Origin: Dactylonectria macrodidyma
Lineage: Eukaryota > Ascomycota > Sordariomycetes > Hypocreales > Nectriaceae
Assembly: GCA_020744425.1 (NCBI GenBank)
Contig: JAGMUV010000017.1
Location: forward strand, 806,001-870,000
Length of the DNA stretch: 64,000 nucleotides
Reading direction: 5' to 3'
A program made the translations under genes and the position numbers. The notes below the pieces were generated by a model. That model was not told the origin of the DNA and ran no database searches. It worked only from the letters and a program-made list of their open reading frames with translations. Of this stretch, positions 1 through 64,000 are shown in pieces. Position 1 is the first letter of the stretch; each line of letters starts with the position of its first letter.

Positions 1-518
1 TCGCTGTTCCAAGTCTTGCCGTGGAGACTTGCCAGCTGCTTGAGGGCGTCCCCGACGCGGCTCGGGGTCCACGGCTCGAGAGGCGTGCCAAAGGAGCACT
101 CGTCGGCGACGTTAGACATGATGACGATGCCCTGGCCGTTGACGGTGTCGGTGCCGCAAAACCACGTTCGCGGCAGCAACATATTCGTCACGGGGGCGAT
201 GTGGTAGTAGAACTCGGCCTCACGGCGATACGTCGCCCACATCTCGGGGAAGTGCTCGCGGATGACGGGGTTGAAGCCGCCCTTGACGCAGACGCTGGTT
301 GGGATCTCTGTCTCGACGCCTTCGGCGAAGACGAGGTCGACGAACAGCTTAGAAGCAGTGCCATGGCTAACGCCCGTCAAGGTGAAAGCCGTGACTGAAA
401 CGTCGAGGGCGTCAGAGAGCCACTCGGCAGTCACCTCCTCGGGCGTCATGGGCAGTGCCTTGTCCGAGTCGAACACACCCCGTGCGGCCTTGGGCCCGTA
501 GACGAGAGAGTTTGCCAT
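1..518 (-). CDS. EcKL/CHK-like small-molecule kinase, N-terminal part (runs off left edge)
   Basis: The reverse strand reads as one open frame from an ATG at 518 to the left edge, 172 codons with no stop, so the C-terminal half (catalytic loop and DFG-like region) is outside the window. The protein looks like the aminoglycoside-phosphotransferase superfamily, closest to the ecdysteroid-kinase-like/CHK group: a VCVKGG motif whose Lys79 is the expected ATP-binding lysine, Glu100 in the REAEFYYH helix, an IVIMSNV hinge at 131-138, and the typical LHGKTW at 165-170. Family members phosphorylate hydroxyl groups on small molecules such as steroids or choline-like compounds; the substrate here is unknown. 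A TATATATA stretch near 615 could be its promoter. No intron is seen in this part. Confidence 0.78.
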   Translation of the reverse strand, partial: MANSLVYGPKAARGVFDSDKALPMTPEEVTAEWLSDALDVSVTAFTLTGVSHGTASKLFVDLVFAEGVETEIPTSVCVKGGFNPVIREHFPEMWATYRREAEFYYHIAPVTNMLLPRTWFCGTDTVNGQGIVIMSNVADECSFGTPLEPWTPSRVGDALKQLASLHGKTWNS

Positions 519-2215
519 GGTGATGAGCGGGAGAAGTGACGTGCAGAAACAAGGACTACTCTGGGATATACGGAAACTGACCACTTGCAAGTTGGCAGCG
601 GTGTGGAGAGGGTGTTATATATACCTTGTCCAATGCGGACTCTTGAAGATTCCGACGAACATGGCTGCCCCTTGCCAACGAACTTACATCTAACCGTTCT
701 CTGCCTAGAGTTCGTTTTGCAAGTCATGCTATCGATGGTCCTATCACGGACCTCCCTGCCCATGTCGGAGGAGCATATGCACGCTGGTAATGACTACGTT
801 GCAGCGGCAATCGTGGAAACGAGCCTAATCCCCTGACAACGGCCAAGGAACGTACTCGTGTAAAACCCCTGCCAGACCACCAGGCGATGGTGTTGCAGTG
901 GTCTAGTCTGCTTGACTATACACACTAGAGACCCCGTCGACCCATGTCCCTAGGGTTCTCCGCAGGCCGTTTTAGCTCGGGGAAAACCGTTAATGGCGGC
1001 GCCTTGACGTTAAAAACGGAGAAACGTCGAGAACGACGGGTGGACCTCTCGAGGGAGCGCCATGAACGCAAGGGGTAGAAACGAGGCGTCAGCTATTTTA
1101 GATTTTCTTTTGCTAGGTCAATGGTGCGAACACGGAATATGCCGCCATCACAAGCCAGATAAAACGAGCACAACAGGTGAGGGATCAGCGCCCTGCAGCC
1201 AGATATGTGCCCGCCGGAATGATTTCCAAGCATCCCCGTCCCTGGGCTCTTGTCCTTCGTCCCTGATACTAGACGGCGCTAATCCTCAACGTCGGTACGC
1301 CAGCCCAATGCCCAACCTTGGCTAGTTTGGCGGCAGGGCTGGAGTAGGATCGACTATTCATGCACGGCCCGGGGATCGCCAGTCTGGCTTGCCTTATTTA
1401 GACTATTAACCCTCGGGTCATTCTCCTTGTCACTAGACCCGACTTGCAAGTTAGTCAGTGTCTGTACTCCGTACTCCATAAGTGAACTTACGACGTCCCC
1501 CTTTACGGTTATTCTTCGCTATATTCTTAGGGCGGAGTAGCATCGTTGCGAAGTACGTACGAACGCAATTTAGACTAGGAGCTCGAGGGATTCTTTCCCC
1601 GCTACGCTAGTTGCGGATCTCCCTCTCTGTCCGCCTGTCTCGCCACCCGCCACGCTCGCAGGACACCCTCTATGCGAGGCACGGAGGGCCGCCCTATTAG
1701 GGTCTCAGGTTACAAAGTCGGCGTCCAGCAGGGCAAAGCTAGTGACTACAGTTGTCTTGACAGGCGTCCGTAGGGTTTCCAGGCCGTAATAAGGGGTCCA
1801 CACTTTTAGAAACGCGTACCCCGTTCACATCCACAAGCTGAATTCTCTCCCCTTGCACCCTTTATTTTCGTATTCACCCGCCCATTATCACCGGTGAATC
1901 CTCTCGATTCAGGAGCCCAAAGGTCCATCCATCCGCCAAGGCTCATCTGATGAGCCTTGCTAGTCGCTGCCGCTGTCACATCGCCTGCATGGTGCCTGCG
2001 CCGCTGTGCCGCAAGGTCTCAGTGTCTGCCGACATCAACCTGGGCTCGCGGGGCTTTTTGATGCATTCTTAAGTGTTTTATTTCCCAGCGGCTCGGGTTT
2101 TCCATCTCGCAAACATCGACAAAACCGCCGCGGGTACGAAGCTCGTCCACCCGATGAGGCTCGCTGAGCAAGACACAAACATCTACACGGCGGCCCAGCG
2201 CTCCAAGCCAGCATC
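519..2215. other. Intergenic region, divergent between kinase and rhodopsin-domain gene
   Basis: About 1.7 kb with no convincing gene. It must contain the promoters of both flanking divergent genes; a TATATATA near 615 is placed for the leftward gene. The short frames inside (for example 1062-1325) have no recognisable motif and no intron logic. No repeat structure was noticed. Confidence 0.6.
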
Positions 2216-3461
2216 ATGAGCGCCGGAGATATCGACATCTATACCACGCCGGTCGTCCAACCGCCGGAGGGCGAGACGTCCAACTTTAATCGCGAATGGT
2301 CTAGCGTGCAGCTGGCGACTATCATCGTCTTCGCCATCACCTACTTTTTAGCCACGGTTTCCATGGTCCTCCGCTACATCACCAGCGCCGTCATTGCGAA
2401 GCAATGGGAGCTCGACGTTGGTGAGTCGACACGACTAGCTCGAACTTTCTCATAGCTAACAAGGTGCGATAGTGTTGATCACGCTGGCGTGGGGAGCGGC
2501 CTTGGGCTACTTCATCTCCGTCAGCTTCTGCATGCAGTACGGCTGGGGATCGCATGCCTGGGATATTACCATGGCCGAGATCTCGCAGTATTACAACGTA
2601 AGCGCCATAGTTTAACGCAACTGTACGATGAACTGACACGCGCAGTATCTCCTCCCCATGACATTGACCTACATGTGGTCTCCCACCTTGACGAAGCTCT
2701 CCATCTTGAGCGTGCTGCACAAGATCAGCCCGTCGACAAAATTCCGAGTGGGCGTGTATGCCATCAGTGCCATGCTTATCTCGTACACAATCACATTTAC
2801 CGTTCTCCTCTCTGGACCCTGCAACCCGGTTGATGCTGGATCTGGTGTCTGTCTCAACAATCTGGCCATCGCGCAGGTGGTTCTGAATATCTTTACCGAC
2901 TTAGCCATTATGATACTGCCTCTTCCCACGCTTCACAAGCTACAGATTCCTTTCCGCCAAAAGGTGGTAGTGGGCGGCATCCTGTCACTCGGATCTGCGT
3001 ATGTATCCCACGCCATGCCCCATGCATCGCCTTACTAACTGAGTCCAAGTGTCCTCATCGCATCCATCGCCCGAGCCCCATACGTCAAAATCATGGCCAC
3101 GAGTCTCGATTTCTCCCGCAAGCAGGCCGAAGCAGGCGTTTGGTCCCTGGTGGAGCTAAACTTTGGCATCCTGTGCAACAACCTAATGCGCCTGAAACCG
3201 TTCCTCAATCGCTACCTTCCCAAGCTCCTCACCATCCTCGGGCTTTCTTCTGGTCGATCTAAGCAGCAACCTGAGAGCTCATCGCGCGGCGACCGCAATT
3301 GGCGCCGTGGCAAGCCGGCGCATAGTTACCAACTCCGCAGCCTCGAGGCCAAAGAACCCAGGCGCAAGTACGACGATCCGGCTATTGAGGAATATGCCGT
3401 CGAAAGCTCCGACAAGGCTGGATCGCGACAAAATGGTAGCACAGACAGCATCCTAAGGTGA
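2216..3461 (+). CDS. Seven-TM integral membrane protein, fungal rhodopsin-domain family
   Basis: Four exons (2216-2420, 2473-2597, 2646-2998, 3050-3461) join in frame to 364 residues. The introns are 48-52 nt with good GT-AG ends, and the third has a perfect TACTAAC branch point. The product has about seven hydrophobic segments starting near residue 25 and a hydrophilic C-terminal tail of about 80 residues. Between two TM segments lies GPCNPVDAGSGVCLNN, the Cys-containing loop typical of the fungal rhodopsin-domain family (PTH11-like and SatP4-like proteins, PF20684). Such proteins sit in the plasma membrane and are thought to act as receptors or sensors, though most are uncharacterised. I see no CFEM domain at the N-terminus, so it is not a canonical PTH11. 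Ligand and pathway are unknown. Confidence 0.87.
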
Positions 3462-5068
3462 TGCTGGGAAGGGTAGGGGCTGCCACTAGTGAAGGACACA
3501 ACGCATTCTGGACACAGCCACCACGCCTGTATTATCATCAAGGCCTAACGTAATTAAAAACAGACGAATAGACTATGCACTCTTGTTACTATCGACTCCA
3601 TGGTTCTCATGTCCTTGACTCCCGCTGGCCGGCTGTTACTCGACCCAAGGCATCACAAAACACTCAGCCAAATTTTTAGGGGGTGTGGCCAGGTCAGGTA
3701 CCGGCAATATTCATACGAAAATTACTCCATCACAAGCGCTACCAGTTCGCATGCACCCGGCTTCACCTAATTGAGCCTACCTCGGCATAAAACTCATGCA
3801 TCATGCCTCTTTTTCGTATATCTGGTGATACTTAGCGTTAGGCCATTCCCTTAGGAGGATCGACGATGCCAGCCCTGTGCTATCAACATTTATAAGTTCG
3901 CAACGCCATCCCCAGACGGAACGCCACAGCCGCTGCGTATTCATGTGTCACCATTACCCATGAACAAGCCGAACGTATGCCCCTTTTAGATGATTACCCG
4001 TTGAAGAGGAGACTTCTGCGACAAGTTCGTCTAGTCGGCAAGCTGCATCGGGTGAAGATCTGAGCTGCCGCGGCCGCGTACCTGCGGCCTGTCAGCCCAC
4101 CACAAGACAATCTCGGGCCGCTGATTTAAGTTCCAACAGTTGTGAGGACGTGGCTCAAAGTGCCGATCAACACGTACAACTCAAGCCTAATGTCACTCTG
4201 CCGTGGACTGTTTTTAAGTTCGAGCGCTGCAGTCGCCTTCCCGCGCTTGGGATGTCTGCATTCCAATACAGAACTCCTGATGGGAAAAAGAAGCCCCTGG
4301 CCAGCTTTTGGGATGTTCAGTGGTGGCAAGTAAGTTCCCCCCCAGACACCTGTTGTCCAATAATCCCTGACGCGGTTCCGGCAGTTCTTTGTCATATCTT
4401 TCTTTGTCAGGGCTGCTAGGGTCCAACGCTAGGGCGACTAGGCAGGGACATGGATGTCACCGACATGGTGGATGCCCCGCAGCTAGTCAGGATCCCGGGT
4501 TGAGAAATTCTTCCTTGAGAGCAGTACCCAGGAGCCCGGGATTCATTACTGTTGCTTTCATGCGTCTCAAACACGACGCCTACGTAGGACGGCAATTTCA
4601 AATGAGGAAGCAAGGACAAACAAATATTCGGGTTCTATCAAATCACCATTACGGGGACTAGCCTTCGTTTCTACTATTTATAGAGCATCAAGGTCTATTA
4701 GTTTTTAATGAGTGTCAAACTTGAATTCCGTCGACTGCCACAATGTAGTGCTCGTGGGTACTCTGGGGTTGATGGTGGCATCGCTATGAGTAATATGAGT
4801 TGGGTCCTATCCGTTCCGTACGCTCTTCATTTCACTCAAAATCATTCACTCCCTTTCTCTGTCTACTGCAAATCAAGATGTATTTGCCACCCTAGCACAA
4901 AAGCTTTTTCAGGGAGACCAGTGCACCAAATGTGAGATTGAAATGTTGAGATGAGACGTTAAGACAGAGCTACCCTAGAGAAGAATATACCACACTCCAT
5001 GATGTCTATTCATTTGCGGCAACGTATGATTAAATACAATGACGCCAGTTTACTGACCATTGAATCGT
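3462..5068. other. Intergenic region (3' ends of two convergent genes)
   Basis: About 1.6 kb between the 3' end of the rhodopsin-domain gene and the 3' end of the leftward transcription factor gene. Overlapping short frames on both strands around 4126-4661 are uninformative. No repeat, RNA gene or domain was recognised. Confidence 0.55.
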
Positions 5069-6729
5069 TTAGTAGGTGTCGCCAAAATTGTTTAGGATGG
5101 TCCAGTCCTGATCCAAATCCATCATCAGGGCATCAGTCCAAGATGCATCACCTGGAATGTCGAGACCAACACCTTCCCCGAACAGTGTGGCGTGCGATGA
5201 CATTGGATCGCCCATAAATGGCCCCAAATACTCGAACGTTTGAGACTCCATCTCAATACCTAGGGCACTGATTGGAGGAGCTGCGCCTGAAACCTGACTT
5301 GTTGCCGTATGACCTTGATCAAATTGGTTGTGCGCCTGTGGGAGATATGTCCCGACAGACCCGGCACTTTCGGATTTGCGGCGGCACAATACTAATCCAA
5401 AGTATGGTATGAAAATCTTTTCAGGGTCCTCGTTCGGTGCACCTTTCTGGGATTGACTGCCCCGAGATCTCATGAGCATCTCAAGAGCATTACAGCACTG
5501 CGACGAGATTTTGGATCCATCTTTCTTCACGTTTCGACGAAAAATATCTCGTACGGAATCAAGGAGGGCCATGTCATCGTTTGAGCTTGAAGACCTTGCA
5601 TGGTGACCCAAGTCATGAACTCCGAGGATAAGGAGTACTGCGGCCATGAAAGAAAGGAAAGCAGTGGTCTTGCACTCAAAGAGGTAGGTCCCGTCGACGG
5701 TGGAGTGGAGGAGCAAGAAGCGCTTGAGCATTTGTCGGGAAGCCTCCATGCAAGCGTGTTTGCTGATGATTGATGTTGGCGTGGTGACTGACTTTGCCAT
5801 AAAAGGTAGATGGAGATAGGTCCTGATGTGGAAGAAGTAAAATTGCAGCAATACTCTTTCTCTGAGTTGGTCATTGTGCGTTCGACGAGACATTTCGTCT
5901 GCTGTATCCCACCATTCGTCGGGAAGCAACGCTGTGAGCGTGTCAAATTCTTCGTCGAGGCTCAGAGTTTCAGCAATGGAGGGCTTCGAAGAAACGAGAT
6001 TTCTTTCGATGAGTTTTCCTGCGATCATAACGGTCCGCGTGATTAATTGCGCTTCCGCTGGCTGGTCATGCGCCAGTTGAGAAGTAAAGTAGCTGTCATT
6101 AAACCCATGCGGCACCCCTAAAAGGAGGCTCGTGAATCGATCTCCGTGGAATATTGTCCACCAGATGTTGTTGGCGATTACCGGCTTGTTGTTGGTACGA
6201 TAAAGTCCCTATTTGTATTATCAGCGCACTTGTCCTCTTCAAGCCCCATGAGGATATCACGAACTAGAAGCTGCGCGATCGCCATGCCTTTTCGCCAGAT
6301 GAGCCACGAACGACGAGGGTGGCCCACTTCTGTGAGCGATTTGGCAAGCAGGATGAGGCATTGCAAACCCTCGACGGTAGATACATATTCAGTTTCCGAG
6401 ATGACAAGGCTTTCCACAATGGCGTATAACTGATGATACCTGTTTAAGCAACGGGCATAGGCGGTAACGAGCGTGCCGAGAAGCGAAGGGTTACCGCTCG
6501 TGTAGGTACGCGAAGCAAACGCAAGCAAACCCTCGGCTGGTTCGTCGACGTTGAGGTGGGTCTTGAAGCGGAAGCTTTCCCACCAGGATCCGTGCTCGGA
6601 GAGAGTCGCCATGATCGAGTCGTAGCTGGGTAGCGCCGAGCGGAGGGCGGTGCACACGTCTTTGGCCCTGCGCTGGCGCATTTGGGATACGTTGTGAAAC
6701 CGTGAACCTTCGCGGTTGGTTGGGGACAT
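5069..6729 (-). CDS. Fungal-specific transcription factor domain protein, no zinc cluster found
   Basis: Two exons (6729-6265 and 6208-5069) join across a 56-nt intron (donor GTTCGT, acceptor AATAG) to give 534 residues. The junction rebuilds AQLLGLYRTNN, and the next exon carries WWTIFHGDRFTSLLLGVPHG, the hallmark of the Fungal_trans middle homology region. Family members regulate transcription in the nucleus, usually through an N-terminal Zn2Cys6 cluster. Upstream coding-like sequence can be spliced on (acceptor just above 6774 adding LWSTGSATDETSK, then a segment near 6827-6911), but no CxxCx6C pattern occurs up to about 7230. Start is therefore uncertain: 6729 is the first ATG inside a secure exon. 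Either the protein lacks its own DNA-binding domain or the first exon escaped me. Confidence 0.75.
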
Positions 6730-7805
6730 TGTCTTGGATGTTTCATCAGTGGCAGATCCCGTCGACCAGAGCTACAGAGTCATGATGTGAGTTGGATGAA
6801 GCATGGAATGGCAAAAGAAATTATACCTCGCTGTCTGCGATGAATGAGACCAAGGGAACCTGGTTGCTTTCTTCGTTGCTTAGGACATCAGCATCTGAGT
6901 CCGCTATGTCCGAACTGGATCAGGTCAGTCAACGCCCAAAAAGAGGGACAGAGTCCTTGCAATGTCAGGTCTTGGATCGGCGCAACGAGCGCGATGGAGC
7001 TTTGAGTAGGCTCGATCGGTGGGATAGACCCAGGAGTAGGCTCAACTCGTGTGGCAGAGCTCAGCGTAGTGTGCCCACTGCTGGCTGGGCTTGGAAATGG
7101 TTGCTGGAGCTGATCGACGCATCGACTGCCGCGAGAGGAACAAGGCGAGCAGACCGAGGAGTTGGGAGGAAATAAGCAGCGAATTTTGCGACGTCGGCCT
7201 ATTAATCCTCAGCCAGAAGCACAATATTTTGGATCAAAGGAGGGCAATCGGACACTCATTGCAGCTGTGCGTTCCTTTTCTCATCCGCTTCCGCACCCTC
7301 GCTTGCTGGGCATTTGGGCCGAGCCCGTTTAGAGCGACTTCGTCCATGACGGAGATTGAGACGGAGGTTTGAGGCACGGAGATTCTGAGATGAAGCCGAC
7401 CGCCGTTGGAGTGAATTTAATGATTAGATGAGAAAAAGATGAGATTCCGTCCGTCTCAGTTGGATAGCTAACGGACGAGTTCGGGTTGATGCTTACGTCC
7501 GTCAGCATCAGCTGCTTCGTCCGAATCACGTGACCGTAATGGTAGAGAGCGCGGCCGTGGTCCGTCATTCGTCCGTCTGATCGTCCGTCCGTCCGATCAG
7601 TGTAGGCACGTCTAACACACAAGGCAGGAACTTGAGATATCAGGATGTTTCATGGCTATAAGTATGGGCGCAAGCTGTCTTGCCAGAAATGTTTCTAACC
7701 ATTCAGAACAGAACAACAATTCAATTCACAATTGACTTACATTCCACCCATCCATAATCAATCACCCACCTTTCACGCATCCCAATCTAACCTAACCACC
7801 CCAAA
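6730..7805. promoter_or_regulatory. Divergent promoter region with clustered CGTCCG motifs
   Basis: About 1.1 kb between the leftward transcription factor and the rightward SDR gene. The part nearer the SDR holds many copies of GTCCGTC or its complement (about 7447, 7496, and a dense run at 7557-7595), a CACGTG E-box at about 7527, and a TATAAGTA box near 7658, roughly 150 bp before the SDR start. The part nearer the transcription factor (6774-6925) looks coding and may be extra 5' exon sequence of that gene. Confidence 0.5.
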
Positions 7806-8800
7806 ATGTCTTCCATCTGGCTTGTTACAGGAACCACTTCCGGAATTGGAGAGGCTTTGGTCCGACAGATTTTGTCCCGCGGAGACAAAGTCATTGCCTC
7901 TGGCCGCAAGGTCGAGGAGCGGCTTGGCCCGCGTATCCCCAAGTCGGAGAACCTTGCATTCCTCGAACTAGACATCACTGCTGGTCAGCAGCAGATCGAG
8001 GCACAGATAGAGAAGGTCTGGGCAATTTTTGGCTCTATTGACATCTTGATCAACAATGCTGGCCGTGCCGGTATCAAAACAGCCGAAGAGGCAGAGTAAG
8101 TCAACTTTTCCCTCCGGCATCAGCATACAATCAACATGAAGCAACAAAATGGGCGCTGACACTCCTTAGTGATGACTTTGTCAATCAAATGTTCCAAGTC
8201 AACGTCTTTGGGCAGATGCGTGTTACGCGTGCCATTTTGCCGCTGCTCCGCGCCCAGGGCCATGGCTGCATCGCCTTCACCTCGTCCAGCTCCGCGTGGG
8301 CGCCTCTCCCCTACATGTCGCACTACGGATCCTCCAAGGCCGCCTTGAGCGCCTACATTGAAGGGCTTCACAAGGAAACAGCCCCCTTGGGCATCCGATG
8401 CGTCGCTATCGAGTGCGGTGGAGCTCCCACATCGCTGGGCCAGCCACGCGAGGAGGGCAAGGACACTTTCATACTCCCAGCCATCGAAGGCTACCTGCCG
8501 CTTTTCGGGGAGCTGATGGAGCGCTTTGCCAAAGACCCCCTGGCTGTTTCGCCGGGAGATGTGACTAAGATCGCCAAGAGCATTGTCGAAATTGTTCAGA
8601 GAGATGGTGTGGCTGAAGGACGACCCTGGCCTATCCGTGTCCCACTGGGCTCCGACGGCTGGGGTCATGCCCATCAGAAGTGCAAGGAGCACTTGAAGGT
8701 CCTCGAGGAATGGAAATCTGTGGCCTTTAACACTGACCGCGATGGGCCGGCGTCCACTGCCATTGAGTCGATGCATAAGTTCACGACTATCCTTGAGTGA
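7806..8800 (+). CDS. Short-chain dehydrogenase/reductase (classical SDR)
   Basis: Two exons (7806-8095, 8170-8800) give 306 residues. The Rossmann-fold cofactor motif TGTTSGIG lies at residues 8-15, the NNAG structural motif near residue 83, and a Ser-Tyr-Lys catalytic set is visible as the TSSSSAW segment followed by YGSSK. This is a typical cytosolic NAD(P)H-dependent oxidoreductase acting on an alcohol or carbonyl; the fungal subgroup includes many secondary-metabolism and detoxification enzymes, and the substrate cannot be read from the sequence. The ATG sits in a good context (CCAAAATGTC) after an A/C-rich leader and a TATA box. The intron donor GTAAGT and acceptor TTAG restore EADDDFVNQMFQVNVFG exactly as expected for the family. 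Confidence 0.93.
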
Positions 8801-9096
8801 GAATGGAGATGGTGCGAATGATCTGAGTGGGTTCAGTTCTCTTGACGCTTTCAATTATGATAATTCCGCTGGTTAGGGAGGAGGATGAGAGCAGACTTAA
8901 TTTGATAGACGACCAACTTCATGTTTCTCCTTGTATTTTAACATCTTCAACACTCAAACATCCTCAAACTTTTAATGCATTGACCCCCTACACTTGTGTC
9001 AACTCCCTCCATGCAGAGGTGTTTCTATCTGAGACTCTGTTTCCGTGCTATTGGCGAAAGCTGAATTGCCATGGCCAGTTTGCCCGGAACACCTCT

Positions 9097-10353
9097 TCAA
9101 CTTGCTAATGTCAATCCCATGAGTTTTGCTAAAGCTTCCGCAATGTCCCTCGCAAATTCCTCATCGTTGATATCCCGCTCGTCTTCGATAATTTCGACGC
9201 CAGTACCTTCCAGCGTATTCCGTATTCCTTCAAACAGCTCTTTGTCGCTTGATGGATCAGCAAAAGGTCCATCTGGCGTCGAGATGGCGCTGACTCCGTT
9301 GGTCGGGATCCACACCTGGATCTTTGTTGGGTTCTTTGTCGCCTTTAGTTTGTTGCCTATGAACTCGCCAACGAGCTTGCCTTCGTCTGCCGAAGTTCTC
9401 ATCAAGGTAACCATAGGATTGTGTTCGAACAACTTCCTGTGCTGGTACTTTTCTGGTACCGTAGATCTGGGGCCAAAGTTGGACATGTCGGTCGCTCCAA
9501 GTGAGACAATGCACGGTATCTCGGCTCGAACAGCTGCCTCAAACCTGTCTGGCGCGCAAGGCATGATGCCCCCGGTGATCAGATCGCAAACCTCTGTTGT
9601 GGTTAAGTCCAAAACAGCATCCAGCCGACCCTCAGTGACAAGCCTTTCCATTGCTCGACCCCCGTGGCCTGTCGCGTGAAAGACATACGTCTCGATCGGG
9701 TACTTCGCCTCGAGATGTGCCCGTATTGCGGTTACTGCGGGTGTTGTGACGCCAAACATGGTGATGCCGACTCTTTTCTTGCCTCCAGCGATGGTTTGCT
9801 GCTCGTCTTTCTTTCGTTTTGCATATGACAACGCCATACTCGCGATAGCAGCCCCAGCATTGCTTAGAATATCTTTCAATAGCTGGTTCAAGCCTGCGAC
9901 GTCAACAACTGAGTACATCAGTGTTACATCTGATTCTCCCACGAGAAAGCTTGTATCTCCGCTCGCGACAGTCGACACGATCAACTTGGGAAATCCGATC
10001 GGCAGCGCGTCCTTGAACGCCGCTGCTGCAAGAGAAGAGCCGCAAGAACCACCAGCCGCCACGACGCCATCTATTGAGCCATGCGCAAAGAGGTTCTTGA
10101 TGAGTTTGGCTGCGCATTCACCCATGCAGCTGATGAACTCGCCTCGTGGTAGATGTGACACATCTGTGTTATTTCCGTATCGTTCCACTAGTTCAGACTG
10201 GCGAATGTGAATAGCGCTGTGCTCGGAGTCGTGTCGGCCGACATCTATCAAGAGGGCATTGATAGAATCTCCATGTTCTTGGATCCGGTCGCGAAGGAAG
10301 AGGAGCTCCTCCAGCTTTGTGTCGCAGGTACCAAGGATCGCAACGGTTGCCAT
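9097..10353 (-). CDS. UPF0261 / Tm-1-like ATP-binding domain protein
   Basis: A single uninterrupted exon of 418 residues. It begins with ATVAILGTCDTKLEELLFL and carries a glycine-rich AAGGSCGSSLAAAAF loop near residue 100, both typical of the UPF0261 family. The same fold forms the ATP-binding N-terminal half of tomato Tm-1. The biochemical role of free-standing microbial members is not settled. The start lies 307 bp from the divergent start of a TIM-barrel protein equivalent to the other half of Tm-1, which suggests co-regulation and a common function. Length is full for the family and no damage is seen. The 3' end converges with the SDR gene 296 bp away. Confidence 0.9.
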   Translation of the reverse strand: MATVAILGTCDTKLEELLFLRDRIQEHGDSINALLIDVGRHDSEHSAIHIRQSELVERYGNNTDVSHLPRGEFISCMGECAAKLIKNLFAHGSIDGVVAAGGSCGSSLAAAAFKDALPIGFPKLIVSTVASGDTSFLVGESDVTLMYSVVDVAGLNQLLKDILSNAGAAIASMALSYAKRKKDEQQTIAGGKKRVGITMFGVTTPAVTAIRAHLEAKYPIETYVFHATGHGGRAMERLVTEGRLDAVLDLTTTEVCDLITGGIMPCAPDRFEAAVRAEIPCIVSLGATDMSNFGPRSTVPEKYQHRKLFEHNPMVTLMRTSADEGKLVGEFIGNKLKATKNPTKIQVWIPTNGVSAISTPDGPFADPSSDKELFEGIRNTLEGTGVEIIEDERDINDEEFARDIAEALAKLMGLTLAS

Positions 10354-10660
10354 GTTTCTCGTTAACCTTCGATAGCAGAAGGTTTACACATGAAGAACGC
10401 GATCAAGTCAGACCCCGCACTGGACTTGTCGCGACAGAAGCATGCATACGAGACCCCTCAATCATACGTCACCTTGCAGCCGTGTTCGTGTCTCGGCATC
10501 GACGAGCCGGCTATGCAGCAATGCAAGTAATCAGAATGATGGCGTTGATTGGAGGTCCACCGAATGACTAATTATAATTGCCTCAACTTGGTGATTCACG
10601 AACTTCGGTATTTTCTCCACGTAAGCTCTTTCTTTTCACTGCTTGACACAACACCAGAAC
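10354..10660. promoter_or_regulatory. Shared divergent promoter of UPF0261 and TIM-barrel genes
   Basis: 307 bp separate the two divergent ATGs. No clear operator repeat was found. The arrangement means one control region can serve both genes. Confidence 0.6.
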
Positions 10661-11570
10661 ATGGCACCCCCAACAGACAGAAAGCAGATCCTTGAGCGGC
10701 TCTGGGCTCAAATTGCCCAAGGCAAACCCATTGTGGGTGCCGGCGCCGGAATCGGTCTTTCAGCCAAGTTCATCGAAGCCGGCGGCGGCGACTTGATCAT
10801 CATCTACAATAGTGGCCGCTTCCGAATGGCCGGACGAGGCTCACTTTCCGGCTTGATGCCCTACGGAAATGCGAACGACATTGTCGTAGATATGGTACTA
10901 TCATTCCCAGCCACTCGGTGATTCACTGCACTGCGCAACTATGTACTGACTGCAATAGGCCAAAGAAGTGATTCCCATTGTCAAGCATACTCCAGTCATA
11001 GCCGGAGTCTGTGGCACTGATCCGTTCCGCGACATCCCTCGTTTTATTCTTCAACTGAAAGATCTTGGGTTTACGGGGATCCAAAACTTTCCAACTGTGG
11101 GACTCATCGATGGCCAGTTCCGCGCCAATCTTGAAGAGACTGGCATGTCGTACGATCTCGAAGTGGACGCCATTCGTTCCGCTCACGAGGTTGGGATGCT
11201 GACCACGCCGTACGTCTTCAACGTGGAAGAAAGCAAGAAGATGACGCGTGCTGGAGCGGATATCCTCGTGGCACACATGGGCTTGACGAGTAGCGGGTCG
11301 ATTGGAGCCGCTACGACAAAGACATTGGATGAGTCGGTGGAACTGATACAGCAGATCCGTGATGTCGCTGTGGGTATCAAGCCGGACATCATTGTTTTGT
11401 GTCATGGTGGTCCCATTGCTACTCCGGAGGACGCTGCTTATGTTTTGAGCAGAACAAAAGGCATTCACGGATTCTATGGCGCGAGTTCGATGGAGCGGCT
11501 ACCAGTAGAAGAGGCCATTACCAACATTACAAAAACCTTCAAAGGTTTGGAACTGCCGAAGCAGTCATAG
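10661..11570 (+). CDS. PEP-hydrolase-like TIM-barrel protein (Tm-1 C-terminal-type)
   Basis: Two exons (10661-10894, 10959-11570) give 281 residues. The sequence starts with a short basic helix, then [17 protein letters not shown] and [19 protein letters not shown], features of the TIM-barrel PEP_hydrolase-like family (PF09370). Later segments [19 protein letters not shown], [15 protein letters not shown] and [14 protein letters not shown] are also family-typical. Bacterial relatives lie beside UPF0261 genes, and in tomato the two domains are fused in Tm-1; here they are a divergent gene pair. Enzymatic activity is not proven for the family. The intron (64 nt) has a TACTGACT branch point and joins [14 protein letters not shown] in frame. 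The first ATG, at 10661, matches the family start. Confidence 0.9.
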
Positions 11571-11675
11571 CTACAGGTCAACAAGATTTAATAGAGAACT
11601 CTCAATGTCTCACCCCGGGAATACCGCATTCAAAGAAATCCCAAATCAGCGATGCACAATATAATTACATGAGCC

Positions 11676-12695
11676 TCACATCTTCGCCAAGAGCGATGTA
11701 CCGCCATCTAGCCGGATCGTCGCCCCGTTGACCCATGCCCTATAACACGAGCGGTCGTTAGTATTTATAACACCGGTTTAAGGGAGAGTACCAAGACTTA
11801 CCCTGCCCTGCTTGACAGATACAGACAAGTTCCTGCAATGTCTTCGGGTGTGCCGATGCGAGATAACGGATTCGCCTCCTTGATTTCCGCGCCCATGGTA
11901 TTGAGAATAGGCTGCAGCATTTTGCTAGGAAATGGCCCACATGCGATGGTATTCGAGGTGATTCCTCGGGGAGCGAGTGACGTAGCGAGATGTCGGCTGA
12001 GATGATGGAGTCCAGCTTTCGCGGCGCTATACGCAAAATTGTTCAATACTGGAACTCGCAGAGCATCGATGGAGCCGATGTGGATGATTCGCGCGGGATC
12101 AACCCAGACCTCATCCTTTTTCTCAGCAGCAGCTTCCAGTAGCGGCAAGAGAAGGCGAGTGAGGGAGAAGACATGTTGAACGTTCAGCGTCAAGACCTTC
12201 TTCCAGGCATCTTCGGGGTAATCGTCAATCTCAGCTCCCCAAGTGGCACCGCTGTTGTGGACGATGATGTGAAGCTTCTCTTCGCGCGCCTTTAAGCTGT
12301 CTGCCAAAGCAGTGCATGCATCAATGGATTGCAAATCGGTAGGAATAGCGACAGCACTGCCAGGGCCTTGAGTTGAGACAAGTCAGCGACATGACAATCC
12401 ATACAAGCTGCCATGGCACCATGAGGTAGCACAGGGAGAGAACTTCTGGTTGATGTTTACCTAACGCGTTCAAATCGGATGCTGCAGCTTCGCAGGCGGC
12501 GGCATCGCGAGATGCAATGTATACCTTGGCGCCATTCTTGACGAATCCCGTAGATATCATGAGGCCAATTCCCCTAGCACCTCCCGTCACCAAGACATTT
12601 TTACCCTGTCATGACGACTATCAGCGATGATGCGTTAGCCAATGATGATTGGGATTCACTCTCACCTTGACAGCAAACAAGTTTGAGACATCCAT
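11676..12695 (-). CDS. Short-chain dehydrogenase/reductase, RhlG-like
   Basis: Four exons (12695-12666, 12605-12461, 12366-11802, 11739-11676) join to 267 residues. A tiny first exon encodes MDVSNLFAVK; the second carries the cofactor loop VTGGARGIG, the third the HNSG motif (NNAG equivalent), the serine in GSID and the catalytic YSAAK, and the fourth the family ending GAWVNGATIRLDGG. The pattern resembles RhlG/3-oxoacyl-ACP-reductase-like SDRs that use NADP(H); the true substrate is unknown. The gene is tandem with, and downstream of, the leftward transporter gene, and its 3' end lies 105 bp from the convergent TIM-barrel gene. The last intron contains TACTAAC. All four exons keep phase. Confidence 0.9.
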
Positions 12696-13139
12696 TTTCT
12701 TTTCTGGCCGAATTTGTGATGGTACTTTGGTTTGTTGTTGTTGTTGCGAAATGAACAGATCGATTTCCTGTCATGTCAGCAATTGCCCAGAACACGCCCC
12801 GCAAAACAGAACATGTGACCTGATTTCAGCCGAGTATGGTGGTGCCGTGCCGAGGCAACTTTGAAACTACCCTAGACTCATCAACATTTCCCGTTGAATG
12901 CTTGAAAGCGACAGAAAAACATGCTTTGAGAGAAATTTTCGTAAGCAATTAATGAGAGAGGTCTTGAAATGAATTCTAGTTCATGTAGTCGCATACTCTA
13001 TGAGGTCCCGCATTTAATAGTTCTGACGTTTGTAAAAAACACTAGTTCTACGGCGGTAAATGAGGTTGGATGAATGTATGACTATGTTCAAGAAATGCCA
13101 GGGTGCAACAAACGACCATCAGAATTGACCCCTTCGCGT
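12696..13139. other. Intergenic region upstream of the RhlG-like SDR
   Basis: 444 bp between the 3' end of the transporter gene and the SDR start, both leftward. It should hold the SDR promoter. No repeat or extra frame was supported. Confidence 0.5.
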
Positions 13140-14745
13140 TTAATACGACCATTTCAAGCCAGACCGCGCCAATTTGCGTCCATTTCCAAGGTAATATTGC
13201 AGATTAGCAATCATCGACAGAACCACCGCAGCGGCAGTGATTCCGACAATAATGGTGAATCCCTTAGGATAGAGTGGGGCGTCTTCAGAGCGGAAAAGCT
13301 GCTTTCCAATTAGACCCGAACAGTTGGCAGCCATGATATGAATGGCTAGTGTAACGGATCGTTCTCCAGGTGTCTTTGCATTGAGGGAGAGCCAAGCGCC
13401 ATTGACGGCATCTGAAAATGTTAGACACATCGGAATGATTGAGGCGTGAGGAGGTATACTTACGCCACGGCAACGAGAAGGCTATGGAAAGGATTAGGAG
13501 CGCGAATCTGGCATCTCCGTTGTCGGAATGAACCAAGATGCGGTTACCGATCTACCAGTTTAGGTTATCCTCGGTGCTCAGTCAACGCGAAACCAGTGTA
13601 CTTACGTTGAAACCCAGTCCAAATAGCAACCCGAGTGTTACCATTGGACCGCGAACATTCATCTTGTCACTGATACCAGGTCAGCAATGTTTCGATACAA
13701 TCAATGTGAGACAACTCACCTGGCCCAGCCCCATAGCAAATTCAAAAACAGCAAGCCCCAGGATCCGATAGAGACCAGGGCGTTGGATTCTAGTCTACCA
13801 AAGCCGAAGCTGTTGACCAAGCTAGGCGCGTATGAACCGAATGCAGAGCCAGGTGAAATACCCAGCATAGTGAAGCCGATGTGAGGAATCAACCTCCAGT
13901 TGGTCAACTATGTTATGTGAGCGTCATGAAACTGGTAGTTCTTGCTAATTCAATTTAAACTCACAGCGCTCGTAAGCTCTGCTGCGGTGACGTTCTGGCC
14001 CACTTGAGCCTTGGAAGGGTCATCTCGCAACACCCTCAGAGAGAGAATCTGGGCCTCGCGTTCCGTAAAGTATCGATATCGAAGCAAAGAGACGGGATTG
14101 GATACGGTGTTGGGAAAGGTGAGCAAGAAAGCGATGCCCACGAGAAGGGTAAAGATTCCCTCAAGCTAATACGAATTGGATTAGAACAAACAAAATTCAT
14201 GGCATCATGAGGTGAGGTCAACTTACGATGAAAAGCCACTGCCAGCCCGACAAGCCCGCCACCCCTCGCATGTGCAAACTATTGAGGTGTTAGATTGAGG
14301 TAATATGGTTGGAACACGGGGAAACTTGCATGCCGTAGGCAATGATGCCCGTCATTGCAGAAGCACCCATGTTTCCAATGAAGAACCACGAGAATCGCTT
14401 GCTGGTTTCACTTCTCTTGTACCATCGGGTCATCGTATAAAGTGAAGCTGGGATAAATCCTGCTTCACAGAGTCTGTGGTTGGGCTTAGTGCCGAATTCT
14501 GAATAATGGTAGAATAGACGTACCCAAGGAGCAGTCTCGTGGCCATGTAGGGACCAAGACCCTTCTGAAAAGCCTGGAAAGTCGCAACCAGCCCCCTAAA
14601 ATCGGTCAGTCAATGTGGCGGTTTTGAAAAAGAATATGTTCTAGTTTCGCACCATGCGATAATCTGACCACCAATCCACAAAGTTGGACCGACTCGGTAC
14701 AAGACCAAGTTGCTAGGAATCTAGATGAAATTAGTAAGAATTCTT

Positions 14746-14782
<37 letters not shown>

Positions 14783-15199
14783 TTCGAGTGCATACTTCGA
14801 GGAGAATGATACCAAGAGAAAGCAGCTGCTGGCCGACATTGTACTGGTTTTGGGTGATGCCAACTTCGACAAAAAAGTTATCCGTAAGAGCGTTACCACT
14901 GCGGTTGTTAGATATCTAGCGACTCAAGTCTGGCAGGGAGTTTCGTACATATTTCCTCTGTCAAGTTGCAGAGCAAAGAAGCCTAGAATCAAAAGGGGCA
15001 TTACGAGAAGGTCCACTCTTGATGAGATCAGCATTTGCGTGACCATTGCCGGTACCGTGAATGCCTTGACTCACTTCCGAACAAGCTTCTGTTCTTCTTC
15101 CTCAGTCCATTGAATGGAATCATCGTCAACCTCGCTTCCGACGAGATTGCTCTGTAAGGCGTCCTCATGCTTCTCATCTGAGAACGTAGCAACCGCCAT
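13140..15199 (-). CDS. MFS anion:cation symporter (Dal5/allantoate-permease type)
   Basis: Twelve exons join in frame to 481 residues: 15199-15075, 15017-14949, 14898-14796, 14720-14653, 14595-14524, 14473-14330, 14278-14227, 14165-13965, 13907-13720, 13669-13606, 13551-13464 and 13411-13140. The acidic N-terminus is followed by MPLLILGFFALQLDRGN and IGNALTDNF, then GPTLWIGGQIIAWG, LLLGLCEAGFIPASLYTM, and the basic loop YRYFTEREAQILS, all typical of the fungal anion:cation symporter branch of the MFS with 12 TM helices in the plasma membrane. Substrates in this branch include allantoate, nicotinate, pantothenate and other organic anions; which one applies here is open. The sixth intron is GC-AG (donor GCAAGT), and the third carries a 30-nt A tract. 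It diverges from the sulfatase gene, suggesting uptake of a related product. Confidence 0.9.
14749..14778. repeat. 30-nt homopolymer T tract inside a transporter intron
   Basis: An uninterrupted run of 30 T on the plus strand, that is A on the coding strand of the leftward transporter gene. It lies inside the third intron between the donor and the branch point, so it does not touch coding sequence. Its length may be unstable or mis-sequenced. Confidence 0.9.
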
Positions 15200-16144
15200 C
15201 TTGTATCCTGTTGACGTTCTTAGGCCTAAGTAACTTGCCGATCAAGCTGCAAAGACGGGAAAAGGGAGGAGAGGGAGAAAGGGCAAGGAGCAACCTTAAT
15301 CAATGGATCCAATTCACGGAGCAGGCGTTTCTTAAGAAGCGCATGCCAAGACCGATCCCACGTATCGTGTACGAAGCACCAACGTCAAATTCAAAGTCTA
15401 AACAGGCCATCGTTCTCATTTACCCGAAGCCTGGCTCTTTTCGGAGAACTGTTGAAAGAAGCGGTTCGCAGACCCTTGGAAAAATCCACTCTCTCGTCGT
15501 CAAGGCCGCGTAGTGTATCCTTGTTGGTGGATCCTCATGCCGCAAATACGCATAAGATGCCCAGTCTTGGGCTAAGAATTGTGGTTCTCGTTCTGATGTG
15601 ATTCAGGGACCCCATTGCGAAATACGAAACCGACAGCAAAATCAGGGCTTTAGTGGGATAGAAGCGAGCTGTTGGATAGAACTCATAGATCAGCTCCGAG
15701 GAGATGTGAATTCGAATCTGGGGCAGCACAAGGGTCATTACTAGTAGGAAGGCAAACTCGGGATCTCGTTTAAACGTTGGCTCTTCCGTCATTCGTCTAG
15801 TGATTGCGAAACGTCTCCCACATCAACCAGCTGGGATGGATGTAGAAGAGCCTGAAAAAGATAAAGATCGGGCGGTCGCTCGACTCTCCACACTCCGATG
15901 TCCCGTAGTAGCTCTAGATCGAGGTGATTGGAATCAGAGTGGTGGTTTCGTTGCGCGATTGCGGGGCCGGAGCACATCATCGTAGCTGCGACAGCTAACA
16001 TGACACGGCATTAGTCGCTAATAACAATGAACCTGGCTGGCAGACTCGGAGCGAGAGCGAGTTCCGGCGCATGCAATAAGTAATAAATACGGTGACCGAA
16101 ACAACTGGATTTCACCATTCTCGGTTCGAAGCACACCGGTCAAC
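15200..16144. promoter_or_regulatory. Divergent promoter region between symporter and sulfatase
   Basis: 945 bp separate the two divergent ATGs. A leftward frame at 15535-15792 and shorter ones were inspected and show no domain. An AATAAATA box about 60 bp before the sulfatase start is a plausible TATA-like element. No repeat was noticed. Confidence 0.5.
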
Positions 16145-18118
16145 ATGCATCTTAGCCTGTTTTCAGTGGCGTCGCTAGCTATGCTATGCGTAGCCATTGC
16201 CGCCCATGACCAGGCACAAGTGCCCCTCTCGGATCTCGCCCCCGAGCAAAAGACGACTCGGCCGAACATTGTCTTTGTCCTGACGGATGATCAGGACCTT
16301 CACATGGACTCATTGAGCTTCACGCCGTTGATCAAGAACCATCTGATTGACCAGGGAACCCTCTACAAGAAGCACTTTTGCACCACTGCTGTCTGCTGTC
16401 CCTCGCGCGCCAGCCTTTGGACGGGGAAATTGGCTCACAACACTAATGTGACCGATCTAAACCCCCCGTATGGTTCGTTGCTCCTAATGTCCCCAGTTTC
16501 TGAGAAGTGTCGCTGAATGAATTAGGTGGCTTCCCAATCTTTGTCAAAAATGGCCACAATGAAAACTACTTGCCGATTTGGCTGCAAGATGCCGGGTATA
16601 ATACCTTCTATGCTGGCAAGATGTTCAACGCCCACACCCTCTGGAACTACAACAAGCCGCACCTCAACGGCTGGAATGGATCTGTTGGTCTTCCACTTCG
16701 AAACTGTCAAAGAATGATATGCTAACCAGGCTAGGACTTTTTGCTGGATCCCAACACCTACGACTACTGGAACGCGACGTTCCAAAGGAACAAAGACAAG
16801 CCCGTCAACCACTTGGGAGAGTACTCGACCGACTTGGTAGCCAGCAAGGCCCTCGGATTTCTCGACGATGCGGTGGCTGCTGATGAGCCCTTCTTTCTCG
16901 CCATTGCTCCCATTGCCCCCCACAGCAATGTCAACAGTTCGATCTTGAATCCTGTCAAGGGACCCGAGGATGAGGTTCCTGTCTCAGACGACCTGTTTCG
17001 GGTCAACATCCCCAAGGCCGCCAAGAGACACGAGCACCTATTTAAGGGCGCTAAGGTGCCTCGAACAGAAAACTTTAATCCAGACAAGCCTTCTGGCGCG
17101 GATTGGATCCGACGTCAGCCCAAGCTCACGGATGAGATGGTCGAGTATAATGATCGTCATTACCGAGGACGTCTACAAGCACTGCAGGCGGTGGACGAGT
17201 TAGTTGACGACGTGGTCAAGAGACTTGAGCAACACGGAATTTTGGACAATACATACATTTTCTACACTACCGACAATGGATATCACATTAGCCAGCACCG
17301 CCTCCAAGCCGGCAAGGAATGCAGTTTCGAGGAGGACATTAACATTCCCCTCATCGTTCGGGGTCCTGGTATTCCCAAGGGCCAAGTTTACGAAGCCGTC
17401 ACAGCTCACATCGACCTTGTTCCAACAATCCTGTCTCTGGCTGGTGCACCTCTTCGGTCCGACTTTGACGGATCGCCAATCCCACTTTCCACCGCCGAAT
17501 TATCTGCAACCCCTAAGAACCGAGAGCACGCGAATGTTGAGTATTGGGGATGGGCTATTACCGAGAGCAAATGGGGCTTCAACGGGGGTGACGACAAGCG
17601 CGTCTTTAACAACACCTACAAGGCATTGCGAGTTGTCGGTGCTGATTATAACTTGTTTTACTCGGTTTGGTGCTCAAACGAACGTGAGCTTTACGAGATG
17701 AAAGTAAGTCCAACCACCTCATTACCAAGTTCCTCGAACGGTGCTGACGATTCCCAAGTCCGACCCCGGGCAACTCAGAAACCTGCTTCATGATGAGGAA
17801 GCGGAGATTGCTTCTCATACCACTATTCTTGGCTTCCCGTTGAGTAAAGTCATCCCAAGGCTAGATGCGCTTCTCTTTGTGCTCAAGTCTTGCAAGGGAA
17901 AGACATGCTCACAGCCCTGGTCGGCTCTCCACCCTCAAGGAAACGTCGTTACGTTGCATGAGGCACTATCACCTCGTTTTGACGAGTTCTACAATAATCA
18001 GGTCAAAATCGAGTACTCGAGGTGCGAACTGGGACACATAATCGATGCTGAAGGGCCTCAGTTTGAGACGGATGGTGAGGTGTACTGGCAAGGTTCAAAA
18101 TGGAGTGACTGGACTTAG
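16145..18118 (+). CDS. Secreted sulfatase (arylsulfatase / GlcNAc-6-sulfatase type)
   Basis: Four exons (16145-16472, 16526-16683, 16735-17703, 17759-18118) give 604 residues. Residues 1-20 form a signal peptide. PNIVFVLTDDQD (40-51) supplies the metal-binding Asp pair, and CCPSR at 84-88 is the sulfatase signature, with Cys84 the residue normally oxidised to formylglycine by C-x-P-S-R recognition. The segment FYTTDNGYHISQHRL holds the second metal site (Asp-Asn). The order and the CCPSRASLWTG form are closest to N-acetylglucosamine-6-sulfatase-like enzymes of fungi. It should hydrolyse sulfate esters outside the cell or in the secretory route, releasing sulfate. The gene lies between two membrane transport genes, divergent from a symporter and convergent with an UNC93-like protein. 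Confidence 0.93.
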
Positions 18119-18398
18119 AAGCTTGAATTTCTTCATGCCACTGAGACAAATGGTAGACGGCGCTTCACAAAGAATGATAAAAAATACGGGTATCCAATTG
18201 ACTGACTAGCTTGATGATTGTCCCATAATAGGGCCACCAAACCATGAACGAAAATGAAAATGCTTGCGTTCAAGACGCTCAAACGCTCACGATTGAACTC
18301 ATGATAAGTAATCTTGTGACTAGAGGCTTTTCAAGGATGTTTGATATCTCGCCTAATGCCGCCATGATTGAGGAAATTCAAAGCTCGAATCGGCATGT

Positions 18399-20103
18399 TC
18401 AAACATGAACCGGCTTCTCCGGAGCCGTCTGTGGCTGGACGTTCGCAAGAGTTTCATCGGTGCCCTTGAGATCATCTTCTGCATCTACGTGGTCGCGAAT
18501 CTTGAGGAAGATGACGGGAGCAGCAACGACCAGCGACGTCGAGAGCAGAGCCCAGTTGCTGATGAACTCGGCCCTGAAGGAGAGCTTGCGCGCATCGAGA
18601 TTGTTGACGACGGCGGCTCCGGCGGATTGGATGCCCTTGTAGAAGCCGACGTAGTTTGCAGAACGACGGCCAGAGTTGGAGAGGGCACCCATGAACCTTG
18701 GTTGGTTAGCAATGGAGTAGAACATAGGGAAGATAAGAACTTACCAGTAGACAGTGGCTTGCCAAGCAGCGTCGTAAAAGCCATAGAAGATGTACAGGAA
18801 CATAGGCCCGGCGTATCCCGAATGCGTCCAGTCGAACGGGACATATCCATTATCTGGGCTGACGCTTTCGCGGGTATATGTCTTCTCGAATGCATAGCCA
18901 CCGCCCCAGATGACAAAAGTGAGAACAAAGAGCACGACTAGTGCAATCTTGGCGCGTACAGTACGACGAACAGTCTCAATGTCAAGGAGATATCCCCAAA
19001 TGCCGGCGGCGATAATTTGCGCAAGCCAGTAGAGTAGACTGTTCAGGGCCTTGGTTCGTGTGTCGAAGTAGGCGCTGTTTACCGCGTTCTGCTGGTAGAC
19101 GTAGAACCAATTGGAGGAGAAGAACATGGGAAAGAGGAGAAGGATAAAAGGCTCGAACTTGAGCGTTTCGTATAACCCGATCAACTCACTCTGCCATGTC
19201 GGGTTCTTCATCAAGATGACACGAGAGCCATCCTTGCGAACGATGTCGTTGGCATTGCAAAGGGTGAGGGCAAGCGCAGCACCGAAGAACATGAGCACGA
19301 TGAAGCCAATGTAGGTGCCATCACTGACGGTTACGTTGGCCTTAACGTCTATGTTTTCGCCAAGAGGGATCTGCATTCATGTTAGGTATTGATTCGACAA
19401 TCAGATCATCCATTCCAGAGGGACTCACGAGGCTACCAATCACAGCTCCCATGTTAAAGATACCCCAGAACCAAGCAAAGTAGTGGCCCTTTTGATCCTC
19501 GTGCGGATACGAGATCATAATGGTGCCCTGGGCTGTCCACAGCATGGCGGCGCAGATACCGAGCCAAACACCGGCAAAGATGTTGAAGCCGTCCACCTTG
19601 CGATGCACCGATACCAGCAGACTGATGGCGTACAGACCGTATCCGATTCCTCCAAAAGCCAGCGTCAGCTTCACGCCGAGTCGGTTCACAAAAGTACCGC
19701 CAAAGAAGCCAAAGACGGCAAAGGCGCTGTACAAGGCCGTATTCTGTGGTCGCACAGGTCAGCAGGGACGATCTTCTCCCCTCCTTTTCAGACACGTCTT
19801 CTCGCTCACCATGTTGTCAGCCAGCGTTGCATCCGCTTTGCCACCCCCTCCCATGCCGCCCAGCGCATTGAACATGCCCGGGCACATGAAGCACACAAAG
19901 GCCACCATGCCCAGCTGGATTTTGGGCGACGCATACCAGGGAAGCAGACGGCCGAAGAGGTTGTATCGTCGATATTTCCAGCCTGGAGGCAAGTCTACCG
20001 CGCCCGTCGAGTGGTTGTATAGCGGATCGGCATTGTCGTAGGCAATGGCCTCTGGGTTGTCGACTGGGGCCGATTGCCCCGCGGCAGGCGTGTTAATGGA
20101 CAT
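18399..20103 (-). CDS. UNC93-like major facilitator protein
   Basis: Four exons (20103-19810, 19743-19429, 19370-18745, 18696-18399) give 510 residues. The protein begins with a hydrophilic stretch ending in PPGWKYRRYNLFGRLLPWYASP, then about eleven hydrophobic segments. LGMVAFVCFMCPGMFNALGG is the first helix, and WTAQGTIMISYPHEDQKGHY is the conserved loop of fungal UNC93/DUF895 proteins. Many fungal members are annotated as ion-channel-like regulatory or transport proteins, but function is rarely tested. Introns of 66, 58 and 48 nt have good boundaries, and the last has a GCTAAC branch point. The 3' end lies 280 bp from the convergent sulfatase. Intact in length and frame. Confidence 0.9.
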
Positions 20104-22228
20104 CGTGGGGATGTCGAGATGTCTAGGAACAAGGGTGAATCTGGTCCGTCACATCGAGGATGTCGATGGGAATAACAGTCTTTTAAAGACCTGCCCGACG
20201 CTTCGGCTGTTAGATAGCCCCATAATCTAAAATTATACTCTATGTGCAGATCAGCTGAAGAATAGCAGCTCCTTTGACAAAATCGCTGAGTACATCCCCC
20301 CTGCTCTGGAGTACATGAAACGCGGCTATGACGGCACCGTGCCATCGAGTCACTCCCAGCCCTGCCGTCATGGCAACACCTTGGATGCGTGAATCCACAG
20401 GGGAGAGACGCAAGGGAGACAACGGCCTCCAAAAGGAGCGGGAGGCAGGCTGCGGAAGATTATGAGTGCTGATTGGTTTCACGACGTCCTTTTTTCATCC
20501 CGTCGGGTTGTGGGCTGTGTTGAGACGACCCGGGGTAAGGCCAGCCAACAAACAGCCACAGACGCGGGTCTACTGCGTGGAAGCTCGTGTCTTTGTGCTA
20601 CGAAGAGACGTGCAGTACCTATCACGGTGTGCTTAGTACACCGCCAGAGTGAGGATCGCCGCGTCAGCATAAGGCAACAATAGGCCGGTGACATTTCGTG
20701 AGAAGATGTGCAGCTTAGAGGAGCTGGCACGTCAGCAGCATGTCAGCACCAATGCAGCCCTGTACGCTCTGGCCACATCACAGTGCCGTACCATACAAAT
20801 TGCACCGCTGATAAGGCTCGCAGCAGTCTCACCACCATCCCATTAACAAAAGAGCGATAAGGCTCCAGCTCGTACTCTGCCCCACAAGCATCCCTTGCAG
20901 TTGTCAACGACACGGGGAAACCTGGGGCGGTAGCAGTTATGGGGCTTTTATGGGTTATTCGAGGTAGAGCTTTGTAGTTTCTAGGACTGAGACCTTTGGT
21001 ACCGCCCAGCCACCGAAGTTAATGAGCGGGCGCTGGCATTCCTTCAACCAGGGGCTTTTCAGATAACTGATTGGACATCCTGCAAGTGGCCAGATTGGGG
21101 CCTGAGCAAGCAGTACGGATACAGGCAACACATATCTAATAAGATCATTGCATTAGCCCGCATTTAGCAGCTACAGTATCAGTGCTGAACACGTAACTTG
21201 TCCAATAACTTGAAGTTAAGCCGCTTCCTATTTCCGTATTTTAGACTCAAGTATTGGTACGCTAATGCGATGAACCTTTCAGTCATCGTGGCCTGTGTCT
21301 GTGCTGTTTTTCGTACATCTGCCGAATGAGCCCCAACTACCACAACTCCTTGCGGCCGAGCTCAGCCCCCCATGGCTGCATGCATGCATGGCACAGCCGA
21401 CATCGTGTCTTTGCCGATCCCAACCGTAGGAGATAAGTCAGGTGCCGAATGGGACGATCAATTCCTTGAATCGGTCAGCATTGCTACCGTGATGATCCCC
21501 GAGATTTGTGGAGCCGGGGATATCCACTGGGTATCTGATTGAACAGACGCGCGCGCAGTGTCTGCTTACATGGTTGCATGGACAGGGAAATCGTATTCTG
21601 CCCTTGCTATGTGAAGCTGACTGGGAAGGAGACATCAGAGCATAAGTGTTCTTTGATTTGATTTCATGTTGATTCAAGATAGACTTATCTGTTTCTTTCT
21701 ATCAAGTTTCGACAACGAATTGGAAGAGTCATGACCACTCGCCTTCCAAGAAAAGACTCAAGTTCTAGCGGTAAAACGGCTGTCAACTACAGTGACGGGC
21801 CAAAAGTCTCCGTACACTCCTACGTTGATGCTATAAAGCAGTTCGCTATGCATTTTTTTTTGATCGTATTTAGGCACTACATTATGCTCATTTTAAACCC
21901 CATTTTATATATATAGTAGGTACTAATTAGACCCTGATATGAAGGTGCTGAGTCTGAGTAAAAATGAGTGTGTACGGAGACTTTTGGCCCGAAACTATAC
22001 CTAGTCAAAGCCTCGAGCAAAGAATCCAACTCACGATCTCCATCTCAACATAGCGACTCATTGCGTTACACGGTGCACGGTTTACCGTATTTCCAAGAGC
22101 CTCTTGAATTGCCTTTAAGTCTGCCTTGCCGACTGATTTCAAGCAAACGGTACACTACATGATTTGAACTGCGTAAATCCTTCACCCGCTTTTCTCCCCA
22201 GTCCTTTTCATCCACTCTACTGTCTAGT
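20104..22228. other. 2.1-kb intergenic region with one MITE
   Basis: No gene was found between the UNC93-like start and the P450 stop. The UNC93-like promoter must lie at the left end. The right third contains a 208-bp inverted-repeat element, listed separately. The short frames here have no motif. Confidence 0.6.
21790..21997. mobile_element. Mariner-type MITE, 208 bp, with about 28-bp terminal inverted repeats and TA duplication
   Basis: The left end reads CAGTGACGGGCCAAAAG and the right end, reversed, TAGTTTCGGGCCAAAAG. Beyond the outermost six bases the two arms share 22 identical bases (CGGGCCAAAAGTCTCCGTAC followed by AC; left 21796-21817). Both ends are flanked by the dinucleotide TA (21788-21789 and 21998-21999), the target duplication of Tc1/mariner-pogo elements. 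There is no transposase frame inside, so it is a non-autonomous miniature element mobilised in trans. Confidence 0.8.
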
Positions 22229-23949
22229 CTACAGCTCTTTTGTCCTCTCCTCAGAAGCAGCAATCCACTGCTTCAACTTCGCCTCGGACCTTGCCTTCAG
22301 CCCAATCTTGAACGGCTTTGGATCAGTCGTCAACGACGTCGGATTCGCGCTGCACTCGATGGCGTCCATGTCCGGGCGGTCAGCTGCGTCTCGCGCAGGC
22401 AAGATCTCAAATGCAGTAATCAGTCGGATGTAAGCCGTATACAATTCGCGGTTGGCGAGATGCGAGCCGGCGCACATGCGCGATCCCGCGCCGTAGCCGT
22501 AGTGTGGCGTGCCGCCTTCCTTGTCGTCGAGGAAGCGCTCGGGGATGAACTCGTACGGCTGGTCGAAGCGTTTGCTGTCGTAGTCTGCCGCGTATGCGTT
22601 CTGCATGTCATCAGTCACGGTGCTGCATGTAAGATGGAGTAACAGTGAGAATCGGCCACGTACCATGAAAAAGGTTGTGCCTGCCGGGATGACAGATCCT
22701 TCGTAAGGAATGTCCTTGATGCTAGTGCGAGGAAGACAGATGGGGATGACGGTCCAATACCGAAGCGTCTCCTTGACCAAAGCTGTGATGTATGGCACCT
22801 TTTCTTCCAAAAGACCCCTCTCCCACGCCTCATCGCCGCCTGGGTACGCTTCTTCGATGGCCTTGAAGGCCTTGGCTTGCACAACTTGACCTTCGGGACT
22901 AGAGAGATACGCAAGGCCCATGACGAGGTTGACAGGAACGGTATCGAGACCAGCAGAGACCATGGTAAGGCAGATGGACTTGATCTCAGCTACGTTTCTC
23001 ATGTCAGTGTCGATCATGTTAGAGATACGTAGCGATAATCTCACCTTCGTTTAGCTTGGCTTCGGGATCCTTCAGAATATTCCCAGTAATGCAAGGCTTG
23101 TCAGTTCCCTCCTCGATTTGTTTCTTGAGGCCGTTCAACAGGTTCGTCAAGTAAGTATCTCGTCTAACCCTGAATTCTTGTGCCGAAGTGTTCTGCTTGC
23201 TCCAGATCCGCAGCAGCGGAACATAGTCCTGCCAGTTGTTGCTCGTAGACCGAAAGTTTGAGATTTCGCGCTCCACGTGCGTAATCTCCTGCAGCAGCTC
23301 GTCGTTGATGTTTCCACCAATGCGGCACCCGTAGTTGAGCGTTAGAGAGGTGTTGAGGGCGAACCGGGCAAAGTACGGCGACGGGTCAATGTCCACGGTG
23401 CCGCCACGGCAGTCGGTGAGCATTTCCTTGATGCTGGTCGTCGACTCTAAATCCAGGATGGGCATGTAGGACTGCACTGCTGGGCGGTTGAGGGCGGTGC
23501 CGGCGGCCTTGCGGCGGGCCTTGCAGGACGGGTCCCATGGCGAAGTGCCGATAGTGAAGCCTTGAGATGAAGATACGACGGAGTGAAAGGTGTGGAAAGT
23601 GGGACGAGAAATCAGCGCCGACTGGTGAGTGATCCAGAGGTGCTTCACGGAGTCGTACGAGTTGGCAAAGACGACACGCTTCAATGGTCAGCAGGCGGCT
23701 CTGCATTCATTCACTCAATCCATCACATACCCTATTTCCAAGACGCGTTTGGAAAACCGGGCCATATTTTTCTGCCCATTTCTTGGTTACTCGCGCATGG
23801 TCGGTGCCCAGCTGGATGAGGTTGCCAAAGATGGGAACGCCGGGAATCTCGGGAAGGCCCTTGATCTTAGGGGTGTCGGTCGAATTGAGGAACTTGATGA
23901 GCAAGTAAATGATGACGACGCTCGCGGCGTAGATGATTTGGTGAGACAT
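22229..23949 (-). CDS. Cytochrome P450, CYP504-like (phenylacetate / hydroxyphenylacetate hydroxylase)
   Basis: Four exons (23949-23731, 23678-23045, 22989-22664, 22600-22229) give 516 residues, the usual CYP504 length. An N-terminal membrane anchor (residues about 5-20) precedes the PEIPGVPIFGN proline hinge. AGLDT is the oxygen-activation helix, KETLR the ExxR motif, PERF the following motif, and YGAGSRMCAGSHLANRELY the heme loop with Cys436. The ending of the heme loop is characteristic of CYP504. Known fungal members hydroxylate phenylacetate at position 2 (phacA) or 3-hydroxyphenylacetate at position 6 (phacB), the latter producing homogentisate; I cannot tell which. It sits in the ER membrane and is divergent from homogentisate dioxygenase, which fits this pathway. 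Confidence 0.9.
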
Positions 23950-24419
23950 GTTGAGATTGTCCTTGAGCGATGAGAAGCACGAAAGCCTATGGCATGGTGG
24001 TGAGGAGCATACTTATGCTTTGTGATTATTTGGTCAAGCGTCTCTCTGTAATAGCTTGCCTCTGATATGCCGGACACAACGTCACATCTCCCCGCATCTA
24101 CGGAATCGGGAGTTTCAAGCTGCGGGGGAATTGTGTTGTTTGAGTTTGGGCGAGGTCGTCATGGTGGGTAGTTGAGTTTGGGCGCGATCCCGCGGATTCC
24201 GAGTCCGAGGCTGATTCCGATTCCGTCCCGATTCCAGATGGATGAGGTTGGAGACAGCTTAGCATGTGCATTGGGAGTGTTAATGAGCGAGAGTGTATAA
24301 AGATTGATAAGCGGAAGTGATTAATTGAATATGAGTTTCTTCATAAAGGAATGGTTTAATAAATGAAGCCTCATTGATTCCCCATTTTGTCAAGACCCAA
24401 CCTATTACACTTACTAGCT
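23950..24419. promoter_or_regulatory. Divergent promoter of P450 and homogentisate dioxygenase
   Basis: 470 bp between the ATGs. It contains repeated GATTCCG-type blocks at about 24195-24236 and two copies of GTTGAGTTTGGGCG-like sequence near 24138 and 24172. These could be binding sites for a pathway regulator, shared by both genes. Confidence 0.5.
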
Positions 24420-25831
24420 ATGCCTCCATCCGTGTTTCCGTTTGCTGAAAAATACCAATACCAAAATGGCTTTGGCTGCTACCACGAGTACGAACATACA
24501 TCTTGCATTGTCTAACACCAGCTCGATACTAATAAACTCACAGAACTGAGGCCATCCCGGGAGCCCTCCCCGTAGGCGCCAACTCTCCTCAGAAGCCCCC
24601 ATACGGCCTCTACGCAGAGAAGTTCTCAGGCACTGCTTTTACTGCCCCGAGACCGTCCAACCTGCAGTCTTGGCTATACCGCATCTTGCCTGCCGCAGCG
24701 CACCGCCCGTTTGATCTTGCTAAAACGCAGCAAGCGGGCCACACCCTCCGGGGCAGCGTCCCGGAATACACGCAGGTGCCGAACCAGCTGCGATGGGATC
24801 CGTTTGACGTTGATGAAGATGCCAATTTCGTTGCGGGGCTGCGGCTTGTTGCGGGCGCGGGCGATCCAGCTGTGAAGTCCGGTCTGGCAATCTATGTATA
24901 TGGCGCTGGGCGTAGTATGGATGCGCGCAGAGCGTTTTACTCGGCCGATGGAGACTTCCTCATCGTCGCGCAACTTGGAGTTTTAGACATCCGGACTGAA
25001 TTTGGCAATCTGCTCCTGCGGCCCGGCGAGATTGCCGTCATCCCGCGAGGCATCCGCTACAGAGTTGACTTACTGGGCGGCCCGAGCCGCGGTTACGTCC
25101 TAGAGCTCTTCGAGGGCCACTTCCAGCTCCCCGAGTTAGGTCCCATTGGATCCAACGGGCTTGCCAACGCGCGAGATTTCCAAGCACCAGCTGCCGCGTA
25201 CGAGGACGACGAGAGCGATTGGGTCATCACGGCCAAGTTTGGCAACAGACTCTTCGACGCGGCGCAAGACCACAGCCCGTTTGACGTGGTGGCCTGGCAC
25301 GGTAACTACTACCCGTATAAATACGACCTGGGCCGCTTCAACACCGTCGGTAGTATCAGCTACGACCACCCGGACCCGAGCATCTTCACGGTGCTCACGG
25401 CCCCAAGCCCAATCGCCGGAACTGCTATTGCCGACTTCGTCATCTTCCCGCCGCGCTGGCTCGTGGCTGAGAATACGTTCCGCCCACCGTGGTACCACCG
25501 CAACACCATGTCCGAGTTTATGGGCCTCATCTCCGGTGCCTACGATGCGAAAGCCGCGGGAAAGGGTGGATTCCAGCCTGGCGGCGCGTCGTTGCATAAC
25601 GTCATGGGTGCCCACGGGCCGGACTCGCAGACATTTGAGGCGGCGAGTAATGCTGCGTTGGCGCCGCAGAAGGTTGGCGGTGACAGCATGGCGTTTATGT
25701 TTGAGAGCTCTTTGATGTTGGGGGTTACAGAGTGGTCGTTGGAGAAGTGCCAGAAGGTGCAGGAGTTGTATAATGAGCACAGCTGGGGGAAGCTCAAGAG
25801 ACGGTTCTCGCCTCCCAAGTCGGGACAATAG
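24420..25831 (+). CDS. hmgA: Homogentisate 1,2-dioxygenase
   Basis: Two exons (24420-24487, 24544-25831) give 451 residues, the usual length. The enzyme opens the ring of homogentisate to maleylacetoacetate with O2 and Fe(II), in phenylalanine, tyrosine and phenylacetate breakdown. Family landmarks include [18 protein letters not shown] near the start, [20 protein letters not shown], the RSWLYR-like [16 protein letters not shown], and the iron region [16 protein letters not shown] followed by [11 protein letters not shown], with the conserved His and Glu ligands present. The first exon is short (22 codons plus two bases), as in other fungal copies. It lies divergent to the CYP504-like gene. 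No other pathway genes (fumarylacetoacetase, maleylacetoacetate isomerase) are within the window. Confidence 0.95.
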
Positions 25832-26110
25832 ATGATGATGTATTTGAATGATTATTTTGAAGCTTATGAGACTTGAACTGAAACGGGGTTCCATCAGCTA
25901 TGACTGCTGAAGTTATCACGACTCAGCCGAGGCAGGATTCAGTCATGAATGGCGAGACAACTAACACAAACTTCATTATTCGAAAAGACTGCCGCTATCT
26001 AACACTGTCCAAAGTCATGATATTTCAACACAGCGCTAAATATATCGTCATTGTACATAAACCACACATCATCTTACACGTATCCCATTGACTCATCCTC
26101 ATACATCAGC

Positions 26111-29100
26111 TCAGTCAACCATCGGCTCCTCATCACCTCCTCTCCGCCTCCGAGAACGATCCGGTGGAACTCCTCCAAACACCGGGTGAAAATATGGTAT
26201 CGGGATAAAAGCTGACTGTAACATTGGCATGGAAACCATCTTCTCATATCCGTGTCGTCCTTTTCTGCCTTGTCCTCCTACCCTTCCCCTGCGGTCTGTC
26301 GTGTCTGGTCCCTCGAAGTCGGCGCGCTTCTTTGGGGTGTATGAGCCGTCCCAGTATCGATATCTAGAATCGCCGGCTCTCTGATGCTTGGGTCGTTTGT
26401 CTGATGTCGAAGGTTGGGGTTTGGGGTTTCTGACGTCCTCTGATTCAGCATTGGGGTCCTTTGCTGGCGCTAGCAACTCTTTGCCAGGCGGATCAGAAGA
26501 CTCCTTGGGATGGCTTTCAATGAGCTCATTGTCGACTGTTTGTCGATTTTTGTGCAACCCTCCCTCGTTTTCGGAATCTAGAGGCCCCAGATCAGTTTCA
26601 AACGCGCCCTGTTCTCCGGCAGCTGTGTGATCAGCAGACTCAAAGTTGACCAAGGTTGGCGCCTCGTCGGTGTCGTCCTCCTTGTTGGTTTCATCAATAA
26701 CTTCCTGATCTTCGGCCATATATCCCGCAGACTTAGATTCTTCGACAACATCCTCCGTAGCCGTCACCCACGACTCAGTCCCTGAAGATCTATTCTCCGC
26801 TGAGACAGATTGCTCACTCGGAGTCCCGGAAGGAGTCATTTCCGCAGATGATGACTCCTGGTCGTCTACATCCGGCACTATAACGACAGCTCCAGGCTCA
26901 GGGCTCTTCTTTTGCTCCTGTTTTTTTGGCAGCTCGTTCTTTGGAGTAACAGTCTCTTTGTCAGACTCTGAATAGGACGAAAACGACCGAGACGTGTCGC
27001 TCGCATGACGCTGTGGCGGATAGTGCATAAACGCCGGAGGCGAGTTGAAGTGTGACCCGCCAAACATGACCGCCGTCGTCAACGCACCAATCGAGTCTAG
27101 GATCGGATCAAGAAGTTCCTCTCTGACTCTTCTGAGCTCTCTCCGCTTGACCTCGTCTCGTTCACAATATGCCAAGGAGGAGTACGTGCCCGAGCTGTCA
27201 ACGCTCGATTCGTATCGCCGCCGGTACGAGCGTTGCCTGCAGCGCGGAGTTTCGCTCTCCTCGTCCCTTTCAGCACCTTCGCCCTCCTCAGTCTCTGTTT
27301 CTGGCGGCTCAGGGCCTTCGGGCGGAGGCGACGTCGGGCCCCACGGAGGCGATCGTGACCAGCGTCGACCGCGGTCGTAGCGCGATGAGCTACGAGGAGG
27401 TGATGCGGGAGCAGGAGGTGGAGGTGGAGCGTATACTTCCTCTTCCTCTACGTCGACTTCGATGACGTGAAAGTCGTTTCTCAACCGCTCCGCCCCTTTG
27501 AGGGCTTGCTCAGACTTCTGCATCCGGTCTTCTGCCAGAGCTCTTAACCCGCTTACCTCTTCTTCTTTCGCACCTTGCTCTTCGTCGGTGGTCCTGATGG
27601 CTCTCGTGGCCGAGTCGACTTCGGCTTGTATCATCTCTTCAAAAAGTCTGCGCCTCTCCACTTCCTTGCGCGCCCAGTTCTCCGTCTTCTCGTTCCGCTG
27701 CCTCTGCTCCTCAGCCGCTTTTGCAAACAACTGTTCCATCTCTTCCCGCATCTTGGCTTCAAACTCCAACCGCCGTTCCGTCTCTTTCTTGGCCCACGTG
27801 TCTAACCTTTCACCTCTAGCCTCTTGAGCTAGGGCTGCCATACCTAAGGAGTTGTCGACTTCTCTTCGGATGGAATCGATAAGTTCCTTGTGTTTCTCCG
27901 CGTCGGCGGTTTCCCTGGCCGCTTTTTCTGCTTCGTAGCTGGGTGAGTATCCTCTTGGTTCCGCATACAGTGCCTCTCGTGCTGGCGGAGGTCGTGCCGG
28001 GTCTTCCAGGATCGGGGTTGGATGGAACATGTCTCTTTCGTGGACGTATGAATTCAGATCTGGCGGGCCAGGCGCCATGGGCGGCCTGTGAGCCCTGTTT
28101 CTTTCACGGTGGTATGCGTTGACATCTGGCGGCATCGACAATGGCTGCTGGTGAGGAATGCTTCCTCGAGGATGGTACGCGTTAAGATCTGGTGGCATCG
28201 ACATCGGCTGTTGGTGAGGCATACTTCTTTCGCGCGGGTATGCATTGAGATCCGGCGGACCAGGCATCGGCATCTGCTGCATGACGGCTCTTTCGCGAGC
28301 ATACGCGTTCAGGTCCGGCGGCCCTGGCTGGGGATACTCGAAGGGTGTAGCAGACGCCCCGGCATACGGCATGTTGAGGGTGGGAGCCTGTGGAGGACGC
28401 TGATTTGGCGCAGAATAGTACCCAGCCGCTGGGTGTGAAGGATACTGTTGATAGTCGAGATACGGGTCGACATGGTGATGCCTGTGCTCCCTGGCATGGT
28501 TTGGAACCCCAGGAGGCGGCACGACATACTGTACACCGCCATTGCCATGAGCGCGTCTTGGATGCGAGTCTCGGCGATAGAACTGCGGCCGGAAGTCGTC
28601 ATCCTCCTCGTCGAAGAAGTTAGACATGCGCGGGACCCGGCTCCGGCGCTTCTCCCGATCCCGATCCCGCTCCGTATCCCGGCGCATGTGGGCCGCACGC
28701 GGAGGTTCGGGCCGGCGCGACGGCCGGTATGTCGACGCTCTCCTACGGGTGTCTGCTTCGACTTCGCGATATTGCACGGGTTCTAGAGACGCTTCTCGTC
28801 GACGTCGCGGTGGTGGCGACGACGGCGACCCTCGTCTTGGGCTACGTCGGCATCGTCAGTAAGTCAACCAGTCTCATAAAGTTGCTGCCAAAACTTACGG
28901 CGCACGAATCTGAATGATATCAGACGACGCATCTGAATGATGGATCGCGTCGGAGAACTCGTCGTCGTCGATTCCATCGTAATCCTCATAATACGGCCTC
29001 GGGGCGCGTCCACGCTCTCTATTATCACGCTGATCCCGTTCCCGTTCTGGTCGTGCTCGCTCCCGTTCTATAATTCGCACAGGTTGGTGGTCGAAATTAC

Positions 29101-29233
29101 GCTCTCGCTCCATTTCGCGTTCTCTCCGGTTGTAAATAGGGTCGGCAGACCTAGCGCGCGCATATCTACCGTTCTCCGGGTCGATGACAATGGTGCGCGG
29201 CTGGCCTCGCGCGGGGCTTCTCACGAGCGGCAT
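26111..29233 (-). CDS. Large low-complexity repeat and coiled-coil protein, unknown function
   Basis: Two exons (29233-28899, 28841-26111) joined across a 57-nt intron give 1021 residues. The N-terminal 230 residues are very rich in Arg, Glu and Asp (RERE-type runs). Residues about 286-385 hold five units of roughly 21 residues, each with PPD(L/V)N(A/S)Y followed by a basic xRER. Residues about 420-575 are a Glu/Lys/Arg/Ala-rich predicted coiled coil with two WA(K/R)KE(T/V)ERRxxFE(A/E) copies. The C-terminal part is acidic and disordered, with PPPPPAP and DxxE runs. I do not recognise a family. Base composition resembles the neighbours, and the frame is intact throughout. It lies next to the NLR module, but nothing shows a functional link. 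Confidence 0.8.
28022..28326 (-). repeat. Coding tandem repeat, five units of about 63 bp
   Basis: Inside the large low-complexity gene, five adjacent units of about 63 bp each encode PPDLNAY or a close variant plus a basic stretch and His/Gln/Pro-rich spacer. Unit spacing is 21, 21, 21 and 22 residues. Divergence between units is moderate, so the array is not a very recent expansion. Confidence 0.85.
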
Positions 29234-29715
29234 ATCAGAGACTCGCGATGATCAGATGCGCAGTGAGAGCCAGACTTCAACCTTGGGTTTGCGACGAGGC
29301 CGAGAGGAGGTAGATGGTGGAGGGGAAACGAGATACGCCTCACGCAAGGATGTTTCTCACGCATAGCTGTCTTGCGCCTCAAGCTAGCCAACCTCCCCTG
29401 TCCAGACTCGCTGCAAAAGTTGCAGCATAGACGCCTTAGCTGCTGACAGGCTGACAAGCTGAAAACTAACGGCATGCCGATATGTGCCGAGTTGCTCCAG
29501 TTGGCCTGCTGCGGGTCCTGATGAAACCCTGGTTTGAACTAAACACAGCCCCCATATGCACCAAACGAGGCAACCTGCTTAGAACTGCAGATTGGTGCAG
29601 TTCTTGCCCTTCATTAAAATACAAGGCTTTACAGGGAGTTGTTATAGGGCTCTATACTGTGTCTGCCACACCCCGCCATAACCAACCTGACCGAAGGAGA
29701 ACACAGCTCATCACC
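29234..29715. promoter_or_regulatory. Divergent promoter between repeat protein and SesA-like effector 1
   Basis: 482 bp between two divergent ATGs. It contains an AAAATACAAGG stretch and a TATAGGGCTCTATA palindromic patch at about 29643-29658 before the effector. No other feature was found. Confidence 0.45.
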
Positions 29716-30351
29716 ATGTCCGGCGCTGAAGTCATCGGCCTCATCTCGGGTATCATCAGCCTCATCGATGCCGCCCTCAGCATCTACAACGCCGTCTCCG
29801 ACGCCTCCGGCCTGCCCTCGGACTTCCGCGACGTAGCATCACGCCTGCCGCTCATCAACCAGTCACTCTCAACGGCGCACCAAGCCCTGCAAGATGAGCC
29901 TGAGACGCCCGAAGCCCTTACGGCGCTGACATCGATGCTCAAAGCTTGCACCGCCAAGGCCGTCGCGCTGCAGGCCATCTTCCAAGCCGTCATCCCCGGC
30001 GAGGGCGCAAAACGACTTGAGCACTACTCGAAGGCCTTAAAGACGATTCCCAAAGCGGGAAAAGTAGAGAGCTTGATGGCCGGCATGCTCGCGGATTTAC
30101 AGGTCCTAGCCGTCCACCGCACCTTCAAGACCGTAACAAAGGCGCAGATTGAACAGCTTATGCGCGAGGCTTCTAAGGGCCACGAGAGCGAGGTTGCAAG
30201 GCAAGCTGCTCCGTCCATGAGGTTCGAGAACACTGGTTCTGGGTACCAGGTGGTCAAGAACGGAGATGGTAATCAGAACTTGAATTTTGGCTCCGGAGCG
30301 CAGTTCAACGGCGATGGGTTTTCAGGCACTTTCAACATTACGCAGAAATGA
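29716..30351 (+). CDS. SesA-like effector with C-terminal sigma-type amyloid motif (effector 1)
   Basis: A single exon of 211 residues. Residues 1-150 form an all-helical domain starting MSGAEVIGLISGIISLIDAA and containing LPSDFRDVASRLPLIN (33-48), matching the SesA N-terminal domain found alone or on fungal NLRs (PF17107). Residues 169-211 are Gly/Asn/Gln-rich: RFENTGSGYQVV, then NGDGNQNLNFGSGAQFNGD. The two GSG repeats with N-x-x-G-S-G and [A/Y]Q spacing are those of the sigma amyloid motif described in Nectria sesA and sesB. In such systems the NLR motif nucleates the effector motif, and the helical domain triggers a response, often cell death. Its stop lies only 38 bp from the stop of the convergent NLR. 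Function is by family analogy. Confidence 0.85.
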   Translation: MSGAEVIGLISGIISLIDAALSIYNAVSDASGLPSDFRDVASRLPLINQSLSTAHQALQDEPETPEALTALTSMLKACTAKAVALQAIFQAVIPGEGAKRLEHYSKALKTIPKAGKVESLMAGMLADLQVLAVHRTFKTVTKAQIEQLMREASKGHESEVARQAAPSMRFENTGSGYQVVKNGDGNQNLNFGSGAQFNGDGFSGTFNITQK

Positions 30352-30389
30352 GACATGATGTATCTATAATTATGATATATATCCATTTG

Positions 30390-33300
30390 TTACCCTGCCA
30401 ACTCCAAACTGCTCAACCATAATTCCTCGTTCCATCCAGATGTACCCACACTTTGAAGCAATCCCCGAATAATTCCATGATGTCCCGCAAACTCCACCGC
30501 CGTCCAACCATTCTTGGCCCTTGGAGTGATATCAGCTCCCGCCTTCAAGAACACAGTGACGAGTTTCTCCTTTCCCATCTGAACCGCATGTATCAACGGC
30601 GTTCTATCGTCTCCATCTCGGACGTCAACGTTGGCTCCGCCTTCGACTAGGATAGTCAAAAGCTCCTCGTTGTCGAACCACACGGCGCGGTGAAGAGCCG
30701 CAAATCCGTTCTTGTCCTTGATGTCTGGATCTGACGATCCCTTCAATAGGATCCGTACGCCTTCCGTAAACTTTTGATCTATGGCCTGGTGCAGCGCCGT
30801 CATGCCGTCCTGGTACTTGACATCGCCAGACGCGCCGTTCTCCAGGAGGACCTGCATCATGTCCTTGTCCTTGGCCTGCATCGCAATAGCAAGCGGTGTT
30901 AAGCCCACTTGATCTTCGACGTTGGCCTCGGCTCCTCTAGACGCGAGTAGCCCGACTACTTCCTTATGCTTCTGCCTCACCGCACGATGTAGAGCCGTGT
31001 CGCCAATCTTGTCCTTGGCGCTCGTGCTTGTCTTCCGGTCTAAGAAGAACCTGACAATCTCCAGGTGTCCAAGCCACGAGGCCAAATGCAGAGCCGCCAT
31101 TCCTGCTTCGTTTGCGTCGTCTGCCTTGGCGCCGTTCTCGCACAGCAGCCAAACGACAGAAAGATCATTTTTCTGCACGGCCAGGTCGAGGCAGTTGAGT
31201 CCTTTCTCATCCCTGATTGTGACAGTGGCTTTTTTCATGATCAACAGCCATATTAGGGAATTGCGCGCTGCTTTGACTGCGTGATGAAGCGCCGTCCAGC
31301 CGCGCTTATCTTGAGCGTCTAGGTGTGCCCCATACTGGAGTAACGTCCAGACGACTGAGTCTTCGTTGGTCTTTATAGCCTCGATGAGCACGGTCGAGCC
31401 GTCCTTGAATGCTTCGTTGGCATCTGCTCCATGGTGAAGGAGCAACTGGACAATCGAGAGATGTTTATATATGACTGCCCACCGCAGCGGCGAGTATCCA
31501 TCCTGGTTGTCTCGCAAATCGACTTTTACTCCCATCTTCAGCAGACGACGGACCATCTTGATGTCTCCATCTTGGACCACCTTTCTCAGCGGCGTCCATC
31601 CGTCGGCGTTGGAGGGCTTATTGAGGTCAACACCCTTCTTTAGGAGAATCTCGATGACATCGCGGTGGCCCTCGTCCATGGCCGTTCGTAGCATGGACCA
31701 GCCCTGATGCTCCGCGTCGACGTCGACTAAGTTCTCGGCTAACAGTTTCGCAATGGATGACGGCCCGTAACGCATCGTCCATGTTAACGGGGTGTATCCT
31801 CTCCCACCTGGAATATCGACTCGTGCTCCAGCTTCAACCAGCTTTTGCACCACCTGTGCACAATCTTCCTTGGGAGACCACATGAGCGCTAGATGCAGCG
31901 GCGTATTGCCATTCCGATCTTGAGCGTTTGTATCCGCAGACCTTTGCGTTAGCAATTCTACTAGGTCGCTTCGCCCAATCTTTGCTGCCCAGTGCAGAGC
32001 AGTTCGGTTGTCTGAACACGCGGCATCGACCTTTACGCCCTGCTCAATCAACTTCTCGGCCCATTCGGCGCGCTTGAAGTAGATGGCGGCATGCAACCCA
32101 GTCATGCTATGTAGAGCCAGGCTGTCTTTCCCGGCTATCAGCTGAAAGGACGCCTGCACTTTCTCCTTGTCGTGGAGAAACTGCATGGCCAAGTCCTCGG
32201 CCTCGTCGTCGACATGCTTTTCGCCCATGGAGTAGTGGCTCAACCAGTGCATGGATGCGTAATCAAGTAGTGGGCGCTCGGTATCGTCATCCGAGTCCTT
32301 GGAAAGCAGATACTTGAGACACATCTTGGCCAAGTCCATGTCCGAGCTCGTTGGCACGATGCCATGGCTCCAGAGATAGTTTAGGACAGACTCATGCACA
32401 AGACTGAGCACCTTCGTCTTCGGGTCCATAGTGACCAGCCCGGCACACGCGGATATCAACTTTGCCTCTGCCGGTAGATAGTCTTTGTTGAGAGTCGTCC
32501 CGCTGCGACGGATGGCGAAGCTATGGCAAATTTGAGCTGCATTTACCGGGCCGACGGAATTGACGACCCAGGTGAGGACATGCTGGGCTAAACCGGGCTC
32601 ATGTTTCTTTCGTGCCAAGTCGCTGCTCAACTGTATCTTCTCAATCGATTTCTCAAAGGCGCTGTCGACAGTTTGTGGGAGCGTTTTCAGCGCAGGCTTA
32701 ATATCGCCGAGAGTCTCCCGCTCGCTGAGATAGTCCATGTGCAGTTTCGTCAACAGGAAGCTTAGAGAAGTTTTTAGCAATCTTCATCCTAATAGTCAAT
32801 ACAAGGAAAATACCAACATTCCTGTCGTGGCGTCGGCTACATCCTGAACGACCTTGTCTTGGAATTTCGGATCTGGTTCCTGGGCAATCTTCCGCTGGAG
32901 ATCTTTATCATCCCGAATCCGACTTTTGACGTACTTCTCAACGTCGTCGCGGCTTGGTTTGAGCTCGAACATCTGTTCTTCCTGGAGACACCAGCTATCC
33001 AAGTGGCCACTCCTCGAAGTAACCAGCACTTTAACATTTTCCGGCATGTTTCTAAGCGCATCCTGAATCTTGTCGTGCGTGTTTTCTTTTGGCGTGTTTA
33101 AGCAGTTATCCAAGGCGTCGACTACCAAGTAGACTCTCTCAAACGTGGCGAGTTCAGCTGTGAATAGGTTGACGTAGTCCTCTGAAGTGGGGGAGATCAT
33201 GCGAGTGCGCCAGCGATTATACTTGGCCTGCAGCTCTTCCACGATGGAGTCGGAGCTTTGGCATTGCAAAAGCTGTATCAGCAAGTTCATCACAATATTT

Positions 33301-34096
33301 GCAAAGGTGGGTCGCTGGTCCTGTCTGGTTTCGCTCGGTTGATCCTGTCCATCTTGGAAATAGACGTAGATGCAGGCGGTGTTTTCTATCTCCTCGGTGA
33401 CTTTCTCAATCGAGTCAATTATCAGGGATCTAGCACACGATTGAATTAGTTACGTCGCCCAATTGAACGAAAAGGCATATCTTAGTCGCTCATGTACTCA
33501 CGAAAGCATTGTTTTGCCAGACCCGACTAGGCAAGTGCTACAGTTAGCAAAAGACGGAACGGAACAGATCCGAGGACATGCGTACGAATTCCATGTATCC
33601 AAAAGAACCGCGACGGATTTGAGCCATTTATCCAAGCTTGAAAGCCCTCATTATCCATAGCCCACGTGCCAGTCCCTGGAACCATTTGGTCAAGGAGCGT
33701 CTGGTGGTGGGCCCGAAAGTCAAGTTGTGAATGAAGTTTGAGCCATTCGATTATCACGACGCCTTTAAAAGGTATTAGAGCGCGTTACACTCGAGATCTC
33801 ATTGACGGGAGACATACGAGTTGGGAGATCAAAACCATCGTCCCCTTGATGAATCAGTTCAGCCAAGTGCGACTTGGACGATAGTGTGACTAGCTCATAC
33901 TATTAGCAATCGCTCTAAATCAACAATTTCTATGCTGTTTCTCCTTACTGTTAAAGACCTTTTGAGACCTTATCAAATTCTGTGTGCTATTATCGCCTTT
34001 CAATACGCCCTGGTCTCCTAGCCCGCTGTGAATGGGCAAGGTTCCGCTGCCTTTGTTTTCGGCCGCAATGCGCCGAAACGGCTCTGGCGATGCCAT
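30390..34096 (-). CDS. NACHT-ankyrin NLR with N-terminal amyloid-like motif
   Basis: Six exons (34096-33949, 33889-33818, 33762-33586, 33526-33502, 33429-32818, 32760-30390) give 1134 residues. Residues 14-30 carry an N-x-GSG-xxx-IH-x-G-x-G-D-Q motif in a Gly/Ser/Gln-rich N-terminus, in place of the usual effector domain. A linker with the common pre-NACHT elements (TGTWAMDNEGFQAWI, FFWIHG) precedes the NACHT P-loop GILGSGKT (Lys137), encoded by a 25-nt micro-exon. Walker B is YLVVDALDNC, then VLVTSRSG and a winged-helix region ending in a GIFLLTKLHMDYL block. About 17 ankyrin repeats fill the C-terminal half. Fungal NLRs of this type sense non-self and activate effectors by oligomerisation. 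An in-frame ATG at 34123 would add nine residues. No break is seen. Confidence 0.88.
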
Positions 34097-34621
34097 GGCG
34101 AGGTAATCGACAACAGATACCAAATCGCGGCTATCGCCTCAGTCGTTCCTCGCCTTAGATACCAGAGCAAATTTTACGGAAGAACAATGACGGATGCCTG
34201 AGACAAATAGCGCAGCGCCGCATTTGGGAGGCTCTTGATGTGGCTGGGGTTGAAATGTAAGAACTGGCGGCTAGGTTGAATAAGCTAGCGACAACTGGAG
34301 GCTATGATTCGTGACGTCCTCACACATGATCCAGCTAGCTTATGCACATTGGGCATCCATTATGCACTTTGCGAGGCTTCCTCAGTCTCAGGGCCAGGGT
34401 GTGTTGGGGGTGTGGAAAGACATGGGTTGGCTCAAGAAGCGGGTCGACCCAGCGCATTTCCCCTCATTTCTTAGGGGCTTAAGAGCCTAGGACGTCGTGG
34501 GCAACCTGTAAGGATCACAAATACTTATCATATCCCAGAGTTGCTCAATTAACAAACATTTTCACCAACTATTCTCAAACCCGATACCTAATCCTATTCC
34601 ACGCCCTTTCAAACGCTCAAA
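34097..34621. promoter_or_regulatory. Divergent promoter between NLR and effector 2
   Basis: 525 bp between the divergent ATGs, so a common control region for a receptor and its likely effector. No repeat or known operator was recognised. A short frame continuing the NLR N-terminus to 34123 overlaps its edge. Confidence 0.5.
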
Positions 34622-35278
34622 ATGGTCAGCCCAGCAGCAAAGAAAGTCATCAAGGCAATCGAGAAATTTCTCGGCCCAATCGACAGGGCGATTCGGGACC
34701 AAGATGATGTTGCCGAGGGTATCAAACTACCTGAAGCATTCCCAGCCGTAGCCGCATACTTGCCCCTCGTCAACAAAATCTTCTCGTCCATCACCTCGCA
34801 CTTACAGGCAAAGAGTGCGAGCGAAGAAACCGAAGATGACAAAGAGCGCTATTCTGAGATCAAAGACGCCGTTGAAGAGCTCTCGCCGCTGGCAGCACGC
34901 CTTGAGGACCTTTTCGACACAACCACTTCCGAAGAGCCAACTCCCTGGCTGGAACGCTACAAGACGGCTGTGGATGATGGCGACAGGCTAGAAACCGTCA
35001 TGCGGAATTTGCTCAGTGGTATTCGCGAGTTTGCGAAGGCGCCTCTTGTCAGTGACGACGAAGTCAACGAGCTGCAAGAGGCGATCAAGGCAGTCAAGGC
35101 TCTGCCAGCTTCTCTGGCTGACGACAAGGGAGGGAGTCATAGCTTCGTCAACAGCGGCAGTGGCATCATGGGAATCCATTTAGGCAAGGGAGAACAAAAT
35201 TGGAACACATCGACTGGTTTTCAAGTCACAGGGAAAGGCTCTCATGTGAATTATAACAATGGGGTCCCTCCAGCCTGA
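34622..35278 (+). CDS. SesA-like effector with variant amyloid motif (effector 2)
   Basis: A single exon of 218 residues. Residues 1-160 are helical and acidic; LPEAFPAVAAYLPLVNKIFS (36-55) follows the same LPxxFxxVAxxLPLxN pattern as effector 1, so both belong to the SesA-like group. The end is Gly/Asn-rich: from Phe175, FVNSGSG, then IMGIHLGKGEQNW. The pattern N-x-GSG-xxx-IH-x-G-x-G-(D/E)-Q is shared with residues 14-29 of the divergent NLR. This makes it the likely cognate effector: the NLR motif would template its C-terminus, and the helical domain would act. No membrane helix is evident. Role by analogy with sesA/sesB and HET-S type systems. Confidence 0.8.
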   Translation: MVSPAAKKVIKAIEKFLGPIDRAIRDQDDVAEGIKLPEAFPAVAAYLPLVNKIFSSITSHLQAKSASEETEDDKERYSEIKDAVEELSPLAARLEDLFDTTTSEEPTPWLERYKTAVDDGDRLETVMRNLLSGIREFAKAPLVSDDEVNELQEAIKAVKALPASLADDKGGSHSFVNSGSGIMGIHLGKGEQNWNTSTGFQVTGKGSHVNYNNGVPPA

Positions 35279-36140
35279 AGTAGGCAGAAAGTTTCAACGC
35301 GCTCTCACGTTTTGTACTATTAAGTAGCAAACCATTTACATTGAAGAAATCGTGGTCGGGCACCTTCAGTCATAGTGAATTATATAGTAGTCCTTGGCTA
35401 AAGTGCTTCACGCAGCATAGGCTGGATGGCAAGCAACAAGTGGAAGCTTGCGTACTGGCTTCTCATTTTGATCGTGAATCCAGATGACTTCCCTTCCTTC
35501 CATCAAATCTAGGGTCGCAACGATGAATGTCAGGGCTTTGAACCGATCCTTGTTGCGGCTGTTAGTGGCATCACCTGGGAGGACTATGGCCACGGAGTCA
35601 AGTTAGTTGAAGACCATCTAGGCGATGATGACCTTCATTCCGGACCCTTCCGACATCCCCTGCACACCCCCAGCGCTGTCCAACCAGGTTTCCTATATTC
35701 ATTGTAAGAAAAGAACCAAAAGGCTAAAGGAACGATGACGAGTACCCTGTCCTCACGTGATGACGTTCGATGAGAAGGACACATAGGGCATTAACTGGCT
35801 GAAGTGATTCGGGCAGTAGAGCAAGGTCTCGCCGCTTGAGTAGTTCAAGGCGACAGGTTTGTCGGTCTACCATCTGTGGTCTCATCTGTATATGGACAGG
35901 GGTTATTTCGACCTGAGCTATAGCGATAGTTATACAGACCTCCGCTTTACCTACGGACATGACTGCGACGTGCCCATCTCGGCGCAATTCCTCGATCGCG
36001 AGTTGAAGGTGTTCATTCACATAAGTACACGGGACTCAAGAACCGTGTTCAGGCCAGGGCCGCATTCGACTTCCTCTATAACTTCGTCAAGTCTACCAAG
36101 CTCGCTGGCTCCAAGGCTTCCAGCATGCTCGTAGTAAATG
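35279..36140. other. Intergenic region with possible decayed coding fragments
   Basis: 860 bp. Short frames on both strands (35408-35593 and 35724-36020 leftward, 35859-36134 rightward) have somewhat protein-like composition but no domain I can name and no consistent splice model. They may be remnants of a lost gene. Confidence 0.35.
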
Positions 36141-38198
36141 TTATGTTCCCTCCGGTGACGTAATATCTAAATAATGCTTTAAAATAGATGCACTCCATGA
36201 GCAATCCATGCCAGCTCTGGCTAGGTTCAAGTCCTCTGTCTCCTCACTGGACGATATTGATATGGTAGCTGCAGGAATAGCCTGATCTGTGGAGGGATCT
36301 GGAACTAGCAAAGTCTCACCATGTTCACCTGTGACCCCCATTAATGATTCTTCATTTCCCAAGGATGCTTGGGGCGTACTTTGCATTCTTTCTTTCGCGA
36401 CCTGCGCTTGAGTGTAGAGGTAATCGATTCGGCTCCAACGGCGATCTTGAACAACATCCGGGTCCATTTTGCAGTCATTGTAGGTTTTCTCAATGAGTTG
36501 CCATACCATGGCTCTAGCCACATCCCAAGTCATGGAAAGACAAGTCTCTAGCAGGCAATAGGCCAAAGAATTCCATTCGACGCACTGTCCAAGGAGCCAA
36601 AGCCATTGAGGGTTTCCATTACCAAATTGTCGCAGACTGTGGGACTGCCGTAAGATATCGCGACACATATTCCCATAATGAGGCCTCCGTGCAATCCCCT
36701 TGGTTGCGTCTGCGAGAGGGCTGCATTTAGTCGCTCTTAGCTTGAGAAAGGTCAAGCGAGTCAGGACCAGTGTAACAAAATCTAGTGGAATGCACACATC
36801 GCAGTGTGTGACATATTCCTTCTCCATGTTGTTCTGAACAAGTTCAATCATTTCCAGAGCCTCTGTCCTCGTCAGCGACGGCTTTTGTGTATTCGCAGTA
36901 CACAAGATGCGCCGGGCCAATTCGCCAGTGTGAAGGTGTATCAAGGTGAACAGCATTTCTGTTTTCCCCTGCTGACTTTCTGGCAATTTCACCATACTCG
37001 GATTCAGGTTTATGTCGTTGACGTTGAGCGGTTTTTCGACATCTGGGATTGGGTCAAAGATGATCGGCTCTACGCCATGGTCCATCGCAATATGGGCATC
37101 CAGAACGAAGATCTGCCACCAGAGGCGTCGTCTAAATTCAAGGTCAAATGGAGAGAGAGCATGTGCATTCTTTTCATTGTCAAGACCAATTATCATGGCA
37201 TTCCCGACAGCTATCCCAATCAGCGGGCAGACGTTAGCTCCTTGCGGATCGTGTCTGGCAAATGCCTAAGGTGAAACTTTTAGTTAGTGTCTTGCTTCAC
37301 ATCGCTACAGTTAGAAAGGAACTGGACTCACCATATACAGTACGAAAGCTTGTAGTACTGTGATATCGCGTGACCTAAGAAAATTGGCGCGACAGAGTGA
37401 CTGCTCTACTCCTGAGCGATATCTAGGAGAATTTATTAGTACCATGGCCATTCTATGGATAGAAGAACAAGAGAACCATGCCTTTTTAACAAATGTACCT
37501 TATCCTCATGAAAATTAGTTCTACATGTCTCTATAGGCATCGCCGTAATAGTGGCATAGTATATTGCGAAGAGCAAACATTCTGTGGGTGTATCAATATC
37601 CGATGGGCATCGTACGAAGTCCATGATCCGCCTTTGAACGGTGGGAATATGGAAAAGTTTCAGCACTGGATCCACCACGTCCAGATAATTCTGCCATAAG
37701 AAGGTAACTTCTGCTGACGAGGGGTGTAGGTCTACCAATGAGGCCGAAAACTTGATGTCGAATGGGAAAGTAGAGGGGGTTAACAGGGGATGTGGCGGAA
37801 GATGGTTTGAACGCGAAGGTTGCAGGACATATTGCACTGGCTGCTATCTAAGTCAGGTTTTTATTTTACGGAAGATCAGCGCGATTCGCACTCACCTTGA
37901 CAGGACCAGATCCATGTGCCTGAGATTGCCCTGAAGAAGACAAGCGCACAAGCTGTCCCACTGATGCAGGGCCTCTATCCAAGTCATTCAAAGGCTCCAC
38001 AGTATCCTCAACATGCACATTTGCGGTAGAATGGGTAGTGCTAGAGTGAGACTGAGGGATCTTGATGACGTCCAACGTCGGGTACTGACACCGGTGACGT
38101 ATCTTTACGCAATAGCCACACGGAAAAGAACGGTCACATTTGATCTTGCGCCGACGGCATTCGAGGCAGGACCTGCCTGGAGCGGCACGGCGAGGCAT
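36141..38198 (-). CDS. Zn2Cys6 transcription factor
   Basis: Four exons (38198-37896, 37843-37482, 37422-37332, 37265-36141) give 626 residues. MPRRAAPGRS is followed by a zinc cluster of the form Cx2Cx6Cx5Cx2Cx6C (CLEC, KIKCD, PCGYC) within residues 11-40, then a Ser/His-rich linker. The Fungal_trans region runs from TFLWQNYLDVVDPVLKLFHI through LEFRRRLWWQIFVLDAHIA and VEPIIFDPIPD. Such proteins bind CGG-containing DNA in the nucleus. The second intron has a GC donor (AAG|GCATGG) with a TACTAAT branch point; only this junction rebuilds LLKRYRSGVEQSL. A start at 38345 is possible but gives an unlikely leader. It is divergent from the NmrA-like gene across a CGGAG-rich promoter. Confidence 0.9.
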
Positions 38199-38623
38199 GG
38201 ACAATCGGTCAACACAGTGAAGATGATTAGAAATGATTGATGTGCTGAGCAAGACTCGAGTATGGATGAAGGAGAGACGGAGAGAGGAGAGAGTGAGAGA
38301 GTAAGTACGGAGCGGGACAAGGACGGAGCGGAGCGGAGCATCCACTTCATTGATTGGTCAGAGCGGAGGAGCGGAGGGAATTTTCCCATTTGATGGCTTC
38401 CGATTGGCTATAGCGGAGGTATCGCTCAGCACCGCCTTTTGTCATCCACTTATTGAGTCGTCGGGCTTCAGCTCGAAAGGGAGACAGGACACGCCGTGGA
38501 TATCAGCGTGTGAAAAGTAGAAAAGACGTGCCATCCTCTGCGTGTATCCAAGTACAATTTGTTTCCCTTACAACTGTAAATCAACGCATCCTTATACTAC
38601 CTCGTCTTACTCATCAACTCAAT
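38199..38623. promoter_or_regulatory. Divergent promoter with clustered CGGAG repeats
   Basis: 425 bp between the Zn2Cys6 gene and the NmrA-like gene. From about 38270 to 38420 there are many GCGGAG/ACGGAG units, including a run of three near 38325-38337 and further copies at 38364, 38371 and 38412. CGG triplets in direct repeat are the classic targets of Zn2Cys6 proteins, so autoregulation is plausible. Confidence 0.6.
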
Positions 38624-39644
38624 ATGTCCACATTCAACACTGTTGCAATCGTTGGTGTAAGTGGTTGACTAATGTGTTTCATTCCAGGAACACCCTTACT
38701 AACAACCCCTTCAAGGCCAGTGGCACTGTCGGTAGAATCATCCTTGACGGCCTTATTGCCTCTTCCATATTCAAGATTACCGCTATTTCCCGACAACACA
38801 GCAAAGCCACATTTCCCACTGGGGTCACGGTGCGCAAGACAGACTTCACGGACGCAGATCTTCAAGCCTCGTTCAAGGGTCAAGATGTTGTCATTTCGGT
38901 CCTCGGTGGTGGAGCATTTGGCGAGCAGAAAAAGCTTGTTGACGCCGCTGTGTCCGCTGGCGTGAAACATTTTCTCCCCTCGGAATTCTCGGTTAGCGTT
39001 GAGGATGAAGCTGCCATACAGCTGCTCCCACTTTTTGGCCAGAAGAAAGAGCTCATTGACTACTTGCGATCAAAAGAATCCACCGGATTGTCATGGACAG
39101 GAATTGCTACTAGTGGGTTGTTTGACTGGGTAAATATTTGCCAAAGCATCACCAATCTTCGCAAGTACAAATTAATCATGTCTCTGAACAGGGTCTTGAG
39201 ACTGGTTTCTTCGAATTCGATATTGCAAAGCACACTGCTACCATTTGGGATGATGGCAATAAAGTCTTCACATTGACCAACAAACAGCAGCTGGTCGATG
39301 CAGTCATATCTGTGCTCGAGCATCATCAGGAGACTCGCAACCGCTACATTTATGTATACTCGGTTGAAACCTCGCAGAATGAGGTTCTAGCATCTCTTGA
39401 GAAGGCAACTGGAGTCAAGTGGGATGTCACCACCACTATTACAGATGAGCAGATTGCGGAGGCCGGGAAGAAGCTGAGTGGTGGGGACTTTACAGGTGCA
39501 TATATTCTAGTCCGTGCCACCGTCTTTGGCAACACTGCGGGGTTGCGTTCCAATTATGCTAAGGAGGAAAATCTTGCTAATGGCATACTGGGACTTGAGA
39601 CTGAAAAAGTCCAAAAGACGGTGGATCGAGTCCTTAAGATCTAG
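38624..39644 (+). CDS. NmrA-like / isoflavone-reductase-like oxidoreductase
   Basis: Three exons (38624-38656, 38716-39129, 39192-39644) give 299 residues. The first exon codes only MSTFNTVAIVG; splicing completes the dinucleotide loop VAIVGASGTVG. QDVVISVLGGGAFGEQKKL and AGVKHFLPSEF follow, with the K-HFLPSEFS pattern typical of isoflavone reductase and NmrA-like proteins of fungi. These bind NAD(P)H and either reduce aromatic compounds or act as redox sensors; the substrate is not evident. The start has an AATATGTCC context after a T-rich leader. It shares a promoter with the Zn2Cys6 regulator, its likely controller. Confidence 0.9.
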
Positions 39645-39923
39645 ACGAGACTACTGTTTGGGGGCACTAAGAAAGGCACGACGTCGGTGGGTCGCATCCC
39701 CAGTACTCTCTCTATCAGCTAGCTAGGGAACTACCCCAAATGATAACTTGATAGCTCTTAGTCGCTATAAAACTTATTTCCATCAATCCTCCGACTGCAA
39801 CATCAATTCCCATGCATGTCCGTTCCCGGCCGGCGTCACGTCAGAAATTGAAAGTGCATTCATTCCATCGCATCTAGGTATAAGAATTCAAGCATATAAT
39901 TTTATGACCTAATCTATGAATCT

Positions 39924-41429
39924 CTATCGTGGTTCGCAAGATGGCTCGTCTCTCGGGATGCCAGGTAAGATTGCTGGATATACGCCGCCAAGAGCGGTTT
40001 CAAATGATGAAAAACTCGTCCCCAGTTCTTCCTTGAGACATATGATCTTACGTGCCGCGCCAAACATGACGTCCTCACAACCGCTGTCCGCCATTTTCCT
40101 AAGGCCGTTGCCAGCAAGGAGTATTTTGCCGCCCCGCATGACGAGTTCAACATTCTGCCCCTGGCCATACACTGCTGCCGCGTAGGGATCATCGAGCCTC
40201 TTGCCGGAAAAAACGGCTATGTCGGCTAGCTTCCCCTCCTCGAGCGAGCCCAAGACGTGGTCGAACCCTGCAACCTTGGCCGCATTGGCCGTCATCATTT
40301 CCCACAGTGTCTTGGAGTCTAGGACCTGGCCGAAGCTGGACTTTGTCGCGTAAAACGCACAAGCGGCTTCTCTTCCCATTGTTGCCGACCCCGATGGCAG
40401 CCAGTCCGTACCAAGTGCCACTGTGATACCAGCTCGGAGGAGATAGGTTACATCGAACGTTTGGCCATAGAGCAGTATGTTGCTGCGAGGAGACCAAACA
40501 ACCATGGCCTTACGCGCAGCCACGAGATCAAAATCAGCTTCTGATAGTCCAAGGGCATGCACAAGGACGAAGTTAGGCGACATTATGTCAGTGCTGAGGC
40601 CACCACCCCCAGGAAGTGGAACCGTGTCAAATGTCGCGCTAGACAGACACTGGAACTCATTCCTAGCGGCATCATCGACTCCTTCTGCGACGTGTGCAAT
40701 ATACCGATGAAGCTTCTCAGTTCCCTGATGAGTTATTGCTTTTGGTCCATAATCGCAGTCTCCAGTTCGGATAATGCCCTCGACATCGTCAAGGGGAAAG
40801 ACGGCCCACGTGTCTGCTATCGTGCCAAGTCCCTCTCCCAGTCCCTCGACAAAGTCAAGGTTTCGCGCAAGGCCTTTAACCATGTGCCCACCGACGATGG
40901 AAGTTGTGCCGGAAAATATGTGCCTAAGTTCGCCCCACTTGATAGCATCCTCCATAGATCCATTGACGGCAACAGGCTGGGCCGTGGATCCTCTCAGACC
41001 GACTCTCCAGTCATGGCGGTGCTTGTAGAGTTCGCCTGTGCTGCGAAACGGGTTCACGGTTGAGAATTCGATGTGCTCGTGCGTGTTTATAAAGCCAGGT
41101 GATATGACAGAGTCTTTGCACTCAATGACCGTCGCGTCCTGGTTGAGTCGGCAGTCGATCGGAGTATAGCCAACACGCGCGATGCTCCCGGATTTGATGA
41201 ATATGCATCCGTCTGAGATAGGTCCATCGGGTGTTAAAACGGTGCCTTGCAGAATAATGTCGTCTGAGTGACCAAGCGAGAGGATTTTGCAGCCGCCCTC
41301 AACATCGGCATCAGCATTTGGAGGCCTGAGGTACACGAACAGACCCCAAAGTATCAGCAGTGCTGAAATGACTACTACCTTCCAGCTAAGGGGCCGGCGA
41401 CGGGAAGATGGGAAGAACATGTTGAACAT
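39924..41429 (-). CDS. Membrane-anchored metal-dependent amidohydrolase
   Basis: A single exon of 501 residues. Residues about 16-35 form a TM anchor (VVVISALLILWGLFVYL) after a basic N-terminus, so the catalytic domain probably faces the lumen or exterior. The catalytic fold shows SPGFINTHEHIEFS (metal HxH), the TSIVGGHM region, SPNFVLVHALGL, VWSPRSNILLYG and LGTDWLPSGS with the metal-binding Asp. These suit the guanine/chlorohydrolase-type amidohydrolase branch, which deaminates or hydrolyses ring nitrogen compounds. Substrate unknown. The two ATGs at codons 1 and 4 are both possible starts. It lies convergent with the NmrA-like gene at 279 bp. Confidence 0.87.
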   Translation of the reverse strand: MFNMFFPSSRRRPLSWKVVVISALLILWGLFVYLRPPNADADVEGGCKILSLGHSDDIILQGTVLTPDGPISDGCIFIKSGSIARVGYTPIDCRLNQDATVIECKDSVISPGFINTHEHIEFSTVNPFRSTGELYKHRHDWRVGLRGSTAQPVAVNGSMEDAIKWGELRHIFSGTTSIVGGHMVKGLARNLDFVEGLGEGLGTIADTWAVFPLDDVEGIIRTGDCDYGPKAITHQGTEKLHRYIAHVAEGVDDAARNEFQCLSSATFDTVPLPGGGGLSTDIMSPNFVLVHALGLSEADFDLVAARKAMVVWSPRSNILLYGQTFDVTYLLRAGITVALGTDWLPSGSATMGREAACAFYATKSSFGQVLDSKTLWEMMTANAAKVAGFDHVLGSLEEGKLADIAVFSGKRLDDPYAAAVYGQGQNVELVMRGGKILLAGNGLRKMADSGCEDVMFGAARKIICLKEELGTSFSSFETALGGVYPAILPGIPRDEPSCEPR

Positions 41430-42391
41430 GTTAGCGAGATGAAGGTATCTATGAAGCCCAGTGTTGGTGTAGTAACGCGTGCCGATGATGGGCTGTCCCC
41501 TATCGGTAGGGAGAGACTATACGACGATGGTCAGGGAAGGCGGTGACGTAATAAGAGATCCATTCGGTATCAAGTATTTCAGCGTGAATCTTGACAAGTA
41601 TTGAGCGTGCGAATTCACGTCGTTGTGTTGAAACTCGCACGCCTTGACGAGATGATGTCCTGGTCAAAAGCCATGAAATGTGGTTTCAAGGGAGAAGTAA
41701 TGGATACGAGGAGAAATGGGCCAATAGGGGGGCGTAATTTGGCCCGCTAAATAATTATTCCGACGCCGACTGCCTACCCTATAGTAGTGTTAGCTGTGAC
41801 TCGTTCAGTAAGATTATACAAGATCTAGAGCCTGCTTGATCATGTCGAGTCCTAAATAATGCAGTGATAAATGTTGCTGTAGAGCTGAATAACATAACTA
41901 GAGTGTTGGGTCATTGGGAGTGTGCAACGATGTTCTACTGAATTGAGACTTGTGGTTATCCATTCTTTTGAAGCTACTAGCCTACAAACCGGAAGGACCT
42001 CTTACAAGGAACGAAGTGTAGACTAAAGAAAATGAAGTCAGCTGTGATTAGACCGAGTTAATAAAACCATGTCGCAAATAAAGGTTGTGAGCTGATTTGC
42101 CCTCGGCAATTTTGTAATCTGCTGGAGTTGAATCAATTTGTGGGGATGAAGACGTTGATCTACGCAAAACACTGGTGCTAAAACCCCGGTCCGCCGCTCT
42201 CATCCTAGCTTCAACGTGCATGCACTACGTAATATGAGCCATTCAAACTTGAGTTTATAATCAACACAAGCAGCGCTGATATTTGTCTTCACTCCAACGC
42301 CAAATAGCAGCTACCCATATCGGCACTGTCAGTTTATAAGACGTAACTGGAGCATCGCCTTCCCTCAACCCTCGATATTCCACACCTAATC
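41430..42391. promoter_or_regulatory. Divergent region between amidohydrolase and AKR-RidA gene
   Basis: About 960 bp, rather AT-rich in the middle (41740-42150). No gene was supported. A TATAATCAAC patch near 42256 could be a promoter element of the rightward gene. Confidence 0.45.
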
Positions 42392-44116
42392 ATGGGCTCT
42401 TTGCCAGCCACGCGACCCGATCGAACCCTGATCGGGGGTTCGCTTGAGATCTCTCGTATGGTTAACGGACTTTGGCAACTCGCTGGAGGTCACGATAAGG
42501 ATGTAAACATTGCGGCAGCCGCCAATGTTATGAACGAGATGTAAGCACGACTGAGTCTCAAGTGGAGTAACTGTCGGTGACAATGATCCGCAGGGCCTTG
42601 CGCGGACTAGATACCTTTGATATGGCAGACCACTATGGTGATGCGGGTGAGACGAAATGCCTTCAATTACGACATTCAAAGGGCTGACTGTATCTTACAG
42701 AACTTGTGGTTGGACACCATAATGCAACGTCTACAGCCAAGACAGTAGCATTTACAAAATGGTGTCCACAAGAGAATGGAGTTAAGACGTTTGAGAATGC
42801 TGAGGCAGCGATAAATCTTGCCCTCAAACGCATGGGCCAAACCAAGATCGACCTCTTGCAGTGTATGTACCTTTCACACCGTACGCTTGCTGATGTATTG
42901 ACATCGTATCAGACCATGCCTGGGACTACTGTGACGACACATATCTTCACAACATGCACCATTTGGTTACCCTTCAGAAGCAGGGTAAAATCGGATTGAT
43001 TGGCCTCACAAATACGGATGCGGCACATTTGGAGCTTCTGCTGGAATCTGGGTTTCCAATCGCCACCAACCAGGTCTCAACGTCCGTCATCGATCGCCGG
43101 CTGACTCGAGGCCGCCTGAACGACGTCTGTATAAATCATGGTGTTGGGATCTTGGCCTATGGCACCCTTCTCGGGGGGTTCCTCAGTGAGAAGTGGCTCG
43201 GACAGCCGGAGCCCGCCAATATTGAGGACGTCAACTGGAGCCTGCGGAAATATCTCCGGTTCATCTGGGCTGCTGGTGGCTGGGGTCCGTTTCAAAGAGT
43301 ACTTGAAGCCCTAAACATTGTTGCACAGAGACATAGAGTGTCGATTGTGGCCGTGGCTACCCGCTTCGTGCTTGATATACCATCCGTCAAGGCCGTAATT
43401 GTTGGCACGCGCTTATCTGCCAATTCGACTGGGTATATTGCCAGTAATCTGCAAGCCTTTGGGCTTCAGATGACAAGCGAAGACACCGCGCTAATTCGAA
43501 AGGCTCAGGAAGGCCTTCAGGATGTGCCCGGTGACTGTGGGGACGAGTATCGCCGACCCCCTTACTTGACTGCCGCTGGGGACTTGAGCCATCATGTCGA
43601 AGAGACTGACCGGAAAAAGCTAGTACAAGAGGCCATATCTTCAGGCAAGCGGTTGAAGTATTCTACAGGAAGCTTGTGGGAGCCAATTGCGGTATGTTCA
43701 TCAGTAAGTCTCTCGTTGGTATCCTGGATGCTGATTGCAGCCGGGTTTAGGGCTATTGTCGCGCCGTGCGCACCGGAAATACGATTCGCGTTTCTGGGAC
43801 AACATCAAATTCTGCAGTTCCCTCTATCCCGGCTATCGGAGGCTCCAGCGCACGAAGCCAAACTGTCCATATATTGGACATCATCGAGGGCTCGCTCAAG
43901 GCGCTCGGATCTTCTCTGTCCGACGTGGTGCGAACTCGTATCATGGTGCGAGATGTGAGCATATGTGGCGAGGTAAGCCGTGCCCATGGCTGGGTGTTCC
44001 AAATGCCGGTGCCTTTCCCGCAAACACTTTTGCGACAGCTAGTTTGGTTGAAGGCCAAACGTTGGTCGAAATTGAAGCCGAAGCTGAAGTTGGCTGCGCT
44101 AAGGAGGGCATTGTGA
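42392..44116 (+). CDS. Aldo-keto reductase fused to a RidA domain; RidA domain frameshifted
   Basis: Five exons (42392-42540, 42594-42646, 42701-42862, 42913-43691, 43751-44116) keep frame and give 502 residues as written. Residues 1-381 are a complete aldo-keto reductase: MADHYG gives the catalytic Asp and Tyr, AFTKWCP the Lys, LLQYHAWDY the His, and GKIGLIGLTN follows. From 382 the chain continues as a RidA/YjgF domain (RTGNTIRVSGTTSN, IEGSLKALGSSLSDVVRTRI, SRAHGWVF). After Phe at 43997-43999 the conserved sequence jumps to another frame: NAGAFPANTFATASLVEGQ and LVEIEAEAE continue to 44133. A one-base loss fits; no intron restores it. The AKR should still fold; RidA (imine deaminase) loses its last strand region. 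A sequencing error is possible. Confidence 0.75.
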
Positions 44117-44218
44117 GAATGACCAAGATTTAAAGGACGACATTTCTGGGTAAATGACATGTTACTTGTGCAAGAGAAAGAAAATGAATTGTTGCATTGT
44201 AGACATTGATGAAGGCTC

Positions 44219-44565
44219 TTAATTTGGGACAAATACTCCTCCATCTATGTCAAAACCTGCACTCGGAAACATGTTTGCCCATCCTTGATTGTCGGTGAAT
44301 AAATCATTGCCGAGAGTTTCTCTAGCAAGGTCACTAAACCTTGGGCTTTCTCCGTACTCGACATTTTCTGAGGGAGGTAAAGTGCCCGCTCTGATTGGTC
44401 TTGTGCACCCTGGTGGTGCATATTGCCATGAATTGTCGTCACCACCACGGCAATGCTGTTCGTCGGTAAGTATTTGACTGACAGCTGTGTGCTTCGGTAA
44501 CACATCTGCCTGGAAGTTTTGGCGGGATCGAGCCGGAGACACTCTAGATTCTTGTGCCGAGGCAT
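44219..44565 (-). pseudogene. Possible C-terminal remnant of a fungal transcription factor
   Basis: A leftward frame ends with LFTDNQGWANMFPSAGFDI and a short Gly/Val tail, after a Ser/Pro-rich stretch, reminiscent of the tails of Zn2Cys6 regulators. No zinc cluster or middle homology region is found upstream; instead the opposite strand carries amino-acid permease exons from 44594. It is likely a fragment left by rearrangement. The family call is weak. Confidence 0.3.
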
Positions 44566-44593
44566 GCTGCTCGCTTCTCATGAGCGTCCCAGA

Positions 44594-45563
44594 ATGTTGG
44601 ACCGCATTATTGTCTTTTACATTTTTAGCATGTTCATCGTTGGCTTTCTTGTGTAAGTTGCAAAGACAAATATTAGTGGCAATGCTCTGTATACTAATAG
44701 AGACGCAGGCCATCAAATGATCCAACCTTGGGAAACTCTACCGGCACGGCACAAAAGAGCCCATTCGTCATCGCCTTTCAAAAGGCTGGAATCCGCACAC
44801 TTCCTTCCATCATCAACGGAGTCCTTGTATCATCTGCATTTAGCTGCGGAGCTGCCGTCGTCTTCCTGGTGTCGCGTGTCCTCTACGGCCTAGCTGAAGA
44901 AGGCCAGGCTCCTAAGGTATTTCTCAGAACCAACAGACTTGGCACTCCTTATGTTGCCGTGACCACGTCTGTTGTATTCTTACCCCTGGTGTATCTCAGC
45001 TTGGGAAGCAATTCATCCGTCGCGTTTGGTTGGTTTGTAAATATCGCGACGATAGCGGCCTTGATCTCGTGGTTTATCATCGAAGTTACTTATCTACGCT
45101 TCTTTTACGCCATGAAGGTTCAGGGAGTTAGCCGAGAACGTGAGTATTCTAGCATTTCTATCCCTTACATGACCAGTGGCTAACCTCTCTCACATCAGGT
45201 TTACCTTACAAGAGCCCACTCCAGCCTTACATGGCCTGGATAACAATGGTTATTCTCGCAATTATTGTCTTATTTAAGGCTATAGCGTCTTCCTCTCTGG
45301 CCATTGGAATACCGATTCATTCCTCGTATCTTATCTGGGCATCTCAATCTTCCTTTGTGAGTTGTGTTCAAGAGTCCCCGCTACCTTTACTTGTTGCTAA
45401 CGCACAGCTCTCGCTAGTCCTGTGGGCGGGTGCTTTCATATTCCTCTGTAACCCGATTATTCCGCTGAACGAGATTGATCTTTCTGAGATGCAGATCATC
45501 GAAAGAGAAAGAGAAGAGGAAGAGCAAGAGGAGAAGCTACCTTGGTATAGAGTTCTTGGTTGA
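44594..45563 (+). pseudogene. Amino-acid permease, 5'-truncated and frameshifted
   Basis: Joining 44594-44652, 44709-45139 and 45199 onward rebuilds the C-terminal half of a fungal amino-acid permease: RIIVFYIFSMFIVGFLVPSN, SPFVIAFQKAGIRTLPSIIN, SRVLYGLAEEGQAPKVF, and RLPYKSPLQPYMAW after the second intron. The first half (N-terminus and TM 1-6) is absent upstream. At about 45277 the reading frame shifts by one base: VLFK is followed by GYSVFLSGHWNTDSFLVSYL in the next frame, where intact permeases read fnG. The end, with EIDLSEMQ and an acidic tail, is preserved. The gene is dead by truncation. It lies beside the AKR-RidA gene and an intact regulator. Confidence 0.8.
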
Positions 45564-45622
45564 GTAAATGGACGTGCACCTAGTTACAAGTTCCTATGAG
45601 ACCCATGGAGATGAAAGACTCG

Positions 45623-47951
45623 CTAGAACCCAAAATTCTCATAATCTTTCAAAATATCCCATAGTTCGGTTGATTGTAAAGATCGTAGATCGCTGTCAAA
45701 AGTCTCGAAGGCATTCGACATGTCCAAAGGTGGTAAAGGAGCTACTCCGAGGCTCATTTGTGAAGAGTCGGAATGAAAAGGCGAGGGGTATGGTGGGCAT
45801 TGCGCAGGAATACTGTCCGTGGGAAGGCCTTCCATTGAGGCTGGTTGTAGATTCGGGTCGATTAGATCAAAATTCTGATGTGTGGATGTTGATGCTTCAT
45901 TTGGGGCCTCTGTGTCGTGAGAGGCGGCCACTGTACAGGCGAGAGAAGGATGGGATGAGTTGCCCTGTGGATGTCCTGGGGCTGACTCGATTCCTGAGCC
46001 AGCTGATCGATTTGACGAACGTGGCAAACCTCTAGCTTGAGTTTGGATATTATCAATGATGCCTTGTATGCCATGCAACTTGTCCCCAAGCCTCCGTGAT
46101 ATGGGGGACTGCACTGATAACTGCCGCACGAGTTCCATCGCTGATACCACATCTTGGAGACACGACACGCTCTTGTCGGCGCCTGCGCAGCACATGATGA
46201 GGAGTAGTGAGGAGAGAGCTGTCTCAAGGAAGTGATTGAACGTCCTATGCTGGGCGTGGTAAATGTCTGTCGTCCGAGCGAGACCAACGAGGACGCGAAT
46301 TGTATCTTGGGCAATCTCAACCATGTCGTTGATGCTCGAGGGGTCGAAGCTGCCCGGTTCGGTCTGCACCGTAGACTTCCTGTGGATGACTGTCCGCATC
46401 TGGTTGGCTCTGAGATAGAGCATGAGACGCAGTTTGTACTCCCCGCGATTCTCCTTCACCATGTCGAATTTGTCATTGACGCCACTGAAGTGAAGGCTTG
46501 ATGGAAGATTTTTGTGCCATCGGACAACCCGGAAATTGAGCAAATCTCGGACTGACGCTGAGGTGGCAGGTAGGGATAAGGAGTTGTTAAGTATGGACTT
46601 TCGGACTTCGGAAGCAATGCTACCGTATGCCACCATAGATTTCAGATATGAACTTGATAATGAATTGTCCTGGATCTCACATTAGCCACATGCACCAGTG
46701 GAGAACGGCAGGTGCGTACTGGGAAGGTAGGGTGATGATGAATGTCGCCGTCCTGAATAGAAAAAGGCAGGCCCGTGCCAAACCCCCAGCGCCGATCAAG
46801 TGTGTATGCTGACCAGTAGAGCTTCTCTCCTACGCTTTGAAGTTGCTCAGAGGGTGATTGAGCCTGTAGATCGTCGGAATTCTGGCAGCTCAATTCTTGG
46901 AGTAGCCGCATCACGATGCCTATACCACGCCAGGCTGTGGTCTCTCTGTCGCTGAGGAAATAGTACATGCTCTAGTATTCAGTCAGATGAGGTTCGGGAA
47001 TGGAGGGAGCAGAACAATCTCACGCCTAAGATCAACACGCAGAGTTCATCCCGGTCAACTCCGTTCAACTGTGTCCTGCCGATAGCCCCTGTGAATATCT
47101 CATCCATAGCGGGATTAGCAATGTCAATTGCAGCAGCATCTGCAAGCGTAGAAACAATGGCGTGAATAATAACGGCGACATCTTCCAGCCGCTCCTCTTT
47201 GCACGTCTTAGGCGCTGTGGCGTGTACTCCCGCAGTACTGCGAGCGACATGTGTGCTCCTGACGTCCTGTTTCAATTTGTCGATATCAAGAAATGGATAC
47301 TGGAGGCCAATCTCTTCCTCATATATCAGTAGGACCTTGACCCAATACTTTGCCTCGAAAGCTGTCAAAATGCTACCCCGTGACGCAGTGCTGCGGTGGT
47401 GCATCAACTGTTGCATGGATTCTGATCCGACCATGGTCTTGCGGAGTCGTTGTGGGGGCGCATCGCTCTGCTCCGGACTCAAGGCGACGAGACGCTTCTC
47501 GGCAAGGCGGAGATAGTAATCCGAGTTGCTCAGGATGGACGGAGCTGAAGCGGTGAGATCGACGCTCCGGCGGCCTGGGGCTGGATCCGTAGTCTGCGCC
47601 ACGACAATCTCATGTTGATGGTCTCCGGCCTCTTCAGAGCTCTGCGTATTTGCCCCAATGCTGATGGACGAGGGGGTGTCAGTGAGAAGCAGATGAAATC
47701 TGATGAGTCGGAGAGAGCTTACGAGCTACGACGGGCGGAGCGAAAACGCGTGGTGCGTTTGTAGACGCACGCATCATCACTATCACGACATCCCTTGCAC
47801 GGCCGCTCGCCACTGCACTTTATCTTGCGGCGCTGACACTTATCGCTGCGGAACACAAAGTCAGCGATAGGACGAGGAGAAGCTTGGTAGAGTTGAAGCC
47901 GCACCATGCAACGCGCGTGTAAGGAAAGCGACGTTTCTTCTCGCTGGTCAT
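45623..47951 (-). CDS. Zn2Cys6 transcription factor
   Basis: Five exons (47951-47905, 47845-47723, 47660-47024, 46971-46720, 46669-45623) give 701 residues. The zinc cluster has standard Cx2Cx6Cx5Cx2Cx6C spacing (CDKC, KIKCSG, PCKGC) near residues 16-42; an intron splits its first Cys codon. VYKRTTRFRS follows. The middle homology region shows EIGLQYPFLDIDKL, YYFLSDRETTAWRGIGIVMR and YWSAYTLDRRWGFGTGLPF. The last intron (50 nt, GTACGC to CCAG) joins TFPDNSLSSSYLKSMVAYG, as the family requires. The tail is Ser/Pro-rich and ends in LWDILKDYENFGF. It is the only intact gene of the block with the AKR-RidA fusion and the dead permease, and may be its former regulator. Confidence 0.88.
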
Positions 47952-48903
47952 GTTTCGACCAAGAGGCGAAACTGGGAAGTTCGTAGGATGACTTCTACTG
48001 CGTGGGAGGATGTGAGGAGTCAGTAGCACAAATCAATTCCGTAATGAAAAGTTGATTCCGAAAGCCTCGGATTCGACGGCAGTTGATGCATGTACCCCGG
48101 ATGCTCGTGCGGGGAAGCGGAGTCTGAGGGACGTTTCAATCCCGCCAATTGACCAATACAATGGACGCGATTGGGGATATTGGAACTAGTATTATTGAAG
48201 TGGACAACTTGTGATAAGAACCAAGGAACCATCGACGTCATTGCTCTACTGTTAGATAAGCTTGCACTCTTGTGAAAGCCTGTGCATGATTGTGAGGCTG
48301 GAAAACAGCTCATTCTCCATAGCTCACATTTTCATCCTTCATGAAACAACAAGAGACAGTGCTCTGAAACCGTACTGTTAACTGGAGATAAGCAGCACCT
48401 CGGACTTACGCCGAAGCTCCTGAACAGGTTGCTAGGTGGAGGATAATATGTTTGAGTATTGGTAGGGGCATGAACAACTTTTATTACGAGCATGAATAAA
48501 TCACATGCAGCCGCTTCAAGCAATCCTTTTTCTCTTATTATAAATGAGGTTGAACAGCCTCCGACGAGAACCCCCGCAAGAGCGCAGTGACGGACGGTAC
48601 TCCGAGATTGCCTGAAGCTGCTTTAGAGCGCAGCGAAGACCATAGTAAAAAAGGCAGCGAAGGTTGCTGCAGGCCGAACGTACTCTGTTTATCTACTAAA
48701 GGATAGCCTGGGATTGAGATTAATAACTGAAGGGCTGTAAGCCTTGCCGAGCTCCGAAAGACGTTAAGACACTTTGGAAGCAGCACTGTAGGGCGTTAGT
48801 TATCTTAGTTGGCTACATAGTTGCTCAGTTGTAAGAAGAGTTATTTATGCCTCTAGTAATACTCCTTACGCACCTATGATATCAATATCTGTCAAATGCC
48901 CGT

Positions 48904-49249
48904 CACGCGGGTCCAGAAATACACCTCGCACTTTTGGTGGGCTTAAGGGTTTGATCTTCTGACATGCGTATCTAACGCACGGCAGCTTAAAGAGAAGCTG
49001 GCCTTTGTACCCTCAGCAGAGCCCTGTAGCAAGTTATGAATTGCTGCCTTCACCGCTTTCCTGTTCTAACGGCTGTATTAGCCACAGCAGCCACAGCAGC
49101 CACAGCAGCCACAGGGCCCCGAGCCTCCAGCAGCTCCAACAGCTCCAGTGAACGCATCAATTCGGTTTTCGTTGGCCGGTATAAGCACGTCAGAAGATCA
49201 AGCCCTTAAGCCCACCAAAAGTGTGCGGTGTTTTTTCCGGACCCGCGTG
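48904..49249. mobile_element. Foldback/MITE-like element, 346 bp, with about 58-bp inverted repeats
   Basis: The left arm (48904 to about 48964) and the reverse complement of the right arm (about 49189-49249) match over about 58 bases with only a few differences; the core CACTTTTGGTGGGCTTAAGG is identical. The ends read CACGCGGGTCC on both sides. No transposase is encoded. I could not find a clean target duplication. The TIR start CA...GCGGGTCC is reminiscent of hAT-type ends, but this is only a guess. Confidence 0.7.
49081..49114. repeat. 9-bp minisatellite, about 3.8 copies
   Basis: GCCACAGCA repeated tandemly without mismatch, inside the loop of the inverted-repeat element. A related imperfect run of CAGCTCCAA follows to about 49150. 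Confidence 0.85.
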
Positions 49250-49326
49250 CTCGACTGTCTGGCTAACAGAAATGCGCGACTGTGGAACCGGTCTGCGTTG
49301 CGGGGCTAAACACACATTTGCGTTAG

Positions 49327-49453
49327 TGCGCAACTGCGCAAATCCCACGCATTTGTGTGGTCACGTAAGTAGTTCCGCCAATGTGAAGAGTCTGCCATTG
49401 CGTAAACAGACATAGTTGCGCAATTGCGCAGATCGTACACATTTGTGCGTGGT
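49327..49453. repeat. Two diverged direct repeats of about 36 bp
   Basis: The first copy (49327-49361) starts TGCGCAACTGCGCAAATC and the second (49417-49453) TGCGCAATTGCGCAGATC; both end with CATTTGTG and a GTGGT stretch. The second begins with the palindrome TGCGCAATTGCGCA. It lies just outside the inverted-repeat element. Origin unknown. Confidence 0.6.
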
Positions 49454-50874
49454 GGGCCTCCCGCATTTCAGGCTTTTCTCCATTTCAGGCGTTTTTGAAC
49501 TTTTGTCTTCCAATCCTTTGGAGGCCCCTCAGACGCTCGTGGTCGGCCTCCATACTTGAAGCCTTCCTACATTAAAGCCTTCCAACCCTCTGGAGACCCT
49601 CACAAGGTATTCAACACCGTTGGTCGTTTGCCGATTCAATGGTTTCATCCTGAGGGTATTTTGGACATTTCGGCCTTGTTGGGATCTAGCTATCCTTTTC
49701 TTACAACTCTGGTCCCGGCGGCTACTTGACTTCCATCCTGTCTGCTGCTACACCCTCAGTTCATCATCACTCACTCATGGCTCAAAGGTTTGTGAAGCGG
49801 TTTGTCTGCCTCCATCTATTGCTTCTCCGAACAGCCTTGGCATACACAACCATGAGGAGGGATGCCTAGTCCTTCGCGATCTGGTCGAGGTCTCTGAACA
49901 TGTCTCGGCACGCAACGTCCAACCCCGACGTTATTCCAATGAGGTTCTCCCCAGCCTCCTGGACTGTCTTGCCCATGGTTTTATCCACCGCCTTGATACT
50001 CTCGCCAGCGCGAGCGACTTTACTGTCGATGGTCGGAGCGGGCAAGCCAGCAGCCAAGCGGCACTGGACTTGCGACTGGCCCTGACCGTCAGGGTTCGCG
50101 TTTGCGTTCCTGTTGAAGTGTCAGCCTTGGTCCAATCATGTCTAGCACGGGATTGTATGACTGTCACTGACATGATGGAGTTGGTTTGTTGGTCTTGGGG
50201 TAATGTTCCCTCGACCTTGCGAAGCTTATGGTGCAGGACGTTGACTTGATCAAACATCACCGACTCCCTCAACGACGGGGAAGGGTTGAAGCACGATGCG
50301 AACGAGTCACACGAACAGTTCTCTACGCCGGGTTCGACGACAACGAGCGTTGCGGTTGCCTGGTGAGCTAGGGTGACGATAATCGTTTGGTTTCGACAGT
50401 GATGGATAAGGTCTGGGGGGGAGGGAAAGGTGTCTGCACGTCGTAACATCTTGCGGGGCACACGGCGACTACGTGTTCGCCTTAGCAATTGTCGACTTCG
50501 ACACTTGAACGCAAGTGTCGAATTCGACAAATGCGACTTGGGAGAGCATTAACCGCGCTTTTGCCGTGGTTTCGATTTCTCACAACCGGTCCCTCGTTGC
50601 TTTCTATAGCAGAAAATTGAAAGGTTCCAAACCCTTTTTACCTCCATTTTTCTCTTACTCTCCTTGCCCTATTTTTTTCGGGTTTTTCTTGCCATGGATC
50701 TTTCCCTAGAGTTTGGAACTGTCAAGGGCTAGCAGACGAGGGGGTTTGCCGTATCCTGGCGCAGCCGCGGGCGAACCACCACCAGCTCCAGTTAGCGTGA
50801 TTTGATTGCGGGGATTCGACCTCATCCATCATACTCCCAAACGACGAGAACCGAAGCGAAAACGACATCTGGCA

Positions 50875-51638
50875 ATGAGCCCCGAAACTAGTAACGAAGC
50901 GTTGAAGGTCAAATCCATGCCTCAAGGCGATCGCCAGGATGCTGCAGGGACCTGCGGTGGACCTCCGCTTCTCTGCCCGATCCACAGTGCATATCCGAAC
51001 CTGCATACCGGAACCAAGACTTGTGATAACAATTGCAAGGATATTCGCCGTGTGAAGTATGGCCGTATCCATCAGTCGAGCTAGCGAGACGCATCTGACA
51101 AGAGTATGGCAGAGACCATCTAAAAAAGCGTCATCGATGCGACTGCCCCGGCCGGCCAGCAAATTGCCAGAACCTATTACACGTCGGGCCCACGAAACTG
51201 AAGGAATTGAGCACTATCCGTCGCCTCCCCGGCGAGACACCTGGGGAACAATGGGCTCGGATCTACAAGATCATTTGTCCCGGCCAGAAAGAGATCCTAG
51301 CGCCGTATGTGCCCAGCGCCAGCGATCTTAAAGCAATCGCTCGCGCTCCACCCCCCGGGTTTGTCAAGAAGCTCGCCAAGAGCCTTCAAGACGCAAAACA
51401 CGGAGACATCGATGGGATCCACCTCTTGCTTGCTCAGGTTCCGCTTTTTATTGACTTAGTCTGTCAGGGGGGAGCCTATCCTGACTCCCACTCAACGGTC
51501 CACCACACTTCGAGCAATACCAGAGTCTCCGCGACACATAATTCTATGCATGGATCTGGCGCAGCGGAGCACCAAGAACCCATGGAGGATGATGTAGATT
51601 GGGACAAGTTTGTCATGTCACCTGATGGCACTTGGTAG
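50875..51638 (+). CDS. Small C2H2-like zinc-finger protein, fungal-specific family
   Basis: Two exons (50875-51056, 51113-51638) give 235 residues. The first ends in LLCPIHSAYPNLHTGTKTC and CKDIRRVK; a 56-nt intron with a TCTGACA branch point joins it in phase to DHLKKRHRCDCPGRPANC. The same CP...C...(I/V)xRVK|xHLxxxH plan, with the intron at the same place and phase, is seen in the next gene. GETPGEQWARIYKIICPGQ corresponds to the conserved WxxIYxxLFP element of the family. In this family the Cys and His residues look like a divergent zinc finger, but function is unknown. The start is uncertain: coding-like sequence rich in Lys/Arg continues upstream to a stop at 50803, and an upstream exon is possible. 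The end is acidic (DDVDWDKF). Confidence 0.65.
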
Positions 51639-52288
51639 GTGGTGATGGTTATATCTTTGCGGAGATTGTATTTAGTTGCGGCATCGAGAACTCTGTCCGT
51701 ATTCTGTGATCACTCTCCTTCGTTGCATTCAGACAGCCAGTGTCATTTATTTCTACTTCTTGTGCCTTTCTGGTTTAATTGACGCCCAGCCCCACATCCA
51801 CCTATCCCTGGTGTCTTCTCATTTCCGTGTCCAATCCAGGACATGGTGGATGGAGGTGGCGATTAGCGACCAACCTTAAGGCTACATGAAGGTTGGAGCT
51901 CGAATGGCCATTTATTGTGAAGGAATTTTTGTCAAGTAGCCTGATATATGCTCAATAGGCAGTCATATCCTCTCGATATATCAGTACACTCCCCTCTGTC
52001 CCCTCGCTATATATCAGCGTCCCAGCAAACTGGATTTAGTATCATCAGGTTCATCAGACGGCAAAAGTGATCTCTCTAACCCCGCCCAGCTCATGCAGAC
52101 CCACCTTGAATGCCGCTAGAGCTAGTGTTTTGATTGGATCAAAAATATTGCCCAATCAGAAGCCCATCCATTTTTATTGATGACTAAGCCTTCGAATATG
52201 GTAATACCAGTGGACCAGATCCTTGACGCTCTTATCGCTCCAACCAGGCACGACACGATGCAGTTGCCAAACGCGCCGCCATCCGTTC
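51639..52288. other. Intergenic region between the two C2H2-like genes
   Basis: About 650 bp without a supported gene. CCCCTC-rich and TATATATC patches at 51975-52017 may be promoter elements of the following gene. Confidence 0.45.
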
Positions 52289-55200
52289 ATGACGTCGCCA
52301 GCTTCTGTTATCGTTTTCGCCTTGCCCGGCGACGTCTTGGGACCTGCGCTCTGCGGCTGCGACTCGAATCCCAAAGACCGACGGCCCCGATCCACACCCC
52401 AACTCTCCCAGCGCGATATTGCCACTCGAACAAGTACAGACGCTTCCGCCGCCGCAAAGAAGCAATATCAGCCGCACAAGCCGAGCCATCCAAGTCAACA
52501 TGACAAATTCACGAGCCTCATCCGCCGAACCCGCCGCTTAACCGACATCAGACCCTCTAAGCTCTGCCGCATGACCAGTGATCCGTCAAACTGCCTTGCC
52601 TGGATATCCGATCCATCGATGGGCACTCCTACATCCTCCCTTTGTCCAAGACGCCCCCCACACATACTATCCGATCTTAACGTTCTACGCGCCACCTTCC
52701 CTCATCCCATCACCGAGGCTCGAGAAAGTGGTTGGAGAGATCAGATGGAATCTCTCGCAGAAGGATTAGGCTCTGTGGTGCGGCAGCAGATAGGGCGTTT
52801 CATGGAGGCGACCAGCCAAACACAGGGCATGTCGGCCCACCCAACTGGCGATCGCTCTCATAGCTGGGCTTCCACAGCATCCCATTGTCGGATAGACGAG
52901 ACGGGAGTTCCCTTGGGGCCTTCGCAAATCGATGAGAATATGGGTACTCGAGCGTCTCTGCGATACGGCACAATGGAACCGATGCTCAAGACAGCCTCCG
53001 ATTCCAGGAGTTCCTGTACGATCGCATCGAACGATTCGTTGCCCCAGAAAGCTCTCGCGCTGCTAGGGGGCGTCTATACAGATACCTCCCATCAGGACGC
53101 CTCAAAGTCGTGGCTTTGGTTGAGATTACCTCTGGAAATATGGAAAGGAGTTTTGCAGTTAAATGTTGCTGCTCTGCTGTTGCATGGGATTATACATGAG
53201 CAGCTACCAAGTACTCATGATCCTTCTGTCGACCAAAACACATGGCTGGAGAAAGAGGAGAATAGCAATTCAAGACTATCTCGTGGGGGTGAATCACGTA
53301 CAGATGGGAGGACTCCTTCCCACAACGGCCAATCTAGCACCGGGGTAAAACGGCGAATCGCGACCCCGGGAGGGGTCGACAGTGATGGCGACAATGATGA
53401 TAATGACGGTGATGACGACAATGATGATAAAGACGGCGATAGGGGGAATGAACAAGTAGTCTCGAAGCGGAGGCGATCAGAAGCTAACAGCAAAAGACTC
53501 GCCTGTCCATACCTCAAATATAATCCGCGAAAGTACGAATCTGAGAAATCATGCATGGGCCCTGGATGGGCCACTGTCCACCGAGTCAAGTGAGTTTTTT
53601 GTTTTTGTTCTTTTGGATGTCCTCTTTGTCGCCTCAGAATGTGCTGACCGCCTTCTTTGTAGAGAGCATATCTACCGTCGGCACCGGTTACCACCCCGGT
53701 GCTTCAGATGCCAGGAGACGTTTGATGATGCGGCCGGGTTGGATAAACATCAGCTTCAAGCCGAACCATGCGTCGCCAGAGTCCAAAAGACAGGAACAGC
53801 AGATGGGATCAACCCAGAGCAAGAAAGGAACCTGAGAAGTCGAAGGAAAGGATTGGCTACTGAAGAAGAGAAATGGCGTGAGATGTATGCGATCGTCTTT
53901 CCGGAAGAGGAGATTATTCCCAACCCTTGTCAGGATTCCCCAGCCTCCACTCCTTAGGCAACCATGCTAACCGTAGTAGACTGTACTCACGAGGACTCAG
54001 TTTCTGCGATTCCTAATGGCTCTACGACATTGAAACAGCACATCCAGAACGCCGTCTCGGATGCCATCTCGAATGCCACGGTGTTCGATCAACTGGATCT
54101 GGTACATATGCAACAATTCATCAACAGTGCTGTACAAGATGGTATTCATACATTTCGCGAACGCGGTTCTTACGGATATGCCCCGACTACCACGAATGCG
54201 CAAAGGCAGCAAACCCAACCCGTAATTGACATAAACGACTTGATGCCCAATACGCAAGACTTTGCCTTGGTGAACTCGACGGAATGTGGCCGATCTTCAC
54301 CGGAGGTAGGGATTGGGAAGAGAAAGGAAAATGACCCACGAGGGCAGACCAGCAACAGCAACAATGAATATGTCGATGGCACCCACAACGACAGCAAGGA
54401 TGAACACGACGTCCGGCCTCCCCGTCGCACCAGGGGAAAAAATGGCGTCTGGCCTCCCCGTCGCATCCGGAAAGAACATGACGTCCGGCCTCCCCGTCAC
54501 ATCGAGGAAGAAAGACAACCGGACAAACTCTGGGCTTGTCCCTTTTACAAGCTTGACCCCCATAGGCACTACCAGTGTCTGAAGTACAAACTGAAGCGGT
54601 TCGCGGATCTCAGACAGCACATTACTCGAGTCCACGTCATCAAGGATTACTACTGTCAGGATTGCTGGGCCCACTTCAAGCGCAAAGACAACCTAGATTC
54701 CCACATTCGGAACGGCGACTGCCGGGGAGTGAAGGAACGCGAGAAGATCACGATTGATAACCCTATTCTCCATGGCCTTTTCCCTAAAGAGGTAACGCCT
54801 CTTCATGTGATTTCGAGACATGGCAACGAGACGGACAAGTGGTATCGTATTTGGGACACACTCTTCCGCGAGCACCTACGGCCAGCATCGCCCTTTGTCA
54901 TGGAAGGCATCGCCGAGCCCATGGCACTGCTGGCCCACCACGGCGAAACCGAGCTGCAGGCGCAACTGCCTGCTCTGCTGCAGGGGTGCGACCAGACGGA
55001 CCAGCAGAGTGTGTTGAGGCTTGGAAAAGAGATTACGCGCATCTTTAGCAATAGTTCCCCGCTTGTGTCACGGCCCACTTTTCGGAAACTTCCTAACCAA
55101 GACGACGACAAAGGCACTGTTGGAGCTGGCGACAAGCGGGCGGATCCCATCGAGATGCCATCCTCGATTATAAATGAGATCCTTTTTCCTAGCCATAACG

Positions 55201-55397
55201 ACATCCAGGTTTCCGGTAATTCCCCTAACGTCAGCAGTCTGGCATACTTCGAAGAAGCTACAACCTCTGATATCGCGCCTAACCCCTGCTTCAACAACGA
55301 TCCCCTTCAAGAGCGATCAATATTCCTGTCAACCAACGACGACTATAACGCCGTTATTTGGGACGAGTTTTCTGGGGACGTGGGGCTATTTCCCTGA
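52289..55397 (+). CDS. Large C2H2-type zinc-finger protein with two finger blocks (or two genes)
   Basis: Exons 52289-53589, 53663-53928 and 53977-55397 would give 995 residues. Block 1: ACPYLKYNPRKY, GPGWATVHRVK, spliced to EHIYRRHRLPPRCFRCQETF and EEEKWREMYAIVFPEEEIIP. Block 2: WACPFYKLDPHRHY, FADLRQHITRVHV, YYCQDCWAHFKRKDNLDSHI, WYRIWDTLF. Before block 1 are a Ser/Thr-rich region, an Asp-rich run and SKRRRS, a likely nuclear signal; between the blocks is an RPPRR repeat. Without the 48-nt intron (53929-53976, weak donor GTCAGG, GCTAAC branch point) the frame meets a TAG at 53955 and the next ATG follows six bases later in the same frame. One gene is more likely than two, but that is not proved. 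The start is uncertain; ATG 52571 is an alternative. Confidence 0.7.
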
Positions 55398-56504
55398 CGA
55401 TTTAGGAATAGTAGGCATATACTCACCGAAAGACCCATGATCTTCGTGATCTAGTTTAGGGGTTGAGACAGCCGGTCACTGTACCAAGAGCCACCATCGC
55501 AGTCGACTATTTAAGACTAGCCTACACCATCAATAGATAGAAAGAAAACAGCTCTTTACAAGATTTTTTATCTCCTGAACACGACAGTGTATCAATGAGC
55601 GACGGCTTTGGTATTTATATTGCCGGACTCTGGCAGTTGTGCAGTGGGCGCAGGGCTTCAGTCTTAGATTAGCTCCGCGAGAAATCTCCTTATTACATGC
55701 CAAAAACGCCCTATAGCTAGTTAGAAGCTTACGGCCAGGATGTGACCACCCTATACCTATATTTATGTCACATCTAGCTTGTAGCCCCTAATAGAAAATA
55801 ACCCTTTGAGGTAAGGACCCTTAAAATTCGTAACAGGTGAAAGCCGGAGGCAAACCAATGCCTTATGGAACAGGACGCCAATTAATAAACTCAAGACAGT
55901 GTCTAGGGTAGCATGCTAGGCTGATCATTTAGCCAAGCAATTCCCCGGTATATTAGATCAGGCCTTGTGCTTGCTCTACACTGGGTTATTCAGAAATTGT
56001 TATATATGAACCAAGGACATCACTGCTCCTCTTCTGTAATGTCATTGCAGTACTGGGATGCTTGTTACATGTTTAGTCACTTGGTCTCATACTTCAGGCA
56101 AACCTAATGCAAGATCAATGTCAAGAATAATCTTGACATTAATTTGACAAATAGGTTTGCTTCCAGTGCATTAGAGAGTGCATATGTGTTGCTGGGAGAA
56201 AGTCTCCGCTAGCATTCCTGAGCTCCTCCGTTTTCTTAGAGCCACACGTATGTTGCACTGTTAGCATCCCAAAGTCTATTGCTCTATAATATAAAGTTAC
56301 AGAGTCGTCTTGGACATAAACAACTATATAATTTCATGAATTTTATATATATACAGATTTCGGGCAATATTGGAACTTCATCTAGCTTCCTTTTGAAAAC
56401 CAGTTCCTTTATAACGCCCGTTCCAAACTCCTACAGGCGTAATGCCGGATATCGCCTCTGAGACCACACGTTTTACTATAAACAATACACAACAAGGCTT
56501 TAAG
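55398..56504. other. AT-rich intergenic region with a hairpin
   Basis: 1.1 kb, clearly more AT-rich than the surroundings, with several TATATA stretches. No frame of note. A hairpin with nested arms lies at 56098-56160. It separates the rightward C2H2-like gene from the leftward transcription factor, so both 3' ends lie here. Confidence 0.55.
56098..56160. repeat. Nested inverted repeat (hairpin)
   Basis: Inner arms AATGTCAAGA and TCTTGACATT (56117-56126, 56131-56140) flank a 4-nt loop. Outer arms GCAAACCTA and TAGGTTTGC (56098-56106, 56152-56160) pair as well. It could be a terminator, a transposon scar or chance in AT-rich DNA. Confidence 0.6.
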
Positions 56505-58726
56505 TTAAATAATGGACAAATCAGTGGCATCCAGCTGGAAATCCTCCAGCAGAGTCCTCCAATCCAGAATTCCCTGCGATTCGTCAAAACCTGCTTCTCC
56601 GCCCATCTCCATACCATTCTTCCACGGCCCTGTATCGTCAACAGGCTGAGGCGTCAAGCACGCCCTCTCAGGTCTAGGACTGTCTTGGTCCTTGGAGGCG
56701 TTCATAATTGAGATTGCTTTCGACTTCAAGGCCGCGAGCACCGTCCACTTGGACTCGTTAGTCGCGCACGCATCTGTCTCCCTCGTCTTCTCCAAGTGAT
56801 GTTCAACAGCATTCAAAGCCCTCAGAGTGCTAGACCCCTGTGGCCGCACGCAGAGATACCACAATATGTACAGCATCATATGGAACTGCGGATACGCGCG
56901 CATCGACCAGCGGAACGGCCGCAGCAGGTCATCGTCCCACATGTGCTCGGCCTCCTCGAGGATGCACAGCGCCTCGAGGAGGTTCTCCTCGGTTGCCAGG
57001 TCGCTGGTGTCGCTCGTGTTCAGGCTCATGCTCTCGCGCTGCCGCGATACGAGGTCGAGCTTGCGCAGGACGAAGCGCGAGACTGTGACGGTCATGCGTT
57101 GTTGTGGGATTACGTAGTTGCACCGGTTGAGGACGTCAGCCATGGCGGCTTTGGTTTCGCTGATGACTTTGGCACGGAATTCTTCGCGCTGAGGTCCTAC
57201 TGGAGGGCCAGACTCCAGTAGATGCACGCAGGCTCGGGCGACGGCGAGGTTCACCAGGGCCAGCGTCATACGGGTCCAGCCAGCTCGCGGCGGCGGCAGC
57301 TCCTTCATTTCAGGATACAAATCGACGTCTTCGAGGTTGAGGGGGATGTCGACGCCCGTCATCAGCGCGGGACTGTACGTGTTGTTTAAGCCATGGTCCT
57401 CAGCGGCTCGTCCGTCTCGGGCGACAAGGTGCCACCACAGCCGACGGCGTAACTCGGACTCGAACGGAGACAGGTTCAGCTTCTTTCCATCCCTATGCAG
57501 GCCTATGGATTCTGCGGCGCGAATTGCCAAGCCGTTGAGGATCCAGATGCCTCGTCCGGAGTTGTGGACTCGCACGGCGGCCTGAATGATGATGACCCGT
57601 TAGTGATGCTCATCCATAATCTTGGGCCGCCTCGTTACGCACCAAGTAAATCGCCAACGCTTGCAGCAAGCCCACCGTCGGAGCCTCAAGAAACTCGCTG
57701 TGCGCAAAAGCCTGCTCGATGCCCAGCTTGAACCGTCCAAGCGCTGCATACTTGTCGTCCTCGAGCAGCGTGGCCACCTCAGCGGGATCGGACGCGACGA
57801 CGGCGGAGAAGTAGACGGCGTAGCAGATGGCTAGGATCTCGGCCGACGCCGCGTCCGGGTCGTCGATGACGGTGTAGATGGTGACCTCGTCGGTCGGCAC
57901 GTGCAAGATCTTGGAGCACGGGTCGACTTTGTCCACGTACACCCTCCACAGGTGCATGGCCGCCAGCTTGGAGGGTAGATAGGACGCTAGAGGCTGATCG
58001 AAGCGCTTGCTGGAGAGGATGCCCATAGGGTTGAACGGCGAACTGGTGGGTTGCTGCGGAGACCTGACCCGTGGTGTTGAGAGTGCTGAGCGAACATCAT
58101 GTTCCTGTTGGTGGGCATGGCTATTAGTTCTACGCGTGTTGCTGCACGGCGAGGATGGGTCTCACCTGTTCAATCACGCGAGAGAAGAGTACTTCGTTGA
58201 AATACTGGCTGGAAGACCCCTTTCTGAGTAGGACTTCGTCGCTGGGGCTGTCATCGGGGCCTTCAGATGCTGCGGGGCGTACTGAGTGTGGTGGTTCATA
58301 AGAAGGCGGTGTTTTGTAATGGTTATACAGTGTATCTGTTGTACCAGCAGGAGCAGATGCAGAACTGGCGTGACCTTTCACAGCCTGACTTACACCTCCA
58401 TGTTCCGCATTTCCAAGGACAGGACTCGCCGCCACAGGCTGAAACGGACGAATGCTGAGCCTCGGATCCTGCGAGTCGCGTGACACAGCGACGAGGGTCC
58501 GCTCCAGGTCCGAGATACGGCTGGCGACGTCGGTGATAGTGGTCTTTCGGACGCGGCGGACGGCCGGACCCGGCTGTGGGTACAGGCATGAGTAACCGCC
58601 GCGGGAGCACTGCGAGCACGGCGACTGCTTGTCGCACCGGACTTTGCGTCGGTGGCAGATGACGCAGGACCGCTCGGTTCGGCGGCCTGTTGCGGGCGAG
58701 GGCCGAGATGTCATCCTTTGTTGCAT
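56505..58726 (-). CDS. Zn2Cys6 transcription factor
   Basis: Three exons (58726-58166, 58104-57643, 57581-56505) give 699 residues. The zinc cluster (CVICHRRKVRCDK, then CSQC and SC) has the standard Cx2Cx6Cx5Cx2Cx6C spacing near residues 21-48, followed by a basic stretch and ASRISDLERTL, the usual short coiled coil. SEVLLRKGSS-type linker leads to the Fungal_trans region: VYVDKVDPCSKILHVPTDE, GLLQALAIYLAAVRVHNSG, SELRRRLWWHLVARDGRAAE. Introns of 61 nt each keep phase; the second contains CACTAACG. MTSRPSP at 58714 is an alternative start. A nuclear DNA-binding regulator; the targets are not evident. Confidence 0.9.
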
Positions 58727-60023
58727 GTCTTCTTGGCGGGATTATATTGGCAGATGCCGTGTTAGAGAGCCAAGCATCCGTCTGTCGGTGCTCACTTCGG
58801 CGCCGTTCGTGGGGGTATCCAAATGCAATATGAGACCATGGTTCGGTCACGGCTGGTGTTCATGAAGCGAAGCCGAAGAGCTTCACACTAGAGGGGGCCA
58901 TGTGCCCCATCAAATACACCGGTGGGGACTCTTGCAGAAGCGTCAAATTGTGCGTTAATCTCGTCATCAGCGCGAGCAGTAAGGCCGAGCCCGCGACGCT
59001 AGCCAGATGTGCTTGGAGGGCTTTTTGGCCAGTCCACAATAAGCTTGTGTGGTGTATCAAACGGTGACCTAGAATGTAGAATGGAGTGAAAACTTTACAG
59101 TGAATGGAAGATGTCAACATTTAATCCCCAGCGGTAAGCCCAGAGCTTCCTTACACCCCCTGTGCTGGTTCAAACACGAACACTTGTCCTTGTTCTGGTT
59201 AGGACGCCACGTTGAGCCCTGGCAGGCCCCAAGAACTCGAAACCACCAGGACCTTGTCCATGGCAGCATTTCAATCTCAGGCTGGCAGAAAGCCGGCGTC
59301 CGGGAAGCGCAAACGCTCTATTCCCGTCGTCCATCGAACCCTATCCTACATGCCTAGCCGTGGCCGATCCCGCACCACGTAAACTTTGATGCAGCAGCAA
59401 CATCCCATGTTCGCTCTCACATTAGCCCCAACAAGAAAGCCGAACAGATCTGATAGATAACGTAATTCCCGTAAGATGCCTCCCTGTTCCCGCTCCCACG
59501 CTCCACAGTGGAGAACGCTCCAAGAGCCGCCGTTGGACGCTTCGGCTTCGGCGCCCTTTCTTGTGCCGTCGCCGAAAAGAATTGGGCCACTCCATACCAT
59601 GTTCTGGACAAAAGATGCTGGCAATAATATCCGGTCCGAAGAGCGAAGACGCGATGAGAGGGGGGGGGGGGGGGGAGCAGTTCGTTTTGCTCCAGGGTCT
59701 CATTGTTAAAAGACCGAGAATCCTTGATTTGTCAACACTTCCTTCTCTCTCGGAGCCGGGCATCGTTGGAATAGACCGTTCGTTTTTTCGCACTTAGACA
59801 GACGGCGCCGAGCTCTCTTCGGACATCGGACATCGAACTCCCTCGCAAAAGGGTGATATAATACCCTGGTCTTCCGTTTCCCAGATTTCCATTGTTATTC
59901 CCAGACCACGCCTTTCCCGAACGTTTCTAGGTTTTATTCCCACCGAGCCTCCTTCTCGGCCGCATTGCAGCCGCATCGGAACATCACCCTTTCCCAACCT
60001 TGACCCTCACCCACAAGCAAGAC
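58727..60023. promoter_or_regulatory. Divergent region between transcription factor and MCT-like transporter
   Basis: 1.3 kb without a supported gene; small overlapping frames have no motif. It contains a 16-nt G run (59660-59675). A C/T-rich leader with TTCCCAACCTTGACCCTCAC directly precedes the transporter ATG. Confidence 0.5.
59660..59675. repeat. 16-nt homopolymer G tract
   Basis: Sixteen consecutive G bases in an intergenic region. Such a run is prone to length errors and could form a quadruplex. Confidence 0.9.
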
Positions 60024-61557
60024 ATGGCAGTCAAGGAGCCGTTGGCCTCGTCGGCCGACTCCCAGATGACGGGCATCACGCTGCAGACGGCCGGACAAGA
60101 ACAGGACAACAACGGCGGCTTCACCGACAAGGAGTCTGTCACGGAGCAGCCCGACGAGGAGGCGGCGGCACCCGCGGGAGGATACAAGAGCGATGCGCCG
60201 GATGGTGGCCTCAAGGCTTGGCTTGTTGTGTTGGGGGCGTGGTGCACTTCGTTTTGCAGTTTTGGATGGCTAAACAGTAAGTGAATCGCATTGCTTATTA
60301 GTAGGTATTGAAGCTGACTTGCTCGCAGGCGTCGGTGTCTTCCAGGAGTACTACCAGAACAACCTGCTCAGCGACTACTCGGCCAGCACCATTTCGTGGA
60401 TTCCCTCGCTCCAGATTTTCTTTATGATGGCCATGGTAAGTCACAACCATCCGCCTTCGTCATTTTTTGCTGTCGCATAGCTAACATGCTTTGGAAAGGG
60501 TCCCATCATCGGCACAATATATGATCGTTACGGCCCTCGCCAGCTTCTCCTTGCCGGAACCTTTCTCCACGTGTTCGGCATCATGATGACCTCGCTCGGC
60601 ACCCAGTACTGGCAGATCATGCTTGCGCAGGGCGTGTGCTCTGCCTTGGGTGTATCTGCTATTTTCCAGCCCGGTTAGTATTCCCATTGGTCAACAAAAG
60701 TCTTCCACTAACACATGACAGCCCTCAACACCATCCACGGCTGGTTCAGCACCAACACAGGTGCCGCCTTCGGCATCCTGGCCACGGGCTCGAGTCTCGG
60801 CGGCGTCATCTTCCCTATCATGGTGACGCGGCTCATTAAGCAGGTCGGCTTCGGCTGGGCCATGCGCACCTGCGGCTTCTTGCTGCTGGCCCTGCTCGTC
60901 GTTGCCAATTTGACGGTTCGCGCGTTCCATAAGCCAAGCCCCAAGAAGGTCACTGGCGCCCAGCTCGCTCGTCCGTTCCGCGAGCCCGAGTTTGTTTTGT
61001 TGAATATCGGCTTCTTCCTTTTTACGTATGGCATCTACGTTCCCATCAACTACCTCCCCGTGCAGGCGCTTGCCACGGGCATGGACGTCGACCTGATTGA
61101 GTACCTGGTGCCGATCCTCAACGCCGCGAGTCTCTTTGGACGCATCTTCTCCGGCGTCATGGGCGACCGCATAGGCCGATACAACATCTTCATCGCCGTC
61201 GGCTATCTCACCGCACTATGGACGCTGGCGCTCTGGATCCCCGTGAGCACGGCGGGCGGCATCATCGCGTTCGCGGCGCTGTTCGGCTTCTGCTCGGGCG
61301 CCTACGTGTCGCTGATTGCGCCCCTGATCGCACAGATCTCGCCTATTGAGGAGATTGGATTCCGGACGGGACTGACGTTTTGCGTCTCGGCCATTGGAGG
61401 CTTGACGACGAACCCCATCAACGGAGCTATCCTGGACGGTCCGGGTGGACTTACTGGCATCAAGATCTTTGCGGGATGCTTTTGCTTTGCGGGGACTGTG
61501 TTTATCATGGCTGCGAGAGTCCACCGTATCGGATGGAGCCTGAAGGCGAAGTTCTAA
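60024..61557 (+). CDS. MFS transporter, monocarboxylate-transporter (MCT) family
   Basis: Four exons (60024-60276, 60329-60435, 60499-60673, 60722-61557) give 456 residues. An acidic, disordered N-terminus of about 60 residues precedes PDGG(L)KAWLVVLGAWCTSF, the DG-G-WVV-like entry motif of the MCT family. GVFQEYYQ, WIPSLQIFFMM, GPIIGTIYDRYGPR and TIHGWFSTNTGAAFGILATG follow, then twelve TM segments in all. Fungal relatives (Mch type) transport monocarboxylates, riboflavin or other small acids, or act in secondary metabolism; the substrate is not readable. ATG 60024 lies in a good context (AAGACATGG). All introns are 48-63 nt with clear ends. The neighbouring genes give no hint of its cargo. 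Confidence 0.93.
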
Positions 61558-62128
61558 GGAGGGAGTTTGCATATCATAAACATTCTTAGCTTGGGTTGGT
61601 TTGGGCACAGGTTCACTTGGGATAGAGTCATAGACTGGGCAGATTACTCGCACCTCAATCGAAGGTAGCGCATAGACAAAAATACTTATTAATTCACATA
61701 TTAGACGCACTGTTTCCAGCGGACCATTTCGACCCGCTCTAGCCAACCAGCCAACCCTGCCATTTGCTCCTCCGTAATTTAAACGCTGGAAGCCTGGAAT
61801 ACGAAGAAGGATCGCACGCATGTCAGACAAAACGGGGCTGTGAGTGATTGGGCCATTCCAGGTCCCATCACTCCATTACATCGAGAAATCCGCTGCCCGC
61901 TGCTCCAAACAGCGCTAAAATCCAGGCGCAGAACTGATTTTGTGGCTTTGTTTCCAGGATGACGACACTAGGCGCGAAACTGTATGAAGGGGGATGGCTG
62001 AGGCGGTGGGCGCAATGAAGATCAAATCCCGTCGCTGTTTTTTCTTGTCAAACCTTGAATTGAAGTTTGTTTCGCATTCTTCATCTTTGTCTCTTCATCA
62101 CACGCGAAATGCTCTCGAGCATCGCATC
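61558..62128. other. Intergenic region upstream of the glycosyltransferase
   Basis: About 570 bp containing the 3' end of the transporter and the promoter of the glycosyltransferase. No gene or repeat was found. An upstream frame continuing to 61994 in phase is not favoured because the signal anchor starts at 62129. Confidence 0.5.
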
Positions 62129-63356
62129 ATGTCGCGCTTCCTCTTCCTCCGATCGAAAGCGGTGCTGATCCTTGCATGGCTGTCGACGGCACTTCTCGTC
62201 TTGGTCGCCGCTAGTTTCGCTTACGGTCGCAACGCGTCGTCTTCTTTTATTCCGGCCAGCCTTGCTTATCACGGCCACGCTCCCCTATCCGGCAGCTGCC
62301 CTCCGGCTTCACCTCCGGCTTCACTTCCGGCTTCTTCTACGCCTTCCCCGGCCTCACCTCCGGCCTCCTCCGCGACACCAACCGAACCGAGTAATGCTCC
62401 CGGACTTGCCAAAGCCGTGACGCCCGCCGAGCTCCTGTGTCGACCTCCAGCCTCGAACCCGGCCGCCGTCCCGAAGCTGTTTCACCAGAGCTGGAAAACG
62501 AACAGTCTCCCGGCCAAGTTCCAACGATGGAGCGACTCGTGTCGCGAAGCCCACCCTGACTGGGAGTGGGTGCTCTGGACAGACGACGATAACCTCCGCC
62601 TGGTCAAAGAGCATTTCCCCTGGTTGGAAGAGACGTATTTGGGCTTGCCAGGACCCATTTACAGGGCCGATCTGGCGAGGAATCTCTACATGTACAAGTT
62701 TGGAGGGTATGTACCACTACCAATGCCCTTGGATTGACCGTCGCTAACCATGCCTCTGCAGTGTCTACGCTGACCTCGACACCGAGTGTCTCCTTGACAC
62801 GACCGACGGCCTCAAAGCCTACGACGTCGACTTCTCCGATTCTTCCAACGTCACCTCCCACGAAGCGACCAACACCACAAAGGTGGCCATATTCGGCCGC
62901 ATGGGCTCCGACGCGACCTTTGAGCAGTCCATCCCCAACGCCTGGATGGCAGCATCGCCAGCGCACCCGTTCTTCCTCCGACCACTCGAATTCGCCCACA
63001 ACGAGCTTGACAAGAGCAACAACTTCTTCTACAAGCTCCTGTTCAAAACCCCCAACGCCGAACACATAACTGGCCCCATTGCCCTGCGCAAGACGATACT
63101 GGCGTACGAGTCCTCCGGCGACGAGGACGAGATTATTCTGCTGCCCGGACGGCTGGTGTACCCGTACAACTGGTACGAGCCCGGCAGTTTCCATGATGTG
63201 TGCTCTGCTGAGCAGGACACTTTTGACGACGCGCGGTGTAAGGGGCTGCTGGGGGTCAAACAGAAGAAGAGCATTTCTATCACGTATTGGAGTCACACTC
63301 ATAAAGGGAAGGGGTCGAACAAGCACAATATTGAGCTCATAAGCTCGGATAAATGA
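62129..63356 (+). CDS. Type II membrane glycosyltransferase with DXD motif (OCH1/sugar-binding type)
   Basis: Two exons (62129-62706, 62762-63356) give 390 residues. MSRFLFLRSKAVLILAW and the following residues form a short cytoplasmic tail and signal anchor (about 9-31). A Pro/Ala/Ser-rich stem follows. The catalytic domain has PKLFHQSWKTNSLP, WEWVLWTDDDN, YRADLARNLYMYKFGG, then VYADLDTECL with the metal-binding DXD at 197-199. This order is that of the Gly_transf_sug family (PF04488), which includes OCH1 and inositol phosphoceramide mannosyltransferases in the Golgi. It most likely transfers mannose or galactose from a nucleotide sugar; the acceptor is unknown. The intron sits just before the DXD motif and has a GCTAACC branch point. 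Confidence 0.9.
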
Positions 63357-63717
63357 GAAAGATACCACTGGCGCTTTACGGAATCCAATTTTTTACCATT
63401 TGCCTCTTCAGTTTTGTAACGCACCCAATTCTGACGGGAATAATGTGCAGGGTAGCCCCAGCATCTTATGACATTCCACCATAGACGGTTTTGGGGATGC
63501 TTTGAGAAGGCGGTGGCTATTGTGGAAGTATGTGTACTACTCCGCACAAGTTTATTCACTATTGTATGGGATATTTGCTACATCTAACTAGTCTATGCGT
63601 TTGCAGTACAGACGATTTATTGGCGGCAACTACTCTCTTATGATAGCCTGCGATCTTTCCACCCACTCCAGCGCTATCACTCAACAATCAACAGCCGCGG
63701 CACATTCGGCAACGGTA
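63357..63717. other. Intergenic region (convergent 3' ends)
   Basis: 361 bp between the glycosyltransferase and the amine oxidase stop. Nothing of note was seen. Confidence 0.5.
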
Positions 63718-63963
63718 TCAAATGTGAGACCTGGAGGTAACTGGATCCTGGTTCTGCTTTTGAATCACCTGGTGAGCCACCTGCATACCGATATGCACAG
63801 CACCATCGATCCAACCTCGCCATCCGTCGGAGAAATCGGCACTGGCAAAGTAGACGTTGCCGTGGGGGCGCTGGAGAGCCAAGAGGTACTTGGTGGTGAA
63901 CTCGGTGGGCAGGTAACACCATGTTCCCTTGGAAAATTCGTCCTTGTTCCAATCATGAGTAAC
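63718..63963 (-). CDS. Flavin-containing monoamine oxidase, last exon (runs off right edge)
   Basis: The reverse strand encodes, from an intron acceptor at 63964-63966, VTHDWNKDEFSKGTWCYLP, then LLALQRPHGNVYFASADFSD and GWRGWIDGAVHIGMQVAHQV, followed by a short tail and a stop at 63718. This is the C-terminal end of FAD-dependent amine oxidases, where the ASADxxDGWRGxxDGA segment contacts the flavin. The family oxidises amines to aldehydes with H2O2 release. The rest of the gene and its start lie beyond the window; the intron preceding this exon has an ACTACTAACC branch point near 63975. Confidence 0.88.
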   Translation of the reverse strand, partial: VTHDWNKDEFSKGTWCYLPTEFTTKYLLALQRPHGNVYFASADFSDGWRGWIDGAVHIGMQVAHQVIQKQNQDPVTSRSHI

Positions 63964-64000
63964 CTAGTACCTGGTTAGTAGTTGTATAGTGTGAAGCTGA

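What the first reader, a model, noticed from the sequence alone, without database searches (positions are those of the whole stretch)
29716..35278. NLR with an N-terminal amyloid-like motif flanked by two SesA-like effector genes
The 1134-residue NACHT-ankyrin protein has no effector domain at its N-terminus, only a short Gly/Ser/Asn/Gln motif (residues 14-30). On each side sits a small gene with a SesA-like helical domain and a C-terminal GSG-repeat motif. This is the gene arrangement of fungal amyloid signalling (NLR templates the effector by motif matching), known from sesA/sesB and HET-S/NWD2. A receptor bracketed by two candidate effectors, convergent on one side and divergent on the other, is unusual and may let one sensor drive two outputs.
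Basis: partly seen in the sequence, partly recalled or inferred. Interest (0 to 1): 0.9.

Follow-up and report, generated by a model that had tools for sequence, protein, structure and literature searches.

The report
Fungal immune receptor with two effectors
A fungal immune-receptor gene sits between two genes for helical cell-death-type proteins that appear to be switched on through related amyloid tags, a known kind of system, but one of the two partners consistently lacks the membrane-seeking helix of the other and may relay or damp the death signal rather than carry it out.

Summary
A NACHT-ankyrin receptor (1134 aa, 6 exons, minus strand) lies between two SesA-domain genes: A, convergent, 38 bp between stops, and B, divergent, 525 bp between starts. 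All three carry sigma-type Gly/Asn/Gln repeats. The full trio recurs in Cylindrodendrum hubeiense, and two of the three in six further records. Against simple motif matching, the three motifs resemble each other far less (means 0.22-0.30) than those of classical sigma clusters in the same genome (0.56). New here: B belongs to a separate SesA group (support 100/100). In 8 of 8 members the first helix is polar (6-10 charges), against 2-4 in 32 of 32 A-type relatives, and it is less conserved than B's core in 4 of 5 comparisons, while core and tail are kept. I read A as the membrane executor and B as a non-executing amyloid partner (relay or damper); this step is inferred. Verdict: new variant of a known kind.

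The parts
29716..30351 (+). Effector A: SesA-domain protein, 211 aa, single exon
   Evidence: ORF; PF17107 121 bits; 31 homologs besides itself
29722..29787 (+). Helix 1 of A (residues 3-24), hydrophobic, 2 charged residues, KD 1.64
   Evidence: M1 S2 G3 E5 G8 invariant in 32 sequences; helix 3-28 in the model
29743..30108 (+). SesA domain of A (residues 10-131)
   Evidence: PF17107 full length 1-122
30220..30339 (+). Sigma-type tail of A (residues 169-208)
   Evidence: PF17106 22.3 bits, E 1.5e-4, under cut-off; 25.4 bits in the genome scan; 13 of 32 A-type proteins match at E 0.1
30352..30389 (.). 38-bp gap between the stops of A and the NLR (convergent)
30390..34096 (-). NACHT-ankyrin NLR, 6 exons, 1134 aa; introns 33948-33890, 33817-33763, 33585-33527, 33501-33430, 32817-32761 (predicted from splice signals and frame)
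   Evidence: N-terminal 460 residues 68% identical to Cylindrodendrum G7Z17_g118
33971..34060 (-). N-terminal sigma-like motif of the NLR (residues 13-42), three imperfect repeats, encoded in exon 1
   Evidence: 17.5 bits, E 4.7e-4 with a profile built from effector tails only; no Pfam match
32913..33676 (-). NPHP3_N / NACHT region (residues 103-313), interrupted by introns
   Evidence: coordinates mapped by me
30465..32051 (-). Ankyrin-repeat region (about residues 582-1110)
   Evidence: PF12796, PF00023, PF13857 and others; limits approximate
34097..34621 (.). 525-bp divergent intergenic region between the starts of the NLR and B (candidate shared promoter, untested)
34622..35278 (+). Effector B: divergent SesA-domain protein, 218 aa, single exon
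   Evidence: ORF; PF17107 61.4 bits from profile position 8; 8 relatives plus itself
34631..34705 (+). Helix 1 of B (residues 4-28 in the model), polar and amphipathic, 9 charged residues in the aligned segment
34679..35026 (+). SesA domain match of B (residues 20-135)
35138..35224 (+). Sigma-type tail of B (residues 173-201 by Pfam; repeats run on to about 210 by eye)
   Evidence: PF17106 14.5 bits, E 0.04, under cut-off; 7 of 9 members match at E 1, best 6.2e-5

Best explanation
This is a sigma-type amyloid-signalling immune module. The NLR senses an unknown ligand through its ankyrin repeats and oligomerises by its NACHT domain (inferred from the NLR class). Its clustered N-terminal sigma-like motifs then nucleate a beta fold that is copied onto the sigma tails of SesA-domain partners. 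A, with a conserved hydrophobic first helix in a helical bundle, is the likely membrane-disrupting executor. B keeps bundle and tail but has a polar, less conserved first helix. It most likely joins the assembly without inserting into membranes, as a relay/amplifier or a damper on A. Shown: gene anatomy, domains, motif relatedness, co-inheritance, the B group and its helix-1 difference. Inferred: amyloid formation, templating, cell death and the role of B. The confidence below is for the module; given the module I put about 0.45 on a non-executing B, 0.35 on B as a second executor and 0.2 on other roles.
For: Domains and layout. NLR N-terminus hit by an effector-only tail profile at E 4.7e-4, 17.5 bits against 7.5 for the best of 2000 shuffles; 12 of 82 NLR homologs also hit at E below 0.05. 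The NLR motif scores highest with B (48; 1 of 500 shuffles as high) and third with A (41; 1 of 500) among 15 effector tails. Trio in Cylindrodendrum hubeiense G7Z17_g117 / g118 / g119 on one contig. A+B together in Dactylonectria estremocensis, Ilyonectria robusta and Phialemonium thermophilum. B+NLR in Plectosphaerella plurivora and a metagenome contig; A+NLR in Hypoxylon cercidicola (same contig inferred from equal contig length). B-type proteins are one side of a branch with 100/100 support, 8 rows of 32, in 100% of 200 bootstrap trees. Helix 1: 32 of 32 A-type KD 1.06 to 1.83 with 2-4 charges, 8 of 8 B-type KD -0.77 to 0.20 with 6-10 charges. Helix-1 identity against core identity: B 25/59, 36/60, 29/42, 25/36 and 86/85 per cent; A 68/78, 79/73, 64/47, 75/49, 57/52. 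HET-S exposes an N-terminal membrane segment whose presence goes with toxicity (PMC3531502, passages).
Against: Mean within-cluster motif similarity is 0.30 (A-B), 0.22 (A-NLR) and 0.23 (B-NLR), about the same as for unlike roles in different species (0.27, 0.24, 0.20), against 0.556 in classical sigma clusters of the same genome. A and B motifs of one cluster do not match each other better than random pairings (10 of 24 permutations as good). An unlinked tail (L021, C1) fits the NLR motif better than A does (44, 0 of 500 shuffles as high). No window copy reaches Pfam's sigma cut-off and NLR exon 1 has no Pfam match. In I. robusta and P. thermophilum A and B bear consecutive locus tags, so no NLR is annotated between them, and no NLR of D. 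estremocensis was among the 82 hits. On hydropathy alone B (up to 0.20) touches the classical SesA proteins (L016 0.16, L010 0.35, L012 0.65); a broken SesA copy at L021 has 5 charges in the segment by the cruder anchor. No expression, fibril or toxicity data.
Confidence: 0.7

Rival explanations
1. Two-output module: A and B are both executors that act on different membranes or by different chemistry, B through an amphipathic helix 1, so that one receptor drives two kinds of damage. (This concerns the role of B inside the module; it overlaps with the third rival, so the odds do not add to one.)
For: B helix 1 is strongly amphipathic (muH 0.42-0.65 in 8 of 8) and modelled as a full helix. CgPNT1 regulates two unlike effectors (PMC7885112, passages).
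Against: Net charge of the segment is not conserved: +3, +3, -1, +2, -1, -2, +2, -1 over 8 B-type proteins (segment set there by a simple anchor). Helix 1 is less conserved than the core of B in 4 of 5 comparisons.
Confidence: 0.3
2. Uncoupled relic: the genes once formed a sigma module, but the motifs have drifted so far that the NLR no longer templates A or B; the linkage is inherited baggage.
For: Low within-cluster motif similarity. An unlinked tail fits the NLR motif as well. The Dactylonectria estremocensis A tail lacks about 18 residues of the repeats. A decayed B-type fragment lies beside a broken NLR at L022.
Against: Motifs are conserved between orthologs (means 0.44-0.49) and the effector-only profile still finds the NLR motif. 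The three window genes are open. The trio is kept in Cylindrodendrum.
Confidence: 0.15
3. Ordinary sesA-type locus without anything special about B: the polar helix 1 is neutral variation in a loosely constrained domain and A and B do the same job.
For: Other SesA proteins of the genome have a less hydrophobic helix 1 than A (0.16-1.29 in 7 checked).
Against: B-type is a well-supported group with a consistent difference in 8 of 8; the 7 own-genome SesA proteins checked have at most 4 charges there.
Confidence: 0.3

Closest known systems
sigma (s) locus of Nectria haematococca: het-eN (NACHT-ankyrin STAND) with sesA and sesB (PMC3321046, passages read)
   Same: NACHT-ankyrin receptor with an N-terminal sigma motif next to a 5' intron, adjacent effectors with C-terminal sigma tails, one of them SesA
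   Different: Second effector there is the sesB hydrolase; here it is a second, divergent SesA. Motifs there are reported as more alike within a cluster than between orthologs; here the reverse
sigma loci with two adjacent sesA copies (one sentence in PMC3321046)
   Same: Two SesA genes at one NLR locus
   Different: Whether those copies include a B-type is not stated in the passages read; here the two are old paralogs (24% identical) on opposite sides of the NLR
CgPNT1 / CgHELLP / CgSBP PP-motif cluster of Chaetomium globosum (passages of PMC7885112)
   Same: One NLR with an amyloid motif regulates two effectors encoded beside it
   Different: PP motif, a HeLo-like effector plus a putative lipase; the P. 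anserina PNT1 is NB-ARC-TPR
HET-S/HET-s and NWD2 of Podospora anserina (passages of PMC3531502; PMC3321046)
   Same: Logic of NLR motif to effector tail; a non-toxic variant with an intact prion tail triggers the toxic one
   Different: HeLo domain, HET-s motif, WD-repeat receptor; HET-s and HET-S are alleles, A and B are linked paralogs

Membership tests
sigma-motif NLR/effector locus | NLR whose N-terminus carries a motif in place of an effector domain | tested here: met
   No Pfam match before residue 103; effector-tail profile hit 17.5 bits, E 4.7e-4
sigma-motif NLR/effector locus | Sigma motif by the curated Pfam profile PF17106 | tested here: inconclusive
   A 22.3 and B 14.5 bits against a 27.6 cut-off, NLR exon 1 none; 13 of 32 A-type at E 0.1 and 7 of 9 B-type at E 1 match; P0003, P0004, P0008, P0011 and P0016 carry precomputed PF17106
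sigma-motif NLR/effector locus | Adjacent gene with effector domain plus C-terminal homologous motif | tested here: met
   A and B, PF17107 over cut-off; tails match the relatives' tail profile at 72.7 and 75.3 bits
sigma-motif NLR/effector locus | Motifs more similar within a cluster than between orthologs (reported feature, PMC3321046) | tested here: not met
   Within cluster means 0.22-0.30 (11 pairs), same role in different species 0.44-0.49 (51 pairs). In my own-genome control the two are nearly equal, 0.556 over 13 and 0.573 over 22 pairs
sigma-motif NLR/effector locus | Amyloid formation and templating | not testable with these tools
   needs peptides and cells
SesA domain family (PF17107) | Profile match over the curated cut-off | tested here: met
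   A 121, B 61.4 bits, cut-off 26.3
sesA/sesB triad | sesB hydrolase with sigma tail at the locus | tested here: inconclusive
   The only PF17106 matches in the window are A and B at E 1 and PF17046 has none on C9; the whole window was not scanned for a hydrolase
HET-S/HeLo effector (PF14479) | HeLo domain over cut-off | tested here: not met
   A 12.9 bits against 23.2; B no match at E 1
MLKL-type four-helix bundle | Fold match that stands above unrelated bundles | tested here: inconclusive

The most novel reading that the evidence does not exclude
B founds a class of non-executing SesA companions: a linked paralog that kept the bundle and the amyloid tail but gave up the membrane helix, and sits between receptor and executor as a relay that sets the threshold of, or quenches, amyloid-triggered death. 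It would be a genetically fixed counterpart of the HET-s/HET-S allele pair inside one immune module. In both genomes in which I saw all three genes the raw motif scores rank A-B (70, 72) above NLR-B (48, 55) above NLR-A (41, 52), as a relay NLR to B to A would predict, though the last two differ little.
Probability: 0.3. Interest if true: 0.72.

Novelty: new variant of a known kind. Interest (0 to 1): 0.47.

Why it matters
Amyloid-signalling NLR loci in fungi are known, but how a self-propagating, all-or-none death signal is tuned is, to my knowledge, open. A conserved second effector that keeps the tail but lacks the membrane helix would be a built-in modulator and gives that question a simple gene-removal test. 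The stable difference between the three motifs also offers a natural case for asking how much sequence mismatch amyloid templating tolerates.

Tried and rejected
Simple motif-matching by co-evolution: rejected as a strong claim. Within-cluster similarity was about background, and an A-B pairing permutation over 4 clusters was null (10 of 24; D. estremocensis dropped because its A tail is truncated). The own-genome control rests on 14 motifs that I sorted into five clusters by position; one NLR of them lies about 8 kb from its effectors.

Curated sigma and Ses_B Pfam models: no match on the NLR exon. Sequence search of solved structures with the joint A/B profile gave mostly designed repeat proteins and viral spike chains, read as low-complexity chance matches. 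Foldseek with the A model: no match at E 0.001, the best at 0.031 being a designed protein. VIA matches stay under the stated noise level for helical bundles. The A model is of middling confidence (pLDDT 66.3, the other four models 48.8-53.9), B better (79.8). HET-S itself did not show among the 50 entries listed; that is no evidence against the fold.

Helix-1 values: the first attempt set the segment by a crude anchor that failed for several distant A-type rows; it was redone from an alignment, and those values are used, apart from the B net charges under the two-output rival and the 5 charges of the broken L021 copy, which come. One search took 7 own-genome SesA proteins, nine.

Bacterial-type promoter scan of the NLR-B intergenic region: 1 site against 0.7 expected, meaningless for a fungus. 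Synteny in relatives could not be read at DNA level, as the genome search says that this genome has no relatives there; it rests on locus tags and equal contig lengths.

One search compared 15 effector tails: A, B and 13 that I picked from the 28 sigma places. NLR-side and truncated places were left out. Of the 31 places, two are A and B and one (C1 at 2.589 Mb) was never fetched.
Full report
WHAT IS THERE. The window is part of a 77.3-Mb genome in 77 contigs. Its nearest named protein relatives are Dactylonectria, Ilyonectria and Cylindrodendrum, so I take it as a nectriaceous fungus (inference; Cylindrodendrum is placed in Nectriaceae). Effector A is 29716-30351 +, the NLR 34096-30390 -, effector B 34622-35278 +. 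A and the NLR end tail to tail with 38 bp between the stops; the NLR and B start head to head with 525 bp between the starts. I saw no close second copy in the genome: the large NLR C-terminal exon finds one other place at E 1e-60, 37% identical. B's best match besides itself is A at 27%, and A's is 36%.

IS IT MORE THAN CHANCE. Both small proteins pass the SesA cut-off (121 and 61.4 against 26.3 bits). The genome has 22 SesA matches, 20 over the cut-off. Two within 5 kb would be expected about 0.03 times if they were scattered at random (my arithmetic), but SesA genes do gather at NLR loci and C1 at 2.924-2.926 Mb has another close set. The sigma signature is weaker: A 22.3, B 14.5 bits against 27.6, NLR exon 1 nothing. 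I therefore built a profile from the tails of 38 relatives of A and B, leaving out both window proteins, one fragment and every NLR. It hits the window NLR N-terminus with 17.5 bits (E 4.7e-4 for 2085 targets), A with 72.7 and B with 75.3 bits. It also hits 12 of 82 NLR homologs at E below 0.05; the best of 2000 shuffled sequences reached 7.5 bits. All three proteins thus share a motif of the sigma kind, three imperfect Gly-x-Gly-x-Gln repeats in about 27-30 residues.

CO-INHERITANCE. Cylindrodendrum hubeiense has A, NLR and B as consecutive genes G7Z17_g117, g118 and g119. Six further records hold two of the three on one contig. These are A+B in Dactylonectria estremocensis, Ilyonectria robusta (AUP68_09995 and _09994) and Phialemonium thermophilum (VTK73DRAFT_8659 and _8660); B+NLR in Plectosphaerella plurivora and a 6-kb metagenome contig; and A+NLR in Hypoxylon cercidicola. 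Contig identity is inferred from equal contig length. The four species I looked up fall in Hypocreales, Cephalothecales, Glomerellales and Xylariales. Against a tight trio: the consecutive tags in I. robusta and P. thermophilum leave no annotated NLR between A and B. No D. estremocensis NLR was among the 82 hits. No B was found in Neonectria or Hypoxylon, nor an A in Plectosphaerella, in single searches of limited sensitivity.

MOTIF MATCHING. Of 15 effector tails of this genome that I compared, the NLR motif scores best with B (48) and third with A (41); an unlinked tail from locus L021 is second (44, 0 of 500 shuffles as high). On 19 motifs from ten sources, motifs of the same role in different species are alike (means 0.44 for A, 0.48 for B, 0.49 for NLR). 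Those of one cluster are not (A-B 0.30, A-NLR 0.22, B-NLR 0.23), about the same as unlike roles in different species (0.27, 0.24, 0.20). In the classical sigma clusters of the same genome, unlike members of one cluster reach 0.556 over 13 pairs, like members of different clusters 0.573 over 22 and unlike members of different clusters 0.495 over 55. So the control shows closer motifs throughout, not a clear cluster effect. Pairing A with B tails at random is as good in 10 of 24 permutations. Daskalov et al. 2012 report extensions more similar within a cluster than between orthologs for their loci (PMC3321046, passages read). Here the motifs have kept separate identities. This weakens plain homotypic templating, or implies an assembly of distinct motifs.

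THE TWO EFFECTORS DIFFER. A-type relatives begin with a hydrophobic helix: KD 1.06 to 1.83 with 2-4 charged residues in 32 of 32, and M1, S2, G3, E5 and G8 invariant in 32. In B-type proteins the same segment has KD -0.77 to 0.20 with 6-10 charges in 8 of 8 (the ninth, P0039, is an N-terminally truncated fragment and was left out). Seven other SesA proteins that I picked from this genome lie at 0.16 to 1.29 with 0-4 charges. B therefore touches the least hydrophobic of them in hydropathy and differs from them in charge. B-type proteins form one group with 100/100 support in an unrooted tree of 32 SesA sequences. Helix-1 identity to the window copy is below core identity in 4 of 5 B comparisons (25/59, 36/60, 29/42, 25/36, and 86/85 for the closest). 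In A it is above core identity in 4 of 5 (68/78, 79/73, 64/47, 75/49, 57/52). The AlphaFold models still show a full first helix in B (residues 4-28) and A (3-28), so B seems to have kept the bundle and lost the greasy face.

HOW IT PROBABLY WORKS. [quoted passage not shown] SesA is described as remotely homologous to HeLo (PMC4518210, passage read). By analogy A is the executor. B, with tail and bundle but no membrane helix, would be recruited without killing, either spreading the fold to A or diluting it. This step is inferred. The chief alternative is that B is a second executor that works through an amphipathic surface helix; the unstable net charge and low conservation of that helix speak against it without excluding it.

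WHAT IS KNOWN ALREADY. The receptor type, the effector domain, the motif class, adjacency, triads and even two sesA copies at one locus are in PMC3321046 (passages read). One receptor regulating two effectors is reported for CgPNT1 (PMC7885112, passages read). Sigma motifs are one of the established fungal classes, with 71 NLR-side instances listed in PMC9815663 (three sections read). I found no description of a SesA companion without the hydrophobic helix in searches; this covers only open-licence PubMed Central papers, seen as listings, passages or single sections. I therefore rate the locus a new variant of a known kind.

Noticed in passing
L014:3092-6484 - (G000 C24:541500-548500): One open frame of 1131 aa reads NB-ARC, TPR repeats, then a SesA domain (930-1050) and a strong sigma motif (1088-1128) at its C-terminus: an NLR fused to a sigma-tailed effector in the unusual order. 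Start not determined; a gene fusion or a mis-assembly is possible.
   Followed up: partly
L010, L011, L012, L013 (C1 at 2.09-2.10 Mb and 4.48 Mb; C24 at 0.167 Mb): Classical sigma clusters with a SesA protein and a sigma-tailed serine-esterase-like protein (sesB type) whose tails are nearly identical between clusters, with sigma-motif NLR pieces; 21 sigma matches over the Pfam cut-off in the genome.
   Followed up: partly
L016:2735-4699: A PF17100 (NACHT_N) protein and a SesA protein share almost the same sigma tail (normalised score 0.80), with a sigma-motif NLR about 8 kb away: another two-effector sigma locus, with strongly matched tails.
   Followed up: partly
L021 (C1:2921000-2930000): A SesA protein with a sigma tail that fits the window NLR motif second best of 15, a broken SesA copy and two more sigma pieces within 3 kb.
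   Followed up: partly
L022:3706-5490: Remnant of a second B-type effector (109-aa open frame lacking the N-terminal half) beside an NLR with an internal stop and a sigma-like N-terminal piece.
   Followed up: partly
P0002, Dactylonectria estremocensis A: The annotated A ortholog lacks about 18 residues of the sigma repeats; deletion or gene-model error not resolved.
   Followed up: no
window 24536-25831 +, 38521-39276 +, 36141-37265 -, 9097-10383 -, 16735-17793 +, 22229-23050 -: Ordinary neighbours: homogentisate 1,2-dioxygenase, an NmrA-like protein, a fungal transcription factor, a UPF0261 protein, a sulfatase and a P450.
   Followed up: no
window 26111-28855 -: Long low-complexity Pro/Arg/Glu-rich open frame (914 aa) with repeated PPDLNAY-like units and no Pfam match at 1e-5.
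   Followed up: no
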